Below, in pieces: positions 1 to 64,000 of a stretch of DNA of 64,000 nt; within the stretch, counting starts at the first letter, position 1; the number at the start of each line of letters is the position of its first letter. The notes below the pieces were generated by a model that had not been told where the DNA came from, made no database searches, and worked only from the letters and a program-made list of their open reading frames with translations. Location of the stretch: positions 1 through 64,000 of the forward strand of contig JAJYDQ010000004.1 in the NCBI GenBank assembly GCA_021777225.1. The letters run 5' to 3'. The translations under genes and the position numbers were made by a program. Origin of the DNA: Deltaproteobacteria bacterium. Its GTDB lineage: Bacteria > Desulfobacterota > Desulfomonilia > Desulfomonilales > Desulfomonilaceae.

Positions 1-113
1 CCATGCCGATAAAGGACTGGAAAATGGCGCTGAACCAGTTCAGCATCATGTTTGAAGACAGGTTACCAAACTTTTGAAACCACGTACCCCATTTACACAA
101 AATTCTTTACAGG
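1..113 (+). mobile_element. Right end of an IS256-family (Mutator-type) insertion sequence
   Basis: The window opens inside a reading frame that ends with TGA at 75-77. Its last residues (DWKMALNQFSIMFEDRL) match the usual C-terminus of IS256/Mutator transposases, where a W-x3-ALNQF-x-I-x-FE-x-R pattern precedes the stop. About 15 bases after the stop, at 92-113, lies an AT-rich tract beginning TTTACACAAAATT, which resembles terminal sequence of this family. Only the end is visible, so whether the element is intact cannot be judged. The assignment is by pattern recognition of a short peptide. Confidence 0.6.
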
Positions 114-227
114 TCCGAGTCGTTGGTTTGAGGGGTCCCGGACGATTTTCATCACTTGTCCTTGTGGCTTTCGAAACCCATGAAAACATGTGGAGTTCAT
201 CTTGCCGGTGGTAAGATCAACCAACAC

Positions 228-1664
228 CTAGTTTTCACAGGCGCACCCCGATGAGGCCCCGCCTTTTGCCTTGTTCTTCAATAGTGACTTAACAGCTCGA
301 AATTTACCGTTTGGTTCTCTTTCGATTTCATGAACATAAACAAATTTGACCTTTAAAGAAGGGCTGATCCATTTCTTGATCTCTTCACGGATGAAATTTT
401 CGTCTTTTTGACTGTAATTGGAGCGCTGCACAATATAGACTAATATTTGTCCCAATTTCTTCTGAACAATCTGGCTTTCCATACAATTTTGCGCGTCCTT
501 GAATATGTAGTCAAACCTCATGATACGCCTGCCTTCTGGTGTAATAACATAGTCGTCTTGTCGGCCTTCAATTCCGACGATCAATTTTGACTGCCTTCCA
601 CATTTACAAGTCACATCGGGGTTCTCCAAAACCCCAATATCCCCAACCTCGTATCTAATGAAGGGAAACTCGTGACATGTAAAACCAGTGCAAACGATCT
701 TGCCTTTAACGCGCCCATCAGAAAGAGCCTCAGATTCCACGCTCTCGATAGTCCCTAACTCAAAGTCCTCATGGTATAATCCGTGTTCGCACTCCGAGGC
801 GTTACCACATGCTTCTGAGAACCCGTACTGATCAGTTATCTGGGCCCCTGTAAATTCCTCAATGCAGCTTCTCTGAAAATCGAGGGTGTTTTCGCAGCCC
901 ATAAATATGACTCTAGGCCTATTTTTGAGGGCCAATCCATTTCTTGCAGCCAAGAAAGCCAAATTATGAATAATTGAAGGATAGGCAGTGTAAAACTCAA
1001 AACAATTTTCATTCAAAAAATCTATTAGGTAACGTATCTTGGGCTGCGTAATATGTTGTACATTAATGACAACCTGTCGCAAAGGAGTGACCCAACGCCA
1101 AAGCGGAATTTTTTCCTGCTCCGCTGGGACCAGCAGATGCGCGCGAAAATTCACGTGCCACGAATCATTGGTCATCCCGAACCGGTTTCTATGCCGCCAC
1201 CATATCGCCCATTGAAGAGTATCAGTTTCACGATTCACATAAAAATGTAAACTCTTGCCTGTTGTTCCACTGGTATGACGGAATAGAAGCCTCTTTTTGT
1301 CCGCATTTCTGGAAACTAACTTGTTAGAATTCCCTCTGAGGTCCTCCTTTTTGAGGACCGGCAATTTTTGCAGATCATTAACAGACTTGATGTCTGATGG
1401 CCGAAGTTTCAACCTATACATGATCTCATGATAATATAGCACGTCATTGTAGGCTTCTTTGATGAGGCCCCGCAGTCGCTCATTTTGGTAGGCTTCGATT
1501 TCTGAAGCTGACCATCTTTCAGATTCGAGTAGCCACTCGAGCTTCTGAAAATAGAATTTATCATACTGACGTCTGGAGAAGTTGTATCCGTAGATCCAGC
1601 AGGCTTGCGACTGCATCCAGACCGGTAGACGCTTGTACAGACCGAACAAAGGGTGAGAACTCAT
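228..1664 (-). CDS. PaaK/CapK-like adenylate-forming enzyme (phenylacetate-CoA ligase family)
   Basis: A 478-residue protein of the phenylacetate-CoA ligase-like branch of AMP-forming enzymes, which activate a carboxylate as an acyl-adenylate. The phosphate-binding loop TSGTTGKS is at residues 131-138. A YGFSEACG segment and a following IRYEVGDIG segment fit the later adenylation core motifs. A CxC pair (CKCG) near residue 355 is typical of the PaaK/CapK subgroup. The C-terminus ends in a short Cys-containing tail (SSGCACEN). No CoA-pathway or capsule genes lie beside it; it is divergent from arsC and abuts an IS end, so it may be a relic of a larger transferred cluster. The substrate is unknown. 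Confidence 0.75.
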   Translation of the reverse strand: MSSHPLFGLYKRLPVWMQSQACWIYGYNFSRRQYDKFYFQKLEWLLESERWSASEIEAYQNERLRGLIKEAYNDVLYYHEIMYRLKLRPSDIKSVNDLQKLPVLKKEDLRGNSNKLVSRNADKKRLLFRHTSGTTGKSLHFYVNRETDTLQWAIWWRHRNRFGMTNDSWHVNFRAHLLVPAEQEKIPLWRWVTPLRQVVINVQHITQPKIRYLIDFLNENCFEFYTAYPSIIHNLAFLAARNGLALKNRPRVIFMGCENTLDFQRSCIEEFTGAQITDQYGFSEACGNASECEHGLYHEDFELGTIESVESEALSDGRVKGKIVCTGFTCHEFPFIRYEVGDIGVLENPDVTCKCGRQSKLIVGIEGRQDDYVITPEGRRIMRFDYIFKDAQNCMESQIVQKKLGQILVYIVQRSNYSQKDENFIREEIKKWISPSLKVKFVYVHEIEREPNGKFRAVKSLLKNKAKGGASSGCACEN

Positions 1665-1937
1665 TTTTCAAATTCCTAAAGCGGAATAATGTTTTTGTCC
1701 TCGGATTGCCTCTGGCTAAAATCACGAGTTTGAAAGCGACGAAATCGTCAGGAAAAGATTCATTAAAATCAATTGCTGAGAGTTGACTATCCCCACTTGT
1801 ATCAAGTTAGTATCAGAATCAGTCGGAATTTGCAAGTAAAGAAATTCTAACCGAAAAACCACAATATTCTATCATTGGATCAACATCGTTGAACCAACAA
1901 TGATCTCTACTTAAATTTTCTAGCGAGGAGAAAAGGA

Positions 1938-2369
1938 ATGACCAAAACAAAGGTGATCTTTTTGTGCACAGGAAATACCGCCAGGAGTCAAATGGCTGAG
2001 GCTTTCCTAAGAAAACATGCTGGAAACCGGTTTGAGATCTTCAGCGCAGGTCTCGAGCCCAGTGAAATAAACCCTCTAACCAGGAAAGTAATGGCTGAAA
2101 TCGGATTGGATCTAAGTGGCCAATATTCAAAGGGATTGGAGCAGTTCTTGGATAAGGAGGATTTTGATTATGTAATTACAGTTTGCGGTAACGCTGACGC
2201 AAGATGCCCTTTCTTCCCGGGAACAGTTGTACGAATGCATTGGCCCTTTGACGACCCAGCGTCCGCGGAGGGCACTGACGAAGAAAAGTTGGGAAAGTTT
2301 AGAAATATAAGGAATCAAATAGAGCAAAAGATCAAATCGTGGCTGAACAGTCTTGATCTTGGGCTCTGA
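1938..2369 (+). CDS. arsC: Arsenate reductase, thioredoxin-coupled (LMW-PTP fold)
   Basis: A 143-residue protein with the low-molecular-weight phosphatase P-loop CTGNTARS (Cys10 to Ser17). A second cysteine pair, Cys83 and Cys90 in CGNADARC, matches the Cys10/Cys82/Cys89 triad of thioredoxin-dependent arsenate reductases and distinguishes it from plain tyrosine phosphatases. It would reduce arsenate to arsenite in the cytoplasm through a disulfide cascade recycled by thioredoxin. The ATG is preceded by a good GAGGAG ribosome site. No arsR, arsB/acr3 or arsenic methyltransferase is adjacent, so the reductase stands alone here. Confidence 0.87.
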   Translation: MTKTKVIFLCTGNTARSQMAEAFLRKHAGNRFEIFSAGLEPSEINPLTRKVMAEIGLDLSGQYSKGLEQFLDKEDFDYVITVCGNADARCPFFPGTVVRMHWPFDDPASAEGTDEEKLGKFRNIRNQIEQKIKSWLNSLDLGL

Positions 2370-2447
2370 GATCTTGCGGCAGTCCTGTGTCATCGGAAAT
2401 GGGAAATCATCCTATAATGAGATTGATCGCCAGAGTGAATTCCATGG

Positions 2448-2903
2448 TTATAAATTAAGTACAGTGACATTTTGGAATCTACTGACCACATAGCAGGTCC
2501 GAACTTGAACCCTGATCAGAGCTGTGGCAGATGAAGCCAAGAATTCTTTCATGTGAGGATGTTTTGCGAGATATATCCGCTCCCCGTCCTGCTTTTCATT
2601 CCCCTCGAGTTCTGTGGCTGTTCCAATGATAGTGACCGCAATGGCGTGGCGAAAGTCCGCTACTTCGTTGGCGCGGTTGTCGACAAGCATGGCCACGCCC
2701 GATTTGGAAGACAAGTTGGAATACTTTCTAGTAGCACGGGTTGTTGCAAAGAGGATAGACCTCATATCATCCATTTGGGCGAACGCAACCAAGTTTAAGT
2801 ATGGGTGGGTTTGCTCCAGAGTCCCGAGCACTCCAAATCTTTGAGAGTTAAAAAGATCTTTGAGTTGCTTTCTGAGTTGCATTTCATCTTGTTGGGCATT
2901 CAT
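2448..2903 (-). CDS. Pyridoxamine 5'-phosphate oxidase-related FMN-binding protein
   Basis: A 151-residue single-domain protein with the split-barrel flavin-binding fold. It starts with the usual helix, then a GVLGT-x-HPYLN strand pair, an ILFAT..RATRKYSNL phosphate-binding segment and a V-x-MLVDNR strand. This pattern is typical of PPOX-class proteins, which bind FMN or F420 and carry out varied reductions. The length is normal for the short stand-alone class. It is convergent with arsC and follows the formyltransferase gene on the same strand, about 120 bases downstream. The substrate cannot be inferred. Confidence 0.75.
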   Translation of the reverse strand: MNAQQDEMQLRKQLKDLFNSQRFGVLGTLEQTHPYLNLVAFAQMDDMRSILFATTRATRKYSNLSSKSGVAMLVDNRANEVADFRHAIAVTIIGTATELEGNEKQDGERIYLAKHPHMKEFLASSATALIRVQVRTCYVVSRFQNVTVLNL

Positions 2904-3024
2904 GTTTTTTTACCGCTTCCGTGTTTCTATGAGTCCAAAAGGATCCAGGCCAAATCGATGTCTCTCGACTTTTTCATGTCGGCGGACACTAATGATCGTA
3001 AATTGTGCCCTCCGTCCGGAATTG

Positions 3025-3882
3025 TTACGAAATAAATTTTTCAATTACTGATGTGAGATCTACACCCGACGCCTGGCTTCCCCCATGAGTGAATATCCTT
3101 TTATTCCGAACAACTATTTCGCCATTTGCTAATTCGCGGATAGCGGCATTTAATAGAGGTAGTTCCCGTATTTCCCCTTCGTGGCGAATTTTCCTGAAAA
3201 GTGGGTGAGATTCTCTTTTTTCGACGCTGGCGCCAGCCTGAATGTCGACCTTCCAGTCTGCCCAGAATTCGTTCCATTCCTGGCCTTTTATCGGGAAGCG
3301 GGAGTATGAAATCACAGGTCCCCTATCAAGTTCACCGGTCACGAGGTGGACCATTATTCCCTGCTCAGAAGCCTCCTCTGATATCAGTTGATGAATGACT
3401 TCCTGCCACGTTCCTTTAGGACCCCAAGGCAGAGCGGGATGAATATTCACCATATCAAACGCTTCCAACTCGGGTTTACCTATGATGAGCATATAACCGG
3501 CCATTACAATTAAGTCTACCTCACTCATCATGCTTACAACACGAACTACTTCTATCCCGAATCCGTCGCGCCATTCCTGAAGAGCTGACGAAGCCTTTTC
3601 AAGGGTTAAGCTCTCTGCAACCCCTTTTTTCCTGAGTTCCGGAAGAAACCTGACGTGTGACAGAGTCGCCACTGGAATGTCAAAATCCGCAGCGAGATCG
3701 AAAAACATTTCCCTTTGCTTATATTCCTCATTGAATGGGCCATCTCCTGTCTCTCTATGACAGAACACCCATGATATTTCAGCAGGTAACCTTTCCTGGA
3801 TTATGTAATCATTGACGCCTTTCAAGAGGTTTCGGGCCGCTGGATCGCGCCCAGTAGAGAACCAACCGATTTTAAGAGTCAT
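3025..3882 (-). CDS. PurN-like formyltransferase
   Basis: A 285-residue protein related to glycinamide ribonucleotide and other 10-formyl-THF-dependent formyltransferases. The catalytic set is visible: Asn146 and His148 in NIHPALP, and Asp186 in ELDRGPV. It is longer than PurN (about 200 residues) and has inserts and a C-terminal extension, so a different amino acceptor is likely. The ATG at 3882 is preferred over an upstream in-frame TTG at 3897, because the TTGAGGCG just before it supplies the ribosome site. It follows the dpp-like permease genes by about 60 bases and is probably cotranscribed with them, which suggests it acts on an imported compound. Confidence 0.75.
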   Translation of the reverse strand: MTLKIGWFSTGRDPAARNLLKGVNDYIIQERLPAEISWVFCHRETGDGPFNEEYKQREMFFDLAADFDIPVATLSHVRFLPELRKKGVAESLTLEKASSALQEWRDGFGIEVVRVVSMMSEVDLIVMAGYMLIIGKPELEAFDMVNIHPALPWGPKGTWQEVIHQLISEEASEQGIMVHLVTGELDRGPVISYSRFPIKGQEWNEFWADWKVDIQAGASVEKRESHPLFRKIRHEGEIRELPLLNAAIRELANGEIVVRNKRIFTHGGSQASGVDLTSVIEKFIS

Positions 3883-3940
3883 GTTTTTTCGCCTCAAATA
3901 TAATCAGGCCAAAGGCCATCTGTTGGTGTGGCGCCCAGAA

Positions 3941-4780
3941 CTAACGTCTTAGACGTGGATCCAGAGAGTCTCTTATCCCTTCTCCAAGCATGTTGTATCC
4001 CATGACCGTAATTAGAATCGCCATACCGGGGAAAAGTGAAAGCCACCATGCTATTTCGATATTGTCTTTTCCCTCTGTGAGCATGTTCCCCCACGAAGGG
4101 TCCGGTGGTTGAACGCCAATACCGAGGAAAGACAATCCGGACTCGATTAGAACAGCGGACGCAATCCCGAGGGTTGCCGCTACCAGGACGGGGGCCATAG
4201 CGTTTGGTAAAATATGGAGAAAGATGATTCTAGCGTCACTTGCGCCCTGACTTATGGCCGCTTGAACAAAGTCACGTTCGCGAATACTCAAGAACTCGGC
4301 CCTTACAAGTCGTGCGACCCCCATCCAGGACGTCACACCGATTACAATCATTATGTTCCATATGCTAGGCCCAACAAACGCAATCACCGCCAGGATCAGA
4401 AAGAACGAGGGGAAACATAGCATCACGTCGACAAAGCGCATCACAATTCTATCAATTAGTCCACTATAATAGCCGGAGAGCGCTCCAAGTATCATCCCTA
4501 TCAAAGTGGAAATTCCAACCGCGACAAAACCAACACTTAGAGACACACCCGCTCCATAGATGATTCTCGACAACACATCCCGTCCCAGCACGTCGGTTCC
4601 TAAAAGATGTTTCCAGGTCGGAGGGGCCAAAATGTTTGCAGTGTCAATACGACTTGGGGGATAAGGCGCCAATTGATTTGCTGATATGGCGACGCAGAAG
4701 AGAATGGCGACTATGCCCAGACCAGCCATGGCCATTCTGTTTCTGCGAATTCGTTTTACGAAGTCTTCATTTAGAAACAT
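3941..4780 (-). CDS. Peptide/nickel-type ABC transporter permease, DppC/OppC family
   Basis: A 279-residue inner-membrane permease with an N-terminal cytoplasmic segment and about six hydrophobic helices. It has a HLLGTDVLGRDVLSR stretch characteristic of DppC/OppC, and an EAA-type coupling loop (GASDARIIFLHILPNAMAP) that docks to the ATPases. It forms a heterodimer with the DppB-type permease encoded upstream. A palindromic repeat separates the two genes. The expected ATPase genes (dppD, dppF) do not follow; the next gene is a formyltransferase. Confidence 0.9.
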   Translation of the reverse strand: MFLNEDFVKRIRRNRMAMAGLGIVAILFCVAISANQLAPYPPSRIDTANILAPPTWKHLLGTDVLGRDVLSRIIYGAGVSLSVGFVAVGISTLIGMILGALSGYYSGLIDRIVMRFVDVMLCFPSFFLILAVIAFVGPSIWNIMIVIGVTSWMGVARLVRAEFLSIRERDFVQAAISQGASDARIIFLHILPNAMAPVLVAATLGIASAVLIESGLSFLGIGVQPPDPSWGNMLTEGKDNIEIAWWLSLFPGMAILITVMGYNMLGEGIRDSLDPRLRR

Positions 4781-4800
4781 TTTATACCGCTAACCGCCAA

Positions 4801-4876
4801 TGTCATTTCGAACACAGTGAGAAATCTGTCCTGCCGCTTTGCTGAATTTCTCGTTGCGAGACACCTCGAAATGATA
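4801..4876. repeat. REP/MITE-like palindromic repeat in the permease operon
   Basis: Nested inverted repeats lie in the 155-base gap between two operon genes. TCATTTCGA (4803-4811) pairs with TCGAAATGA (4866-4874), and GAGAAAT (4819-4825) pairs with ATTTCTC (4846-4852). The TCATTTCGA...GAGAAAT wording resembles dispersed palindromic elements known from many proteobacterial genomes. The transcript would fold into a long imperfect hairpin that could lower downstream permease expression or protect the upstream mRNA. No second copy was found in this window. Confidence 0.6.
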
Positions 4877-4935
4877 TAAGTGGCGTGACCAATTACGATT
4901 TACGTTTCGAGCTACCGTCGCTACGAATATCACCA

Positions 4936-5910
4936 TTAATCACTAACTCGTATCCTTGGGTCTGCCCACGAATAGAGCAGGTCTGCGAGAAGATTCCCCA
5001 CCAAAGTCAAGGCGGCGCCAATGACGAGAATCCCCATGATTGTCGGATAGTCTCGCATCATTACAGACTGATAAAAAAGCTGTCCCATCCCGGGTATCGC
5101 AAAAATGGTTTCAAAAATGACACTTCCACCAATCAATCCGGGGACAGACAACCCCAATATAGTGATAACCGGAAGCAAGGCGTTTCTAAATGCGTGCTTG
5201 AAGATAACGGTCCTTTCGTCCAAACCTTTTGCCCGGGCAGTTGTTATGTAATCCTGCCTGATCACCTCAAGCATATTCGAGCGCATGTACCTACTCATGC
5301 CGGCCAGCCCGCCAAATGCGGAGACAAATATCGGCATAATAAGATGTTTTCCTATATCCAGTATCCGACCTACGGATGAAAGGTGGGAATAGTTCAGTGA
5401 TCGGAACCCAGAGATAGGAAGCCAGTCGAGTTTTACTCCGAACAGAATCATCATTAACAAAGCCAGCCAGAAAGTAGGGATGGCAAATCCTATAAAGACA
5501 ATTAGAGAGGAAACCCTGTCAAACATGGAATCCTGCTTAACAGCGGACATCACTCCTATTGGTATAGCCACAGAAAAAATCAGGACCATTGAAAGAATAT
5601 TTATCAGAAGTGTAATAGGAATTCTTTCGGCTATTTTGTCAATCACCGGCCTATTGTCCGGAGCGAAAGACCGTCCAAAATCAAGAACCGCCATATTTCT
5701 GAGCCATTTAAAGTACTGGATGCTCCAAGGCTGGTCGAGACCGTAATGGGCCCTGATTCTCTTCACCGCTTCTTCATTCATGTTGGGATTCAGATCGGTC
5801 ATTAGGCTCGTTGGATCGCCAGGCGCCATTTTCATGACAGTAAACGAAATGATAGTGATCCCGATCAATGTCGGGATCATCAAGGCAATTCTTTTGACCA
5901 AAAATCTCAT
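4936..5910 (-). CDS. Peptide/nickel-type ABC transporter permease, DppB/OppB family
   Basis: A 324-residue integral membrane permease. It starts with [18 protein letters not shown], the typical first helix of DppB/OppB, followed by the MAPGDP motif near residue 30. A large periplasmic loop separates helix 1 from five further helices. The coupling loop ([21 protein letters not shown]) is clear, as is a C-terminal [10 protein letters not shown] segment. It begins only about 10 bases after the substrate-binding lipoprotein gene, so the two are translationally close. It pairs with the DppC-type permease downstream. Confidence 0.92.
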
Positions 5911-5920
5911 GAGATTTCCA

Positions 5921-7594
5921 CTAGGGTTGAATCGTATATTTTTGGAGAGGCTTGGGAACGTACCATTTAGTAAAATTGTAGCCTATACCGATCGGGGCCG
6001 GTTCAATTCCGTGAAAACGTGAATTGATTATAGGTAAAGCATATTGCACAAATAAAAAGGTATAGGGTTGATCTTCCGCAATAATTTCCTGAAATTTATC
6101 ATAATATTTCTTGCGTTCTTCCCGGTCGTAGGTCGATGCGCCCAAATCAAGAAGTTTGTCGACTTCAGGATTTTGATAGTTGATGAAATTTAGCTCACTT
6201 TCACCGGTTTTCTTTGAATTCCATATGTCAATTTGGCTAGGATCAATTCCGATTCCCCAACCCAAGAGACATGCTTCGAAGTTCCTTTTATTAATAAAGT
6301 TCTTGAGAAACGCGGCCCATTCAATCACGCGTATGCTTACTTTTATCCCAACTTTTTTTAGATCTCGCTGTATGATTATCGCCGCGTTTTTACGTATATC
6401 GTTCCCATGGTTTGTTATGATCGTAAATTCAAAAGGCTTTCCATCTTTTACAAGCACTCCTTCATTGTTGGTGTCTTTCCAGCCGGCTTCGGCAAGCATC
6501 TGTTTGGCCTTTTCCGGATCGTAAGGAAATTTCTTTACGTTCTGATTGTACCAGTAAGTGTCCGGTTTGTATGGCGTGTCTGTAACAGCGCCTAGTCCTA
6601 GAAGGACGCCCTGAACTATGCTTTCTCGATCTATTGCCATGGTTAAAGCTTGTCGGACGCGTCTGTCCTTAAACTTCCAGTCCTGAAGATTGTATCCCAA
6701 GTAGGAGTATCCAAAGCCTAGGTATTTATACTTGTTAAAATTATCGTTAAACCATTTCGTGTTGGTCTGACGTACATATTGCAGTGGTGTTAAACCCATT
6801 TGATCTATAGAAAGGGCCTTGAGTTCGAGAAACATGGTCGCCAGATCTGGTATGATCCGAGTCATTACCCTGTCTATATATGGGCGACCCTCAAAGTAGT
6901 CGTGAAAGCTGTTCACAGTAATTTTCTCACCAGTTACCCATTCCCCAAATTTATATGGTCCAGTTCCGACAGGATTTCTCTTAAGAGGGCTCTCAGTGAT
7001 GTCTTTGCCCTCGAGGAGATGGCTCGGTAAAATGCCCTGTCCCCATGAACCAAGAGCAGGGGCGTACGGCTTGTCATAAACGACTTTTACCGTATAATCG
7101 TCAATCACATGTAATTCTTTGACCTTAAGGAAATCAGTTGAATAAGCTGTAGGTGTTTTCGGATCAACATAGACCTTGTATGTATATTCGATGTCTTTAG
7201 CAGTAAATGGCTTTCCGTCGTGCCATTTCACGTCCTTTTTCAGGAAAAACCGGATTTTTAATTTGTCCTCGGAAACATCCCACTTCTCAGCGAGTTCTCC
7301 CACCAGATTGATATCCTTGTCATATTTCACCAACCCGTTGTAGATTAGGTTATTGATTTCTCCGCTAGCCGAGTCTGAAGCCAATACCGGCAACAGGACG
7401 GACGCGTCCCCTATGCTTCCATTGATTAACATGTCACCATATGAAGGGCCACTCATAGTTACGGACGAGGGGTTTGATTCTGTAGCAATATTTCCTTCGC
7501 CGGCAGGGCTGGTCTCAGCTGATTTTTCGTTGCAGCCCAAACAAACAGCCAGTAAAATCAATGTCACGATCAGTAAAGTCTTTTTATAAGCCAT
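5921..7594 (-). CDS. ABC transporter substrate-binding lipoprotein, family 5 (DppA/OppA-like)
   Basis: A 557-residue periplasmic solute-binding protein tethered to the membrane. It has a lipoprotein signal peptide with a hydrophobic stretch ending in CLGC (Cys21 is the likely lipidated residue). The SBP_bac_5 hallmarks follow, such as [26 protein letters not shown] and [20 protein letters not shown]. The ATG at 7594 is preferred because GAGAGG precedes it; an upstream in-frame ATG at 7609 lacks a ribosome site. It is first in a binding protein-DppB-DppC-formyltransferase operon. The ligand could be a peptide, a nickel complex or another small molecule. Confidence 0.9.
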
Positions 7595-7829
7595 CAGGCC
7601 TCTCAACATTTGAAGTAATTGCGCCGATAGACCGACTACCGCGACACGTCGGAGATGTCAACATGTCAGCGCTTGGGTCTTATTATTAGTCCAATATAAA
7701 GAGTTCGCGCAAGGCTATGAGCCAAGCGGAACGAAACCATTGCCTAAATGCCAAGAAATTTGATAAGTTGGTATAAACGCCTATAAGAAATAAATATTCA
7801 ATGATTCACTTCATACGGAGATAAATCAG

Positions 7830-8138
7830 TTGGAAGAGAAAGACCTAACCGAAAAACAACAGAATTGGCTTGAGACATCTAAGAAGATTGGTCCCGGCCC
7901 AATGACCCGGACCGAAAGGCGAACACTCGAGAAACTTTACGCGGACATGCTGCCTGCTGAACAGCAGGAGCTATTGGAGTATATTGAGGAAAAGTTTGGA
8001 AAAGACGACAAATCGCCTGCAGACAACAAGGATGACCCTATAGGAAGAATGGAAAAGATGATTTGGTCTGAACCGTCAGATGGACTGAAAAAGGTTTTTG
8101 GCAAAGTGCAAATTCCGAAGCCTCCTACTCAAAAATAA
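7830..8138 (+). CDS. Small acidic/basic hypothetical protein upstream of serS
   Basis: A 102-residue, highly charged, apparently helical protein without signal or membrane segment, rich in Lys and Glu. I do not recognise the family. It starts at TTG 7830, with a CGGAG ribosome site about nine bases upstream. Its stop is 38 bases before the serS ATG on the same strand, so it probably shares the serS transcript. The N-terminal half (TEKQQNWLETSKKIGPGPM) looks like a conserved small domain rather than random sequence. Function unknown. Confidence 0.6.
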   Translation: MEEKDLTEKQQNWLETSKKIGPGPMTRTERRTLEKLYADMLPAEQQELLEYIEEKFGKDDKSPADNKDDPIGRMEKMIWSEPSDGLKKVFGKVQIPKPPTQK

Positions 8139-8175
8139 TTCCTCAAGCATTACTCAGCAGAAACTGGAGATCTTA

Positions 8176-9456
8176 ATGTTAGATATAGCGTTTATTAGAA
8201 ACAATCCCGAAGTTGTTAAGGAAGGTATCCGAAAGAAACGGATGAAAGTGGACATCGACGAACTTCTGGCTGCCGACAACGATATGCGTAGACTCAAAAC
8301 TGAAGTAGAAACCCTTCGGGCGGATAGAAACCGGATTTCCAAGGATGTTTCGAAAAGCTCCGGTCCTGAAAGAGATAAATTAATCCAGCAGATAAAGTTC
8401 ATCAAGGATGGTCTCACCAATAAAGAACCCAAGCTGAAAGAACTTGAGGAGCGTTTTGAACAATTGATGCTGTTTGTTCCGAATCCTCCGTTGCCGTATG
8501 TTCCGGAAGGCGATTCCGATGAAGACAATGTTCTCATCCGAAAAGTCGGGCAGATCCCTCAATTTGATTTCATCCCCAAAGACCATCTCGAACTGGCCGA
8601 AAGCCTTGATATAGTTGATATGCCGAGGGCCGTTAAGTTCTCCGGGGCTCGCATGTATTTTCTTAAGAATGAGGGAGCGTTACTCGAATTTGCTTTGTTC
8701 AAGTTTGCGCTTGATCATCTTGCCTCCAAAGGGTTCCAACCCATGATCGTTCCCCAGTTGGTTCGTAGGGAGGCAATGGTTGGAACTGGTTTCTTTCCGT
8801 TGGGAGAAGAGGATACATTTTTTGTAAGCAAGGATGATCTCTATCTTGTAGGCACGGCCGAGGTTTCACTTGTTTCCTATCATATGGACGAAATACTCAG
8901 TGAGTCCGAATTGCCCAAACGTTATTGTGGTTATTCCACCTGTTTCCGACGCGAGGCTGGGTCTTATGGGCGCGATACCAAGGGATTTTACAGGCTGCAT
9001 CAGTTTAACAAGGTTGAGCAGGTAGTTATTTGCGAGAATGACCCGGAGGTTTCCATGAGGGAGCATAAACTCTTGTTGGAAAACTCTGAAGAAATAATGC
9101 AGGCGCTTGGTTTGCCATATCGCGTTGCGCTGGCCTGTACTGGTGAAATTGGTCAGGGTCAGGTCCTGAAGCATGAAATAGAGACCTGGATGCCAAGCAG
9201 AGGAAAATATTCTGAAACACATTCATGTTCATCACTTCATGAGTTCCAGTCTAGACGTCTCAGAATAAGATATCGTGGCTCCGACGGGAAAACAAAACCT
9301 TGTCATACTCTCAACAATACTGCTGTGGCCTCTCCCAGAATTATGATCCCTATACTAGAAAACTTTCAGAATGCTGATGGAAGCGTCACGATTCCGGAAG
9401 TCCTTCGTCCTTTAATGAGAGGGATGGAAAGAATCGAACCGAAAAATTCAAAATGA
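8176..9456 (+). CDS. serS: Seryl-tRNA synthetase
   Basis: A 426-residue class II synthetase that charges tRNA-Ser (and, in selenocysteine users, tRNA-Sec) with serine. The N-terminal 100 residues form the expected antiparallel coiled coil, starting MLDIAFIRNNPE. Motif 2 (CFRREAGSYGRDTKG...FNKVE) and motif 3 (LNNTAVASPRIMIPILENFQ) are clear; the LNNTA form of motif 3 is the variant seen in a subset of bacterial enzymes. The ATG at 8176 is chosen because it begins the conserved N-terminus and follows CTGGAGA. The length is normal for the family. Confidence 0.96.
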   Translation: MLDIAFIRNNPEVVKEGIRKKRMKVDIDELLAADNDMRRLKTEVETLRADRNRISKDVSKSSGPERDKLIQQIKFIKDGLTNKEPKLKELEERFEQLMLFVPNPPLPYVPEGDSDEDNVLIRKVGQIPQFDFIPKDHLELAESLDIVDMPRAVKFSGARMYFLKNEGALLEFALFKFALDHLASKGFQPMIVPQLVRREAMVGTGFFPLGEEDTFFVSKDDLYLVGTAEVSLVSYHMDEILSESELPKRYCGYSTCFRREAGSYGRDTKGFYRLHQFNKVEQVVICENDPEVSMREHKLLLENSEEIMQALGLPYRVALACTGEIGQGQVLKHEIETWMPSRGKYSETHSCSSLHEFQSRRLRIRYRGSDGKTKPCHTLNNTAVASPRIMIPILENFQNADGSVTIPEVLRPLMRGMERIEPKNSK

Positions 9457-9471
9457 CAGCAAATTATTGGA

Positions 9472-10644
9472 ATGACTCTAGTGATTAGGCTCAAAAAACA
9501 GGCCGACCGGAAGGTCAGGCGGGGATACCTCTGGATCTTTTCAAATGAGATCGATTATCCTGCTGTTAAAGATCTTTCCGTGGGAGGAATATATGATGTT
9601 AGGGATTTCGCCGGCGAATTTTTGGGAGTAGCGTACGCAAATCCGAAAAGTCTCATTGCCGCAAGGTTACTTTCAAGGCGGAAGGTCTCTATAGGCGTTG
9701 ATTTTGTGCGGGGAAGGCTCAAAACGGCTTTTGAACGAAGGGGAGCTTATTGCAGGAACAGGGAGGCTTACCGTATCTTTTTCGGGGAAGCGGATCTACT
9801 CCCTGGTCTGGTGTTGGACCTTTACGGACGACACGTAGCGCTCCAAAGCTCCACTGCCGGCGTAGACGGCATCCTGGATACCATCCTTGAGGCGATAGAA
9901 AGTCTGATTTCTCCGGAATCCATAGTTGTTAGAAACGACTCGTCCATAAGGACCCTTGAAGGAATTCCTATATATAAGGAAGTCAAATTGGGCTCCAGTG
10001 TCGATGCCGTCAAATTTAAGTCAAGGGACATTTCATTCGTAGCGGATTTGATCAACGGTCAAAAGACCGGTTTTTTTCTGGATCAGGAATTTAACCGTCC
10101 ACTGTTGAACCGGTACATGCCTGACAACGCGTCGGTTCTCGATCTGTATTGTTATTCGGGAGCTTGGGGTATCCACGCTCTTGCAGGAGGGGCGACTTCA
10201 GTCACTGCTGTTGACTCTTCAGCGGCAGCCCTTCAACTTGCCACTCAAAATGCCTGCATGAACCATTACGAATCCCGGTTCAATGCTGTCCGCACAGATG
10301 TTCTACATTTCCTCAAAAGTGGGTCGGAAAAGTGGGATGTGATAATCTTGGATCCACCCGCCTTTATCAAAAGTCGGTCAAAAATACGTGAAGGACGTCA
10401 AGGTTACATAGATGTTAACAAAAAGGCGATTGAAAGATTGAAACCTGGTGGATTATTTGTCACCTGTTCGTGTTCTGGCCACATGGGGCTGTCGGATTTT
10501 CTCGAAGTCATAAATATTGCGGCTTATCGGAATGGTATAGATCTTAGGGTGCTGGACGTTTTGGGACAGGGACCGGACCATCCAACCTTAACCGCCATGC
10601 CAGAAACGAGATATCTGAAAGTTGTAATAGCTCAAGCGATTTAA
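9472..10644 (+). CDS. rlmI: 23S rRNA m5C methyltransferase, RlmI family
   Basis: A 390-residue protein with an N-terminal PUA-like RNA-binding domain (about residues 1-75), a central EEHEE-type region and a C-terminal Rossmann methyltransferase. The SAM-binding motif LDLYCYSGAWG is at about 223-233, and the catalytic-site motif DPPAF begins at Asp294. A later TCSCSGHM carries the expected cysteines. By family, it methylates C5 of cytosine 1962 in 23S rRNA (E. coli numbering). It begins 15 bases after serS. The length and domain order match RlmI/YccW closely. Confidence 0.88.
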   Translation: MTLVIRLKKQADRKVRRGYLWIFSNEIDYPAVKDLSVGGIYDVRDFAGEFLGVAYANPKSLIAARLLSRRKVSIGVDFVRGRLKTAFERRGAYCRNREAYRIFFGEADLLPGLVLDLYGRHVALQSSTAGVDGILDTILEAIESLISPESIVVRNDSSIRTLEGIPIYKEVKLGSSVDAVKFKSRDISFVADLINGQKTGFFLDQEFNRPLLNRYMPDNASVLDLYCYSGAWGIHALAGGATSVTAVDSSAAALQLATQNACMNHYESRFNAVRTDVLHFLKSGSEKWDVIILDPPAFIKSRSKIREGRQGYIDVNKKAIERLKPGGLFVTCSCSGHMGLSDFLEVINIAAYRNGIDLRVLDVLGQGPDHPTLTAMPETRYLKVVIAQAI

Positions 10645-10656
10645 ACTTCATTTCCA

Positions 10657-11052
10657 TCATAAATTTTGCGATGTCTTTTCCATGATCACAATCGCCGAAG
10701 CCATGCCATCTGTATGAGAAATCGAAACAACAATATTGTCAATTCCCTTTGATTCAGCAACCTTCTTGGCCATGAGAGACAAAAGTATTGAAGGTCTTTG
10801 TTTGACTCCATCCGTGATCATTATTTGATTCGGGGAAATCCCTAAAGAGAACCCTGTCCCCAATGCCTTTACTGCAGCTTCTTTAGCCGCGAATTTGCCA
10901 GCGAATCTCTCTTCAGGATTTATGGTTTTAGAGCACTGGGCAATTTCCTGGGGGGTGAAAACACGTTCGACAAACCGATGCGCCCATACCTGACCAAGAA
11001 TCTTCTTAATGCGAGAGACGCTTACAAGGTCTATTCCCACGCCAACAATCAA
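10657..11052 (-). CDS. acpS: Holo-[acyl-carrier-protein] synthase
   Basis: A 131-residue 4'-phosphopantetheinyl transferase that activates acyl carrier protein. The magnesium ligands are visible: Asp8 in GVGIDLV and Glu58 in FAAKEAAVKALGTG. A C-terminal SISHTDGMASA strand-helix is also typical. The length is normal for the AcpS class. Its start overlaps the folP stop by four bases (ATGA), so the two are translationally coupled. It is convergent with rlmI, ending 12 bases from it. Confidence 0.95.
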   Translation of the reverse strand: MIVGVGIDLVSVSRIKKILGQVWAHRFVERVFTPQEIAQCSKTINPEERFAGKFAAKEAAVKALGTGFSLGISPNQIMITDGVKQRPSILLSLMAKKVAESKGIDNIVVSISHTDGMASAIVIMEKTSQNL

Positions 11053-11948
11053 GGTTCGATCTTTTCTCTAAGAATGGCGTCAGTTACCCTGGAAACCTGT
11101 ACAGTTGATTTGACATCGTGGGCTCTGACTATAGCCGCTCCCCTGCAAATCGACATCGATATGGCCGCCATGGTTGCAATATCTCGCTTCGACGCATCGG
11201 GCTCACTAATAATTTTTCCAATGAACGCTTTGCGGGATGGTCCCATAAGTATGGGTTTGCCGAGTCTGGAAAATTCATTGAGGCGGTTGATAAGAAACAA
11301 ATTCTGATCAAAAGTTTTGCCAAAACCTATACCAGGATCAATCATAATTTTCTCCGGGTGGATGCCAATATTCTCCAATTCTGCAATCCTTCTATCGAAG
11401 AAAGTGTAGATGTCTCCCGGGAATGAATCATAATGAATTTTGGTTTGCATGGTCTTCGGGACACCCAGCATATGCATTACAACCAGGAAAGCCCCGCTGT
11501 TTTTTGCCAGTAATTCTAAATCCGGATCATCCCGGAAGCCGGACACATCGTTAATAATAATAGCTCCAGCAGCCAGAGCAGCCTGGGCCACTTCTTTGCG
11601 GCGAGTATCAATTGACACGATTGCATCCGGTCTTAGACGACAAATCGCCGATATTACCGGCGCTGTCCTTCTGACTTCTTCTTCGATTCCTACTGGAAGC
11701 GATCCAGGACGAGTCGATTCTCCACCAATGTCAAGGATGTCCGCACCCTCGTCAAGCATCCTCAAACCGGTCTCTATCGCAATATCACGGTCAAAGTGAA
11801 GTCCACCGTCTGAAAATGAATCTGGTGTGGTGTTGATCACCCCCATGACCTTGGTCCTGTATTTGGTAAACAGAAGCTTGTTAAAGTTCTCGATCAAGAA
11901 AGGTTTCAGCTTTGCCATTAAGTAATAAACTCCATTCTTGATGGGCAA
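11049..11948 (-). CDS. folP: Dihydropteroate synthase
   Basis: Up to 299 residues, catalysing condensation of 6-hydroxymethyl-dihydropterin diphosphate with p-aminobenzoate in folate synthesis. The family signatures are present in order: VMGVINTTPDSFSDGG, DIGGESTRPGS, IINDVSGF, MIDPGIGFGKT and PILMGPSRKAFIG. A second in-frame ATG at 11915 (MAKLKPFL) is also possible, with GGAG eleven bases ahead. The last four bases overlap acpS. ftsH lies upstream on the same strand, and ftsH-folP adjacency is common in bacteria. Confidence 0.95.
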   Translation of the reverse strand: MPIKNGVYYLMAKLKPFLIENFNKLLFTKYRTKVMGVINTTPDSFSDGGLHFDRDIAIETGLRMLDEGADILDIGGESTRPGSLPVGIEEEVRRTAPVISAICRLRPDAIVSIDTRRKEVAQAALAAGAIIINDVSGFRDDPDLELLAKNSGAFLVVMHMLGVPKTMQTKIHYDSFPGDIYTFFDRRIAELENIGIHPEKIMIDPGIGFGKTFDQNLFLINRLNEFSRLGKPILMGPSRKAFIGKIISEPDASKRDIATMAAISMSICRGAAIVRAHDVKSTVQVSRVTDAILREKIEP

Positions 11949-12002
11949 GTCCCAGAAAGAGACAATCGTAATCTCTTGATCGAGCCTGGCGTAACATAGC
12001 AG

Positions 12003-12022
12003 CGCCGGCTTTGACGCCGGCG
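12003..12022. other. GC-rich hairpin between ftsH and folP
   Basis: CGCCGGC (12003-12009) and GCCGGCG (12016-12022) form a perfect seven-base-pair stem with a TTTGAC loop. It lies about 80 bases after the ftsH stop and 55 bases before folP on the minus strand. There is no T-run on either side, so it is not a standard intrinsic terminator. It may stabilise the ftsH mRNA end or act as a partial attenuator before folP. Confidence 0.5.
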
Positions 12023-12100
12023 AGTAACAGACTGTATAGAATTCTTCATAATCACATTATGTCTCGGTGATTACTTATCGACTACCCATGTCCGACCTGT

Positions 12101-14026
12101 TCAGGCCTTTTCCGCTCCAGTAGTTGCTATTGAAGATTCTAAAACAGGCTGACCGGAGTTTTCGTCAGATTTGTTTCCCGGATCTTCTGATGCAGTGGAG
12201 GATTTGTTGTTTCCAGGTTCAAATTTTGGAAGGTCCCTGCCCTCGATAATTGTTTCGATTTGTCCGGCGTCCAGTGTTTCTCTTTCGAGCAAAGCCTCCG
12301 CAATCTTTGAGACAGTTTCCTTGTTTTCAGTGATGATTGAATGGGCCCGCTCAAAGTTTTGTGTTACAAGAAGCCGTATTTCATCGTCTATCAAGATAGC
12401 GATGCTTTCGGAATAATCACGGTGTCGAGTCATTTCCTTGCCCAGAAAGATTTGCTCTTCCTTCTGTCCGAAAGTTAGCGGACCAAGAGCGTCACTCATA
12501 CCCCACTCACATACCATTCTTCGAGCCAATTCGGTGGCGCGTGCAATGTCGTTTCCTGCTCCGGTAGTCGTGTGCTCCAGGAAAATCTGTTCCGCAGCCC
12601 TTCCACCCATTAACACAGCGATCTGGGCTAGCAAATATTCCTTGTCATAGGTGTGACGATCATCAAGCGGCAATTGCTGGGTAATTCCAAGCGCCCTACC
12701 TCTGGGTATGATGGTAACTTTGTGTATCGGGTCCGTTCCAGGGATATTCCTAGCCACAAAGACGTGCCCGGCTTCGTGGTACGCTGTGTTCCGACGCTCT
12801 TCCAGACTTATTACCAAGCTCCGCCGTTCCACACCCATCAGAACTTTATCCTTGGCAAATTCAAAATCGCTCATGTCTATGGTGTTCTTATTAAGCCGTG
12901 CAGCGTTCAGTGCCGCTTCGTTCACGAGGTTAGCAAGGTCTGCTCCGGAAAAGCCCGGCGTACCTCTACTGATGGAACGAAGGTCCACCTTATCGGCCAT
13001 AGGAGTAGTTCGAGTATGAACTTTCAAGATAGCTTCCCGACCTCTAACGTCCGGTGGAGGCACCACTACCTGCCTGTCAAATCGACCGGGACGCAATAAC
13101 GCGGGGTCAAGGACATCGGGCCTGTTTGTGGCGCTGATTAGTATGACTCCCTCGTTCGTTTCAAAACCATCCATTTCAACCAATAGCTGGTTAAGAGTCT
13201 GTTCCCGCTCGTCGTGTCCGCCGCCAAGACCAGCGCCGCGATGGCGTCCCACCGCGTCGATTTCATCAATAAAAATGATACACGGGGCATTTTTTTTGCC
13301 TTGAATGAACAGGTCCCGCACACGTGAAGCGCCTACGCCTACGAACATTTCAACAAAATCGGACCCTGAGATAGAAAAAAATGGAACACCAGCCTCGCCC
13401 GCTACGGCTTTTGCAAGCAATGTCTTGCCAGTCCCTGGGCCACCCATTAACAACACCCCTTTGGGGATTTTACCGCCTAGACGGGTGAATTTCTTTGGAT
13501 CTTTTAAGAAATCAATTATTTCAGAAAGCTCTTCCTTGGCTTCCTCGATTCCGGCAACATCAGCAAAAGTAAATTTGTTCTGATCCTCTGAAATCAAGCG
13601 CGCTCGGCTTTTCCCGAAACTCATTGCCTTGCCGCCACCCGCCTGCATTTGGCGCATGAAAAACACAAATATGGCAATCAGAAAAATCATCGGTAGCCAC
13701 GAGATAAGCGCTGTTAGATACCAGGGATTGTCATCTTCGGGAGATACCTGTATATCTACTCTGTTTTTAATGAGAGAAGGGATCAGTTCAGGGTCGTTGG
13801 GCGCTAGGGTCCTGAAAGAGCCGCTACCATCAAGATAAGCGCCTTTTATTCGATTTCCCTGCAACGTTACAGACTTTATTGATCCTTGGTCGAGATCCTG
13901 TCTAAACTGGCTGTATGAAATTTCCTTTTGTGGAGATTTTGTTTGATTAAATAGATGAAAAAGAAAGATCATCACTAAGAATATGACAAGCCACAACCCC
14001 AAATTTTTGTATATGTTGTTCAACAA
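12101..14026 (-). CDS. ftsH: ATP-dependent zinc metalloprotease FtsH
   Basis: A 641-residue membrane-bound AAA+ protease that degrades unassembled and regulatory membrane and cytosolic proteins. Transmembrane helices lie at about 10-26 and 103-124, flanking a short periplasmic domain. Walker A is GGPGTGKT at 195-202, Walker B is IIFIDEID at about 250-257, and the second-region-of-homology arginines follow in [21 protein letters not shown]. The zinc site HEAGH is at 417-421. The C-terminal 40 residues are Ser/Glu-rich and variable, as usual. The gene is divergent from the RluB-type gene and precedes folP-acpS. Confidence 0.97.
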
Positions 14027-14190
14027 AAACTCCGATCCCGATGTTTCTTAACAGTTTTCTTGAACGTATATCACGATTGGACTACGTAAACAATTAAATC
14101 TATTCATAGTCTTAAAATGGGATATCACGGTCTGATTGTCAAGCTTCGCTGCTTATCATTGATTTCGAGTAAAAGTATTTGGGACTAAAC

Positions 14191-15027
14191 ATGACACAAG
14201 AAAAACTTCAATTGAGAATTAGGAATTCCGGAGCTGGTTCCCGGCGGTTCGCAGAGCAAGCTGTGCGGGAAGGTAGAGTCACTGTCAACGGACAGTTAAT
14301 CCAGGATCCTGCGTTCAAGGTAGATCCGGAAACCGACTACATAAAAGTTGACGGCAAACTTTTGAGAAAAGTTGAGTCTAATCAACTGATTTATATTTTC
14401 AATAAACCACGTAACGTTGTCTCAACCATGAAAGACCCCGAAGATAGACCGTGTCTCGGAGATGTCACACGCAAGATCAAGGACCCGGTTTTCCCCGTTG
14501 GTCGTCTAGATTTTGACGCCGAAGGCCTGATGATCCTTACTAATGATGGCAGTCTTGCCCAGGCTTTGACTCATCCCTCGAATAGGATTCCGAGGACTTA
14601 TCTGGTAAAAGTCAGAGGAATCCCCGACCAGAAGTCATTGTCCATCATAAAGAAAGGGATGCGTTTAAGTGACGGGGAGCGTGTTGGTGATATCAGTTGC
14701 GTTTTCTTACGCGCTCAGGAGACAACATCATGGTTCAGGGTTGTCCTTTCCGAAGGCAAAAAAAATGAAATAAAACGTATATTCTTTCGAATCAACTACC
14801 CTGTCAGGAAACTTAGACGAACCAGTTTTGGTCCCATCAACCTCGGGACATTGGAATCTGGCGCCTGGCGATTGGCCACCCGTGAAGAACGAATGAAATT
14901 GATGGAACTGGTCGAGAAGATGCCGCAATCCGCAAGTGATCGACAATCCGCTCCTTTTGATCGGTCAAAGCCTTTAACACGCACTATAAGAAGCCAGACA
15001 GCGGGCCGCTCGCGACGTTCAAGATAA
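14191..15027 (+). CDS. Pseudouridine synthase, RluB/RsuA family
   Basis: A 278-residue enzyme that isomerises a uridine in rRNA. An N-terminal S4 RNA-binding domain (about 1-60) includes the QEKLQLRIRNSGAGSRRFAE pattern. The catalytic domain carries the Asp of GRLDFDAEGLMILTNDG and later an EGKKNEIKRIF segment. The C-terminus is basic (SRRSRR). The ATG at 14191 is preferred over an in-frame TTG 12 bases upstream. RluB (23S U2605) is the most likely orthologue for this length; RsuA or RluE cannot be excluded by reading alone. Confidence 0.9.
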   Translation: MTQEKLQLRIRNSGAGSRRFAEQAVREGRVTVNGQLIQDPAFKVDPETDYIKVDGKLLRKVESNQLIYIFNKPRNVVSTMKDPEDRPCLGDVTRKIKDPVFPVGRLDFDAEGLMILTNDGSLAQALTHPSNRIPRTYLVKVRGIPDQKSLSIIKKGMRLSDGERVGDISCVFLRAQETTSWFRVVLSEGKKNEIKRIFFRINYPVRKLRRTSFGPINLGTLESGAWRLATREERMKLMELVEKMPQSASDRQSAPFDRSKPLTRTIRSQTAGRSRRSR

Positions 15028-15143
15028 GTTGTGTCACACCGTCGGCAAACGGCGCAAAATCAGGAACAATATTTTTTGCGAATGTGAGGAGGCTAATTAG
15101 GTTTATCGAAATATCCCAAGCCTGATCAATCTGTTTTGTTTTG

Positions 15144-15173
15144 TTGACAATTTGTCATTCTATTGCCTAATCT
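15144..15173 (+). promoter_or_regulatory. Candidate promoter with dyad upstream of dodecin
   Basis: A perfect -35 box TTGACA (15144-15149) is followed after 18 bases by TAATCT, a weak -10. The -35 lies in a small dyad, TGACA-ATT-TGTCA, which could be a repressor site. The transcript would start about 30 bases before the dodecin ATG, and the ribosome site AGGAGG follows. Confidence 0.4.
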
Positions 15174-15208
15174 CTAACATGGTGAGGCAAGCTAGTCAGG
15201 AGGATACT

Positions 15209-15415
15209 ATGCCAGGACGAGTTGCTCGAGTGACTGAGGTAATTGCGGGTTCGCCCAACAACTTTCAGGAGGCGATTAAGCTGGCTTTTGAACGCGCAAA
15301 CAAGACTTTAAGAAATATAACCGGCATGAAAATTGTCGATATGACAGTCATGTGTGAGGCGGGAGAGATACAGGAATATCGTGTTAGAGCTGAGGTGATC
15401 TTCGTTTTAGAATAG
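15209..15415 (+). CDS. Dodecin-family flavin-binding protein
   Basis: A 68-residue protein of the dodecin family: hollow dodecamers that bind riboflavin, FMN or related flavins and buffer them in the cytoplasm. The sequence VARVTEVIAGSPNNFQEAIKLAFERANKTLRNITGM, shown here only as the match to the beta-alpha start, and the final EYRVRAEVIFVLE strand are diagnostic. The start at 15209 is clear because AGGAGG sits six bases upstream. The gene is monocistronic and convergent with the next radical SAM gene. Confidence 0.92.
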   Translation: MPGRVARVTEVIAGSPNNFQEAIKLAFERANKTLRNITGMKIVDMTVMCEAGEIQEYRVRAEVIFVLE

Positions 15416-15461
15416 GTATTGCGTCTATTCATACCAATGTCTCGACGCTGCCTCACCAAAA

Positions 15462-16394
15462 CTATTTAGTTTCATATTTCGAGCCCTGGAAAACATCACG
15501 TAACTCCATCTCCGCAAACAGAGCGTTTCTCACGCAGGCCTTGTCAAGCATCCACACCGGCGCGACCAGTTCCTCAGGATGGGGGTCCGAAGTCAGTCGG
15601 TGGATAACCATATTCGGGGGTAAAACCTCCAAAACAGCGATGGAGCCTTGTATGGCCTGTTTCATGGTTATAGGAATGTATTTCTTGTTTCTGTACATTT
15701 CGTCCAGAATCGTCCCGGAAATCACATAAAGTGGATGTATCTTTATGCCATGGATTCCAGATTTTGCTACAGCCCTTGCAGTGAGTGTCGTATCCGCTGT
15801 AGTCTCACCCGGCAAACCCAAAATGATGTGAGCGACCACCAACAAGTCTCGCTTCAGCGCCCGATCGGCAGTTTTAAAAAAGACCCATGATTCGTGTCCT
15901 CGTGCAATAAGTTTGAGAGTGCGGTTGTGTATGGATTGGAGACCGAGTTCAAGCCACACGGGTTTGTCTTTGTTGATGCCTGAGAGTATTTCTATTACTT
16001 CGTCGGAGACGCAATCAGGCCTGGTCCCGATAGACAGACCTACGATTTCAGGTCTTTGGATCGCAAGGTAATAAAGACGTTCCAGTAATTTGGGATTACC
16101 GTATGTGTTTGTATAAGACTGAAAATAAGCGATGAATTTGTTTACCTTATAACGTCTGGAGAAGAATTCTATTCCTTGATCAATTTGATCCGCAATCGAC
16201 AGACCTCTGTTTCCTGCGTTAGTGCCGGACCCTCTGGAATTGCAGAATATACAACCACCAACCCCAAGGGTACCATCTCTATTCGGACAACCAAGGCCTG
16301 AGTCGATGGTAATCTTACGAACGGGTCCGGAAAATCGTTCTTTCAACCATGAAGATAGAGATCTATATCTTGAAAGCGCCATCGAAACCGACAA
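15462..16394 (-). CDS. Radical SAM protein, TIGR01212/YhcC family
   Basis: A 310-residue radical SAM enzyme. The cluster-binding cysteines are Cys36, Cys48 and Cys51, the CPNRDG...GGCIFC spacing specific to the TIGR01212 (YhcC) family rather than the ordinary CxxxCxxC. The AYFQSYTNTYGN and LGLPGET segments also fit. The family lies near Elp3 in sequence space and its substrate is not firmly established as far as I know. It is convergent with dodecin and divergent from radA. Confidence 0.87.
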   Translation of the reverse strand: MSVSMALSRYRSLSSWLKERFSGPVRKITIDSGLGCPNRDGTLGVGGCIFCNSRGSGTNAGNRGLSIADQIDQGIEFFSRRYKVNKFIAYFQSYTNTYGNPKLLERLYYLAIQRPEIVGLSIGTRPDCVSDEVIEILSGINKDKPVWLELGLQSIHNRTLKLIARGHESWVFFKTADRALKRDLLVVAHIILGLPGETTADTTLTARAVAKSGIHGIKIHPLYVISGTILDEMYRNKKYIPITMKQAIQGSIAVLEVLPPNMVIHRLTSDPHPEELVAPVWMLDKACVRNALFAEMELRDVFQGSKYETK

Positions 16395-16539
16395 TATTTT
16401 TCTGAGTCATTATGGGCCACCTGGCGAAGGCTAGGTCCGTACAAAAATCAATAGTCATTGACAGGAATCATCCGTGGAAAAAGCAACTCGTTCAGGACGT
16501 GCCAACCATTCAGGCTGGAACGACAAAAGAAACGTATCA

Positions 16540-16563
16540 ATCTATGTTAACTTTAACATAGAT
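16540..16563. promoter_or_regulatory. Perfect 11-bp palindrome, candidate operator
   Basis: ATCTATGTTAA and TTAACATAGAT form perfect arms separated by CT, 24 bases in all. It lies in the 261-base divergent gap between the YhcC-type gene and radA, about 90 bases upstream of radA. There is no T-run after it, so it is better read as a dimeric repressor or activator site than as a terminator. The protein that binds it is unknown. Confidence 0.55.
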
Positions 16564-16655
16564 CAGGAACAAATGAATTACTCGATAATAAAGCACCGGT
16601 TTATATGCTCTCTTTTAGGCTCGTCGGTTTTGAGTTTTACTCGTAAGGACTTTAT

Positions 16656-18029
16656 ATGAAGACTCAAGTCGTTTTTACATGCAGCGAATGCGAAGCGAAG
16701 CTGTTAAAGTGGATGGGGCGTTGTCCACAGTGTGGGCAATGGAATACGATAGAAGAAAGAGTTTCCCCTGTGTCGCCAAAAGGGATTACGCGCCGAAATG
16801 AGGCCAAATTGGCCCCCGTTCCGGTTGATGAGATCTCCTGTGATCGACGCCCACGTCTGTCGACGGGAATGGATGAGCTGGACAGGGCCTTAGGCGGGGG
16901 GATTGTAAGGAGGAGTGTAATCTTGGTCGGCGGAGACCCAGGAATAGGTAAAAGTACACTATTGACGCAGGCGTTGGGAACCATGTCCAAGCAAGGGGAA
17001 AGCGTTTTGTACGTGTCCGGTGAGGAATCCCTGGAACAAATCAAAATGAGGGCTGATCGATTGGGAATTAGTTCACGGTCATTTCTCGTGGCGGCGGAGA
17101 ATGAACTGGAACGCATACTGGAGTTGGTTAGAATCACTGAGGCGTCAGTAGTGGTGCTCGATTCCGCACAGTCGATATCATGTCAGTCCGTTGATTCATA
17201 TCCAGGAAGTGTGAGCCAGGTTCGGCATGTCGCCGCTCGCTCCATTGAGACAATTAAAAAAGGCAGATCAGCATGCTTTCTCGTCGGTCACGTGACCAAG
17301 GATGGAGCGCTAGCAGGCCCCAAGGTCCTGGAACACATGGTTGACACGGTCCTGTATTTTGAGGGTGATTGCGGGCATCCATACAGGATCTTAAGGGCAG
17401 TTAAGAATCGTTTTGGGTCGGCAAGCGAAATTGGCGTCTTTGAGATGACGGACACAGGCTTGAGTCAGGTTGCGAATCCTTCCGAGTTTTTTTTGTCGGA
17501 ACGTCCTGAAGGGGCTTCAGGTTCCGTGGTTACGGCCATCATGGAGGGTTCGAGACCAATTCTGGCCGAGATACAGGCACTGGTCTCCGGCCCTACGCCC
17601 GGGTCAGGGAGAAGGACCTGTCTTGGCGTTGACCCTCAACGTTTAGCTCTCATGGTTGCGGTGATTGAGAAAAAACTTGGACTTTGTCTTAGTGATCAGG
17701 ATATTTTTCTGAATGCTGTAGGCGGAGTAAGAGCAACAGAGCCTGGCGTAGACCTTGGAATAGTGGCGTCAGTCATTTCGTCCTTTTCTGATCGCATAAT
17801 CCCTTTTTCGTCCATGATTTTTGGAGAGGTCGGTCTTTCGGGAGAAGTAAGACCAGTGGCTAAAGCTCCGGCCAGAGTCAACGAAGCTTTTAGACTGGGT
17901 TACACAAGGGTTATTGGTCCAAAAAAGAATCTCGATTCCTGTGCGCTACCGGAGGGGGCCTTGTTCATACCTATATCACACATCCGGGAGGCGCCGGCGA
18001 TCATATTTGATGGAGACATTAAGTCTTAG
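16656..18029 (+). CDS. radA: DNA repair protein RadA (Sms)
   Basis: A 457-residue RecA-like ATPase and helicase that helps process recombination intermediates. The N-terminal zinc finger has Cys9, Cys12, Cys23 and Cys26. Walker A is GGDPGIGKST at 92-101, and the KNRFG motif specific to RadA is present (VKNRFGSASE, about residue 250). The C-terminal third is the Lon-protease-like domain with the catalytic Ser replaced. The length is typical. A GTAAGGA ribosome site sits before ATG. A 24-base palindrome lies upstream. Confidence 0.96.
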   Translation: MKTQVVFTCSECEAKLLKWMGRCPQCGQWNTIEERVSPVSPKGITRRNEAKLAPVPVDEISCDRRPRLSTGMDELDRALGGGIVRRSVILVGGDPGIGKSTLLTQALGTMSKQGESVLYVSGEESLEQIKMRADRLGISSRSFLVAAENELERILELVRITEASVVVLDSAQSISCQSVDSYPGSVSQVRHVAARSIETIKKGRSACFLVGHVTKDGALAGPKVLEHMVDTVLYFEGDCGHPYRILRAVKNRFGSASEIGVFEMTDTGLSQVANPSEFFLSERPEGASGSVVTAIMEGSRPILAEIQALVSGPTPGSGRRTCLGVDPQRLALMVAVIEKKLGLCLSDQDIFLNAVGGVRATEPGVDLGIVASVISSFSDRIIPFSSMIFGEVGLSGEVRPVAKAPARVNEAFRLGYTRVIGPKKNLDSCALPEGALFIPISHIREAPAIIFDGDIKS

Positions 18030-18143
18030 GCTTTTTGTTGAGGTAGAATTTCCTTGATTGGAGATATTATAAAAGCGATAAGATCGTCTATGCTATAATA
18101 GGCTTACGTAGTCAATCTTGATGAGTCTTACCCGGCCACAACC

Positions 18144-18695
18144 ATGAACCAGTCTGAATTGGATATTGGATCTAAAATTAGATCTTACAGGAAACGAAAG
18201 GGGCTGTCTCTTTCCAGGTTGAGCGAACTCACGGGCGTGGCCGCGTCCAATTTGAGTTCGATTGAACTCAATAAGACATCTCCTACGCTTAACACTCTGG
18301 CAAAAATTGCGGACGCCTTTGATGTAAGGATCGGAGAATTGTTAAATGGCATCCTCTACAGGAGAGCGGTGGTTTGTGAACCGAGTGACTCGAGAAAATC
18401 CAGAAAGCTAGGGAAAGGTGTAATAGAATATTTGCTTACCGCAGACGCTGTTTTGAACAGGCTTGAGGTAAAGCTTCTCAATTTCTCCATGGGTTCCGCT
18501 CCACTGTTGGTTCCCCTAGAAAACACCGATCGTTTTATCTTTGTTACAAAAGGTCTATTCCGTTTAGTTAATCAAGACGAGAAAATTGAATTGATTGAGG
18601 GACAGGGAGTGTATTTGGCCCCTGACGCCGAGGCCCAATTGGAAAATATCGGTAAAAGTCCTGCAAAAGCTTTATTGATACACACAACCGGCTAA
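18144..18695 (+). CDS. XRE-family regulator with C-terminal cupin domain
   Basis: A 183-residue transcriptional regulator. The N-terminal helix-turn-helix (about 10-65, IRSYRKRKGLSLSRLSELTGV..) is followed by a linker and a cupin barrel (about 100-180) that would sense a small ligand or metal. This HTH-cupin layout is like the PuuR/SutR group. It follows radA by about 115 bases, and a TATAAT hexamer at 18094-18099 may be its own -10 box. It is convergent with, and almost touches, the lytic transglycosylase gene. The target and ligand are unknown. Confidence 0.85.
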   Translation: MNQSELDIGSKIRSYRKRKGLSLSRLSELTGVAASNLSSIELNKTSPTLNTLAKIADAFDVRIGELLNGILYRRAVVCEPSDSRKSRKLGKGVIEYLLTADAVLNRLEVKLLNFSMGSAPLLVPLENTDRFIFVTKGLFRLVNQDEKIELIEGQGVYLAPDAEAQLENIGKSPAKALLIHTTG

Positions 18696-18696
18696 T

Positions 18697-19833
18697 CTAT
18701 TTCTTGGTTTGCTTCTTCTTGAACCCTTGGAGTTCTAGCTGAGTAAGTAGCTTTTTCCCGGTTCCCTTGGGCACATGAATCGTGTGTTTGATTATTACAC
18801 CACCATGTCGGGCCGGGAAGACAGCCTTTTCGAAAGGGATTTGCGAATTCAACGACCAGATGACCCTGGGTGTTGTATTGAGCATTTTGGCTATCTGAGC
18901 GAAGCTGAGGTCTTTGGCCAGCTTTATTTGTTCAATAGTGTCAAACGAAGTCGATCCACCAGGCTTGATCTTTAGGCCATAGAAATCACGATTCCCGCTT
19001 ATAAGACCCAGGGCAATCCAACGTGGAACATATTTTTCGGTCTCAATCGGGAGAGGAGTGTCCCAATAGCTCGTAGTGCCATAGGCGTTGAGTCTCTGGA
19101 TGACGCGTGTTGGACCAGCATTGTATGACGCTGCAGTCAAAAACCAGTCATGAAAACCATCCGTGTCAGGATGGCCGTTAAGACTGACTTTTTTCACCCT
19201 GTTCAGCCACGCAAGATAGCGTGCGGCCGAATGCGTCGATTTAACAAGGTCTGCGCGTTCATCTTTCCAATTATTAATAACTCTTTTCCAATCGTAATCG
19301 GGACATCCTTTAGGACCGCAAAGCGCAGTGGCCTTAATAAATTGCCAATACCCAAAGGCGCCTGCCGAGGACAGCGCTCGACCGTTGTAATTGCTCTCAA
19401 TAGCGGCCAGATAAATAAATTCGTATGGTAGGCTATAGCCTTTAAGAATCGGACCGATAGTAGGTTTCAAGGAATCTGCCCGTGATAGCCAGTAAAAGAC
19501 GCGTGATCTTCTGTCAAGGAGCAGGTAATTGATTTCTTTAAGAATACGGCTTCGCACATCAGATCGGTTCAACGGAACTGCTTGAGATGCGAAGCGCAAG
19601 CCGTTCTTTTCAACTTGAGGCGGCAGTCCGTACCTCAGCCCGTCCATCGATGCTCCGGATTTCAATGCTACTGGCTCGGCATGGCACGTATTTTGGGGCG
19701 CTAGCAAGAACATAAAAAATGGGAGCGTCGCCAAAACGGATAAATTTAAAAATCTTTTCAATGACATTCTACGCCGCTGAAAAACCATGACAGTTTTTTG
19801 AGAACTTGCTCCATTATACGTAAAATAAGACAT
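18697..19833 (-). CDS. Lytic murein transglycosylase, MltD-like
   Basis: Up to 378 residues. A signal peptide lies near the start (MSLKRFLNL..ALPFF-type hydrophobic run ending CHA-E). A transglycosylase SLT domain follows, with the catalytic Glu in AAIESNYNGRALSSAGAFGYWQF and later the NAGPTRV motif, which cleave peptidoglycan to anhydro products. The C-terminal region (TIEQIKLAKDLSFAQIAKML) looks like a LysM-like or related binding segment. The start is uncertain: in-frame ATGs at 19788 and 19767 give better signal peptides, and a TATAAT hexamer lies within the first codons of the longest form. Confidence 0.85.
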   Translation of the reverse strand: MSYFTYNGASSQKTVMVFQRRRMSLKRFLNLSVLATLPFFMFLLAPQNTCHAEPVALKSGASMDGLRYGLPPQVEKNGLRFASQAVPLNRSDVRSRILKEINYLLLDRRSRVFYWLSRADSLKPTIGPILKGYSLPYEFIYLAAIESNYNGRALSSAGAFGYWQFIKATALCGPKGCPDYDWKRVINNWKDERADLVKSTHSAARYLAWLNRVKKVSLNGHPDTDGFHDWFLTAASYNAGPTRVIQRLNAYGTTSYWDTPLPIETEKYVPRWIALGLISGNRDFYGLKIKPGGSTSFDTIEQIKLAKDLSFAQIAKMLNTTPRVIWSLNSQIPFEKAVFPARHGGVIIKHTIHVPKGTGKKLLTQLELQGFKKKQTKK

Positions 19834-19942
19834 TTTTTTTAGAAAATTGATTCAAGAGTAAATTTTTTGTCACGACGGATGATTCTGGTTTTTGAATTCA
19901 GGCCTTTAACAGCAATTGTCAGTTATCTTTTACACAAAAATG

Positions 19943-19969
19943 AAAAACAGGGCTTGAAGCCCTGTTTTA
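19943..19969 (-). terminator. Intrinsic terminator of the outer-membrane barrel gene
   Basis: AAAACAGGGC (19944-19953) and GCCCTGTTTT (19959-19968) pair around TTGAA. Read on the minus strand, the stem is followed by a T-rich run. It lies about 35 bases after the barrel-protein stop. The stem is symmetric enough to work in both directions. Confidence 0.8.
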
Positions 19970-20001
19970 TGGAGGTTAATAGCTTTGGGGCCTTGAAGAT
20001 T

Positions 20002-20970
20002 TCAAAACTGGAGTGAGAAATCCATGTATGGACCTTCTACGCTCACATCTGTGAACAGCCTGGCACGATTGCCGTCCAGTCGCCATTGTTTGTAACCGAT
20101 TCTGAAGCCAGCGTCGACGTTTCTGCTGACAGGAGGTGCGATCCCTGCGCTCATGTCCAAAGTTGACAGACCCAGGCCATCGAAACTCATCCAGCTAAAT
20201 CTGGCTTCAATGTACGGCTTAAACCATGAGAAATAACCCGTGTTCGTGGGCTCATATCTAACATGGGCCCCTATCGCAGGCTGTAGAATTGTCTGAGAAA
20301 AGTCGTTGGAAGCTCCCTTTTCAGTGGTAACCTTCTGAGCCCATTTGATTATGTTTAGATCCGCATTAGGCCCAAAAACCAGGTCCCGACCGAATGAAAC
20401 GTCGTAATCGCCGCCCACGGTAAATGTCGTAATGCCCAAGTCCGACTGTATAGCGTCACCGGCTTTCAAAGTCATCCCGGCGAAGTTAGCGTCGATTGGT
20501 ATGTGGCCAGGGCCGGCCCATACCCATGGAGCATACTCGATACGTAGAGCCACTTTGTCCCAAAGTCTCAAGTGAGAATAAAATTCCCAAAGTGTCTTTT
20601 CATCAGGAATTCGAAGATGTCCACGTAGATTGAGAAAAGATCCTTCACCACCCCGGCTCATAGCCTTAGACCCACCAGTTAATGAAGTGAAAAAGGGACG
20701 CATTCCTATTTCAAAACTGTATCCACGTTTGGGGCAAAATATCTCAGCTCTCGCCTGACCGGCTGCAACGTCCCAACCCGTTCCGCCGATTCTTGGAAAA
20801 GTTTCTGATGAACCAAACTGGCTATTTTGTGAATTCGCGTCAGAGACATTCACTTTGACAGGATAACGATAAGCCTTGCTCCAACTCAGCGCGAAAGTGG
20901 ACATGCCCAACATTAAAATCAGGCTCATTGCTAACAAACAAGGAATTCGGTTTCTGCCCCTTGCTACCAT
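20002..20970 (-). CDS. Putative outer-membrane beta-barrel protein
   Basis: A 322-residue protein I do not recognise as a named family. It has a signal peptide (about 1-28, hydrophobic core LLAMSLILMLGMSTFA). It then shows alternating amphipathic strands rich in aromatic residues and Gly (e.g. FEIGMRPFFTSL, WEFYSHLRLWDKVALRIEYAPW). The last residue is Phe, preceded by the strand YMDFSLQF, the usual signal for assembly by the BAM complex. It is monocistronic, with its own promoter and a clear terminator. The strand pattern suggests a barrel of perhaps 10-14 strands. Confidence 0.65.
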   Translation of the reverse strand: MVARGRNRIPCLLAMSLILMLGMSTFALSWSKAYRYPVKVNVSDANSQNSQFGSSETFPRIGGTGWDVAAGQARAEIFCPKRGYSFEIGMRPFFTSLTGGSKAMSRGGEGSFLNLRGHLRIPDEKTLWEFYSHLRLWDKVALRIEYAPWVWAGPGHIPIDANFAGMTLKAGDAIQSDLGITTFTVGGDYDVSFGRDLVFGPNADLNIIKWAQKVTTEKGASNDFSQTILQPAIGAHVRYEPTNTGYFSWFKPYIEARFSWMSFDGLGLSTLDMSAGIAPPVSRNVDAGFRIGYKQWRLDGNRARLFTDVSVEGPYMDFSLQF

Positions 20971-21087
20971 AAGCGTACCTCCAGCCGGTGATGAACCGGA
21001 TCGTCTAAAACCATTTTTAATTAACCATCTGTTTTATAGAGACTGGGCTTTAGTTTCTCCCCGGGCCGCACCTTTTTTTCCCCTGGG

Positions 21088-21119
21088 GTTTGAAACTTCG
21101 CAAAAGCGAATCTTCAAAC
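21088..21119 (-). promoter_or_regulatory. Leader hairpin of the outer-membrane barrel mRNA
   Basis: GTTTGAA pairs with TTCAAAC, and TTCGC with GCGAA, around an AAAA loop, leaving a small symmetric internal loop (AC against TC). It lies in the 5' leader, well upstream of the start codon and just after the promoter. A G-rich/A-rich tract follows. It may stabilise the mRNA or be a protein or sRNA target. Confidence 0.45.
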
Positions 21120-21130
21120 TATGCCTATGA

Positions 21131-21159
21131 TGCCTAACCCAAACTCGACATAAAGTCAA
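21131..21159 (-). promoter_or_regulatory. Sigma-70-type promoter of the outer-membrane barrel gene
   Basis: Read on the minus strand, TTGACT (21159-21154) and TAGGCA (21136-21131) are separated by exactly 17 bases. The -35 is five of six to consensus; the -10 is weaker. It lies in the AT-rich upstream region. Confidence 0.45.
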
Positions 21160-21324
21160 GCAATTTCTATTTAAAACATAATATTATTTTAATATATTAG
21201 AAACAAAAGCTAATGTATTTTATAATAAAAATAGTGTTGTGTTCCGGTATTAAGTGGTTATTTGTGGGCAGGCTCATCTGGTTCGCTTATCTGGCAACAA
21301 CATGGGGGGTCCTCAAAACGGATT

Positions 21325-22542
21325 CTAAGGTTCTATCGCCTCAACAATCAGCTCCATAACCGACTTGATCTCGACAGGCATATTGTAACGGGATTGCATG
21401 TCTCCAAGTTGAGTCAGGCAGTTCTGACAAGAAGTCGCAAGGATGTCTGCGCCGGTCCTCAATATTTGGTCTCTCTTGCCGGTCGCATGCTCAAACCTCT
21501 TGATCCCCATGTCAGAATTTTGACTTACACTTCCACCACCGCCGCAGCAAATTGAGTATTTTCTGTTAGGCCACATTTCGACGAAATTTGCCGATATAAA
21601 TTTGAGAAGCTCCCGAGGCTCTTCAAATATCCCAACCTTTCGCCCAACGTTACAGGGGTCATGATACGTGACTGTTTTTTCAATTGCGCCCTTGCGCAGC
21701 CTCAGTCTTCCTGATTTGAAATATCTGTAGGCTAGTTCTACAATGGACAGGACCTCGATATCGATGGATTCCTCAAGCCATGCTTGAGCGTCTTTTCTCA
21801 ATATCTTGAAACCATGGCCACACTCGGTGGTGAGGAGCATTTTTGCTCCCAAGTTGCGAGCCTCGTCGACCGTGGCTCTTACCAGCGCTACGGCGTCATC
21901 TTGATCGCCAACGTAGTATGGCCAGTTAGTAATGTCGAATACCTTTGTCGACAGAGTCCAATCTGCCCTAACATGAGCGAAAAATTTTAAATAAGTCTGG
22001 AACATGTTCGGATTGGAAGTATATTCTCTCGGATTGGGCACATACAGGATCTCAGCTCCTTCACGATCAAAAGGAACGTTAGAAGCTTCTTCAAATATTT
22101 CCTGAAGTTCCTCCTCACATTCCTCAGCGATCCATTCAGCGGTTTCCTGGAATTCCTCAGCGTCCACACCAATATTGTTACCGAACTCTTTTATCTTCTT
22201 GATGCCCTCGCAAAGGCGGCTTGGCGCTTTGCCTTGGGCCCACGCCAACCCACGGAGTCTACGTATGATAACATCAATGCTGATGTTTTTAGGGCAATCG
22301 GTGGTACATCTGCCACAGAGCGTGCACGCCCATATAAATTCTGAGTCGATAACTTCCTGTTCACGGCCGAGTAAAGTTTTTCGGATTATTTTCCTAGGAT
22401 TGATGTCCGGATAGCTTTGACTGAGGAAACAGCGAGAAACACACTGGCCACAGGTGACGCAAATATCAACATCGTTCTGTCCGATGGAGTTTTCAATTGA
22501 ACTCATATTTTCAGATAAACCTGTACGGGACGCTGAATTCAT
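21325..22542 (-). CDS. HdrCB (HdrD)-like iron-sulfur protein with CCG domain
   Basis: A 405-residue soluble iron-sulfur protein. The N-terminus carries two [4Fe-4S] motifs, CVTCGQCVSRC and CTLCGRCTTDCP, as in HdrC. The rest resembles HdrB: a partial cysteine motif (TTECGHG) and a full CCG domain (HDPCNVGRK .. ICCGGGG .. TSCQNC), which in HdrB binds the noncubane clusters for heterodisulfide reduction. The fused C-B order is like HdrD or DsrK/TmcB-type proteins. There is no membrane segment. It is last in a three-gene operon with two HdrA-derived proteins, with CGGAG before ATG. Confidence 0.85.
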   Translation of the reverse strand: MNSASRTGLSENMSSIENSIGQNDVDICVTCGQCVSRCFLSQSYPDINPRKIIRKTLLGREQEVIDSEFIWACTLCGRCTTDCPKNISIDVIIRRLRGLAWAQGKAPSRLCEGIKKIKEFGNNIGVDAEEFQETAEWIAEECEEELQEIFEEASNVPFDREGAEILYVPNPREYTSNPNMFQTYLKFFAHVRADWTLSTKVFDITNWPYYVGDQDDAVALVRATVDEARNLGAKMLLTTECGHGFKILRKDAQAWLEESIDIEVLSIVELAYRYFKSGRLRLRKGAIEKTVTYHDPCNVGRKVGIFEEPRELLKFISANFVEMWPNRKYSICCGGGGSVSQNSDMGIKRFEHATGKRDQILRTGADILATSCQNCLTQLGDMQSRYNMPVEIKSVMELIVEAIEP

Positions 22543-22598
22543 TTTTTGCTCCGTAGCTCGACATATTTTTATAAAACTGATGAAATGAATCTGTATTA

Positions 22599-24197
22599 TT
22601 AATAAATTTCACGTACCAAACCAGAAAAATCAATAATTAGCTTTAGCATTCTTGAAGATTCATTAGGAGCCAAAGTTTTATAGGAAATAGCGCCAACCTT
22701 CCCAAACAATGAACCGAGCCTTTTGGCCATATTTGATAGACGTAATCTAGCCCAGTCAGTACCATTGTTCGAGCGGCAGTTTCCATGATGGCAACCCAGA
22801 ATCAAGATCCCTTTGACAGGAGTGGCCAAGGTCGCCGATAGAATCGATTCGGATAAACGACCTGCGCACGAAACGGGGAAAAAAAGAACATTTTCCGGAA
22901 GGTTGATCTCCGATATTGCGCGTCCAGCCGACCTGTAACATCCGTATACCACAATAGCGTTTTCGGAAATTTCCGTTTTAAGCCTGTCTATAAACGATGA
23001 AAAACCGTCTTCCAAAAAACTGTTCAAATCAAGCGCAGTTCGTGGACACTCGGAGACACATATGCCGCACTCCAAGCACCTGACGGTTGAAAACTCAAGG
23101 TTTGATCTGGATGGCTCGGCGTTCATCGTAATCGCCGAATGAGGGCACAGTCTAATGCACGTAAGACATCGGATACACTGGTCTGTTATCGACATCTTCC
23201 TATCTGGTTGGGGCGCATTAGCAAGCTTGAGCCATGCGGCGGCATCGACCGCAGCGCTGGCGGCCGCCATGTTCGTCTCAAATAAATCCACACACCCTGA
23301 GGAAGGACCAACACAATAGACTCCCCTATGAAATGATTTGCCCGTGAGGCAATGAACGCTATCCTGAATGAGAAAGCCCTGCTGGTCGGTTTCTTCACTC
23401 AATAGATTTCTAAAACCATCCGGAATTCGCTCAATGATCAGGTTGGAGCCAACAAAGACCCGATCACAATCAAAACTGATTTCCTCTCCGGACTCAATTA
23501 TGTCTAGAATTGAAACTTTGAATCGGAAGGAAGACTCGACGGATGTTGACAGTCTTTCTATCCTTGGAAGTTCCGTTCCATATCTCAAGAATCGCACACC
23601 GGCAAGACGCGCAGTTTCGTATAAAGTTTCTCCGAGCAGGCCTTTTACCGGGGTTTGCCGAAGCAGGACAAAAGATCGTCCTCCGGCTATTTGGTTTTCA
23701 AGGGCCATTCGTATAGAGCGCATTCCAATGGATGGATTTGTGATTTCTTCGTAATCTAGTAAAAAGCATACAGAGCTGCCGAACGGTGTCGTTGTGTCTT
23801 GAGTGATCGTGGACACGTCGGCAGGCAGATCTTTAGGGACAGGTTTTAAGGTTCCTTCAATGGCGAGAAAGACACTACCGAATTTATGGCTTTTGCCGCT
23901 GTCGAAGGTCACCACAAATCCATCTTCGCGAGGGACAATGTTAGTTGGTTCCCACTGTTGTTCATCCACTGTGGGGAGTTCTTCATCAAAGATGTCCGGA
24001 AAAGTCATAAGCGATTCGTTGTCAAAACAATGGAAAAGCATAGAGGAGTTCGAACCAAATTTTGACACGGTCACATCCAGTCCCACGCCTTTTATGGCCG
24101 CCACTACCATGGAAGCTGTAAGTCCATTACCTACAACCAGAGCGGACTGTTTTGGAACGGTACACGAAATCGAATTATTTTTTTGTGAATTGAGCAT
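22599..24197 (-). CDS. QmoB-like HdrA/ferredoxin/MvhD fusion protein
   Basis: A 532-residue protein with three parts. The first 340 residues look like the HdrA/QmoB flavoprotein fold. Two [4Fe-4S] motifs follow (CIRCLTCIRLCP and CLECGICVSECP). The last 130 residues are MvhD-like, with VVYGCYRSAGRA, FPVSCAGRLS and LGCHHGNC. MvhD-type domains accept electrons from a partner such as a hydrogenase or another donor. It is shorter than typical QmoB (about 750 residues). The start of the flavin domain is weak: GNGLTAS lacks the usual acidic residue after strand 2. The ATG follows GAGGG. Confidence 0.8.
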   Translation of the reverse strand: MLNSQKNNSISCTVPKQSALVVGNGLTASMVVAAIKGVGLDVTVSKFGSNSSMLFHCFDNESLMTFPDIFDEELPTVDEQQWEPTNIVPREDGFVVTFDSGKSHKFGSVFLAIEGTLKPVPKDLPADVSTITQDTTTPFGSSVCFLLDYEEITNPSIGMRSIRMALENQIAGGRSFVLLRQTPVKGLLGETLYETARLAGVRFLRYGTELPRIERLSTSVESSFRFKVSILDIIESGEEISFDCDRVFVGSNLIIERIPDGFRNLLSEETDQQGFLIQDSVHCLTGKSFHRGVYCVGPSSGCVDLFETNMAAASAAVDAAAWLKLANAPQPDRKMSITDQCIRCLTCIRLCPHSAITMNAEPSRSNLEFSTVRCLECGICVSECPRTALDLNSFLEDGFSSFIDRLKTEISENAIVVYGCYRSAGRAISEINLPENVLFFPVSCAGRLSESILSATLATPVKGILILGCHHGNCRSNNGTDWARLRLSNMAKRLGSLFGKVGAISYKTLAPNESSRMLKLIIDFSGLVREIY

Positions 24198-24204
24198 AAT
24201 TCCC

Positions 24205-25314
24205 TCAAATTGCCAGTTCGAGATCCCTAATTATTGCTGATACTACTTTCCCGGCATTCATTGCGACGTCCGGTATATTTGCTGGGCCTGAACAACTTCC
24301 AGCGATGTAAATCCGATCTAGAGGACTCCTGACAAGGTCCAACTGAGATCGAGTCTGAAAGAAACCGAACTCGTTTAACGGCGCTTCAGTCATACTTGAT
24401 ATTGCTGAGGCTGAAGACGACGGGCGTTGGCCTGTTGAGAGGACAATCCGGTTGAACCGCTCCACAACATTTCGCCCATTTCTCTCCACGATTACCTTCA
24501 ATTCCCCGTCCTCGCTCGGTTGAATCTCTCCTGGGACACCTTGCAAAAAACGAACCCCCATCTCTTGAGCCTGATCCACTAGAGTTCGTGCAACCTTACC
24601 CGAGATTTGCAAGTCAATATAGAAGATCGCAATTTTTGAGTCAGGATATTTGTGAAGGATCCGCAATGCGGCCCTGATAGCCGCAGCGCAACAATACTGC
24701 GAACAATAATTCGCCCCGATGGCTTTGTCACGAGACCCTACACACTGAAAAAAGGCAAGATTTAGTGGCTTTTCATTATCTGGCCGAAGTTTGTTCAACT
24801 CGTCGAGGCGCATCAAACTGTTCAGGTCTGACAGCGTCATTACTCCTTCAAACGTACCATATCCCCAGAAGCCTTTTTCTGTTGGATCGAACGTTTCAAA
24901 CCCTACAGCCAGTACTAAAGCCATGGAGTGGAGTTCTCTTTCAGCGCCTGAGTCAAGGTTGCGAATTCCGACACTATGGAGTCCGGATTTTGACCTGGTC
25001 ACCGAAAATAACTCGTGACGGAGGAGTATTTCGCCATTAGGAGATGACGCCACTAAGTCTTCATAGTCGAAAACCGCACAACTATGACACCTGTTGCACT
25101 TGTCCGTAGCCATACACGCCCAATCCTTCGTATGGCCACCCAACCTTGCAGATCTCTCTATAATGGCGAAAGGAATGCCATTTTCTGAAAGCAGCCTGGC
25201 TGTAATCAACCCGGCGATTCCTCCCCCAACTATTACTACCTGTCCACTAGTGTGATCACGCATTCCAGATATCAAGACCTCTTTATCTTTGTTCTTGCAA
25301 GGTAGCGCCAACAT
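24205..25314 (-). CDS. QmoA/HdrA-like FAD-binding iron-sulfur subunit
   Basis: A 369-residue flavoprotein related to HdrA and QmoA. The dinucleotide fold VVIVGGGIAGLITARLL is followed by an acidic E-R and GGHT. The characteristic HdrA cysteine cluster CMATDKCNRCHSC binds an iron-sulfur cluster, and FFQCVGSRD..YCSQYCC is a second family motif. A C-terminal IYIAGSCSGPANIPD segment closes the FAD site. It is first in the operon. An alternative start at 25263 (MRDHTSG) has AGAGGT upstream and may be the real one. It would receive or pass electrons in a soluble Qmo/Hdr-type complex. Confidence 0.85.
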   Translation of the reverse strand: MLALPCKNKDKEVLISGMRDHTSGQVVIVGGGIAGLITARLLSENGIPFAIIERSARLGGHTKDWACMATDKCNRCHSCAVFDYEDLVASSPNGEILLRHELFSVTRSKSGLHSVGIRNLDSGAERELHSMALVLAVGFETFDPTEKGFWGYGTFEGVMTLSDLNSLMRLDELNKLRPDNEKPLNLAFFQCVGSRDKAIGANYCSQYCCAAAIRAALRILHKYPDSKIAIFYIDLQISGKVARTLVDQAQEMGVRFLQGVPGEIQPSEDGELKVIVERNGRNVVERFNRIVLSTGQRPSSSASAISSMTEAPLNEFGFFQTRSQLDLVRSPLDRIYIAGSCSGPANIPDVAMNAGKVVSAIIRDLELAI

Positions 25315-25435
25315 GTGGCCATAAATATTCCAGCGCGGTTAAAAAAGTATTTTTCATATTACATTGATATATAGTAGAATAATTGACTCTTTCAAAGATA
25401 ATTTACTCACGCGAATATGAAGAAAGCATTAATAA

Positions 25436-26179
25436 TTACCATTGCGATCCCTGAAAAACAGGGGACGCTGCAGAATTCGGCCTCGTCGTTGAGAGTTCCA
25501 TAGCTGAATTCAAGTCTTCGATCGCTTCTTTTGGGCGATTGATGTTTGCCAAGGCTACAGCCCGGTTATTGTAAATGGCCGCGGCGTAAGGCGCCAGATC
25601 GATTGCCCTGTTATAATCCACCACCGCATCTTCAAAACTCTTCGAGCCTGAAAGAATATCAGCTCTCAACTTGTATAGGTCAGGATTTGAAGACGCAAGT
25701 CGGATGGCCCCGTTGATGTCCTCCATGGCTTTGGCGGTTTGACCAGTCAACATCCAGGCTTTCGCTCTATGATTTAAAGCCCCTATGTTGTCAGGTTTAA
25801 GTTTCAGGGCCGCTGTAAAGTCTGATATGGCTTCCGAGGCCTGACCATTTTCCAGAAAGGTTACGCCTCTCTGTATATAATAGTCTGAATTTCTGGAATC
25901 AAGTAAGATAGCTTCGGTAAAATCTTTAATGGCTGAGGAACGTTTTGCGAGACCTGAATATGCCCTACCCCTATAATATAGGGACTCAGGGTCTGAAGGA
26001 TCGGACTGAGCGCCGGCTGTCAAATTGATAACCTCTTGATATTTTCCCATGTCAATCAATGATCCCAGTTTCTTGGAGTCCGCCGGCATGTGTTGGGCAA
26101 AGGAAGGAATTACGAGAAACAGGACTATATGAGCCGGGAATACAAAACTAAACCAAAGAAAAAGACCAACTTTTCGCAT
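25436..26179 (-). CDS. Secreted tetratricopeptide-repeat protein
   Basis: A 247-residue protein with a signal peptide (LFLWFSFVFPAHIVLFLVIPSFA-Q, residues about 4-29). It then has about five to six 34-residue TPR units with the usual G-x2-Y/A-x2-A..DF-AI..P pattern. The start at 26179 fits the signal peptide; upstream ATGs give a poor N-terminus that overlaps the glyQ leader. It is divergent from glyQ. TPR proteins serve as scaffolds; the partner is unknown. Confidence 0.8.
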   Translation of the reverse strand: MRKVGLFLWFSFVFPAHIVLFLVIPSFAQHMPADSKKLGSLIDMGKYQEVINLTAGAQSDPSDPESLYYRGRAYSGLAKRSSAIKDFTEAILLDSRNSDYYIQRGVTFLENGQASEAISDFTAALKLKPDNIGALNHRAKAWMLTGQTAKAMEDINGAIRLASSNPDLYKLRADILSGSKSFEDAVVDYNRAIDLAPYAAAIYNNRAVALANINRPKEAIEDLNSAMELSTTRPNSAASPVFQGSQW

Positions 26180-26366
26180 GAGACCGTTTCCGCTTCTTAA
26201 ATTTTTTGAGTTTAGGTGAATTATACCCCGATATTCCACATTAATCAAATCCAAGGCGATCCTTGACTTGTCAAAAGATCTAATGTTACCTAGGGGGGAT
26301 AGGTCGATTGCGCACGTACGGGCGCAGGATAGTCTGGACACACTAAAGCTCAGAAAGGTTCTGGTC

Positions 26367-27251
26367 ATGCTCACATTTCAGGAACTAATTTTCAATTTGG
26401 AAAGATTTTGGGCGGATCATGGTTGCGTGATACAGCAGCCCTATGATGTGGAAAAGGGGGCTGGCACCATGAATCCTGCCACTTTTCTAAGAGTTTTAGG
26501 ACCAGAACCTTGGAATGTGGCGTATGTGGAACCATCAAGAAGGCCTACCGATGGTAGATATGGGGAAAATCCAAACAGGCTCCAGCATTATTACCAGTAT
26601 CAGGTCATTCTGAAACCGTCGCCACTGGAGATTCAGGACTTGTACATTCAATCTTTGGCGTCACTTGGCATAGATCCCATGTGTCACGACATAAGATTCG
26701 TCGAGGATGACTGGGAATCTCCAACCTTGGGAGCATGGGGAGTGGGCTGGGAAGTGTGGCTTGATGGCATGGAAATTACACAATTCACGTACTTCCAGCA
26801 GGCTGGCGGTTTTGATCTCAAGCCGGTGGCGGTTGAACTGACATATGGCCTTGAACGAATATGTATGTTTCTTCAGGGGGTAGAGAGTGTTTACAACTTG
26901 AAGTGGACTGACTCGATCACTTATGGGGACATTCATCACAGGTCCGAGATTGAGGGCTCATTTTACAACTTCGAGAGGGCCAACGCCTCTATGTTGACAA
27001 AGCTTTTTTCCATGTACGAAATAGAAGCCGAGGCTTTGCTTGATTGTGATGATCCACTGGCCCTACCAGGTTACGACTATTGCCTGAAGTGCTCACATGT
27101 GTTCAATATACTTGACGCCAGGGGCGCTATAAGTGTGGCTGAACGGACCTCATACATACACAAGGTAAGGAATCTCGCCAGAAAAGCCGCTGAGGCATAC
27201 TTAAAGCAACGAGAAACCATGGGATTCCCCCTACTCAGAAAGCAAAGCTAA
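26367..27251 (+). CDS. glyQ: Glycyl-tRNA synthetase alpha subunit
   Basis: A 294-residue catalytic subunit of the bacterial alpha2-beta2 glycyl-tRNA synthetase. The conserved start [20 protein letters not shown] and [20 protein letters not shown] are present, as are [21 protein letters not shown] and the ELTYGLERI motif near the C-terminus. The ATG at 26367 fits the family N-terminus; upstream ATGs are ignored. It is followed by glyS nine bases later (or 24 bases to the preferred start). Confidence 0.96.
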
Positions 27252-27275
27252 TATTCAGGTATGAAGGGCGGACAC

Positions 27276-29357
27276 ATGAAAGGCGAATTCTTGCTTGAGA
27301 TTGGGATCGAAGAGGTCCCTGCGGGCTATATCAGACCCGCATTAACGTCACTTACCGAGCTTCTTTCACGTTTTTTGTCAAATTCTCTGATCTCCCACGG
27401 CCAGATTGATACTTTTGCGACGCCGCGTCGTCTCATAATAAGAATATCAGATGTTGCGGAAAGGTCTGATTCAAGAACATTCGAAAAAACCGGCCCACCG
27501 GTAGCCTCGGCTTACGATGCTTTGGGCAATCCTACAAAGGCGGCTGAGGGGTTTGCGAGAAGCCAAGGATTGGCGGCTGAGGATTTGATAAAAATCCAGA
27601 CTCCCAAGGGTGAAGTTGTCGGTGTCAGAAAAGTGGAAGAGGGCCGCTCAACTGCTGAAGTCCTGTCCCAAGCCCTTCCTGGAATCCTTGAAAGAATTTA
27701 TTTTCCCAAGACCATGCGATGGATGGACCTTGACGCCAGGTTTGTTCGACCTATCCACTGGATAGTCGCAATTATCGATGGCGCCACAATACCCTTTGTG
27801 TTCGGAAATGTTCGTAGCGGGAAATCAAGTTTTGGTCACAGGTTTGTGCATCCTGGAAGTTTTCCGGTTTCCTCTTTTGTGGAACTCAGGCAGGAATTGG
27901 CGCGCCAGGGTATTGAAATTGATTTTAACAAGCGGTCTGAAATAATAAGGGGTAAAGTTAGTGAAATCGCTGGATCGGAAGGTCTGACCCCATTTGAAGA
28001 TGAAGCTCTGTTGGACGAGGTCACTTTCCTCGTGGAAAGCCCGTATCCGATAATAGGATCCTTCTCAGAAGATTTTCTTGAATTACCTGCGTCAATTCTT
28101 GTCACCTGCATGAAGAAGCATCAGAGATACTTCTGCCTTCAAGACGGACAGGGCAGAATCCAAAATAGGTTCATCGCAATCAACAACACTCCTGTAAAGG
28201 ATGAAGATATTTCCCGCAGAGGACATCAGCGTGTTTTAAAGGCAAGACTCGAGGACGCAAGGTTCTATTTCAGGGAGGATAGAAAACAGCCGCTTTCCAG
28301 TAGACTGGACGCTCTCAAAGGAGTCATATTTCATTCCAAATTGGGGACGGCGTTCGAAAAGGTGGAGAGATTCTCAAACATTTCTGGCAAGCTGGCGAAT
28401 ATGTGGGTTCCTGAGAAAGCAGCGCTTGTCGAACGTGCCGCGTTGTTGTGCAAATGTGATCTTGAGACTGGGATCGTGTATGAATTTCCTGAACTTCAGG
28501 GAATCATAGGTAGCTACTACGCAAGGTTGGACGGCGAGTCTGACGAGATCGCCACTGCTATAAGGGAGCACTATTTACCTACAAGAGCCGGGGACAACCT
28601 TCCTGAGAGTTTAATAGGGGCCATAGTGTCTATTTCCGACCGCATCGACACTATATGTGGTTGTTTCAGCGTTGGCCTTGTGCCTTCAGGGGCCGCAGAC
28701 CCTTACGCCTTGAGACGGCACGCGCTATCAATAATTCAGATCCTTATACGTCACGATTGGAAAGTGGATTTGCGATGGCTCATCGGTTTGGCACTTGGGC
28801 TTGTAAAATCGAAAATGACTAGACCCAAAGACGAGGTTGAGGCAGATGTTTTCGATTTCTTCAAGGCGCGATTCGTAAATTTTCACGCTGGTAGAGGTTT
28901 CTCTCTTGACGCTGTTGAGGCTGTTGTAAGAGCCGATTTTTCGGATGTGGTCGATGCGAGAATCCGATTGGACGCGCTGGCTGAATGGCAGAAGCGAGAT
29001 GATTTTGAATCCATCCTGATTGGTTTCAAAAGAGTAATGAATATATTGAAGACCTCTCCGAGCGCCAAATTGCGGCCGGAACTCTTTCATGAGCCCTCTG
29101 AATTGAGCCTTCATGAAAAATTGCTTTCAGTGGAACGGAGATGTCGAGACGCATTTACGAGGGGCGACTACTCATACGCTTTGGAAAACATGGCGGAACT
29201 GAGAACCCCTATAGACGACTTTTTTGACTCTGTTCTGGTGATGGCGGAAGATCCTGACATAAGGAGCAACAGACTGGCGCTGCTGGTTCAAATTTCAAGA
29301 CTTTTCAACGTAGTTGCGGACTTTTCTTTTATAGGGTCTACAGCAAAAAACAACTGA
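27276..29357 (+). CDS. glyS: Glycyl-tRNA synthetase beta subunit
   Basis: A 693-residue subunit that binds the tRNA. It opens FLLEIGIEEVPAGYI, the family hallmark, and carries PKTMRWMD, KKHQRYF (a glyS signature) and a C-terminal anticodon-binding region. Two starts exist; the ATG at 27276 is preferred because AAGGGCGG lies just upstream, while the ATG at 27261 lacks a ribosome site. The length is normal. It is convergent with the SH3 protein gene. Confidence 0.96.
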   Translation: MKGEFLLEIGIEEVPAGYIRPALTSLTELLSRFLSNSLISHGQIDTFATPRRLIIRISDVAERSDSRTFEKTGPPVASAYDALGNPTKAAEGFARSQGLAAEDLIKIQTPKGEVVGVRKVEEGRSTAEVLSQALPGILERIYFPKTMRWMDLDARFVRPIHWIVAIIDGATIPFVFGNVRSGKSSFGHRFVHPGSFPVSSFVELRQELARQGIEIDFNKRSEIIRGKVSEIAGSEGLTPFEDEALLDEVTFLVESPYPIIGSFSEDFLELPASILVTCMKKHQRYFCLQDGQGRIQNRFIAINNTPVKDEDISRRGHQRVLKARLEDARFYFREDRKQPLSSRLDALKGVIFHSKLGTAFEKVERFSNISGKLANMWVPEKAALVERAALLCKCDLETGIVYEFPELQGIIGSYYARLDGESDEIATAIREHYLPTRAGDNLPESLIGAIVSISDRIDTICGCFSVGLVPSGAADPYALRRHALSIIQILIRHDWKVDLRWLIGLALGLVKSKMTRPKDEVEADVFDFFKARFVNFHAGRGFSLDAVEAVVRADFSDVVDARIRLDALAEWQKRDDFESILIGFKRVMNILKTSPSAKLRPELFHEPSELSLHEKLLSVERRCRDAFTRGDYSYALENMAELRTPIDDFFDSVLVMAEDPDIRSNRLALLVQISRLFNVVADFSFIGSTAKNN

Positions 29358-29384
29358 TTTTGAACCTCTCCCGATAGCTGGAAA

Positions 29385-30194
29385 TTAGACCGCCCCCTCG
29401 AGTTTTACGTAGCTGTATTCCACCCACCCCGCTCTACCAGAGGGGGTGATCACTCTAAACCAGATCCTGTCACCGGTAATCTTCTTTTCTGTGACTTTGA
29501 TCGTCTGGCCCGCCATCAACCTGTCAACTATCGGCGAATCCTCGTTAGGTTGCTTTCGGACCCTCAGGTTATCCGCTGTGGCTTTTCCCTTACGACTTAG
29601 CCGCATCGACGCGTGGTCCAAATTATGCTCAACGTTCTTTGTCGGATCCGATAGCGATGCAGACGCGGACGACGCTTTAGCTTCCTGGGCAAAAGGGTTT
29701 TGGAGCGCAGCGGACTTGATTGCATTGGGTTTTGACGACACTGGGTCTTTAGGCGCCAAGTCGTTTTGACGTAGCCTTAGATCGTTAGTAAGCTTGTTGG
29801 CCCTCATCTGGTTCAACTGATCTTTACCGAAAACTTTGAGAGCCTTGAAGTTGAGTTCAACATCACGGCCCAACTTCTCAACGATGCGTTTCATTTCATC
29901 CACGGTACGACTCTGTTCTTCCACTTTCGCGTAGAGTGCCTTTATTTTAGACGTTTCCTTACTTTCCCTTGTGGTGACCCACAGGAAATGCGCCTGAGCC
30001 AGAGCAGTAATCAAGACCACGCCCCCCAAGACCCAGGATAGATAGCGAAATGGAAAGAGAAGTCGGTCTTCATCTTCAATTAGAAAAGATGCGGCAAGCT
30101 TTTTTCTGACCCACATTCGCCAGAGCACGAGGAAACTTACCAGACATGATATTTGTATTATGGAGAAGATGACTTGGAGCGTCACGGTCAACAC
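29385..30194 (-). CDS. Membrane-anchored coiled-coil protein with bacterial SH3 domain
   Basis: A 269-residue protein with two transmembrane helices (about 8-26 and 52-72), then a coiled coil (about 80-125, with ETSKIKALYAKVEEQSRTVDEM). A low-complexity Ser/Ala linker follows, and a C-terminal bacterial SH3 (SH3b) domain (about 208-265: LRVRKQPNEDSPIVDRLMAGQ..WVEYSYV). The domain probably lies outside the membrane and binds cell-wall peptides. I do not know a specific family. It is convergent with glyS. Confidence 0.72.
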   Translation of the reverse strand: MLTVTLQVIFSIIQISCLVSFLVLWRMWVRKKLAASFLIEDEDRLLFPFRYLSWVLGGVVLITALAQAHFLWVTTRESKETSKIKALYAKVEEQSRTVDEMKRIVEKLGRDVELNFKALKVFGKDQLNQMRANKLTNDLRLRQNDLAPKDPVSSKPNAIKSAALQNPFAQEAKASSASASLSDPTKNVEHNLDHASMRLSRKGKATADNLRVRKQPNEDSPIVDRLMAGQTIKVTEKKITGDRIWFRVITPSGRAGWVEYSYVKLEGAV

Positions 30195-30405
30195 CTCTTA
30201 TGTATTCTTGTTGGGAATTATCATTACAAAGAGATAAATGCAACTATTTTAAACAAACAGATTTATTAAATTAATATAACATATCTATTTATATAGTTTT
30301 TATTTAATAGAAGGCCCAATATCTTTTTTAGGGTTTGTCGGCTACATTTTTGGTACAATGATTGCATAATTATTGAAACAAAGAAGAAATTAAACCATAC
30401 CTATT

Positions 30406-30432
30406 AAAGCCCCATACGAGGGCTTTTTTTTT
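30406..30432 (+). terminator. Intrinsic terminator upstream of rpmH
   Basis: AAAGCCC (30406-30412) pairs with GGGCTTT (30420-30426) around CATACGA, followed by an unbroken T-run. Since no gene on the plus strand precedes it (the SH3 gene is on the minus strand), it may end a short non-coding transcript that begins near the TACAAT at 30354. Confidence 0.75.
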
Positions 30433-30621
30433 GACTAGATGCTCAATAACTTGATAAACCACAACAAAGTGACTATTCCATCCGCGTCAGTTATTGTTAT
30501 ACCGTCAGTTATCGCATAACATTTTTTGGGAAATATTTTTACAGCGGGTAAAATGTACGACGCGAAATTTCCCTTTTGGCGGGTGTTTCACTTTCTGTCA
30601 CCTGTAGATGACAAAAGCCTC

Positions 30622-30650
30622 TTGACTTAGTGAGTCACATCTGTTTGAAT
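30622..30650 (+). promoter_or_regulatory. Sigma-70-type promoter of rpmH operon
   Basis: TTGACT (30622-30627) and TTGAAT (30645-30650) are separated by 17 bases, about 40 bases upstream of the rpmH start. The -35 overlaps a small dyad TGACT-N5-AGTCA. The -10 is four of six to consensus. Confidence 0.5.
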
Positions 30651-30690
30651 TGTTCTTTTAGAAAAAAGTTCGAAGGTTGGTGATGGAACA

Positions 30691-30825
30691 GTGAAACGGA
30701 CATTTCAACCGAGCAATCTGTCTCGAAAGAGAACTCATGGATTTCGAGTTCGAATGAGCACAAAGAATGGACGCCTTGTCCTCCAAAGAAGAAGAGCTAA
30801 AGGACGAAAAAGGCTTACCGTCTAG
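30691..30825 (+). CDS. rpmH: 50S ribosomal protein L34
   Basis: A 44-residue basic protein, found by translating the region by hand because it is short. It reads [20 protein letters not shown] for its first 20 residues and ends with [10 protein letters not shown], a perfect L34. It starts at GTG 30691; the stop is TAG at 30823-30825. Its 3' 59 bases overlap rnpA in another frame. It heads the standard rpmH-rnpA-yidD-yidC-jag order. Confidence 0.97.
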
Positions 30826-31168
30826 TTCTGGCGACTTTAAGTTCACCAAATTAGACCGAATACGCCGATCAGCAGAATACCGACAGATCATGGTCGAGGG
30901 GCTCAAATTCAGGACGTCCCATTTTATTTTTCGGTGGCGCGTAACCAGGGTTGGCATCCCGCGACTGGGGATTTCAGTTAGCAAGAAAGTGGGAAACTCT
31001 TGTGCTCGGAATAGGGTGAAGAGAAGATTAAGGGAGTTCTTTAGGCATAACAGGCAAAAATTGCCTTCCGGCATTGACGTGGTCATAATTGCGGCGCAAG
31101 GTTCTTCCAATTTGGAAACGCGGGAAATATTCGAAGAGCTTAACCGGGCCGTTGATCAAGGGTTCTGA
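30767..31168 (+). CDS. rnpA: Ribonuclease P protein component
   Basis: A 133-residue basic protein that assists RNase P RNA in tRNA 5' processing. The RnpA core is present: [17 protein letters not shown], then the RNR motif in [24 protein letters not shown] (residues about 72-94). The only start codons before the core are ATG 30767 and TTG 30776, both inside rpmH, so the N-terminal 20 or so residues are encoded in the overlap. The extension of about 25 residues before the core is longer than usual. yidD follows immediately. Confidence 0.92.
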
Positions 31169-31170
31169 TA

Positions 31171-31380
31171 GTGACCCGGATTTTTATCGCACTAATAGGA
31201 TTGTATCAGATTTTTCTCTCCCCTTTATTTCCTTCTTCTTGTCGATTTGTCCCTTCGTGCTCTGAATACGCGATAGAGGCTGTTCAAAGATATGGGGCAT
31301 TGAGAGGTTTGTACCTCATTTTGCGCCGTTTGATCAGGTGTCGACCTTTAGGGCCTTCTGGATTTGACCCAGTACCCTGA
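31171..31380 (+). CDS. yidD: Membrane protein insertion efficiency factor
   Basis: A 69-residue protein with the family pattern [31 protein letters not shown] and [14 protein letters not shown], shown in part. YidD helps membrane-protein insertion together with YidC and has an amphipathic N-terminal helix. It starts at GTG 31171, two bases after the rnpA stop, and is followed 64 bases on by yidC. Confidence 0.94.
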
Positions 31381-31444
31381 TGAATAAACAGATAACCGGT
31401 TCGAAAGTTTTGTTCGTGGAATACTTAAGGCGGGAAATCCAATA

Positions 31445-33172
31445 ATGGATCGAAATTTAATTCTCTCTATCGTTTTATCGGTGTTGATTATTGTAGGTTT
31501 TCAATATTTTTTTCACTCATTTTCTCCGCCTACTCCCGTCAACGCTCCATCAAAAATTGAAGTGGCGAAAAAAAACCAGGCGCACACCAAACCTTCTGTT
31601 GGTGAGATAAATTGGTCCAAAGAAAAACCGGTGGTCGAAACTGAGATAGCCTCTACCAAGACATCGTCAGGGGCCAGTTTCCTACAATCTTCTGTTACTC
31701 AAGTCAAGGAAGCCAGGATTAAGGTAGATACCCCCAACTATGAAGCTATCTTGACGAACATAGGGGGGAAAATCGTATCATTCAGGCTCAAGAATTATAC
31801 GACACAAATTGATAGTACGGACTTGGTCAATCTTTTCCCACCTGAAGGTCCCGATACTTCCGCTCCGTCCATCAGACTAACACGTTCGGAGGAGGTTTTC
31901 TCGGACTCGAACCTTGCCTACACCGGAGACACTGAAGGGCCTTCAGTCCTTTTGGATAAACCAGATGGTGAAAAGACGATCATATACAGAGGTGTTTCGC
32001 CCAGTGGTCTGATTATTTATAAGAAGTTCGTATTTCACGCTGACACATATTCAATCGATCTATCCTACAGCCTGGAAAACCCCTCAAATCAGTCAAGAGA
32101 TTATCTTGTTACATTCCCGTTGAGAAAGTTTTTCTCGGAAGATCCTAAACAGCGATTTAGTTGGAACAGCGTCGAGATCCTTCTGGACGGCTCACTGAAG
32201 GACTACTATTTTAAGGATATTAAAGGGGATGAAGAGTTATCGGGGCACGTAGCGTGGGCCGGGTTGGGGGACGTGTATTTCTTTAGAGCCCTGGTTTTTT
32301 CTCACAGACCGGCAGCCAAAGTGACTCTTTTGAAGCCCACCAGGGATGATATAGCCGAAATACTTGTCAGGTATGGTTCTATTGAGATACCGGCCGGAGG
32401 AAAGTCAGAGGAGACCCGATTGGGTCTGTACCTTGGGCCGAAAGAGGCAAATGCGTTGCATGCCGCTGGTGGAGATTTAGGGCGCGCTCTCATTTATAGC
32501 AATTACCAAGCCTTAAACTTCATGTCCACCTACCTGATGAAATTCCTGACTTTTTCTAACTCCGGCTTCACGGTATTGGGATTAAAAATTCCAGGGACCG
32601 GAAACTACGGTGTAGATATCATAATACTAACCTTATTAATTAAGATCCTGTTCGTTCCTTTAACTCATAAGAGTATGAAATCCATGAAAAGAATGCAGGA
32701 TCTACAGCCTCAAATTGCCAAACTTAAAGAAAAATATAAGGACGACAAGTCCGCTCTAAACAAGGCTACCATGGAACTGTTCAGGGACAACAAGGTCAAT
32801 CCCCTAGGCAGTTGCTGGCCGATGTTTATGCAGATTCCAGTGTTCATCGCCCTGTATCAGGCCCTGTCATACGCTATTGAGCTTCGGCACGCCCCGTTCT
32901 TGTGCTTTCCTTCGATCTACTTTTGCATTCAGGATCTATCCGCTCCGGACCCTCACTATGTCACTCCAATCCTCATGGGTGGCACCATGGTCTTACAGCA
33001 GTGGATGACACCTTCTGCCGGCGATCCTATGCAAAAAAAGATGATGCTGCTGATGCCGGTGGTGTTCACTTACATGTTCTTGAGTTTTCCCTCGGGTCTG
33101 GTCCTTTATTGGTTAGTCAGTAACGTGCTATCTATTGGCCAACAATTACTGACAAATAGGCTAACCCGTTAA
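31445..33172 (+). CDS. yidC: Membrane protein insertase YidC
   Basis: A 575-residue Gram-negative-type YidC. An N-terminal anchor helix (about 5-24) is followed by a large periplasmic domain to about residue 355. The conserved core follows, with helices around 360-380, 388-405, 460-480, 515-530 and 540-560, including the cytoplasmic KSMKSMKRMQDLQPQIAKL loop. It inserts membrane proteins alone or with Sec. The presence of the large periplasmic domain supports a Gram-negative host. Confidence 0.96.
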   Translation: MDRNLILSIVLSVLIIVGFQYFFHSFSPPTPVNAPSKIEVAKKNQAHTKPSVGEINWSKEKPVVETEIASTKTSSGASFLQSSVTQVKEARIKVDTPNYEAILTNIGGKIVSFRLKNYTTQIDSTDLVNLFPPEGPDTSAPSIRLTRSEEVFSDSNLAYTGDTEGPSVLLDKPDGEKTIIYRGVSPSGLIIYKKFVFHADTYSIDLSYSLENPSNQSRDYLVTFPLRKFFSEDPKQRFSWNSVEILLDGSLKDYYFKDIKGDEELSGHVAWAGLGDVYFFRALVFSHRPAAKVTLLKPTRDDIAEILVRYGSIEIPAGGKSEETRLGLYLGPKEANALHAAGGDLGRALIYSNYQALNFMSTYLMKFLTFSNSGFTVLGLKIPGTGNYGVDIIILTLLIKILFVPLTHKSMKSMKRMQDLQPQIAKLKEKYKDDKSALNKATMELFRDNKVNPLGSCWPMFMQIPVFIALYQALSYAIELRHAPFLCFPSIYFCIQDLSAPDPHYVTPILMGGTMVLQQWMTPSAGDPMQKKMMLLMPVVFTYMFLSFPSGLVLYWLVSNVLSIGQQLLTNRLTR

Positions 33173-33187
33173 GGTAGGAATTTAGAT

Positions 33188-34021
33188 ATGAGCTACAAGG
33201 AATTTACTGGGAAGACTGTTAAAGATGCGATTGCAAAGGCGTGCAAGGAGCTGAGTGTTGAAGAGGCCCTTCTAGAAATAGAGGTACTCGAAGAGAGCGC
33301 GCGGGGATTCCTGGGACTGGTTGGTCATCGAAACGCAAGGGTTCGTGTTCGAAAGCGGGATATTCTCAAAGAGGTACTGGAAGTAAAGGCCCCTGAAGCT
33401 GAAGAATTGCCGTCAAAGCCGCCACTAGGTCCTTTGATGACAATTACTGCGACTGAACATTCGGCGGACCCGTATGCGACTGGGGGTGATCAGGTTGAGG
33501 CGCCCACGCATGACGCTGGAGAGATCGATACAGATAAAATGAGAATTGCTGAGGAAGCTAAGGCCCTACTGGAAGGTATACTGGTCCGAATTCCCGTAGA
33601 GACCGCGGTTGAGGTTTCGGTTTCAAATGGTTCGGTTATTCTCGACATTACGGGCGACAAGAGCGGTCTGCTTATCGGTAAGCGGGGCCAGACTCTGGAT
33701 GCGCTCCAATTCATTCTTAACAAGGCGCTAAACCGCGAGGTGTCTCTTGAGGACAAGACCGAGATAATAGTAGATACCGAAGACTATCGGCGGCGTAAAC
33801 ACGACAGTCTTCGCGACATGGCTGTCAGAATGAGTTTAAGGGCCAGAAAATCCCTTAAGCCAGTAGCCTTTAACCCAATGCCGGCAAACGAACGAAGGAT
33901 CATTCATCTTATTCTAGCCGAAGATAAAGAAGTTTATACTAAGAGTTACGGGGAAGGGCCCCTGAGAAGGATTATCGTTTATCCTCGCAAGGCTATGGCC
34001 AACAAGAGGAGGAGAAGATAG
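33188..34021 (+). CDS. jag: RNA-binding protein Jag/KhpB
   Basis: A 277-residue protein with three domains: Jag-N (1-52, YKEFTGKTVKDAIAKACKEL), an acidic linker (about 60-125), a KH domain (about 130-205, with the GKRGQTLDALQFI loop) and an R3H domain (about 215-275, with ANERRIIHLILA). It binds RNA together with KhpA in characterised bacteria and influences cell-wall and division genes. It follows yidC in the normal order; mnmE, often next, is absent here. Confidence 0.92.
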   Translation: MSYKEFTGKTVKDAIAKACKELSVEEALLEIEVLEESARGFLGLVGHRNARVRVRKRDILKEVLEVKAPEAEELPSKPPLGPLMTITATEHSADPYATGGDQVEAPTHDAGEIDTDKMRIAEEAKALLEGILVRIPVETAVEVSVSNGSVILDITGDKSGLLIGKRGQTLDALQFILNKALNREVSLEDKTEIIVDTEDYRRRKHDSLRDMAVRMSLRARKSLKPVAFNPMPANERRIIHLILAEDKEVYTKSYGEGPLRRIIVYPRKAMANKRRRR

Positions 34022-34071
34022 AGTTGTCTTCGAGCCCACTATTGTCACTTTGTAACCCGTGAGAACCGGAA

Positions 34072-34902
34072 ATGTCTTTTTTCCAATCTGAGAAACACGA
34101 CAAGATCATTAGAATGTGCGTGTCCTTTTTCCTCTGCTGCGCGAGAATCCCCTCCACTATTGCTGCCCTGATACTTGTGATAGCAGTGATGGCTGGTCAT
34201 ATATCGGCGGCTGAAACGACTACAAAGCCCGAAGATATACCAGCGTTACTGTTTAATCGCGGCAAGAATCTTTCCGCGTTCAAGGCAGTAATGAACGTTA
34301 CCACCATGAATGAAGTGGATAAATCGAGGCAGGATATAAAGGGTTTTCTCTTATATCGCAGACCTAGCGATTTTCGGTTTCAAGGGCTAGCCACCGGTGG
34401 AAGCACACTCTTTGAACTGGTCATAAAGTCTAGAGCCTTTGAGCTTTATGTTCCGCAGGAGGGCAAGGTGATCAAGGGTGACAGGGAGTGTTTTGGCCGA
34501 AAGTTTCCTGACGTGGCTGAAATTGAGAGTCTGATTCCGATGGTCCTGCTTCAGTGGCGGGATGTCAGGTTTGATCGAGTCCTGTCCCGAGACGCCGAAA
34601 AGATGGTTGTCAGGATAACGTTTCAAGGAAGAGTCTGGGGCGCTACTTTAGACAATAGGAACATGAACTTGCTGCGACTCGTACGAATAAACCCTAGAGG
34701 TGACATCGATTTGACAGCTGATTTCGGTGATTTCCATCAGGGCGCTGATGGGTGGCTGCCGCACAAGTTCGAAGTCGTATCGCCGGTTGGGGGATGGCGT
34801 ACTCTTGCAAAGATCTCCAAGATTGAGATGAATCCGTTCCTGGTGGAAAAAAATTTTCAGATAGATCCTACATTCTCCGTAAAGACGGAGATCTGCCGTT
34901 AA
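34072..34902 (+). CDS. Secreted protein, LolA-like fold (DUF4292-like)
   Basis: A 276-residue exported protein. An uncleaved or long signal segment (about 20-46) is followed by a half-barrel-type domain: FKAVMNVTTMNE, FLLYRRPSDFRFQGL, LFELVIKSRAFELYVPQEGKVIKGD, and a C-terminal RTLAKISKIEMNPFLVE strand. This strand pattern matches lipoprotein-carrier-like proteins that scan lipids or lipoproteins in the periplasm. It lies directly before waaA, so a role in envelope biogenesis is likely. The family name is inferred, not confirmed. Confidence 0.62.
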   Translation: MSFFQSEKHDKIIRMCVSFFLCCARIPSTIAALILVIAVMAGHISAAETTTKPEDIPALLFNRGKNLSAFKAVMNVTTMNEVDKSRQDIKGFLLYRRPSDFRFQGLATGGSTLFELVIKSRAFELYVPQEGKVIKGDRECFGRKFPDVAEIESLIPMVLLQWRDVRFDRVLSRDAEKMVVRITFQGRVWGATLDNRNMNLLRLVRINPRGDIDLTADFGDFHQGADGWLPHKFEVVSPVGGWRTLAKISKIEMNPFLVEKNFQIDPTFSVKTEICR

Positions 34903-34923
34903 TTTCTTGAGATAATCTCTCCT

Positions 34924-36237
34924 ATGGTCCGCTTCTTATACAATTTATTGATCCACATTGTAGGCGCGCCGATTATATTGGGGTATTACGCTCCCAAGGT
35001 CATTATCTCCGGCAAGTACAGACAGTCGTTAAGAGGGAAATTGGGTTATCTCCCCGACACATTTCCTGCTTCACCATTGACCAGGCCCGTTGTTTGGTTT
35101 CATGCTGTTTCGGTCGGTGAAGCGGTAGCTCTTGCTCCACTTGCGAAAGAATTTAGAAAACTGGCTCCGGATTTCACGATAATTGTTTCAACTGGCACTG
35201 AGACTGGTCAGGCTAAGGCCAAGGCGGAAATGGACGGAATTGACGCGTTTATCTACATGCCAATCGATTTCCCAATGTTGGTAAATCGCGTAATTCAAAG
35301 GATACAACCGGATCTTTTCGTGCTCATGGAAACTGAAATTTGGCCAAATCTTTTGCACAGCCTGAAATCGCAGGGAACGATCATAGCCTTGGCCAACGGT
35401 CGCATTTCAGACCGCTCTTTTCCCCGCTACATGAAGGCGCGTTCGTTAATATCTAAAATGTTGGATAAAATTGATGTCTTCCTCATGGTTTCTGAAGCTG
35501 ATAGAGAGCGCATATTGAAAATGGGCGCTCCCTACGAACGAGTGAAGGTTGTAGGTAACACCAAGTTCGATGCTGCGCTCCGAAATATTTCGGAAGATGT
35601 CTTGAATGAGACGAGGTCTTCTCTTGACATTAATGAACATCACAAGGTGCTTGTGGCGGGAAGCACCCATCCAGGTGAACACGAACAGATACTAGACTGT
35701 TTCCAGCTTTTATTGGACGATTTTCCGGAACTCATACTGGCCATAGCGCCTCGCCACATTGAAACAATACCGTCAATATTGACAGCGATAAGGGAAAGGA
35801 AACTGCAGGAGCCGTTTTTTAGAAGCTCCAAAAAGTCCGGAGAAAGCCGTGGTTCAAGAAACATTGTGATCCTTGACACAACAGGAGAGTTGTTCAAGTT
35901 TTATTCCGTGGCGACAGTGGTCTATGTTGGTGGTTCACTGGTCCCTAAAGGGGGACAAAATATATTGGAGCCTGTAGCCTGGGGGAAAAGAGTATTTTTC
36001 GGACCGTCAATGGAGGATTTTCGTGACGCCAAGGATTTCCTTCTAGATATTGGAGCGGCAGGTCAAGCGAAGGATGTGCAAGAACTGCGGGTCCAAATTT
36101 CTCAGGCATTGAAAGATCTGAAACATACGACCCATTTAGGACGCCTTGGTCGGGACGAACTGAACAGGCATTCGGGGAGCGCAAAGGCGACTGCTGGACT
36201 TCTGTTCGATTTGATCAGTCCGGCAAAAACGGTGTGA
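34924..36237 (+). CDS. waaA: 3-deoxy-D-manno-octulosonic acid (Kdo) transferase
   Basis: A 437-residue inner-membrane glycosyltransferase (GT30) that adds Kdo to lipid IVA. It has an N-terminal anchor helix, the catalytic base Glu66 in HAVSVGEAVAL, METEIWPNLL, the ANGRISDRSFPRY motif and a C-terminal GT-B half with VYVGGSLVPKGGQNILEP. Presence of Kdo synthesis supports a lipopolysaccharide-bearing outer membrane. The stop region overlaps the convergent tsaC gene by 23 bases. Confidence 0.95.
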   Translation: MVRFLYNLLIHIVGAPIILGYYAPKVIISGKYRQSLRGKLGYLPDTFPASPLTRPVVWFHAVSVGEAVALAPLAKEFRKLAPDFTIIVSTGTETGQAKAKAEMDGIDAFIYMPIDFPMLVNRVIQRIQPDLFVLMETEIWPNLLHSLKSQGTIIALANGRISDRSFPRYMKARSLISKMLDKIDVFLMVSEADRERILKMGAPYERVKVVGNTKFDAALRNISEDVLNETRSSLDINEHHKVLVAGSTHPGEHEQILDCFQLLLDDFPELILAIAPRHIETIPSILTAIRERKLQEPFFRSSKKSGESRGSRNIVILDTTGELFKFYSVATVVYVGGSLVPKGGQNILEPVAWGKRVFFGPSMEDFRDAKDFLLDIGAAGQAKDVQELRVQISQALKDLKHTTHLGRLGRDELNRHSGSAKATAGLLFDLISPAKTV

Positions 36238-36829
36238 CGTCACCTTTGCCTTCACGCAACACGGATGGGAGACCGTCGAAAAGACTTACTATCGTTGAAG
36301 GTTCCGGCAGAAAAGTACCACCGTCTATCACCAAATCTACCAGCCCTTTGTATATTCTGTCGATTTCTCTGGGATCATCCAGCAGTTGATCGTCCGGTAA
36401 TCTAACCGACGAACTCAGGATCGGATTCCCTAGTTCTGCAAGCAGAGCTTGACAGATTCGATTATCCGGGATTCGAATTCCGACTTCCTGTTTTTTGGTG
36501 AGCACAATTCTTGGAACAAGCCTCGTAGCCTTCAGGATAAACGTGTAGGCCCCGGGCAAATAGCGTTTCAAAAGTTTGTAGTCCTTGTCGGCTACCTGAG
36601 CATAAAGGGAAATCGTCTTTAGATCTGCAAAGACAAAAGAAAGGTGCCTTTTGTTGTCGAACTTCTTTATACGACGTACACGCTCAAGCGCCTTCTTGCT
36701 GGCAATGTCGCATCCCAAACCATAGACGGTATCAGTTGGGTATACGATTACTCCATCTTTTCTAAGAATTTCAACAACGCGGGCGATGTGTCTCGGTTGT
36801 GGATTAACAGGATTTATCTGTAATATCAT
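36215..36829 (-). CDS. tsaC: L-threonylcarbamoyladenylate synthase (YrdC/TsaC family)
   Basis: A 204-residue YrdC-domain protein that makes threonylcarbamoyl-AMP from threonine, bicarbonate and ATP for the t6A modification of tRNA. Motifs: GVIVYPTDTVYGLGCD, LSFVF, PGAYTFILKAT, VGIRIPDN and LSSSVRLP. It has no Sua5 C-terminal domain. tsaE, another t6A gene, is also in this window at 50.4 kb. It overlaps ribD by 26 bases and waaA (convergent) by 23. Confidence 0.9.
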   Translation of the reverse strand: MILQINPVNPQPRHIARVVEILRKDGVIVYPTDTVYGLGCDIASKKALERVRRIKKFDNKRHLSFVFADLKTISLYAQVADKDYKLLKRYLPGAYTFILKATRLVPRIVLTKKQEVGIRIPDNRICQALLAELGNPILSSSVRLPDDQLLDDPREIDRIYKGLVDLVIDGGTFLPEPSTIVSLFDGLPSVLREGKGDVTPFLPD

Positions 36830-37961
36830 CTGGTTCGCCTGGATAAACGACCCTTCCTTCCACTAGAATGTCAGGGCCCACCTTGGATGATCGCATTTCC
36901 ACGAGTCGTGGAGCTTCTTCGAGCCTGTTTATGCCGATTCCTGAAACCCCACTGGGCGCTGACTTTCCACCGATGATAATGGGAGCGTAAAAAAACAAAC
37001 AGCGGTCCACTATTCTTGCTTCCAGGGCTCCCCACGCGAGTCCCGCCCCTCCCTCGATCAGTAAAGAAGTGATCCCCATCTTGTAAAGGGTTGAAAGAAG
37101 GTCCTTGAGATCGACCTTGTCGGGACTGGCTGTCTGTATAACCTTGGCGCCTTTTTTCTCCAGTCTTGCCTTCAGGCGGGAAGGAGGATTGTCTCGGGTC
37201 GCGATAATGACTCCTGAAGGAGAGGTCTGGTTGAAAATGTTTGCGTCCAATGGGGTCCTTAAATTCGAATCCGCCACAACACGTATCGGATCTCGACCGG
37301 AGCGTTCCCCCAATCGGGTCGTCAGGCGAGGATTATCGGCGAGAATGGTCTCAATGCCGACCATGATGGCGCAAACACGATCTCTTAATCTATGCGCTTT
37401 CATTCTTGAATGTTCCGAGGTTATCCATTGGGAGTGTCCACTACGGGTTGCAATTCTGCCATCGAGACTCATTGCAAGCTTAAGATAAACGTGTGGACGC
37501 CTGAGCGTGACGTTCGTCAGATAAACCTCATTAAGCGCTTTGCATCTATTTTCGAGGACTTGTCCCACGACTTCAATTCCAGCTTTCCGCAAAGATTCAG
37601 CGCCGCCGCCGATGACGGACGGGTTGGGATCATCAATTCCATAATATACCTTTTTGATCCCCGCCGCCATGATAGCCTGAGTACAAGGGGGCGTCCTTCC
37701 ATAGTGATTGCATGGTTCGAGGGTTACAAATAATTCGGCGCCTTGGGTTTTGATGCCGGAGGCACGAATTGCTTCGACTTCGGCATGAGGTTCGCCAGGG
37801 GCCCGATGGAAGCCTTCCCCCACGATACGGCCTTCTTTTACTATAACAGCGCCCACCATCGGATTGGGAGAAGTGCGGCCCATGCCTCTTCGAGCCAATC
37901 TGATAGCTCGAGACATGAACTTAGGCTCTTCACGAGACGCCTTGGGGGGGTTGAGGATCAT
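36804..37961 (-). CDS. ribD: Bifunctional pyrimidine deaminase/reductase RibD
   Basis: A 385-residue enzyme catalysing the second and third steps of riboflavin synthesis. Deaminase domain: zinc ligands His59 (HAE), Cys84 and Cys93 in [11 protein letters not shown]. The C-terminal reductase domain begins at about residue 155 ([19 protein letters not shown]), with [12 protein letters not shown] later. A later ATG (37916, MSRAIRL) would remove the 32-base overlap with nrdR. The nrdR-ribD order is common; other rib genes are not present here. Confidence 0.95.
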
Positions 37962-38451
37962 CTAATTGTCCATGCTCGGTTTGTTGTTCCTTTGTTTCCT
38001 TGAGTTCATAAAGTTCCTTAATCTCATTAACGAATTCTTCTATATCCCGGAACGATCGATAGACTGACGCAAATCGTACATACGCCACTTCGTCCATTTT
38101 CTTAAGGGCCTGCATGACACGTTCACCGACATAAGATACCTGGATCTCCTTTTCCGCTCTCTCCATAAGATCCTGCTCAATACTGTCCGCCACGGTTTCT
38201 ATTTGTTCTATGCTTATTGGTCTCTTTTCACATGCCCTCAAAATTCCTTCGACAATCTTCCTCCTATCGAAAGATTCCCGGCGGCCGTCCTTCTTTATAA
38301 CAAAAGGAACTATCTCTTCGATCCGTTCGTATGTCGTGAATCGTTTCAAGCAACCGAGGCACTGTCGCCTTCTACGGATTGCGGTGTTATCCTTGGCCAA
38401 TCTTGAATCTATAACTTTATCTTCAATTTCACCGCATACTGGACATTTCAT
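37930..38451 (-). CDS. nrdR: Transcriptional repressor NrdR
   Basis: A 173-residue regulator of ribonucleotide reductase genes. The N-terminal zinc ribbon (CPVC..CLGC, with [18 protein letters not shown]) binds DNA, and the ATP-cone (about 48-138: [20 protein letters not shown]) senses ATP/dATP. The C-terminus is a Glu-rich tail slightly longer than usual. It begins an nrdR-ribD-tsaC cluster on the minus strand. No nrd genes or tandem NrdR boxes were seen in this window. Confidence 0.96.
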
Positions 38452-38712
38452 GGTAAGCCGCCTAATGAACGGAATCGCCGCGACAATCTAGTACGACAAT
38501 ATTTATATTGAAGTCTAATATGGCGCAAGCAAAAATTAGATAATAGTTTGAGTTTAGTAGTTTGTGATTCAATATGTTTAGTAATGTTGATCTATTGTCA
38601 ATCGGCCACTGCTGGCGATGTTGGTCAATCATTGCGCGAGGCTTGCATTTACAGGTCGTCTTGTGGAGAATGATTTCTGAATTTACAAGACGAATAGGAA
38701 GTCTCAAATCAC

Positions 38713-39105
38713 GTGAGTATGCGCGCTTGGTTCCGGTATTTCACTCCTGGAGATATCACTCTTATCTTCCTGCTGTGCGTCTTCGCAGCCGTTCTTTCGT
38801 TTTATTTGCCCAATAGACTTACGACCAACGGCAACATTGTATTTATAAGTTGTGGATCTAGGCTTGTTGGTAGATATTCGCTGAACCATGACCGGGTAAT
38901 TTCGGTGAAAGGTCCGCTCGGGGAAACGAAAGTTCAGATAGAAAACGGCAAGGTTAGAATCCCCAGTTCGCCATGTCCCAATCATTATTGCGTCAAAATG
39001 GGAGAAATCTGCTCATGCGGGTCCACCCTGTTGTGCGTCCCCAATCAGGTTGTGGTTAGAGTAGGTGGCAATGAATCCCAGAATCTGGACGCGATCAGCA
39101 GATGA
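38713..39105 (+). CDS. NusG domain II (DUF1312)-containing membrane-anchored protein
   Basis: A 130-residue protein with one N-terminal transmembrane helix (about 14-31) and a NusG domain II-like beta barrel outside. Conserved features are LGETKVQIENGKVRIPSSPCPNHYC, CSCGSTLLCVPN, with four to five cysteines. Such proteins are usually encoded beside Gx-type transporters or ApbE/Rnf genes. Its stop overlaps the next gene by four bases, so the two are coupled. Function unknown. Confidence 0.82.
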   Translation: MSMRAWFRYFTPGDITLIFLLCVFAAVLSFYLPNRLTTNGNIVFISCGSRLVGRYSLNHDRVISVKGPLGETKVQIENGKVRIPSSPCPNHYCVKMGEICSCGSTLLCVPNQVVVRVGGNESQNLDAISR

Positions 39106-39623
39106 TTGATAGAACCGGGAAACTTTCAAGACTTGCGGTCCTTTTAGCTCTTGCCACAGCCATACATTCTTTGGAATCCCTAATCCCCTTTACAGTAGGA
39201 TGGTTTAGATTTGGATTTGCGAACATCATTGGTTTGGCGACGTTATATATTTTTGGATTCAAAGACGCTGCTTTGCTAACAATAGGTAGAATTTTACTTG
39301 GCGGGCTCATTTCGGGCCAGTTTGGATCACCAGGTTTTCTGCTGGCGAGCGCAGGAGGCATTGGTTCTATAATCGTCATGGGTGGCGCATACCTGTTGGC
39401 TGGTAAATATCTGAGTGAAATTGGAGTAAGCGTCCTAGGCGCTGTAACTCACAATATGGTCCAGCTTTGGGTCGCTTATCTCATGCTTGTAAAAAATGAG
39501 AGTATTTTGATACTGGCGCCCATGATGATTGTCGCAGCTATAGGAACCGGGATAGTCAACGGTTTGGCCGGGAAAATCTTGATAAAAAGAATGAGGTCTC
39601 TAACCCCGAAATCGCAAATTTGA
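39102..39623 (+). CDS. Gx-type membrane transporter (heptaprenyl diphosphate synthase component I-like)
   Basis: A 173-residue hydrophobic protein with about five or six transmembrane helices and Gly-rich turns. The pattern LALATAIHSLESLIP..RFGFANIIGLATLY and GRILLGGLISGQFGSPGFLLASAGG matches the Gx transporter family, also labelled heptaprenyl diphosphate synthase component I. Substrate uncertain; ECF-like vitamin or ion uptake is suggested by the fold. The start overlaps the NusG-II gene stop by four bases. Confidence 0.82.
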   Translation: MIDRTGKLSRLAVLLALATAIHSLESLIPFTVGWFRFGFANIIGLATLYIFGFKDAALLTIGRILLGGLISGQFGSPGFLLASAGGIGSIIVMGGAYLLAGKYLSEIGVSVLGAVTHNMVQLWVAYLMLVKNESILILAPMMIVAAIGTGIVNGLAGKILIKRMRSLTPKSQI

Positions 39624-39720
39624 AATCCCGTCCAGAACGAGATGAGTAAGATTTCATCAGGGCATGGGAGCTAGTGAAGTCGATCTGGAAACCACCTGAC
39701 CGACTTCCATTCGATCAATG

Positions 39721-40950
39721 TCAATAACCCATCAATCCACAACAACGTGAACAAACCGGCATCAATCCTTTGGTCGATAAACTCTTGCGAAACTCTCTAT
39801 AACGCTCCGAATTCCAAAGTTCAGATATTGTGTTTTCTTTCACATTTCCAACGACGTAGTCGTGGTAATCGCGGCAAGGCGACATGTCCCCATTAGAATT
39901 TATTTCCACAGCGCTGAAAATTGAGACACATTTGTCGAACCCGAACCGGCAGTCATGATCCGTGTAATATTTCTCCAGGTCGTTGGGTTCATCAAGAGGC
40001 GGCATTACAATGACGGCAGGCCCGGAAAACTTTTTCGCCAGATCATTTAGACGTTTCAGTTGCTCGGACAATGCGTGGATATCAGGTGGCCGCCAGTTCC
40101 CAATCCAGCCATAGTGTTTTTGAGGTTTAAATCCGAATCGTTCTTCAAAATCTCTAGTATGTTTTTCAGCGGATTCTTCATCTATCCACCATGCGAGGTA
40201 AAAAACGCAGACATCCACTCGGTCTCTAAAAACGTCATAAATATCGACAAGTCTCTTGTAATTCACGTTGTTGATCGTTGTAAGGGACGCGATGAGTGGA
40301 AGTCTCTGACCCTTTTCTTTTCTCAATTGGGTCAATGTGTCAATGGCCTTATTGATGGTCCTAAAATTGTTAACTGATGAGGACGCCCCCGGTCTACTTG
40401 TGTTGTGGGTCTCCTCATCCGGTCCATCGACGGAGATCTGGACCACAAACATGGGGGCGCTAACTAAACGGTCGGCGTGTTCATAAAGTCCTGTTCCATT
40501 TGTAGCGATACTCGGAGGCATACCGAGCCGTGCAGCTTCCTCTATTATCTCAACGGAACCCTTATAGAGCATTGGTTCCCCGCCCCACAAATAGACAGAT
40601 GGTGTATGACCGTGTTCTTCGAGGTCTCGCAGGAGGTCGATATATCTGGCCGGAGAAACTTCACGTTCCTTGAGTTCCTTCAGTGAACATGAACGTAAAA
40701 ATCCTCTGTCACCCCACTGCCCACAAGTGTGACATCTCAGATTGCAGTAGTCCGTTATGCGAATGCTGCACTGACGAATCTTGTCAGCAGACCCATTGTC
40801 AGTTTTGAAGGAAAGGTTCCTGAGAAACTTGTCCACTTGAATCATCGCGACATTTTTCGCGTATTTGGGGACTTCCAGCAACTTGGGAGCGGTCTTCATT
40901 ATGGTTGAAATAGGTACCCAGCTTTGACTCATACCAAAACACTCTCTCAA
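39721..40950 (-). CDS. Radical SAM protein with SPASM-type C-terminal domain
   Basis: Up to 409 residues. The cluster-binding cysteines are Cys69, Cys73 and Cys76 (CNLRCHTC), followed by YLWGGEPMLY and SIDG. The C-terminal SPASM-like region has CRFGFDKC, MSPCRDYHDYVVGN and CSRCCG. Such proteins modify peptides, proteins or mature cofactors. The substrate is unknown and no small precursor peptide gene was obvious nearby. It is convergent with the Gx transporter gene. Confidence 0.85.
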   Translation of the reverse strand: MRECFGMSQSWVPISTIMKTAPKLLEVPKYAKNVAMIQVDKFLRNLSFKTDNGSADKIRQCSIRITDYCNLRCHTCGQWGDRGFLRSCSLKELKEREVSPARYIDLLRDLEEHGHTPSVYLWGGEPMLYKGSVEIIEEAARLGMPPSIATNGTGLYEHADRLVSAPMFVVQISVDGPDEETHNTSRPGASSSVNNFRTINKAIDTLTQLRKEKGQRLPLIASLTTINNVNYKRLVDIYDVFRDRVDVCVFYLAWWIDEESAEKHTRDFEERFGFKPQKHYGWIGNWRPPDIHALSEQLKRLNDLAKKFSGPAVIVMPPLDEPNDLEKYYTDHDCRFGFDKCVSIFSAVEINSNGDMSPCRDYHDYVVGNVKENTISELWNSERYREFRKSLSTKGLMPVCSRCCGLMGY

Positions 40951-41092
40951 AAAATAGGATCACTGAGTTTACACAATTTGTCACCCCCTGTGAAGAATTT
41001 AACATCCAATTTGAGTGATCGGTTAGGGAATGTCGCCAATTGTGAATCTCTAATGTCTACAAAGTTCAACAACAACTGAAAATTTCGGACAA

Positions 41093-42724
41093 CTAATTTT
41101 CATAAATTTTATCAAAATCATTGATGATCTGTTTGAAACCCTCAACAACATCCAGGAAGGCGTCAACGACTTCCGGGTCAAACTGTTTGCCCCTTTGTTC
41201 AACTATAAGCTTCACGGAATTTTCGTGTGAAAAATCGTCTTTGTAACGTCTTTTTGATCTTAACGCGTCATATACATCGCACAGTGATACAACCCGTGCC
41301 GAGAGTGGAATTTGAAGCTCACGCAACCCGAAAGGATATCCAGAGCCATCCCATCGTTCGTGATGGTAGTAGGCGACGTCAGCTCCTACTGACAGGTAGC
41401 TTTGAGACTCGCCGGTTTCTTTTGCGGCTTCCGATAAGGCCTTCCCTCCTAATAGGGCATGTTCCTGCATGATTTCAAATTCATCATTCCTATATTTACC
41501 AGGTTTGAAAAGTATACTGTCCGGAATCACAATCTTTCCGATGTCATGCAATACTGAGCATTGAACCAAATCTTCAATGAACTCCGAGGTCATCAATGGG
41601 CCGTAGACGGGGCGTTTTCGAATACTTTCGCATAGAACAGCGCAATATTGCCTGATCCTTTTCAGATGAGCGCCTGTTTCACCGTCACGCGCTTCGGCCA
41701 GTTGCGCCAGGGCAAAAATAGAAGCGCCCTGAATCTTTCTTATCCTTGTATAAGACGCTACCAACTCCTCATGAAGCCGGAATTGTTTTGTAACATCCTG
41801 TCCGAGTCCCACCACTCCGGTCATTTTTCCTTTCCGGTCGAGCATTGAAGATATTGCAAGAGAAAGCACTACCTCTTCCTGATTTTTAGAAATTTGCTTG
41901 ATAACTGTCTGGGCAGAGCCAAATTCGTTTGTGAGAGCCTCCCTCAGTATGTTTCTAACTTCGTTGGGTTCAATACTGGCCGGATAGAGTTTTGCGACCA
42001 ATTGACCGAGTATCTCCTCTTTGGAGTATCCGAAAATGTTTTCAGCGCCGGAGTTCCAAAACAAGATTTGTCCCTGTAAATTGGTAACTACAATCGACAC
42101 CCTCCTGGAACTTTCCAAAATACCTCTTAAAAATTCATTAGTCCTGGCTAATTCTTTGGTTCTACTTTCAACTTGAGTTTCAAGGCGATGGGTATATTCT
42201 TTTTCCAGTAGTTTGAGTCTACGGTGCTCCAATCCCTTTTCTACTGTTGAAATAAGAATTTCTCCATTTATCGGTTTGAGCAGAAAATCGAAAGCTCCTA
42301 GCCTCAAGGCCTTGATGGCGGTTTCCATTTCACCGTAGCCGGTGATCATTATGACAGGTATGATGTCATCAGCTTCCCTGATTAGCTTCAGAAGGCTGAT
42401 GCCGTCCAGATCGGGCATGAGAATGTCGGTTATAACCAGATCCGGCCTTTGATTTGAAAATAATTCTCTTGCTTTGTTACCCGACGGGGCCTGAACAACT
42501 TCAAAACCATTCAGTACCAAAAGTTCCGACAATTCTGCCAATGCGTTAACATCGTCATCAGCCACCAACAATCTCGGTAAATTTTCCCGATTATCGGTAT
42601 GCGAATCCTCCTGCTTGGACTGAGGGGTGTTTTGTAGGTCAGCAACCACTTCTAAAGTCTCCGCCTGGTAAACGAAAAGACCAACAACAGGTTCTGGGAA
42701 ATTGGCGTCGTGGATTCTGATCAA
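41093..42724 (-). CDS. Response regulator with PAS and HD-GYP domains
   Basis: A 543-residue cytoplasmic signalling protein. It has an unrecognised N-terminal segment (1-48), a receiver domain (about 50-165) with phospho-acceptor Asp100 in ITDILMPDLDG, and a coiled coil. A PAS domain (about 200-315) and a C-terminal HD-GYP domain (about 340-525) follow. The HD-GYP motifs HDIGK and HHERWDGSGYP are intact, so it likely hydrolyses cyclic di-GMP. No partner histidine kinase is adjacent. Confidence 0.93.
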   Translation of the reverse strand: MIRIHDANFPEPVVGLFVYQAETLEVVADLQNTPQSKQEDSHTDNRENLPRLLVADDDVNALAELSELLVLNGFEVVQAPSGNKARELFSNQRPDLVITDILMPDLDGISLLKLIREADDIIPVIMITGYGEMETAIKALRLGAFDFLLKPINGEILISTVEKGLEHRRLKLLEKEYTHRLETQVESRTKELARTNEFLRGILESSRRVSIVVTNLQGQILFWNSGAENIFGYSKEEILGQLVAKLYPASIEPNEVRNILREALTNEFGSAQTVIKQISKNQEEVVLSLAISSMLDRKGKMTGVVGLGQDVTKQFRLHEELVASYTRIRKIQGASIFALAQLAEARDGETGAHLKRIRQYCAVLCESIRKRPVYGPLMTSEFIEDLVQCSVLHDIGKIVIPDSILFKPGKYRNDEFEIMQEHALLGGKALSEAAKETGESQSYLSVGADVAYYHHERWDGSGYPFGLRELQIPLSARVVSLCDVYDALRSKRRYKDDFSHENSVKLIVEQRGKQFDPEVVDAFLDVVEGFKQIINDFDKIYEN

Positions 42725-42863
42725 AGATTATTGACCAAATCCTAACCACCAGATTGATTTAAGTCAACAACAACTGCGAAATAAATCATCAAATCGATTG
42801 ACAGACATATCAAGGCGCCTTACCTGTGAACATAAGTTGGTCTTTATAATCCCATCCGATTTG

Positions 42864-42888
42864 TTCGAGGTTCCGTCAAAAACCCCAT
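42864..42888 (+). promoter_or_regulatory. Possible heat-shock (sigma-32-like) promoter of clpB
   Basis: CCCCAT (42883-42888) resembles the -10 of sigma-32 promoters, and TTCGAG 13 bases upstream is a poor match to the CTTGAA -35. It lies about 75 bases before clpB, where a heat-shock promoter is expected. A sigma-70 TTGACA (42798) with no good partner is also upstream. Confidence 0.28.
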
Positions 42889-42964
42889 AATATTCGGCAA
42901 CTATTTAATTTCAGAATTGAGACGGAGTCCTATACATAAAGAAATTGTTCAAGGAGGCTAGACC

Positions 42965-45547
42965 ATGCGTTTGGACAGATTCACATTGAAGTCTCAGGAA
43001 GCTTTGGAAACGGCTCAGAACATGGCTTCCAAGAGAGGGAATCCTCAGGTAGATACAGAGCATCTTCTGTTGGCTCTTCTGTCAGATGACGAAGGGCTCT
43101 GCGTTGAAATAATTAAAAAACTCGGAGCGGACCTGGAAAGAATAAGAAGTGAAAATCTTCAGGCGATCGAGCGTTTTCCCCAGCAGTCCGGGGCAGTCGC
43201 TGATCGCTATTTCTCAAACAGTTTAAAGGCTGTGTTGGAGAGCGCGTTCAAAGAGATGGAACAATTGCGAGATGAATATGTATCGGTTGAACATCTTCTT
43301 ATAGCCATTTCGCAGGCCTCCGGCACTGTCGCCGCTAACATTCTTAACTCCAAGGGTGTGACCAAGGACAAGATATATACAGTCCTGACCGATATTCGAG
43401 GGACTCAGCGCGTAACAGACCAAGCGCCAGAGGAGAAATATCAGGCGCTCAAGAGGTTTACCAAAGACCTGACTGAATTGGCAAGCAAGGGTAAACTGGA
43501 TCCGGTAATAGGCAGGGATGACGAAATTCGTCGAATAATACAGGTCTTGTCCAGAAGAACAAAGAACAACCCGGTCTTGATAGGAGATCCGGGAGTCGGG
43601 AAGACGGCCATTGTAGAGGGACTTGCAGGCAGAATTGTTTCTGGTGATATTCCCGAGACACTCAGGGGAAAACGCGTCATGGCTCTCGATGTAGGTCAGT
43701 TAGTCGCAGGCGCCAAATATCGCGGAGAATTTGAAGACAGACTCAAAGCCGTACTTAAAGAAGTTACAAACGCTGCTGGGGAGATAATCCTGTTTATCGA
43801 TGAAATGCACACTCTCGTAGGAGCGGGAGCGGCAGAAGGATCAATGGACGCCTCAAACATGTTGAAACCGGCTCTGGCAAGAGGAGAGTTAAGGGCGGTC
43901 GGCGCGACCACTGTTAACGAGTACAGAAAGTATATTGAGAAAGATGCCGCTCTTGAACGCAGATTTCAGCCGGTTTACGTAGCTGAACCTTCGGTGGAGG
44001 ATTCCATATCCATACTGCGGGGTCTTAAGGAACGCTATGAGTTGCACCACGGAGTCCGCATCCAGGATGCCGCTATTATATCCGCCGTCACGTTGTCCAA
44101 CAGGTACATCACGGACAGATTCCTGCCGGACAAGGCAATAGACCTGATTGACGAAGCGTCTTCCAAATTAAGAATAGAGATCGATTCCATGCCTACGGAA
44201 ATCGATGAGATAGATCGTAAAATAATTCAGCTTCAGATTGAACAGCAAGCCTTAAAAAAGGAGTCTGACCAGAACAGCAGAGAACGACTCGAAAAGGTCC
44301 AGGATGAAATAACCCGCCTTACCGCCGAGACGGACACATTAAAAGAGGAATGGCGTAAAGAAAAGCTGGTTATAGGCCAAATCAGGCAACTCAAGGAACG
44401 GTACGAACAAGCTAAATCACAAGCTGCTCAAGCCGAGCGGGAAGGTAATCTCTCCAGGGCCGCTGAACTCAAATATGGCATGTTGATTTCTCTTGAAAAG
44501 GACATTAAGGAAAAAAACACTGAACTCGCTGAGATACAAAAGGACGGGGGGCTTTTAAAAGAAGAAGTTGGTCCTGAAGATGTTGCTGAGGTGGTCGCCA
44601 AATGGACTGGCATACCTGTAGCTCGTATGCTCGAGAGTGAGATTAGCAAGCTCCTGAATATGGAAGAAAGAATCAGCCAAAGGGTCATTGGTCAGAAAGA
44701 GGCCATTATAGCTGTGTCCAATGCTGTCCGTAGGGCCAGATCAGGATTGCAGGACCCTAATCGACCGATCGGTTCTTTTATATTTCTCGGGCCAACCGGG
44801 GTGGGCAAGACTGAGCTTGCCAGAGCGCTTGCCGAGTTCCTGTTCGATGACGAACAGGCAATGGTGCGTGTGGACATGTCCGAATATATGGAAAGACATT
44901 CTGTGGCAAGACTGATAGGGGCCCCACCAGGTTATGTTGGCTATGATGAAGGTGGATATCTTACAGAGGCTATTCGTCGTCGTCCCTATTCCGTCGTCCT
45001 TTTTGATGAAATTGAAAAGGCGCATCCCGAAGTCTTTAACGCCATGCTGCAAATACTGGATGATGGCAGACTTACAGACGGAAAAGGGCGAACTGTCGAC
45101 TTCAAAAATTCTATCATTATCATGACGTCCAACACCGGCTCTACTGAAATAGGGGATTATTCCGGAAAAGATGAGGAGAGCATGAGGACAAGGGTAATGG
45201 AAGCCCTTCGTTTCCATTTCAGACCGGAGTTTTTAAACCGACTAGACGATATAATAATTTTCCATGCTTTGAATAGAGAAGACATAAAGAAAATTGTGGA
45301 TATTCAAGTTGGCCGACTGAATAAGCGACTTTCAGAAAGCAGACTAACCTTGAAGCTCACCTCACAGGCTCGGGATCTGCTGGCAGACGAGGGTTTTGAC
45401 CCAGCTTATGGGGCGAGGCCATTGAAGAGATCGATCCAGCGTCTTATTGAAAATCCGTTGGCTTCTGAAATTCTGAGCGGAAAGTTCAGTCCTGATGACA
45501 CAATAGAAGTTGCTGTTGAAGGTGATCATTTCAAATTTTTAAAATGA
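42965..45547 (+). CDS. clpB: Chaperone disaggregase ClpB
   Basis: An 860-residue AAA+ hexamer that rescues aggregated proteins with DnaK. It has an N-terminal Clp-N repeat (1-145), a first ATPase with Walker A GDPGVGKT (207-214), the middle coiled coil (about 405-525) and a second ATPase with GPTGVGKT at about 609-616. The length and layout are typical of ClpB. The start follows AAGGAGG. It is the only gene in its stretch, probably heat induced. Confidence 0.97.
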
Positions 45548-45686
45548 GTATGGAATTACGGTGTGTCAGACATCGCATGGGCAATATTGACGAACATGCG
45601 GAGGTTGTCTATAGTGAGCGACAATTCGTTCCAATAAATTTAAAAACTGTCTGTCGCTGTTTACCGCAGCCTGCCAGGAGCCTTTA

Positions 45687-46133
45687 ATGTTAAAAGCATC
45701 TGACATCATGACCAAGGATGTAATCACAGTTACCATAGACACCCAAATCAGAGAATTAGCCCAAATCCTTCTCCAAAAAAGCATAAGTGGTGTCCCTGTT
45801 GTTGATGAAGAAGGCGCTGTAATTGGGATTGTCTCCGAATCTGACCTGGTAGAGTTTAATAAACCTCTGCACATTCCCACCGTCTTTGTTATACTCGATT
45901 CAATTATCCCCATGGAGAACCCATGGCGTTTACACAAGGACTTAAAAAGAATCGGCGCTACAAAGGTAGGCGACATTTATTCTCATCCAGCTATCAGCGT
46001 GGGGCCCGATACCGATGTTACTGAAGTCGCGCGAATAATGTCCGAAAATAAATATTATACAATTCCAGTAGTTGATGATGAAAAACTGCTGGGTGTAATA
46101 GGGAAGGTAGATATAGTCAGATCGTTGGTGTAG
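45687..46133 (+). CDS. CBS-pair domain protein
   Basis: A 148-residue protein consisting of two CBS motifs (about 1-57 and 90-148), with D-I-M-T-K-DVITVT and a second VVDDEKLLGVIGKVDIVRSL end. Such stand-alone CBS pairs bind adenine nucleotides or SAM. The ribosome site CAGGAG precedes ATG. It lies ten bases before larB on the same strand. Confidence 0.86.
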   Translation: MLKASDIMTKDVITVTIDTQIRELAQILLQKSISGVPVVDEEGAVIGIVSESDLVEFNKPLHIPTVFVILDSIIPMENPWRLHKDLKRIGATKVGDIYSHPAISVGPDTDVTEVARIMSENKYYTIPVVDDEKLLGVIGKVDIVRSLV

Positions 46134-46143
46134 CATATTAAAA

Positions 46144-46935
46144 TTGAACAGAGAACGATTAATTGGAATTCTTGAAGAAGTAAGATCTGGCTCGCTGGAG
46201 GTTGAACAGGCCAGTCTTTTGTTTCAGAAAGTTGAGACGGAAGAACTAGGCTTTGCCAGCATCGATCATCATAGGTCACTGAGGCTTGGTTTTCCTGAAG
46301 TGATTTACGGTGAGGGCAAAACTGCGGACCAAATTCTAAGGATATTTGAAAGACTGTCCGCTCGACACGATGTGGTTTTGATAACCCGGATCGATTCTCT
46401 CAAGGCCCAATATGTAATGGAGCGTGCCGTAACAAAGTTGGACTACAATCCTCTTGCGAGAACGCTTCTTTATTCTTCAACGAAAATAGTAAATCGCGGT
46501 CGTGGCGCTGTGCTTATTGTGGCCGCCGGTACCTCAGACATGCCGGTAGCTGAAGAAGCCAGGGTCACAGCGTTGGCCTTGGGAAACCAGGTCAGTACTC
46601 TGTATGACGTAGGTATAGCAGGGATTCACAGAGTCCTATCGCATCTTGATCTGATCAACTCAGCGTCGGTGATAATTGTCGTGGCGGGAATGGAAGGCGC
46701 TCTTCCCAGTGTGGTAGGCGGACTTGTAGATCGTCCGTTAATCGCAGTGCCTACTTCAATCGGATATGGGGCGTCTTTCGGCGGCATTGCGGCGCTGTTG
46801 GGAATGCTCAATTCTTGCGCGCCTGGCGTGGTAGTGGTTAACATTGATAACGGTTTTGGCGCCGCTTATGCCGCAAGTGTGATGAACCGCGAAAGTGGAT
46901 TGTCCGCTAATTCAGGCATTACACAATCATCCTGA
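46144..46935 (+). CDS. larB: Nickel pincer cofactor biosynthesis protein LarB
   Basis: A 263-residue protein of the NCAIR-mutase-like LarB family. By family, LarB carboxylates and hydrolyses nicotinic acid adenine dinucleotide, the first step to the nickel-pincer nucleotide of lactate racemase-type enzymes. Visible motifs: LGFPEVIYGEGKT, VNRGRGAVLIVAAGTSDMPVAEEA, ASVIIVVAGMEGALPSVVGGL and PTSIGYGASFGGIAALLGMLNSCAPGV, given in part. It starts at TTG 46144, ten bases after the CBS gene stop. LarC and LarE are absent here. Confidence 0.9.
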   Translation: MNRERLIGILEEVRSGSLEVEQASLLFQKVETEELGFASIDHHRSLRLGFPEVIYGEGKTADQILRIFERLSARHDVVLITRIDSLKAQYVMERAVTKLDYNPLARTLLYSSTKIVNRGRGAVLIVAAGTSDMPVAEEARVTALALGNQVSTLYDVGIAGIHRVLSHLDLINSASVIIVVAGMEGALPSVVGGLVDRPLIAVPTSIGYGASFGGIAALLGMLNSCAPGVVVVNIDNGFGAAYAASVMNRESGLSANSGITQSS

Positions 46936-46943
46936 TCAAGTCG

Positions 46944-47549
46944 TCATTTTAGGTATTGCCTAAGTTCTTGAGCCTTTCTTGGACCAATTCCCTTGACTCT
47001 GATGAGGTCGTCCACACTTTCAAATGGGCCGAAACTTGTCGTGTATTCTTCAATTCTTCTCGCCAGCCCAGGCCCGATTCCGGGCACGCTTCGCATATCA
47101 TCTCCAGTAGCGGATTTTAGCTCTATTCTCTTGCCACAAGCTACAATCTGGGCGCCTGCAAGCCTCTGAACCTCAAGCAGGCGACCATCCCTGTCTAAGA
47201 TTATCACGGAACCACAGGGAACAACCTTCTCTATTTGGTTTTTCCCCTCGACATTGTATCCAATAGCCTCTGATATTTTCTCGATCGTCGTTTGTTCGTC
47301 CAGAAATACAGTACCAAGGACCTTGCCGTCCACAACCATTTGATAGCCACAATCACCTGAATCCGTTCGGGTTGAGGTGGTAGGATTGGAGAACAGATGA
47401 TAGCCTTGGATGTTCAAGTGAATAACGCTTGTGAGAGTGAATGCAGCAGCGATTATGGCAAGTCCACGCCAAGCCTTGAACCCACGCGTAGCCGACTGAG
47501 GATCAGGATCAGCCCTGTCCGACGAGATCTTTTTGAAGTTTATAGTCAA
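46944..47549 (-). CDS. ComEA-like helix-hairpin-helix protein
   Basis: A 201-residue membrane-anchored protein with one transmembrane helix (about 27-45) and a SLBB-like middle section. A C-terminal double helix-hairpin-helix (about 150-200: SVPGIGPGLARRIEEYTT and VKGIGPRKAQELRQYL) would bind DNA. ComEA proteins bind incoming DNA in transformation, but many such proteins exist without competence. Its first 41 bases overlap the cimA 3' end. Confidence 0.83.
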   Translation of the reverse strand: MTINFKKISSDRADPDPQSATRGFKAWRGLAIIAAAFTLTSVIHLNIQGYHLFSNPTTSTRTDSGDCGYQMVVDGKVLGTVFLDEQTTIEKISEAIGYNVEGKNQIEKVVPCGSVIILDRDGRLLEVQRLAGAQIVACGKRIELKSATGDDMRSVPGIGPGLARRIEEYTTSFGPFESVDDLIRVKGIGPRKAQELRQYLK

Positions 47550-49080
47550 TACTATCTACTAGAGCGTTCCAGGACGCCTGTATTACGTTCTCGTTGAATC
47601 CCACGGTCCACCACACATCTTCGCCATCAGTTGATTCTATCAAGACGCTCACAGTAGCCCCTGTTCCCGACGTCCCTTCCAAAACCCTCACCTTGAAATC
47701 TGTCAGACGCACTTCGCCGACATTTGGGTAAAATGTGGCCAAGGCTTGTCTCAAAGCATTGTCCAGCGCGTGTACAGGTCCATTTCCTTCAGCAGCGGAA
47801 AATTCCATTTTGTCTCTCACAACTATTCGGATTACGGCGTCTGAATATGTCTTTGTATCTCCCTTCCTCTTGGAACTGGTTACGCTGAATCCATGGAGGG
47901 TAAAAAATTTCTTATGAAGACCTAGCATTCTCTTGAGCAGGAGTTTGAAGGACCCATCGGCGATGTCGTATCTGGCCCCTTGAGCTTCGAGATCTTTTAT
48001 AATTTTAAGAACTTCTCCAACTCGCGGATCGTCAGGCGCCAGATCAATTCCGAATTCTGCCGCCTTTTGAGCTAAAGCTGCCCTCCCTGCCTGCTCCGAG
48101 ATAGGCAAGTGTCTTGAAGCCCCGACCAGCTTTGGGTCAATGTGCTCGTAAGCACGAGGAATTTTCATAACTGCGCTGGAGTGTAACCCCCCCTTGTGGG
48201 CGAAAGCAGCGGAGCCTACGTATGGCTGTGCTTTATTCGGGGTTCGGTTAGCCATTTCATCCACAAATTCAGACAGATGTTTGAGCCACCTCAACTTCTC
48301 AGGATCATAATCCAGTTTGCCCATTTTGAGAGCAAGGGCCGGGATGATCGAGATCAAATTTGTGTTTCCACATCTCTCCCCTATCCCGTTGATAGTGCCC
48401 TGAATCTGTTTTACACCGATTTCCACCGCTGCAAGTGAACATGCGACGGCGGTTTCAGAGTCGTTATGGTTGTGAATTCCGAGAGGAGTTTTGATCTGTT
48501 TTTGAACGCTTCTAATGATCTCGACGGTTTCGGTCGGTAAAGTCCCCCCGTTTGTATCGCATAGACAAAAGATGTCAGCGCCACTGGCGGCCTCCAAAGT
48601 TTTAATGGCGTAGTCCCTGTTATTCTTGAAGCCGTCGAAGAAGTGTTCGGCGTCGAAGACTACCCTGTTGAAGTGAGGCCTGACATAGTCAACCGTTTCC
48701 TTTATCATTCCAAGATTGCGTTCAAGCGAGGCTGCCAGAACATCGGTAACGTGGAGATCCCAACTCTTTCCTACTAACGTGACAGCTGAGGTTCCGGTAG
48801 CGATAAGGCTCCGGACCTGCGCGTCCTTGTGTGGGCTGAGGTCAGCCCTGCATGTGCTTCCAAATGCGGTGATTATGGAATTCTTGAAGTGAAGATCCTT
48901 TGTCACCTCGAAGAAGCGTCGATCCTTCGGGTTTGAGCCGGGGTAACCCCCTTCTATATAATCTATACCGAACTCATCAAGTTTTTGAGCGATTCTAACT
49001 TTGTCGTCCAGAGAAAATGTGACACCCCAGGTCTGGGCGCCGTCCCGTAAAGTTGTGTCGTAAAGCTCGATGAAGTTCAA
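47509..49080 (-). CDS. cimA: (R)-citramalate synthase
   Basis: A 523-residue HMGL-family enzyme that condenses acetyl-CoA and pyruvate to citramalate, a threonine-independent route to isoleucine. The start ELYDTTLRDGAQTWG holds the conserved Arg-Asp, and HNHNDSETAVA has the metal-binding His pair. A C-terminal LeuA-type allosteric domain spans about 400-515. Subgroup assignment (CimA rather than LeuA or homocitrate synthase) rests on length and the EGGYPGSNPKDRRFFE segment. It lies 26 bases after lysC on the same strand. Confidence 0.9.
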   Translation of the reverse strand: MNFIELYDTTLRDGAQTWGVTFSLDDKVRIAQKLDEFGIDYIEGGYPGSNPKDRRFFEVTKDLHFKNSIITAFGSTCRADLSPHKDAQVRSLIATGTSAVTLVGKSWDLHVTDVLAASLERNLGMIKETVDYVRPHFNRVVFDAEHFFDGFKNNRDYAIKTLEAASGADIFCLCDTNGGTLPTETVEIIRSVQKQIKTPLGIHNHNDSETAVACSLAAVEIGVKQIQGTINGIGERCGNTNLISIIPALALKMGKLDYDPEKLRWLKHLSEFVDEMANRTPNKAQPYVGSAAFAHKGGLHSSAVMKIPRAYEHIDPKLVGASRHLPISEQAGRAALAQKAAEFGIDLAPDDPRVGEVLKIIKDLEAQGARYDIADGSFKLLLKRMLGLHKKFFTLHGFSVTSSKRKGDTKTYSDAVIRIVVRDKMEFSAAEGNGPVHALDNALRQALATFYPNVGEVRLTDFKVRVLEGTSGTGATVSVLIESTDGEDVWWTVGFNENVIQASWNALVDSIDYKLQKDLVGQG

Positions 49081-49106
49081 TTAAGTCCTCCAGCACAAGT
49101 TATGAA

Positions 49107-50327
49107 TTAGAGGGGTTTTTCCAGCTCAAACACATCATGCAAAACACGCACTGCCAGTTCTGCGTATTTTTTCTGGATAACGCATGAGATCTTAATTTCT
49201 GAAGTGGAAATCATTTCGATGTTGATTCCCTCTCTGGCTAGAGCAGCAAACATTCTTGAAGCCACACCGGAGTGGGAGCGCATCCCGAGGCCGATAATAG
49301 ATACTTTCGCAACATCCCTGGAGCCTGCCAATTTTTCGGCTCCCAGAATTTCTCTAACCCCTCGGCAAACTTCAAGTCCCTTATCAAGATCCGCCAGGGG
49401 AAGGGTAAACGATATGTCGGTTTTCCCATCTTCGCTCGAGTTTTGAATTATAACATCGACTACTACATTGGCTTCGGCCAGCGCGCCAAAAAGCTGTGAA
49501 GCCGTACCCGGAACATCAGGTATTCCTGAAAAAGTAATCTTGGCTTCTTTCGTGCTGCAAGTTACCGCCCGAACCGATTCTTTTTCCATATCTGAACTCT
49601 CCTCTGTAACCAGAGTCCCCTCGTTGTCATTGAAACTGGACCTGACAATTAGAGGGACTTTATGTCTCATTGCGAATTCCACCGCTCGAATGTAGAGTAC
49701 TTTTGCTCCTAAAGACGCCATCTCAAGCATTTCCTCATAAGCAATGCTTGGAATTTTCTTAGCCTCTGGAACAATGTTTGGGTCCGTAGTGTAAACACCG
49801 TCAACGTCAGTATAGATCTCGCATAAATCAGCTTTCAATCCTGCGGCGACAGCTACAGCTGACGTGTCGGAGCCTCCTCTACCCAATGTGGTTATGTCGC
49901 CATTTTCGTCAACACCCTGAAAACCCGCTATTATCACTATGGCCCCGTTGGCGAGGTCCTTGCTAATTTTGTCCGTGGCGATGTCCGTGACTCTTGCGGC
50001 TCCAAAAGCAGAATCTGTTGTAAGCGGCAATTGCCACCCGCAATAGGATTTTGCCTTATATCCCATAGATTCCAATGTAATGGCTAATAGGGCTATGGAA
50101 ACCTGTTCACCAGTGGAAACCAGGATGTCCATTTCTCGTTCATTCGGGATAGGTGTAATCTCCTTGGCCAAGTTGATCAATCGGTCGGTTTCTCCAGCCA
50201 TAGCTGACACAACCACAACAAGGTCGTTACCCTGGTCCTTACGCGCTGACACCCTGCGCGCCACATTAGCGATTCGATCTAGAGCGCCAACCGAAGTGCC
50301 TCCATACTTTTGAACAATAACAGCCAT
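49107..50327 (-). CDS. lysC: Aspartate kinase
   Basis: A 406-residue monofunctional aspartokinase. The N-terminal kinase has VQKYGGTSVG, ITTLGRGGSDTSAVAVAAGL and the YTDVDGVYTTDP motif. Two ACT domains for feedback control follow (about 265-335 and 345-405). It makes beta-aspartyl phosphate for Lys, Met and Thr. It is preceded on the same strand by tsaE and followed by cimA. No leader or riboswitch fits in the 70-base gap. Confidence 0.96.
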   Translation of the reverse strand: MAVIVQKYGGTSVGALDRIANVARRVSARKDQGNDLVVVVSAMAGETDRLINLAKEITPIPNEREMDILVSTGEQVSIALLAITLESMGYKAKSYCGWQLPLTTDSAFGAARVTDIATDKISKDLANGAIVIIAGFQGVDENGDITTLGRGGSDTSAVAVAAGLKADLCEIYTDVDGVYTTDPNIVPEAKKIPSIAYEEMLEMASLGAKVLYIRAVEFAMRHKVPLIVRSSFNDNEGTLVTEESSDMEKESVRAVTCSTKEAKITFSGIPDVPGTASQLFGALAEANVVVDVIIQNSSEDGKTDISFTLPLADLDKGLEVCRGVREILGAEKLAGSRDVAKVSIIGLGMRSHSGVASRMFAALAREGINIEMISTSEIKISCVIQKKYAELAVRVLHDVFELEKPL

Positions 50328-50399
50328 CCGTTTTCTCCAGATTAACTCAAAGATGGTTAGGACTTTTCTACGCGTCTTTGAGTTTCAAGGGCATAAAAG

Positions 50400-50888
50400 T
50401 CATTTCATGCTCAATGCCGAAAAGAAAGTTTCCGTCAATCTTGCGCTCCAGGCGCCAGGAATCATATACGTGAACTCAATCAGTCTTGAATCTTCATCAT
50501 CACCGATTGAGAAAGTAACCCTGAGTTCCGAATCAGAAATGGGAGCTTCATCAGACGCCCATTCGATCAGTATAGCGCCGTTCTCATCGATAGTCTCCAT
50601 CAATCCCAGTTCTTCAACAGCTCCGTAGCCGACTCTGTAAAGATCAGCATGATCTATCGTAAATGGGCCTTCATATCGATTGACAATGGTAAAACTGGGA
50701 CTGTTTACTTCGTCAATCGGGACTTTCAGAGCTTGGGAAATAATACCTTTCGCCAATCGGGTCTTTCCCGATCCCAGGTCGCCAATCAGAGAAACGATAT
50801 CACCCGGCCTCAGCATGGCGCCCAAAGCTTTTCCTATTGCAATTGTTTGCTGTTCGGAAGCTGAATCAATGCTGATTCTATTTGTCAT
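50400..50888 (-). CDS. tsaE: tRNA threonylcarbamoyladenosine biosynthesis ATPase TsaE
   Basis: A 162-residue P-loop protein required for t6A formation with TsaB and TsaD. Walker A GDLGSGKTRLAKGI lies at about 36-49, followed by SPSFTIVNRYEG, IDHADLYR and LIEWASD, the standard TsaE order. It is upstream of lysC on the same strand, about 70 bases apart. Partners tsaB and tsaD are not in this window, but tsaC is at 36.2 kb. Confidence 0.94.
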   Translation of the reverse strand: MTNRISIDSASEQQTIAIGKALGAMLRPGDIVSLIGDLGSGKTRLAKGIISQALKVPIDEVNSPSFTIVNRYEGPFTIDHADLYRVGYGAVEELGLMETIDENGAILIEWASDEAPISDSELRVTFSIGDDEDSRLIEFTYMIPGAWSARLTETFFSALSMK

Positions 50889-50947
50889 GCCTCTCTACAG
50901 GAGCGAACCCGGGATGTTGCCATCATGTTTTCAGAAAGCGTAATCAA

Positions 50948-51142
50948 TTACCATACTGAAATGCGAATTTCATGGCAAGAATTATCTATCCTGAAAATAC
51001 CCCAACTAAGAAGATCAGCGGCCTGAAGTCCAGGATCATTGTGAGATAGTTCATGTGTAATGAACAGGGACGTCTCCACTTTCGGATCTTGACTTACAGC
51101 GGGTGATTTATTGACTAAAAAATGACCAACTTTTTTTGTCAT
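50948..51142 (-). pseudogene. Remnant of a DUF3800-type gene
   Basis: A 64-codon reading frame with the phrase ITHELSHNDPGLQAADLLSWGIFR resembles the end of DUF3800 proteins, where D-S-x-x-x-x-GLQAADLIA-W is conserved. The rest of such a protein (about 230 residues) is missing. The fragment lies just beside the left side of an IS1380-type element, so it may have been cut off by the insertion. No matching piece was found on the far side. Confidence 0.45.
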
Positions 51143-51182
51143 CCCCTTACTTCCCTAGATCCTTCGCGAAAAAAAGAAAAAA

Positions 51183-51251
51183 ACCTCGTTGTTCTTGATA
51201 AATCAAGATGATAGAATTCTTTTATCAGAGAGAAATCATCACCAACGAGGT
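51183..51251 (+). promoter_or_regulatory. Inverted repeat covering the transposase ribosome site
   Basis: ACCTCGTTG (51183-51191) is complementary to CAACGAGGT (51243-51251), which contains the GAGG ribosome site of the transposase start at 51261. Inside, TTGAT-AA-ATCAA is a further small dyad. Transcripts entering from outside would fold and hide the ribosome site, a common safeguard of insertion sequences. Confidence 0.5.
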
Positions 51252-51260
51252 GAATGGATT

Positions 51261-52745
51261 ATGTCACAAGGTGTTTTGGGTTTCCAGTATGAAGTTGATA
51301 ATAAGCGTAGTGAGATGACGGCGCTGGGCGGATTGCCGGTATATCTTGAATTTGGTCACGTCATGGGGTTGACGGGTTGTCTTCGGGACCGTTTGGGGAT
51401 TAAGGATGATGATGAGGCTTGGAGTAGCGATCGGGACATGATGTCGCTTGTGTTGCTCAATCCTGCTGGCGGAGAGTGTGTGGATGATCTCAGGATACTC
51501 AATGGAGATGAAGGTTTCTGTTGAGTCTTGGCTGACATAAAAGGTTATGCGCTGCCCAGAAAGGCGAGGCGGTCTAAACGAGGTGAGCAAAAAGATTCGA
51601 AGGTTTTTCCTTCGCCTTCTACGGTATTTAGGGCCTTGGGGATGTTCCATGATAATGCGCAAGAGTTACTGCGTGAATCGGGTAAGGCGTTCATCCCGAG
51701 TCCTAATGAGAATCTTAGAAGTCTAATGTTGGCGCATCGGGATTTTATAGCTCGTGTTCAGAGACGAGCGTCTGTACAGGTTGCAACTTTGGACATGGAC
51801 GCTACATTGATAGAAACCAATAAGAAGGACGCCTTATATTCCTATAAGGGATACAAGGCTTATCAACCCCTTAACACTTATTGGGCCGAGCAGGAGTTGA
51901 TAGTCCATTCCGAGTTTCGCGATGGGAATGTTCCTGCTGGTTTTGAGCAGCTTCGGGTATTCAAGGACGCTTTAGAGTCATTACCTGACGGAGTTGAGAA
52001 GGTGTTATTACGTTCCGATACGGCCGGTTATCAGCAGGATTTGCTGATGTATCGCGCAGAAGGTAGGAATAAGCGTTTTGGAGTAATAGAATTTGCGATT
52101 GGCGTTGATGTGACCCCGGAATTTAAAAAGGCTGTGTTGGAAGTCCCTGACAATGACTGGATGTCACTAGGGGATTTTCAAGAATATGCCGAGGTGTGTT
52201 TTGTTCCTCACAGGATGGCCCGTAAGAAGCATGGCCCTGGTTACCAGTATATAGCAATTCGGGAACGACTCAAACAACAGGTCCTTCCAGGGATGGAAAA
52301 CCAGCTTAACTTTCCGTTTCAGACCATGGATATGGGACCGATGAGATACAAGATCACAGCAGTAATAACCAATCGAGACATCGTCGGCGATGATCTTATA
52401 AAGTGGTATAGGCACAGATGCGGAAAATCTGAAGAGGCGCACTCAGTAATGAAGGAAGACCTGGCTGGAGGAAAGCTGCCTTCGGGTTTATTCGGCGCCA
52501 ACGCCGGATGGTGGCAGATTATGATCCTGGCTTTTAACCTGAACTCGGCCATGAAAAGCTTGGTATTGGGTGATAGTTGGGTCAAGCTAAGACTAAAGGC
52601 CATACGCTTTAGGTTAATAAACTTGCCTGGTCGAGTTGTGAATCACGCGGGCCGCTTGATTATTCGACTCTTTGGCGCAAACCCATCGAAGTATACTCTC
52701 ATAGAGATGAGAAGGAGGATGTTGGAGCTTTGGGAACCGGGTTAA
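51261..52745 (+). pseudogene. IS1380-type transposase, interrupted by one TGA codon
   Basis: A 494-codon frame (ATG 51261, RBS GAGG) with an N-terminal part of 87 codons and a 407-codon remainder, both in the same frame. The break is a single TGA at 51522-51524 within FC-x-VLADIK, most simply a C-to-T change of a CGA arginine codon. The remainder carries the DDE residues (Asp in LDMDATLIE, Asp in RSDTAGYQ, Glu in KSEEAHS). No frameshift or deletion is seen, so the damage looks recent. The TGA lacks a selenocysteine context. Confidence 0.75.
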
Positions 52746-53178
52746 ACAGAGATTGTATTGTGCGACAAAAAAAGACCTATCAAAGGAGGCCAAATAGCGC
52801 TTCACGAGGGGAGTATGTTCGAAAATATGGTTTAAATTGCCCTAATCAGATATAGACCCTTAAGAAGTTGAGTCTTCGGTCTATCGACCAGTTGAAAAGC
52901 CAAGGCTAGTTACTCTAACGGTCGTCAAAAACCCGGAAAACGTCCCACATCTAAATCGCGTGGTGGATTTTGGTTGTGCAATTGTCTTGATCGGATAGGT
53001 CGGGGTTTGATAAAATGTTGTGTTGCAATAGTCTTCATGTTACAAGCAAGTCCTAGGGATTTATGTGATGCGATGTTCCATGGAAATTTGCACGGTCACG
53101 TTGACTCGTTTGTAAAAATCCCTTGAATTTTTATTCGCCGATTAAGAGAGGAAGGCGTAACGCCTGAATTATTGTAAG
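52746..53178. other. Intergenic region after the IS1380-type element
   Basis: A 433-base gap with no convincing gene on either strand. It should contain the right end of the insertion sequence (first 100-300 bases), and at its far end a promoter and a small GGCGT-type dyad upstream of the RibD-C gene. CTAGGG at 53053 is a weak candidate for the right tip of the element. Confidence 0.5.
53101..53128 (+). promoter_or_regulatory. Candidate promoter of the pterin-like operon
   Basis: TTGACT (53101-53106) and TTGAAT (53123-53128) are separated by 16 bases. The same two hexamers, 17 bases apart, precede rpmH. A short palindrome AGGCGT-A-ACGCCT (53153-53165) lies between this promoter and the first start codon and overlaps the probable ribosome site. 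Confidence 0.4.
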
Positions 53179-53934
53179 ATGGATTTCCTTAGGCCTTTGC
53201 TAGCTCTTGCCTCAGATTACAAAAAACGAAATGGTAGACCTTTTGTCACATTGAGTTATGCCCAAAGTTTGGACGGTTGTATTTCCGCCCGTCCCGGAGA
53301 ACCTTTAGCATTAAGTGGACAAAGGTCACTTCGTTTGACACATCAATTAAGGGCCGCCCATGACGCGATCCTGGTCGGTATTGGGACCGTGTATTCGGAC
53401 AATCCCAGGCTTACTGTTCGTTTGGTTAATGGTTCGAATCCCAGACCTGTTGTTGTCGACAGTTTTCTTAGAATCCCACTCGATTGCAATATTTTGACCG
53501 AGAGTTCCCGTGATCCTATAATTATTACAAGTAATATGGCAGAGGAAAGTAGAGTCAAAGTTCTGGAAGGGATGGGCGCCCTCGTAGTAAGGGTCAAGTC
53601 CAATGACAAAGGCTTGCTTAACCTGTCGGAGTTGTTGGGAGTCCTAGCCGACATGTCTATAAACAGCCTGATGGTCGAAGGTGGAGCCAGGATCATTACA
53701 AGTTTTCTAATGGACAAGTTGCCGGATTTCGTGGTGCTTACCATAGCCCCTGTTATGGTTGGAGGATTGAGGGCTGTAAGTGATCTTGGGGAGTCAGACC
53801 CTAGTCAGTATCTTCGGCTTAGGGATCCGGGACATCGATGGTTGGGTAAGGACCTGATATTATGGGGAAACCTGACGTGTAACTGCGACAACCAATCTGA
53901 ATTGCCGACCGCTGTTGGATCTGCCCGCTTCTAG
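53179..53934 (+). CDS. RibD C-terminal/DHFR-fold NADPH reductase
   Basis: A 251-residue stand-alone reductase of the RibD-C family, which reduces the pyrimidine intermediate of riboflavin synthesis or related pterins with NADPH. Family motifs: PFVTLSYAQSLDGCIS, AILVGIGTVYSDNPRLTVR, RPVVVDSFLRIP and SLMVEGGARIITSFL. A full RibD is encoded elsewhere in the window, so this copy is probably specialised. It is followed 27 bases later by the dehydrogenase. Its C-terminus (about 232-251) extends past the usual end. Confidence 0.88.
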   Translation: MDFLRPLLALASDYKKRNGRPFVTLSYAQSLDGCISARPGEPLALSGQRSLRLTHQLRAAHDAILVGIGTVYSDNPRLTVRLVNGSNPRPVVVDSFLRIPLDCNILTESSRDPIIITSNMAEESRVKVLEGMGALVVRVKSNDKGLLNLSELLGVLADMSINSLMVEGGARIITSFLMDKLPDFVVLTIAPVMVGGLRAVSDLGESDPSQYLRLRDPGHRWLGKDLILWGNLTCNCDNQSELPTAVGSARF

Positions 53935-53961
53935 GGCCAGTGATATCCCAAGTATGGAACC

Positions 53962-55035
53962 TTGTTAGAAAAAGTGACCGGGTCGAGTTCACAAACATTA
54001 GTCAGGTCTCTTTACTTTGAAGGACCTGGGCGCATATCCATAAGGGAAGGTTCTATTCCCGGACCTCGAGCCACTGAAGTTACTGTAAAGACTATGTTTT
54101 CCGCTATTAGTTCCGGCACGGAGTCTCTTGTTTATCTGGGGCAATGGCCTGAAGAACTGGTTGTTGACGAGAACATTTCATCCTTATCAGGCAAATTTTC
54201 ATATCCTCTCAAATACGGCTACGCTGCGGTTGGAAGAATAATTGGCCTGGGCGAGTCCGTGTCCCCTGACTGGCTAGGAAGGTTGGTTTTTGCCTTTAAC
54301 CCTCATGAAACGCATTTTGTAACTTCCCCCGACCAATTGATTGTGATTCCGGAAGGTGTCAGCAATGAAGGGGCATGTTTCCTCCCAAACATGGAAACAG
54401 CTTTAAACCTGGTCATGGACGGAAACCCCGTTATAGGAGAAGCAGTAACAATATTCGGGCAGGGTGTGGTTGGACTTCTAACAACAGCATTGCTGGCGAG
54501 GATGTCTCTTGGAAAAGTTGTGACTTTTGACAAATATCCTATGCGTAGACAAGCTTCGTTAGCTTTTGGAGCGGATTTGTCAATTGATCCAACCAGGGAT
54601 TTTGGTTCCGACCGTTTTGAGGACTTCTTTTCGGGTTCATTAAGCGATGACTTTAAGGCCGATCTTACTTATGAGCTGTCCGGGTATCCCGAAGTTCTCA
54701 ATCAGGCTATTTCAATCACCGGTTTTGACGGCAGGATAGTGGTTGGATCATTTTATGGTTCAAAGGAAGCGTCGATCAAAATGGGAAGCTGGTTTCACAG
54801 GTCAAGGATCAGGTTTATCAGTAGTCAGGTCAGTTCGATAGCCTCACACCTCACTGGCCGATGGTCCAAGACAAGACGATTGCGTATGGCCCTAAAGATG
54901 ATTGCTAAAATTGAACCGGAAAGACTCGTTACCCACAGGATAAATTTCTCCGATGCTGGGAAAGCATATGAACTAATCACCAAAAGGCCTCAGGAAGCAA
55001 TCCAGGTGATTCTTTGCCATGAGGAAAACGCATGA
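53962..55035 (+). CDS. Zinc-type (MDR) alcohol dehydrogenase-like protein
   Basis: A 357-residue medium-chain dehydrogenase/reductase. The GroES-like N-terminal half has ISSGTESLVYLGQ and KYGYAAVGRIIGLG. The Rossmann half contains VTIFGQGVVGLLTTALLARMSLG and an acidic Asp at the end of strand 2 (TFDKYP), suggesting NAD preference. Several classical zinc ligands of alcohol dehydrogenases are not obvious, so it may be zinc-free. It starts at TTG 53962. Its last four bases overlap the PTPS-like gene. Likely reduces or oxidises an intermediate of the same pathway. Confidence 0.85.
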   Translation: MLEKVTGSSSQTLVRSLYFEGPGRISIREGSIPGPRATEVTVKTMFSAISSGTESLVYLGQWPEELVVDENISSLSGKFSYPLKYGYAAVGRIIGLGESVSPDWLGRLVFAFNPHETHFVTSPDQLIVIPEGVSNEGACFLPNMETALNLVMDGNPVIGEAVTIFGQGVVGLLTTALLARMSLGKVVTFDKYPMRRQASLAFGADLSIDPTRDFGSDRFEDFFSGSLSDDFKADLTYELSGYPEVLNQAISITGFDGRIVVGSFYGSKEASIKMGSWFHRSRIRFISSQVSSIASHLTGRWSKTRRLRMALKMIAKIEPERLVTHRINFSDAGKAYELITKRPQEAIQVILCHEENA

Positions 55036-55433
55036 ATCCAAATAGTCAATCTGTATACGTTGTAGCGGTGCAACGAAATTTTGTGGCGCGCCATTTTCTG
55101 TTTGGGGGAGATTGGGGACCGGAGAACGATCTTCACTCTCATCATTATCGCGTAGAAGCCCGTTTGGAAGGGAACGAGCTTGACCAACACGGATATCTTG
55201 TCGATATAGTTGAAATTGAAAGCCTTCTTGATGGGTTGGTGGCCCGATATTGCGACAGCGCGTTAAATGATCTGCCGGAATTTTCTGGTTTGAATCCCAG
55301 TATCGAACATTTTTCCCGGATTTTTTGTGAAAAGATGTGGAGTGGCGTTACCGCTGCTAATATCAGCGCCATAACAATAAGAATTTGGGAAAACGATATA
55401 GCTTGGGCTCAATATAGAAGAGAGCGTATTTGA
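55032..55433 (+). CDS. 6-pyruvoyltetrahydropterin synthase/QueD-like protein, Cys replaced by Glu
   Basis: A 133-residue member of the PTPS/QueD tunnelling fold. Zinc ligands are His21 (FVARHFL), His35 and His37 (LHSHHY). The catalytic Cys normally four residues before the first His of the HxH pair is Glu31 here. The Glu form recalls PTPS-III, which in some organisms makes 6-hydroxymethyl-dihydropterin in place of FolB. The NPSIEHFSRIF helix is also conserved. It overlaps both neighbours: ATGA with the dehydrogenase and TTGA with the glycosyltransferase. Confidence 0.85.
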   Translation: MNPNSQSVYVVAVQRNFVARHFLFGGDWGPENDLHSHHYRVEARLEGNELDQHGYLVDIVEIESLLDGLVARYCDSALNDLPEFSGLNPSIEHFSRIFCEKMWSGVTAANISAITIRIWENDIAWAQYRRERI

Positions 55434-56521
55434 AGGTTGGACTGGTAATTTATGGAAGCCTGGATATCTTGACGGGCGGTTTCATTTATGATCGTAAACT
55501 GGTCGATTTTATTCAGGCCCACGGAGCGATTGTTGAAATTTGCTCTTTGCCTTGGCGAGATTATGCTTCCCATCTAACTGATAATCTATCGTACAAATTC
55601 TTCAGCCGACTAAAAATGGCGGACTTCGATATTCTTCTGGAAGATGAGCTAAATCATCCTTCGCTTCTCACTGCTAACCGCTCGCTATTGAATTCATCGA
55701 AATATCCCATATTATCCATAGTTCATCATCTCAGATGTAGTGAGCTTAGGTCAAACATTGCGAACCATTTCTACCGAAGGATAGAACGGATGTATCTAGG
55801 GACTGTCGACGGCTTTATTTTTAATAGCGGCGCAACCCGGAAAAGTGTCGAGACGCTTGGCCTGCCGCCTAGGCCATCTGTGACGGCTTATCCAGGCCGA
55901 AATAGTCTAAACCCGGGTGTAAATTCGCAATTCATCCGGAAACGCGCTCAGGGTCACGGTCCTTTAAGATTACTTTTTGTTGGCAGCTTGATCCCGAGAA
56001 AACAGTTGCATACACTTGTGGAAGCTTTATCACATATTCCAAGAAAGGAATGGGCTCTACGAGTTGTTGGCTCTCTAGAAACGGACAAAAATTACACCAA
56101 CGAAGTGTTTGAGCATTTAAGGCGGTTTGAGGTTGAAAACAACGTGTCGTTACTAGGGTCGATGTCTGGTGATGAGCTTGAAGCCGAATACCGTAATTGT
56201 CAGGTTCTTGCGGTCCCTTCTTCATATGAGGGATTTGGAATAGTGTATCTTGAGTCCATGGGGTTTGGCGCGCCGCCACTGGCGTCTACAGCGGGCGCTG
56301 CCTGCGAAATGATTACAGATGGATTAAACGGGTTTCTTGTAAACCCTGGGGACATTAAAGGTATTTCCGAAAAGATCGGTCGCCTGGTCAGCGACAGGGC
56401 GCTTTTGGTCCAAATGGGGGAAGCCGCTTTGGATCGTTTCGCCAGCCATCCGACATGGGAACAAAGCTGCGAGAAGATGTTTAATTTCATGAAAGAGATG
56501 GTCTGTAAGAGTCATGTTTGA
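55430..56521 (+). CDS. GT4-type glycosyltransferase
   Basis: A 363-residue GT-B fold glycosyltransferase, family 4. The N-terminal half starts VGLVIYGSLDILTGGF, and the C-terminal half has LRLLFVGSLIPRKQLHTLVEAL with the E-x7-E motif in SSYEGFGIVYLESMGFG. It transfers a sugar from a nucleotide donor. The start is TTG 55430, overlapping the PTPS stop (TTGA), and its end overlaps the methyltransferase by eight bases. In this operon the acceptor is likely a pterin-type molecule or its alcohol, not a lipid. Confidence 0.87.
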   Translation: MKVGLVIYGSLDILTGGFIYDRKLVDFIQAHGAIVEICSLPWRDYASHLTDNLSYKFFSRLKMADFDILLEDELNHPSLLTANRSLLNSSKYPILSIVHHLRCSELRSNIANHFYRRIERMYLGTVDGFIFNSGATRKSVETLGLPPRPSVTAYPGRNSLNPGVNSQFIRKRAQGHGPLRLLFVGSLIPRKQLHTLVEALSHIPRKEWALRVVGSLETDKNYTNEVFEHLRRFEVENNVSLLGSMSGDELEAEYRNCQVLAVPSSYEGFGIVYLESMGFGAPPLASTAGAACEMITDGLNGFLVNPGDIKGISEKIGRLVSDRALLVQMGEAALDRFASHPTWEQSCEKMFNFMKEMVCKSHV

Positions 56522-57449
56522 TGAATCAAATTACTCTTTTGCCAGATATCTGTCGTCCAAGAAAAGTGTCGATAACAGGGCTTTAAACAGGGTTGTGTGG
56601 CAGAGATTGCAATCCATCATTGCTAGTGAACATTCTGGAAAGCCATCGGCAATATTGGAAATTGGGGCAGGCATAGGGACGATGTTTGAGCGGTCGCTTG
56701 AATGGGGGCTTTTCAAAAAAGCTTATTATACTGCAATTGACGCCATGTTGGAAAACATCCTGGAAGCCAGGGCGAGAATTCCGGGCTGGGCTTACAATGC
56801 CGGTTATAAAGTTGAAGAAATCGCTGATAATGAACTGAGACTTACCGGTTCGGGCTCAGACGTAACTTTGAAACTTGAAGATGGCGATTTTTTCGACTTT
56901 GCGAGGAAAAACAGTGGCCATCATGCTTGGGACCTGATTATAGCGAATGCTTTTCTGGATCTTGTGGATGCTGGAAGGACTCTACAGATCACAATGAACC
57001 TCATCAAACCTTCAGGATTACTGTATTTTACAATAAACTTCGATGGATCTACAGTTCTGGAACCAGAAATTGACGCTGAATTTGATGCTCTTGTTGAACG
57101 TTTGTATCATCGGACGATGGATGATCGGCTGATAGATGGAACAATATCCGGTGACAGCAAAACGGGGAGACATTTCTTCGAAGTTGCGAGAAAGAACAGT
57201 GTAGAAATACTTGAAAGCGGGTCTTCAGATTGGACCGTATTTGCGGGAAAAGATGGTTATCGTGAAGATGAGTCTTATTTTCTGCATTTCATAGTCCATA
57301 CTATGTATAGCGCCCTTAAAGAAAGGCCGGAACTGGACCGTCAAAGATTCAATAGATGGATTAAGGAGAGACATTCTCAGATTGAAGATGGTAAGCTGGT
57401 TTACATAGCCCATCAACTGGATTTTTTGTGCAGGAAAGCGGAAAATTGA
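56514..57449 (+). CDS. Class I SAM-dependent methyltransferase
   Basis: A 311-residue methyltransferase with the glycine-rich SAM motif ILEIGAGIGTM (about 46-56), the acidic residue of motif II in YTAIDAM, and DLIIANAFLDLV (motif IV). A C-terminal cap of about 100 residues, starting VEILESGSSDWTVF, probably holds the acceptor. It begins inside the end of the glycosyltransferase gene. It would methylate the glycoside or the heterocycle. No paralogue with a known substrate is recognised. Confidence 0.83.
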   Translation: MFDESNYSFARYLSSKKSVDNRALNRVVWQRLQSIIASEHSGKPSAILEIGAGIGTMFERSLEWGLFKKAYYTAIDAMLENILEARARIPGWAYNAGYKVEEIADNELRLTGSGSDVTLKLEDGDFFDFARKNSGHHAWDLIIANAFLDLVDAGRTLQITMNLIKPSGLLYFTINFDGSTVLEPEIDAEFDALVERLYHRTMDDRLIDGTISGDSKTGRHFFEVARKNSVEILESGSSDWTVFAGKDGYREDESYFLHFIVHTMYSALKERPELDRQRFNRWIKERHSQIEDGKLVYIAHQLDFLCRKAEN

Positions 57450-57551
57450 TAATCTGTCCGTAATGCATAACAAAAATGTAGTTTTCTGAATTTGGGAAAA
57501 GAAGGTTGCCGCTATCGCTATTTATTCCATTAACTCGATTTTCAGGAACCT

Positions 57552-58199
57552 ATGATGTCATTGAACAAAATACTTGAAAGATGGAAGGCCGCTAGCCGAA
57601 AAACTATCCCGCCGGATAAGCTGCTGATTATGGACAGGGCTCAAGCGGAATTGGCCGAATCAGGGATTGATGAATCTTGTCTGCGAGAAGGAGATTTTGC
57701 TCCGAGATTTGAACTCCCCAACGCTACCGGTCAGAATGTTTCTCTTCAGGATTTGTTGACTAAGGGGCCTTTAGTTTTGTCTTTTTATCGAGGAGGCTGG
57801 TGACCGTACTGCAACATTGAGCTGCGGTCATTGCAGCGCAGGCTTGACGACATAAGCGCACTTGGAGCGTCACTGGCGGCTATCTCTTCTGAAACACCAG
57901 ATGATTCATTATCCGTAGTAGAGAAGAATGAACTGAGCTTTGAGGTGCTTAGCGACACCGGCGGCAAGGTTGCCCGTGAGTTCGGGATCGTGTTCCCGCT
58001 ACCGAAGGATTTGTTGCGGTTTTACTCAAGCTACGGTGTCAGAGTGATCGAGGAGGGTGGTAATGGCTATTTTGAGTTGCCTATTCCAGCTACCTACATA
58101 ATTGGAAGAGACAGAAAGATCCTCAAAGCGTATGTGGATGTAGATTATACCAAACGACTGGATCCTGAAGAGATCATTGAGGCGCTCAAATCAATATGA
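57552..58199 (+). CDS. Peroxiredoxin-like selenoprotein (AhpC/TSA superfamily), in-frame TGA
   Basis: A 216-codon frame whose codon 84 is TGA (57801-57803). Immediately before it is FYRGGW and after it PYCNIELRSLQ. Relatives in the AhpC/TSA Prx-like group read FYRGGWCPYCN, so the TGA sits exactly where Cys is normal and the protein would be U84-P-Y-C87. A hairpin of SECIS type follows. Downstream sequence is in frame and intact to TGA 58197-58199, with the usual thioredoxin-fold strands (TPDDSLSVVEKNELSFEVLSD). Predicted redox enzyme reducing peroxides or disulfides. It ends 57 bases before the sigma-54 regulator. Confidence 0.88.
57801..57836 (+). promoter_or_regulatory. Bacterial SECIS-like hairpin
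   Basis: Directly downstream of the TGA, CTGCAA (57809-57814) pairs with TTGCAG (57831-57836). A 3-base bulge (CAT, with U adjacent to the upper stem) is followed by TGA/TCA (57818-57820 with 57828-57830) and a seven-base loop GCTGCGG. The loop begins with G, 18 nt after the TGA, which fits the 16-37 nt spacing and the loop G that I recall for bacterial SECIS elements. It would bind SelB. Confidence 0.7.
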
Positions 58200-58256
58200 G
58201 CCGCTTTAAAAAATAACCGTGATCATTACGCAGTTCAACAGGGTTCGAAAACGACT

Positions 58257-59636
58257 GTGAAGCAGGCTCATTTGAAATCTAGGACACCTACGGAAGCCAT
58301 ACTGGAGAGCATCTCAGATGGGGTGTTTACCGTTGATCTCAAGTGGCGCATCACTTCGTTTAACAGGGCCGCCGAAGAGATAACAGGCGTGAGACGCGAA
58401 GAAGCAATAAGCAGTCTTTGTTCGGAGGTTTTTCGGTCAAGCATGTGCGGAACTGATTGCGCTCTTCAGCAGACTCTGAAGACCGGCAAGCCCATCATCG
58501 GCAAATCGGTATACATAATCAAGGCCGATGGCTCGCGCAAACCTATTAGTGTATCTACTGCCGTTTTGCGGGATGACAATGGTCGGGTAATAGGCGGCGC
58601 CGAAACTTTTCGTGACCTGAGCGAACTCGAAGCGCTACGCCGTGAACTGCAAGGAAAATTTCAGCTAGGTGATATCGCTAGCCGAAGTCCGGTTATGCAT
58701 AGAGTAATGGAAGCTCTCCCTGCTATCGCCGCAAGTCCAAGCACAGTGCTAATTCTTGGAGAGACAGGCACCGGTAAGGAACTGGTAGCCCGTACGATCC
58801 ACAACTTGAGCCCACGACGAAACGGTCCATTTGTTGCGGTAAATTGTGGAGCCTTGCCGGATGCCTTGTTGGAATCAGAACTATTTGGTTACAAAGCAGG
58901 GGCCTTTACCGGGGCCACCAAAGATAAGCCGGGACGCTTCACTATGGCCAAAAATGGTACTATTTTACTGGACGAAATAGGAGAAGTCAGCCCGGCTGTT
59001 CAGGTGAAACTCCTCAGAGTGCTTCAGGATCGGGTTTATGAACCGCTGGGGGCTACAAGGTCTGAGATCGCCGATGCCAGGATTGTTGTCGCCACCAACA
59101 AAGACCTCGGGGAACAGATGCGCATAGGCGCGTTCCGCGACGATCTCTACTACCGGGTTAATGTAGTCCGCGTGGAATTGCCGCCCTTGAGAAAACGCAA
59201 AGAAGACATCCCCCTTTTGGTGACCCAATTCATAGAGCGTTTCAACCGCCTTCAAGGTAAATCCATTACCGGGATTGCGACTGAGGCGCTTTCTTTGCTT
59301 ATGGCTCACGACTGGCCGGGAAACATCAGGGAATTGGAAAACGTCATCGAGAGGTGTTTCATTATGTGCGACGAGGGGCTTATAGCGATTGGCCACTTAC
59401 CTGATGATTTGACAGCGCACAACTTATCGAGAAACACACCGTCCGAAATACGATCTGCACATGACTTTGTAGACATGCAAGCCATACAAACGGCATTGGA
59501 ACGTAACGGTTACAACCGGTTAGCCGCCGCCAAAGAACTCCATATTCACAAAACAACTCTTTTTCGCCGAATAAAGAAACTGGGCATAATCCTACCGAAA
59601 GTGGATGGTCGGAAAAGCAAAACACGGCTTGAGTAG
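58257..59636 (+). CDS. Sigma-54-dependent activator with cysteine-bearing PAS domain
   Basis: A 459-residue enhancer-binding protein. PAS domain (about 12-125), with Cys55, Cys64 and Cys68 (LCSEVF..MCGTDC), which might hold a metal or redox centre. AAA+ domain (about 140-380): Walker A GETGTGKE (168-175), GAFTGA at 215-220 for sigma-54 contact, and DEIGEVSP. A Fis-type HTH closes it (about 410-445, NRLAAAKELHIHKTTLFRRIKKLG). The start is GTG 58257. It probably controls the promoter at 59768 next door. Confidence 0.93.
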   Translation: MKQAHLKSRTPTEAILESISDGVFTVDLKWRITSFNRAAEEITGVRREEAISSLCSEVFRSSMCGTDCALQQTLKTGKPIIGKSVYIIKADGSRKPISVSTAVLRDDNGRVIGGAETFRDLSELEALRRELQGKFQLGDIASRSPVMHRVMEALPAIAASPSTVLILGETGTGKELVARTIHNLSPRRNGPFVAVNCGALPDALLESELFGYKAGAFTGATKDKPGRFTMAKNGTILLDEIGEVSPAVQVKLLRVLQDRVYEPLGATRSEIADARIVVATNKDLGEQMRIGAFRDDLYYRVNVVRVELPPLRKRKEDIPLLVTQFIERFNRLQGKSITGIATEALSLLMAHDWPGNIRELENVIERCFIMCDEGLIAIGHLPDDLTAHNLSRNTPSEIRSAHDFVDMQAIQTALERNGYNRLAAAKELHIHKTTLFRRIKKLGIILPKVDGRKSKTRLE

Positions 59637-59682
59637 CATCATTACTACTCATGCTCGCTGGCTAGGTAGCATATAGGCTACT
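59631..59682 (+). promoter_or_regulatory. Clustered dyads, candidate upstream activator sites
   Basis: GAGTAG (59631-59636) and CTACTC (59645-59650) form one dyad; GTAGC (59666-59670) and GCTAC (59677-59681) form another around ATATAG. The repeated GAGTAGC/GCTACTC wording suggests related binding sites. They lie roughly 90-135 bases upstream of the -24/-12 promoter, a typical enhancer distance, and just after the activator gene. Confidence 0.5.
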
Positions 59683-59767
59683 CTATTAGTAACCACACCT
59701 CCACACCAACTGCCAATAATCTTTATCATTCAATGCTCTAACCTAAAGCGCCGAAGCGAATAAACTT

Positions 59768-59783
59768 TGGCACATTTTGTGCT
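59768..59783 (+). promoter_or_regulatory. Sigma-54 (-24/-12) promoter
   Basis: TGGCACATTTTGTGCT matches the consensus TGGCAC-R-N4-TTGC-W at all defined positions except one (G for T before TGC). The GG (59769-59770) and GC (59781-59782) dinucleotides have the required spacing. It lies 38 bases upstream of the NifX-like gene and 132 bases after an activator of sigma-54. Confidence 0.8.
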
Positions 59784-59821
59784 TATCATCTGTATAGTAA
59801 CTGAGAGTAGGTTTTGAGTTC

Positions 59822-60466
59822 ATGAAAGCAGCCTTTTCTTACTTTGACAATCGCATTGCGCCGGTTTTTGATACGGCCCGGCAGATTGTACTGGTAGAAG
59901 CGGTTTCGCGACGAATCGTGAAAGAAAGTCAGGAAATCTTTGGCGATGACCTGCCAGTTCAGAAGGCGATCCAATTAGCGGAGTTTAGCGTTAACGCGCT
60001 TGTATGCGGGGCAATTTCGAAACAGTTACAAGAGATAATCATCGCATATGGTACTCAGGTCGTCCCGTTTGTGATAGGCGACTTGAAAGAAGTTATTTAT
60101 GCCTGGGCCAACAACAGGCTTTATGATCGGCGTTTTACAATGCCTGGCTGCAGGGGGCTGAGAAGCCAAAGATTTGGATGTAAGGTTTTCAAGGAACAGG
60201 AGGATACGATTATGCCACGAGGAGATGGTACTGGTCCACAGGGAACTGGAAAAAGAGGTGGAGGGATGGGAGCAGGCGGTGGACGCGGCCAAGGTCAATC
60301 CCAAAGGCAAGGTGGCCAAGGGGCCGGACGCATGGGTAGAGCGGCAGCAGGCGCAGTCGGGTTTTGCGTCTGCCCCCAGTGCGGGGATCGTCAGCCACAT
60401 CAGCGAGGGACGCCATGTTTTGAGCAAAAGTGCTCCAAATGTGGCGCAAGTATGGCGCGAGAATAG
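59822..60466 (+). CDS. NifX/NifB-like domain protein fused to glycine-rich DUF5320-like tail
   Basis: A 214-residue protein. Residues 1-110 form the dinitrogenase iron-molybdenum-cofactor-binding (NifX/NifB-C) fold (KAAFSYFDNRIAPVFDTARQ..NALVCGAISKQL). After residue 131 comes MPRGDGTGPQGTGKRGG and a Gly/Gln-rich stretch. The C-terminus (CVCPQCGDRQPHQ..CFEQKCSKCG) is a zinc- or iron-ribbon-like motif. An internal ATG at 60212 with AGGAGG suggests that the tail was once, or still is, made separately. It sits directly after a sigma-54 promoter. Confidence 0.8.
   Translation: MKAAFSYFDNRIAPVFDTARQIVLVEAVSRRIVKESQEIFGDDLPVQKAIQLAEFSVNALVCGAISKQLQEIIIAYGTQVVPFVIGDLKEVIYAWANNRLYDRRFTMPGCRGLRSQRFGCKVFKEQEDTIMPRGDGTGPQGTGKRGGGMGAGGGRGQGQSQRQGGQGAGRMGRAAAGAVGFCVCPQCGDRQPHQRGTPCFEQKCSKCGASMARE
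60198..60214 (+). promoter_or_regulatory. Internal ribosome site and ATG inside the NifX-like gene
   Basis: AGGAGG (60198-60203) eight bases before ATG (60212), in frame with the upstream NifX-like domain (codon 131). The next 35 bases are identical to the start of the separate DUF5320 gene (60495-60529), which has a similar AAGGAGG. A second product of 84 residues could be initiated here. Confidence 0.55.
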
Positions 60467-60496
60467 AACAAATTCTAAAGAAAGGAGGACATAGTT

Positions 60497-60871
60497 ATGC
60501 CACGAGGAGATGGTACTGGTCCACAGGGATTGGGATCAATGACCGGACGAGCCGCCGGATATTGCGGTGGCTCAGGAATGCCGGGTTATGTGAACGCCGC
60601 CCCAGGACGTCCTTTCGGAGGGGGTTTTGGACGTGGCCCTGGTTTTCGAGGAGCTGGAATTGGTTCTGCGGGCCGTGGATATCGTTGCAGATTCTTCGCT
60701 AGCGGCATACCGGCCCGGGGTCGATTCGGCCCTTACTCGGCGCCGCTTCAGGGGACGGACCCAGAGATTGAGAAACAGATTCTAAAGAACCAGGCAGACT
60801 CGTTGGAGTCTGAATTGGAATCCATCAAGAAGCGCTTAGCTCAGTTCGATAGAGGCTCTTCTAGTGATTAA
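60497..60871 (+). CDS. DUF5320-like glycine-rich protein
   Basis: A 124-residue protein with MPRGDGTGPQGLGSMTGRAAG at the start, the signature of DUF5320-type proteins often encoded beside NifX-like and MRP-like genes. A Gly/Arg/Phe-rich middle precedes a C-terminal coiled coil (about 90-118: EIEKQILKNQADSLESELESIKKRL). The ribosome site AAGGAGG is strong. It is 30 bases after the NifX-like gene and shares 35 identical bases with its internal start. Function unknown. Confidence 0.75.
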   Translation: MPRGDGTGPQGLGSMTGRAAGYCGGSGMPGYVNAAPGRPFGGGFGRGPGFRGAGIGSAGRGYRCRFFASGIPARGRFGPYSAPLQGTDPEIEKQILKNQADSLESELESIKKRLAQFDRGSSSD

Positions 60872-61038
60872 CCCTTAAGAAGCCGGCTGGTTCGCCTTAT
60901 ACGCCGCTATAAGAATCAGTCGGTCACTCTCAACGACTTCATCATGATCATTAAAAACACAAGGTTGAAATCTAAGAAGCGTTGTTTAGATAAAAACCCG
61001 TCTTGTGATAAAAGGAAATAAAAACCCGAGGGGAAAGT

Positions 61039-62097
61039 ATGAAAACAAAATCACTCATGAGTCTAACCCTAGGAACCTTTGCCACGTTGGTAGTAGCTAT
61101 GTCCTGTTATGCGCAAGGAATGAATGAGGATAATTGTTTTTATCTCAAAAGCCTTCACGCGACCACCAGAGGAATGGCTTATTGGTATGACAAAGCCAAT
61201 GGGGGCCTAGAAACGATAGTGGGAGTTCCATATTCACAGGCCGGGTGCGCCAAGTGTCATGTTTCATCTTGCGACAACTGTCACAAGCAAATTGTAAATG
61301 GGAAAGCGCAATACTCCGCTGAAGCGGCGAAAAATCAGGAGAAGTGCATGGGCTGCCATGGACGGGAGGCGTTCATGATCATGAAAATTGACAAAGCAGC
61401 AAACACGCCTGACGTTCACGTCGCAAAAGGAATGACCTGTATGGATTGTCATACGTCACGTGAAATTCACGGTGACGGGAACGTGTACAAATCGATGAGG
61501 GAACCCGGAGCCATGGATGTGACCTGCGAGCAGTGCCATGATTCTTTGCCAAAAAGCCTCTCACACACCATTCATGGGAAAAAGTTGGGTTGTACCGCCT
61601 GCCATGTCCGCCACGTCGTAAGTTGCAACAGTTGTCACGTGGAGACTATGCTCAAAGAGAAAAAGCGGGTATCCCTACCCGTGTCCGGCTGGAAGTTCCT
61701 CATGAATTACAATGGCAAGGTTACCGCTGCGAACATGCAAACCTTTGTCGCTCCGGGCGATAAAACCTTCATGTTGTTTGCTCCTCAATTCAGCCATTCA
61801 GTGATGAAAGAGGGTTCTAAATGCGAAGAATGCCATGCTACAAAAATTGATAAACAGATTCTCAATGGAAGTATCGATCTCTCTTGGCTCGATAAGGGTA
61901 AGGAACAAAACCTAAAGGGCGTTATTCCGGTCGTGAAAGGTGTCCGTTACAATTGCATATACGAAAAGTATCATGACGGCGTATGGACGCCTATTACCAA
62001 TCCAGTAGACCCCAAAACGCAGTATGTGGGGTTCGGTTCACCATTGACGCAGGAACAGCTCAAGAAGCTTCTAACTCCACAGAAAAGCAAAAAATAG
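61039..62097 (+). CDS. Octahaem c-type cytochrome
   Basis: A 352-residue exported protein. A signal peptide (about 1-25, ATLVVAMSCYA-Q) is followed by eight CxxCH haem sites: CAKCH, CDNCH, CMGCH, CMDCH, CEQCH, CTACH, CNSCH and CEECH. Spacing is irregular, unlike NrfA or hydroxylamine oxidoreductase, whose signatures (CxxCK, catalytic Tyr) I do not see. The C-terminal 90 residues lack haem sites and may bind a partner. A good GAGGGG ribosome site precedes the ATG. Probably an extracytoplasmic electron carrier or reductase; the family is unassigned. Confidence 0.88.
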   Translation: MKTKSLMSLTLGTFATLVVAMSCYAQGMNEDNCFYLKSLHATTRGMAYWYDKANGGLETIVGVPYSQAGCAKCHVSSCDNCHKQIVNGKAQYSAEAAKNQEKCMGCHGREAFMIMKIDKAANTPDVHVAKGMTCMDCHTSREIHGDGNVYKSMREPGAMDVTCEQCHDSLPKSLSHTIHGKKLGCTACHVRHVVSCNSCHVETMLKEKKRVSLPVSGWKFLMNYNGKVTAANMQTFVAPGDKTFMLFAPQFSHSVMKEGSKCEECHATKIDKQILNGSIDLSWLDKGKEQNLKGVIPVVKGVRYNCIYEKYHDGVWTPITNPVDPKTQYVGFGSPLTQEQLKKLLTPQKSKK

Positions 62098-62181
62098 AGC
62101 GCTCAAAGTTACGCGTGGTTGTTTGCTGGCCTGCAAGAATCTTTTGGACTGGGTTTAGTGAAATCGCTCGAAAGGAAGCCT

Positions 62182-62967
62182 ATGAAAATTTTGGACACTC
62201 TAATTGATAGCCTTAACGGCAAAGACCTGGCAGTGAAGAATGTTTGTTGTGGAGCTTTCTGGACAATGGTAACCACTCGGCATTCCGGCCTGGCGTCCAC
62301 CTACAGAGAACAGGATTTCAAAGACAGCGATGACCACTGCATGATAAATGACGCTGGGCGGCTCACAGAAAAGCTAGCCGGAGATCTTGCTGAATACGCC
62401 AGGTCAGATGACACAGTAGCCGCGTCAATTGGTATGGCTACTATTAATTCCCTGATCGAGGTAGATGAACATCGATGCAGGGATATTGGGGCTTATGAAA
62501 TTTTGGCTGAGAAAGGAAGAAATCTGGACGTGGCGGTAGTGGGACATTTTCCTTTCATCCCTAAATTGCGTGATGTCGCTAGAAATGTGTGGGTGATTGA
62601 GAAACAGGCTCGGCCGGGTGACTTTGCCGAGAGTGAGGCTAAAAATATTCTGCCAAAAGCCGATGTTGTGAGTCTTACCGGCACAGCTTTTATAAATCAT
62701 ACCATTGAAGAATTACTGAGCCTTTGCAGGGATAGTTATGTAGTCCTAACAGGTCCGACATCGCCCCTCACTCCGGTGCTTTTCGATTTTGGGATCGACG
62801 CTATTTGCGGAACTCAGGTAGTGAATGTGGACAACGTGGAGCGCTTTGTTATGCAGGCGGCGATCTTCAAACAGATACGACACCAGGGGTGTGCGACTGT
62901 TAACAATGATGGCCTAGCGCTTCATATGCTGAAGTATCGGTATATCGTTACAGACTGCCTTATGTAG
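62182..62967 (+). CDS. DUF364/DUF4213-type putative heavy-metal chelation protein
   Basis: A 261-residue cytoplasmic protein matching the DUF4213 N-terminal region (EQDFKDSDDHCMIND and SIGMATINSL) and the DUF364 Rossmann-like C-terminal domain (VAVVGHFPFIPKLRDVARNVWVIEKQARPGDFAES, in part; ADVVSLTGTAFINHTIEELL). The DUF364 fold has been named a putative heavy-metal chelation domain. The ATG at 62182 follows GAAAGGA; the upstream in-frame ATG at 62119 lacks one. It is adjacent to the cytochrome and radical SAM genes. Role inferred only. Confidence 0.8.
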   Translation: MKILDTLIDSLNGKDLAVKNVCCGAFWTMVTTRHSGLASTYREQDFKDSDDHCMINDAGRLTEKLAGDLAEYARSDDTVAASIGMATINSLIEVDEHRCRDIGAYEILAEKGRNLDVAVVGHFPFIPKLRDVARNVWVIEKQARPGDFAESEAKNILPKADVVSLTGTAFINHTIEELLSLCRDSYVVLTGPTSPLTPVLFDFGIDAICGTQVVNVDNVERFVMQAAIFKQIRHQGCATVNNDGLALHMLKYRYIVTDCLM

Positions 62968-63033
62968 ACAGACGCCGAGATTTTTCTTCGCTTTGAGAAA
63001 CAATATGATAGATCACTGAAGTAGGTACGGGAA

Positions 63034-63984
63034 ATGAATCGAAATAAATTCCATCATGTTTATGGCCCTGTTCCCTCGAGGCGTTTGGGGCGCTCACTGG
63101 GAGTCGATCTTGTGCCGTTCAAAACATGCTCTTATGATTGCGTTTATTGTCAGCTCGGAAAAACTTCCAAAAAGACCATTGATCGGAAAGAATATGTGGC
63201 CATAGAGGATGTGTTGGAGGAACTGGAGCTAAAACTCAGATTCGAAGCCTTCCCAGATTATATAAGTTTGGCAGGGTCCGGAGAACCAACTCTGAACCGG
63301 GGGATTGGTCATTTGATACATCGAATCAAGCGATTGACCACAGTCCCAATTGCTGTGCTTACCAACGGTTCCCTCCTGTGGATACCGGAAGTCCAGGAAT
63401 CTTTGTTGGAGGCGGACATTGTCCTCCCCTCTTTGGACGCTGGTGACGAAGTTTCATTTCGTTATGTCAATCGCCCACACAAAAGTATCTCGTTTGAAAC
63501 GATGGCCAAGGGCCTTGTGGATTTTACAGAGGTGTTTTCAGGCTCGGTATGGCTGGAGGTATTCCTTCTTGGTGGAGTCACGGGTGCTTCATCAGCGGTG
63601 AAAAAGATTGCTAGCCTGGCGAATGAAATTGGCCCAGAACGGGTTCAGTTGAACACAGTCTCACGCCCACCAGCAGAGGAGTTCGCTTTCCCAGTAAATG
63701 GGAAAAAGATGCAGGAATTAAAAAAACTTTTTCCAGACAATGTTGAGTTGATTACAGAAAACTGCCTCGGGAAAGTACCCATTACAAAGCAACAAGAAGC
63801 GAACAACTCGGATATCTTGGCGTTGCTCAGCAGACGTCCATGCACTGTTCAGGGCGTGTCAGTCGGATTAGGAGTTAATCCCGGCGAAGCAGCCAAACGA
63901 CTTCAGCTTCTTAATCAACAGGGGGATATTAAAGTTGTGCGTAGTAACGACATGATCTTCTATGAAAAAGTGGGACTCCGTTAA
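63034..63984 (+). CDS. Radical SAM protein, YGPVPSRRLG family
   Basis: A 316-residue radical SAM enzyme. The family start YGPVPSRRLGRSLGVDLVPFKTC is shown in part; the cluster motif is Cys32, Cys36, Cys39 (CSYDCVYC). SLAGSGEPTLN is the SAM-binding GEP motif. The C-terminal 65 residues (about 252-316: ILALLSRRPCTVQGVSVGLGVNP) look like a winged-helix domain, so DNA or protein binding is possible. It is 66 bases after the DUF364 gene. Proteins of this type are often encoded next to NifX-like or metal-cofactor genes. Substrate unknown. It ends 16 bases before the window edge. Confidence 0.86.
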   Translation: MNRNKFHHVYGPVPSRRLGRSLGVDLVPFKTCSYDCVYCQLGKTSKKTIDRKEYVAIEDVLEELELKLRFEAFPDYISLAGSGEPTLNRGIGHLIHRIKRLTTVPIAVLTNGSLLWIPEVQESLLEADIVLPSLDAGDEVSFRYVNRPHKSISFETMAKGLVDFTEVFSGSVWLEVFLLGGVTGASSAVKKIASLANEIGPERVQLNTVSRPPAEEFAFPVNGKKMQELKKLFPDNVELITENCLGKVPITKQQEANNSDILALLSRRPCTVQGVSVGLGVNPGEAAKRLQLLNQQGDIKVVRSNDMIFYEKVGLR

Positions 63985-64000
63985 CAGCGCAAGCGATCAT

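Follow-up and report, generated by a model that had tools for sequence, protein, structure and literature searches.

A predicted peroxiredoxin-like selenoprotein gene with a UxxC motif in a deltaproteobacterial genome

Peroxiredoxin (Prx)-like thiol:disulfide oxidoreductases, or Prx-like 1 proteins (pfam00578), are selenoproteins with a UxxC motif that have been in the literature since Kryukov and Gladyshev 2004 (PMC1088965, PMC1794560, PMC2398784, PMC13188914), and a 2026 review files them as “predicted with high confidence” (PMC13188914). A peroxiredoxin-like family protein, cd02970, with a UxxS motif is also listed in that review, where its entry attributes it to a study of the Olavius algarvensis delta symbiont (PMC13188914). 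A gene resembling the former kind is described here from a window of 64,000 nucleotides (the whole stretch of DNA that was analysed) from a deltaproteobacterium of the family Desulfomonilaceae.

The gene, of the AhpC/TSA type, is placed at 57555–58199 on the forward strand by its read-through translation, its Pfam AhpC-TSA match, and the MSL starts of its relatives. The only in-frame TGA before the terminal stop in 57552–58199 lies on the same strand at 57801–57803, within SFYRGGW-TGA-PYCNIEL, and is the putative codon of Sec84, the N-terminal residue of UxxC; the codon of Cys87, the C-terminal residue, is at 57810–57812. The frame is open for 89 codons 5′ and 131 codons 3′ of this TGA and closes at the terminal stop, also TGA, at 58197–58199. 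A first-pass annotation had described a lone TGA in FYRGGW-TGA-PYCN between two open halves, and this description is confirmed. Residue numbers used here (Sec84, Cys87) count from the first ATG (57552). Since the first codon of relatives (MSL...) aligns with the second ATG, the true start is probably 57555, which would give 214 codons and make Sec residue 83 of 214. The 215-residue protein first proposed, with Sec at position 84, was therefore right as to the site and probably wrong as to the start.

Pfam AhpC-TSA matches the read-through protein at 101.7 bits (cut-off 26; E 3.6e-29) in one stretch, residues 47–190, that spans the TGA. As had been foreseen, annotation splits the gene: a mechanical ORF caller breaks it into pieces of 83 and 122 codons. 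None of the NCBIfam models attains its cut-off with the restored protein, and a real selenoenzyme could therefore be missed in routine annotation. The second version of a codon-bias scan for TGA-interrupted genes ranked the gene fifth, among chance-like candidates. Elsewhere in the window, a DDE transposase frame (PF13701) at 51162–52745 is broken by a TGA at 51522–51524, with open frame on either side; it is probably an insertion-sequence transposase that has decayed or been split, and no selenoprotein.

An AlphaFold2 model of the protein, built with 40 relatives, has a pLDDT of 93 and is predicted to have the peroxiredoxin fold. The best PDB matches are the peroxiredoxins BcpB (5epf), Bcp4 (3hjp), and AhpE (4x0x), with Z about 21 and rmsd 1.5–1.8 over about 150 residues within 42–215, and the Foldseek list also includes ResA-type thiol-disulfide oxidoreductases. 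When aligned with BcpB, FYRGGWUPYC lies over FYPAAMTPGC, with Arg80 at the signature Pro, Sec84 at the Thr, and Cys87 at the peroxidatic Cys of TPGC; in place of the canonical PxxxT/SxxC signature, the protein has RxxxUxxC. All 40 aligned sequences share Arg80, Gly81, Trp83, Cys87, and, when TGA is counted as Cys, the residue at position 84. The same correspondence between TxxC and CXXC is cited for cyanobacterial Prx-like CXXC proteins (PMC3514251).

With Sec84 at the Thr and Cys87 at the peroxidatic position, it is safer to read the motif as a UxxC redox couple of the thioredoxin-like type. Judged by sequence, the two residues probably act together as a selenol/thiol couple, and thiol-disulfide chemistry is the moderately favoured assignment for the predicted enzyme. 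That the protein is instead a Sec-dependent peroxidase, which would be compatible with its being a selenoprotein, is a lesser though real possibility: the peroxiredoxin fold, the position of BcpB and AhpE as nearest solved structures, and the retention of the peroxidatic position by Cys87 speak for it, but the change from PxxxTxxC to RxxxUxxC, with an invariant Arg80, does not, nor does the fact that the attacking residue occupies the first CxxC position in thioredoxins and not in peroxiredoxins. The first-pass annotation had offered a peroxidatic or thiol-disulfide centre; the second holds as the more careful wording, and the alignment lends no support to a peroxidatic Sec. The gene neighbourhood contains no co-conserved operon that would name a substrate for the putative oxidoreductase, since the PAS/sigma-54 activator/Fis-type regulator encoded directly downstream, at 58257–59636, keeps its position only in the nearest relative (records L083 and L002).

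Conservation of the TGA extends well beyond the window. Counting the window's gene, TGA occupies the codon within WxPYC in 31 genes from 30 genomes. The 30 others were found by whole-genome searches of the window's family and phylum; they come from 29 further, independently assembled genomes of the phylum, mostly from other families, have exactly one stop each, and share 33–81% protein identity with the window's protein. Within the phylum search, only 2 of 31 matches were without the TGA, namely L135 and an additional copy in genome G259, and the match in genome G286, a broken fragment with several stops, was left out of the count of TGA genes. Homologues had been expected to carry Cys at position 84, and 79 relatives indeed have TGC or TGT in this column. 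Among 80 relatives from a scan of public genomes, the aligned codon is TGC or TGT in all but two (L002 and L003), which have TGA and are both labelled Deltaproteobacteria. One relative's genome has a second Sec copy (L132, G011:C12:27392-28006) with the motif WUVFCN, in which Val replaces the usual Pro after Sec.

Purifying selection is equal on either side of the TGA. Values of dN/dS, which are rough because dS is near saturation, were 0.065 on the 5′ side and 0.070 on the 3′ side against L083, 0.115 and 0.130 against L084, and 0.099 and 0.108 against L085. If the gene were a pseudogene, or the product of a sequencing or assembly error, the TGA would be a nonsense change at a Cys codon, and it is in fact one base from the TGC and TGT of relatives. 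This explanation is rejected as exceedingly improbable, in keeping with the first assessment that a random nonsense mutation was unlikely: TGA stands at this codon in 30 other genes from separate assemblies, across genera and families, and is thus neither chance nor sequencing error; selection is strong as well as equal on both sides; and machinery for Sec is present in the genome.

This machinery, which the first-pass annotation had named as a check, was sought by family searches, and SelA, SelB, SelD, and tRNA-Sec all occur in the source genome. With this result, and with Cys or TGA at the position in homologues, neither of the two findings that would have refuted the first-pass reading was made. 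SelA scores 490 bits at full length, SelB 402 bits over model positions 1–580 of 581, and SelD 350 bits (L128, G000:C14:30209-31135). The selD gene is itself interrupted by an in-frame TGA, SLAKTSG-TGA-AAK, which we take to be the known Sec site of SelD. The tRNA-Sec scores 68 bits, above its cut-off, and has the anticodon TCA (UCA). SelA is above cut-off in 29 of the 30 other TGA-bearing genomes (G286 included), the exception being G382, which is 82% complete. In the 16 Cys-form genomes, SelA reaches a full score in two and shows up as a weak partial match in two more, while the other 12 gave no match. SelA is thus found in nearly all genomes with TGA and in few with the Cys form, and the codon therefore follows the machinery. 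A code variant in which TGA was reassigned to Trp or Gly in this lineage has next to no probability, for although the open frame alone would support it, TGA is regularly used as a stop (at the end of 14 of the window's 41 long frames and of 4 of 11 neighbouring genes checked), the aligned residue is Cys and neither Trp nor Gly, and the genome has a tRNA-Sec whose anticodon is TCA.

A putative bacterial SECIS (bSECIS) hairpin follows the TGA at 57821–57837 on the forward strand, identified by its folding energy, its agreement with bSECIS limits, and an excess of structure over synonymous shuffles. Its 6-bp stem, GCUGCG/UGCAGC, pairs 57821–57826 with 57832–57837 and is capped by a 5-nt apical loop, GUCAU (57827–57831), that begins with GU; the spacing from TGA to loop is 23 nt, and the folding energy for 57819–57839 is -8.6 kcal/mol. 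The published model specifies a stem of 4–16 bp, a loop of 3–9 nt with G in the first two loop positions, a spacing of 16–37 nt, and an MFE of at most -7.5 kcal/mol, and the hairpin fits within all of these limits (PMC13188914).

RNA structure was separated from protein constraint by shuffling synonymous codons within each gene. Over the 42 nt after the TGA, the mean z was -1.68 in 34 TGA sequences, which represent fewer independent cases because near-duplicates occur among them, and -0.27 in 79 Cys sequences. A sliding 42-nt window at +9 gave mean z values of -1.3 in TGA genes and -0.01 in Cys genes, and a 33-nt window at +12 gave -1.96 and -0.19, respectively; elsewhere along the gene, the mean z was near 0. 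RNA structure beyond the protein's needs is thus confined to the hairpin site and to TGA genes. The signal emerges only with synonymous-codon shuffles and pooled relatives. In the window's gene, the 63-nt stretch from the TGA onward shows no stability beyond that of dinucleotide shuffles (z -0.38), and the SECIS-like hairpin has a competitor in a longer fold in which the UGA itself is paired. No compensatory pairing was found for the hairpin within the window's own clade. In a second clade, another hairpin (e.g. AGAGCU-GGA-AGCUCU) occupies nearly the same place, with modest covariation that consists of one compensatory pair only, at a codon that also differs in amino acid. An Rfam scan of 50000–64000 gave no match to SECIS or any other family, just two matches at chance level.

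When the 31 TGA and 79 Cys sequences are placed in a tree, six changes between the two states are needed, of which two are imposed by branches with good support. The tree does not give the direction of the changes; many of its inner branches are weak, and sampling differed between the two sets. We tentatively suggest, with somewhat less than even confidence, a separately definable FYRGxW-U-PYCN subfamily that has an extra helical N-terminus of ~40 residues, is without its own NCBIfam model, has interchanged Sec and Cys forms more than once, and has its SECIS hairpin in two clade-specific designs at nearly the same place, one with a 5-nt GUCAU-type loop and the other with a 3-nt GGA/GGC-type loop.

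The frame, its conservation under equal selection, the machinery, the hairpin signal, and the Prx fold were established computationally, and from them we infer Sec insertion itself. The gene, first called a probable selenoprotein, is almost certainly a selenoprotein gene, a prediction that draws support from the conserved TGA, the Sec machinery, the equal selection, and the hairpin signal. In the proposed mechanism, SelB carrying Sec-tRNA(UCA) would bind the hairpin that closely follows the UGA, and Sec would be inserted there instead of termination. The product would be a Prx-like oxidoreductase with the active site Sec84-Pro-Tyr-Cys87, in which the Sec84 selenol and the Cys87 thiol may form a selenenylsulfide upon oxidation; a thioredoxin-type donor would then return the enzyme to its reduced state. 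The gene leaves the overall view of bacterial selenoproteins unchanged and is ordinary for this bacterial group. With its many Sec and Cys versions, the family is suited to studying Cys–Sec exchange and the way in which room for a SECIS hairpin is made within a coding sequence.

Several known selenoproteins invite comparison. Sec peroxiredoxin (PrxU, TxxU) has the peroxiredoxin fold in common with the window's protein, but its Sec is peroxidatic, whereas the window's protein has Cys87 at that position and Sec three residues earlier; the PrxU model scores 29 bits against it (cut-off 270). Elsewhere in the source genome, two AhpC/TSA genes (L158, G000:C151:38972-39367; L159, G000:C91:580-978) have an in-frame TGA in FYPGDFTFV-TGA-PTE, at the peroxidatic position; by this motif they are classed as canonical Sec peroxiredoxins (TxxU), and one of them has a signal-peptide-like N-terminus. 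SelL carries UxxU, and the profile of SelL-related redox proteins (NF040769) gives a weak full-length match of 36.7 bits, far under its cut-off of 120. A literature search for the motifs WUPYC and FYRGGW found nothing relevant. The cd02970 protein, MDX2448127.1, is likewise an AhpC/TSA “Prx-like” selenoprotein of a deltaproteobacterium, set apart by the motif listed for it, UxxS in place of UxxC. In contrast, the Prx-like UxxC selenoproteins (pfam00578) resemble the window's protein in their AhpC/TSA domain, single Sec in a thioredoxin-like UxxC, bacterial SECIS, widespread Cys homologues, and occurrence in Deltaproteobacteria. Placed by its AhpC-TSA domain and U-P-Y-C motif, the window's gene is a well-supported further member of this kind, which has WP_010940744.1 as its reference sequence and has been described since 2004–2005 from Deltaproteobacteria among others.
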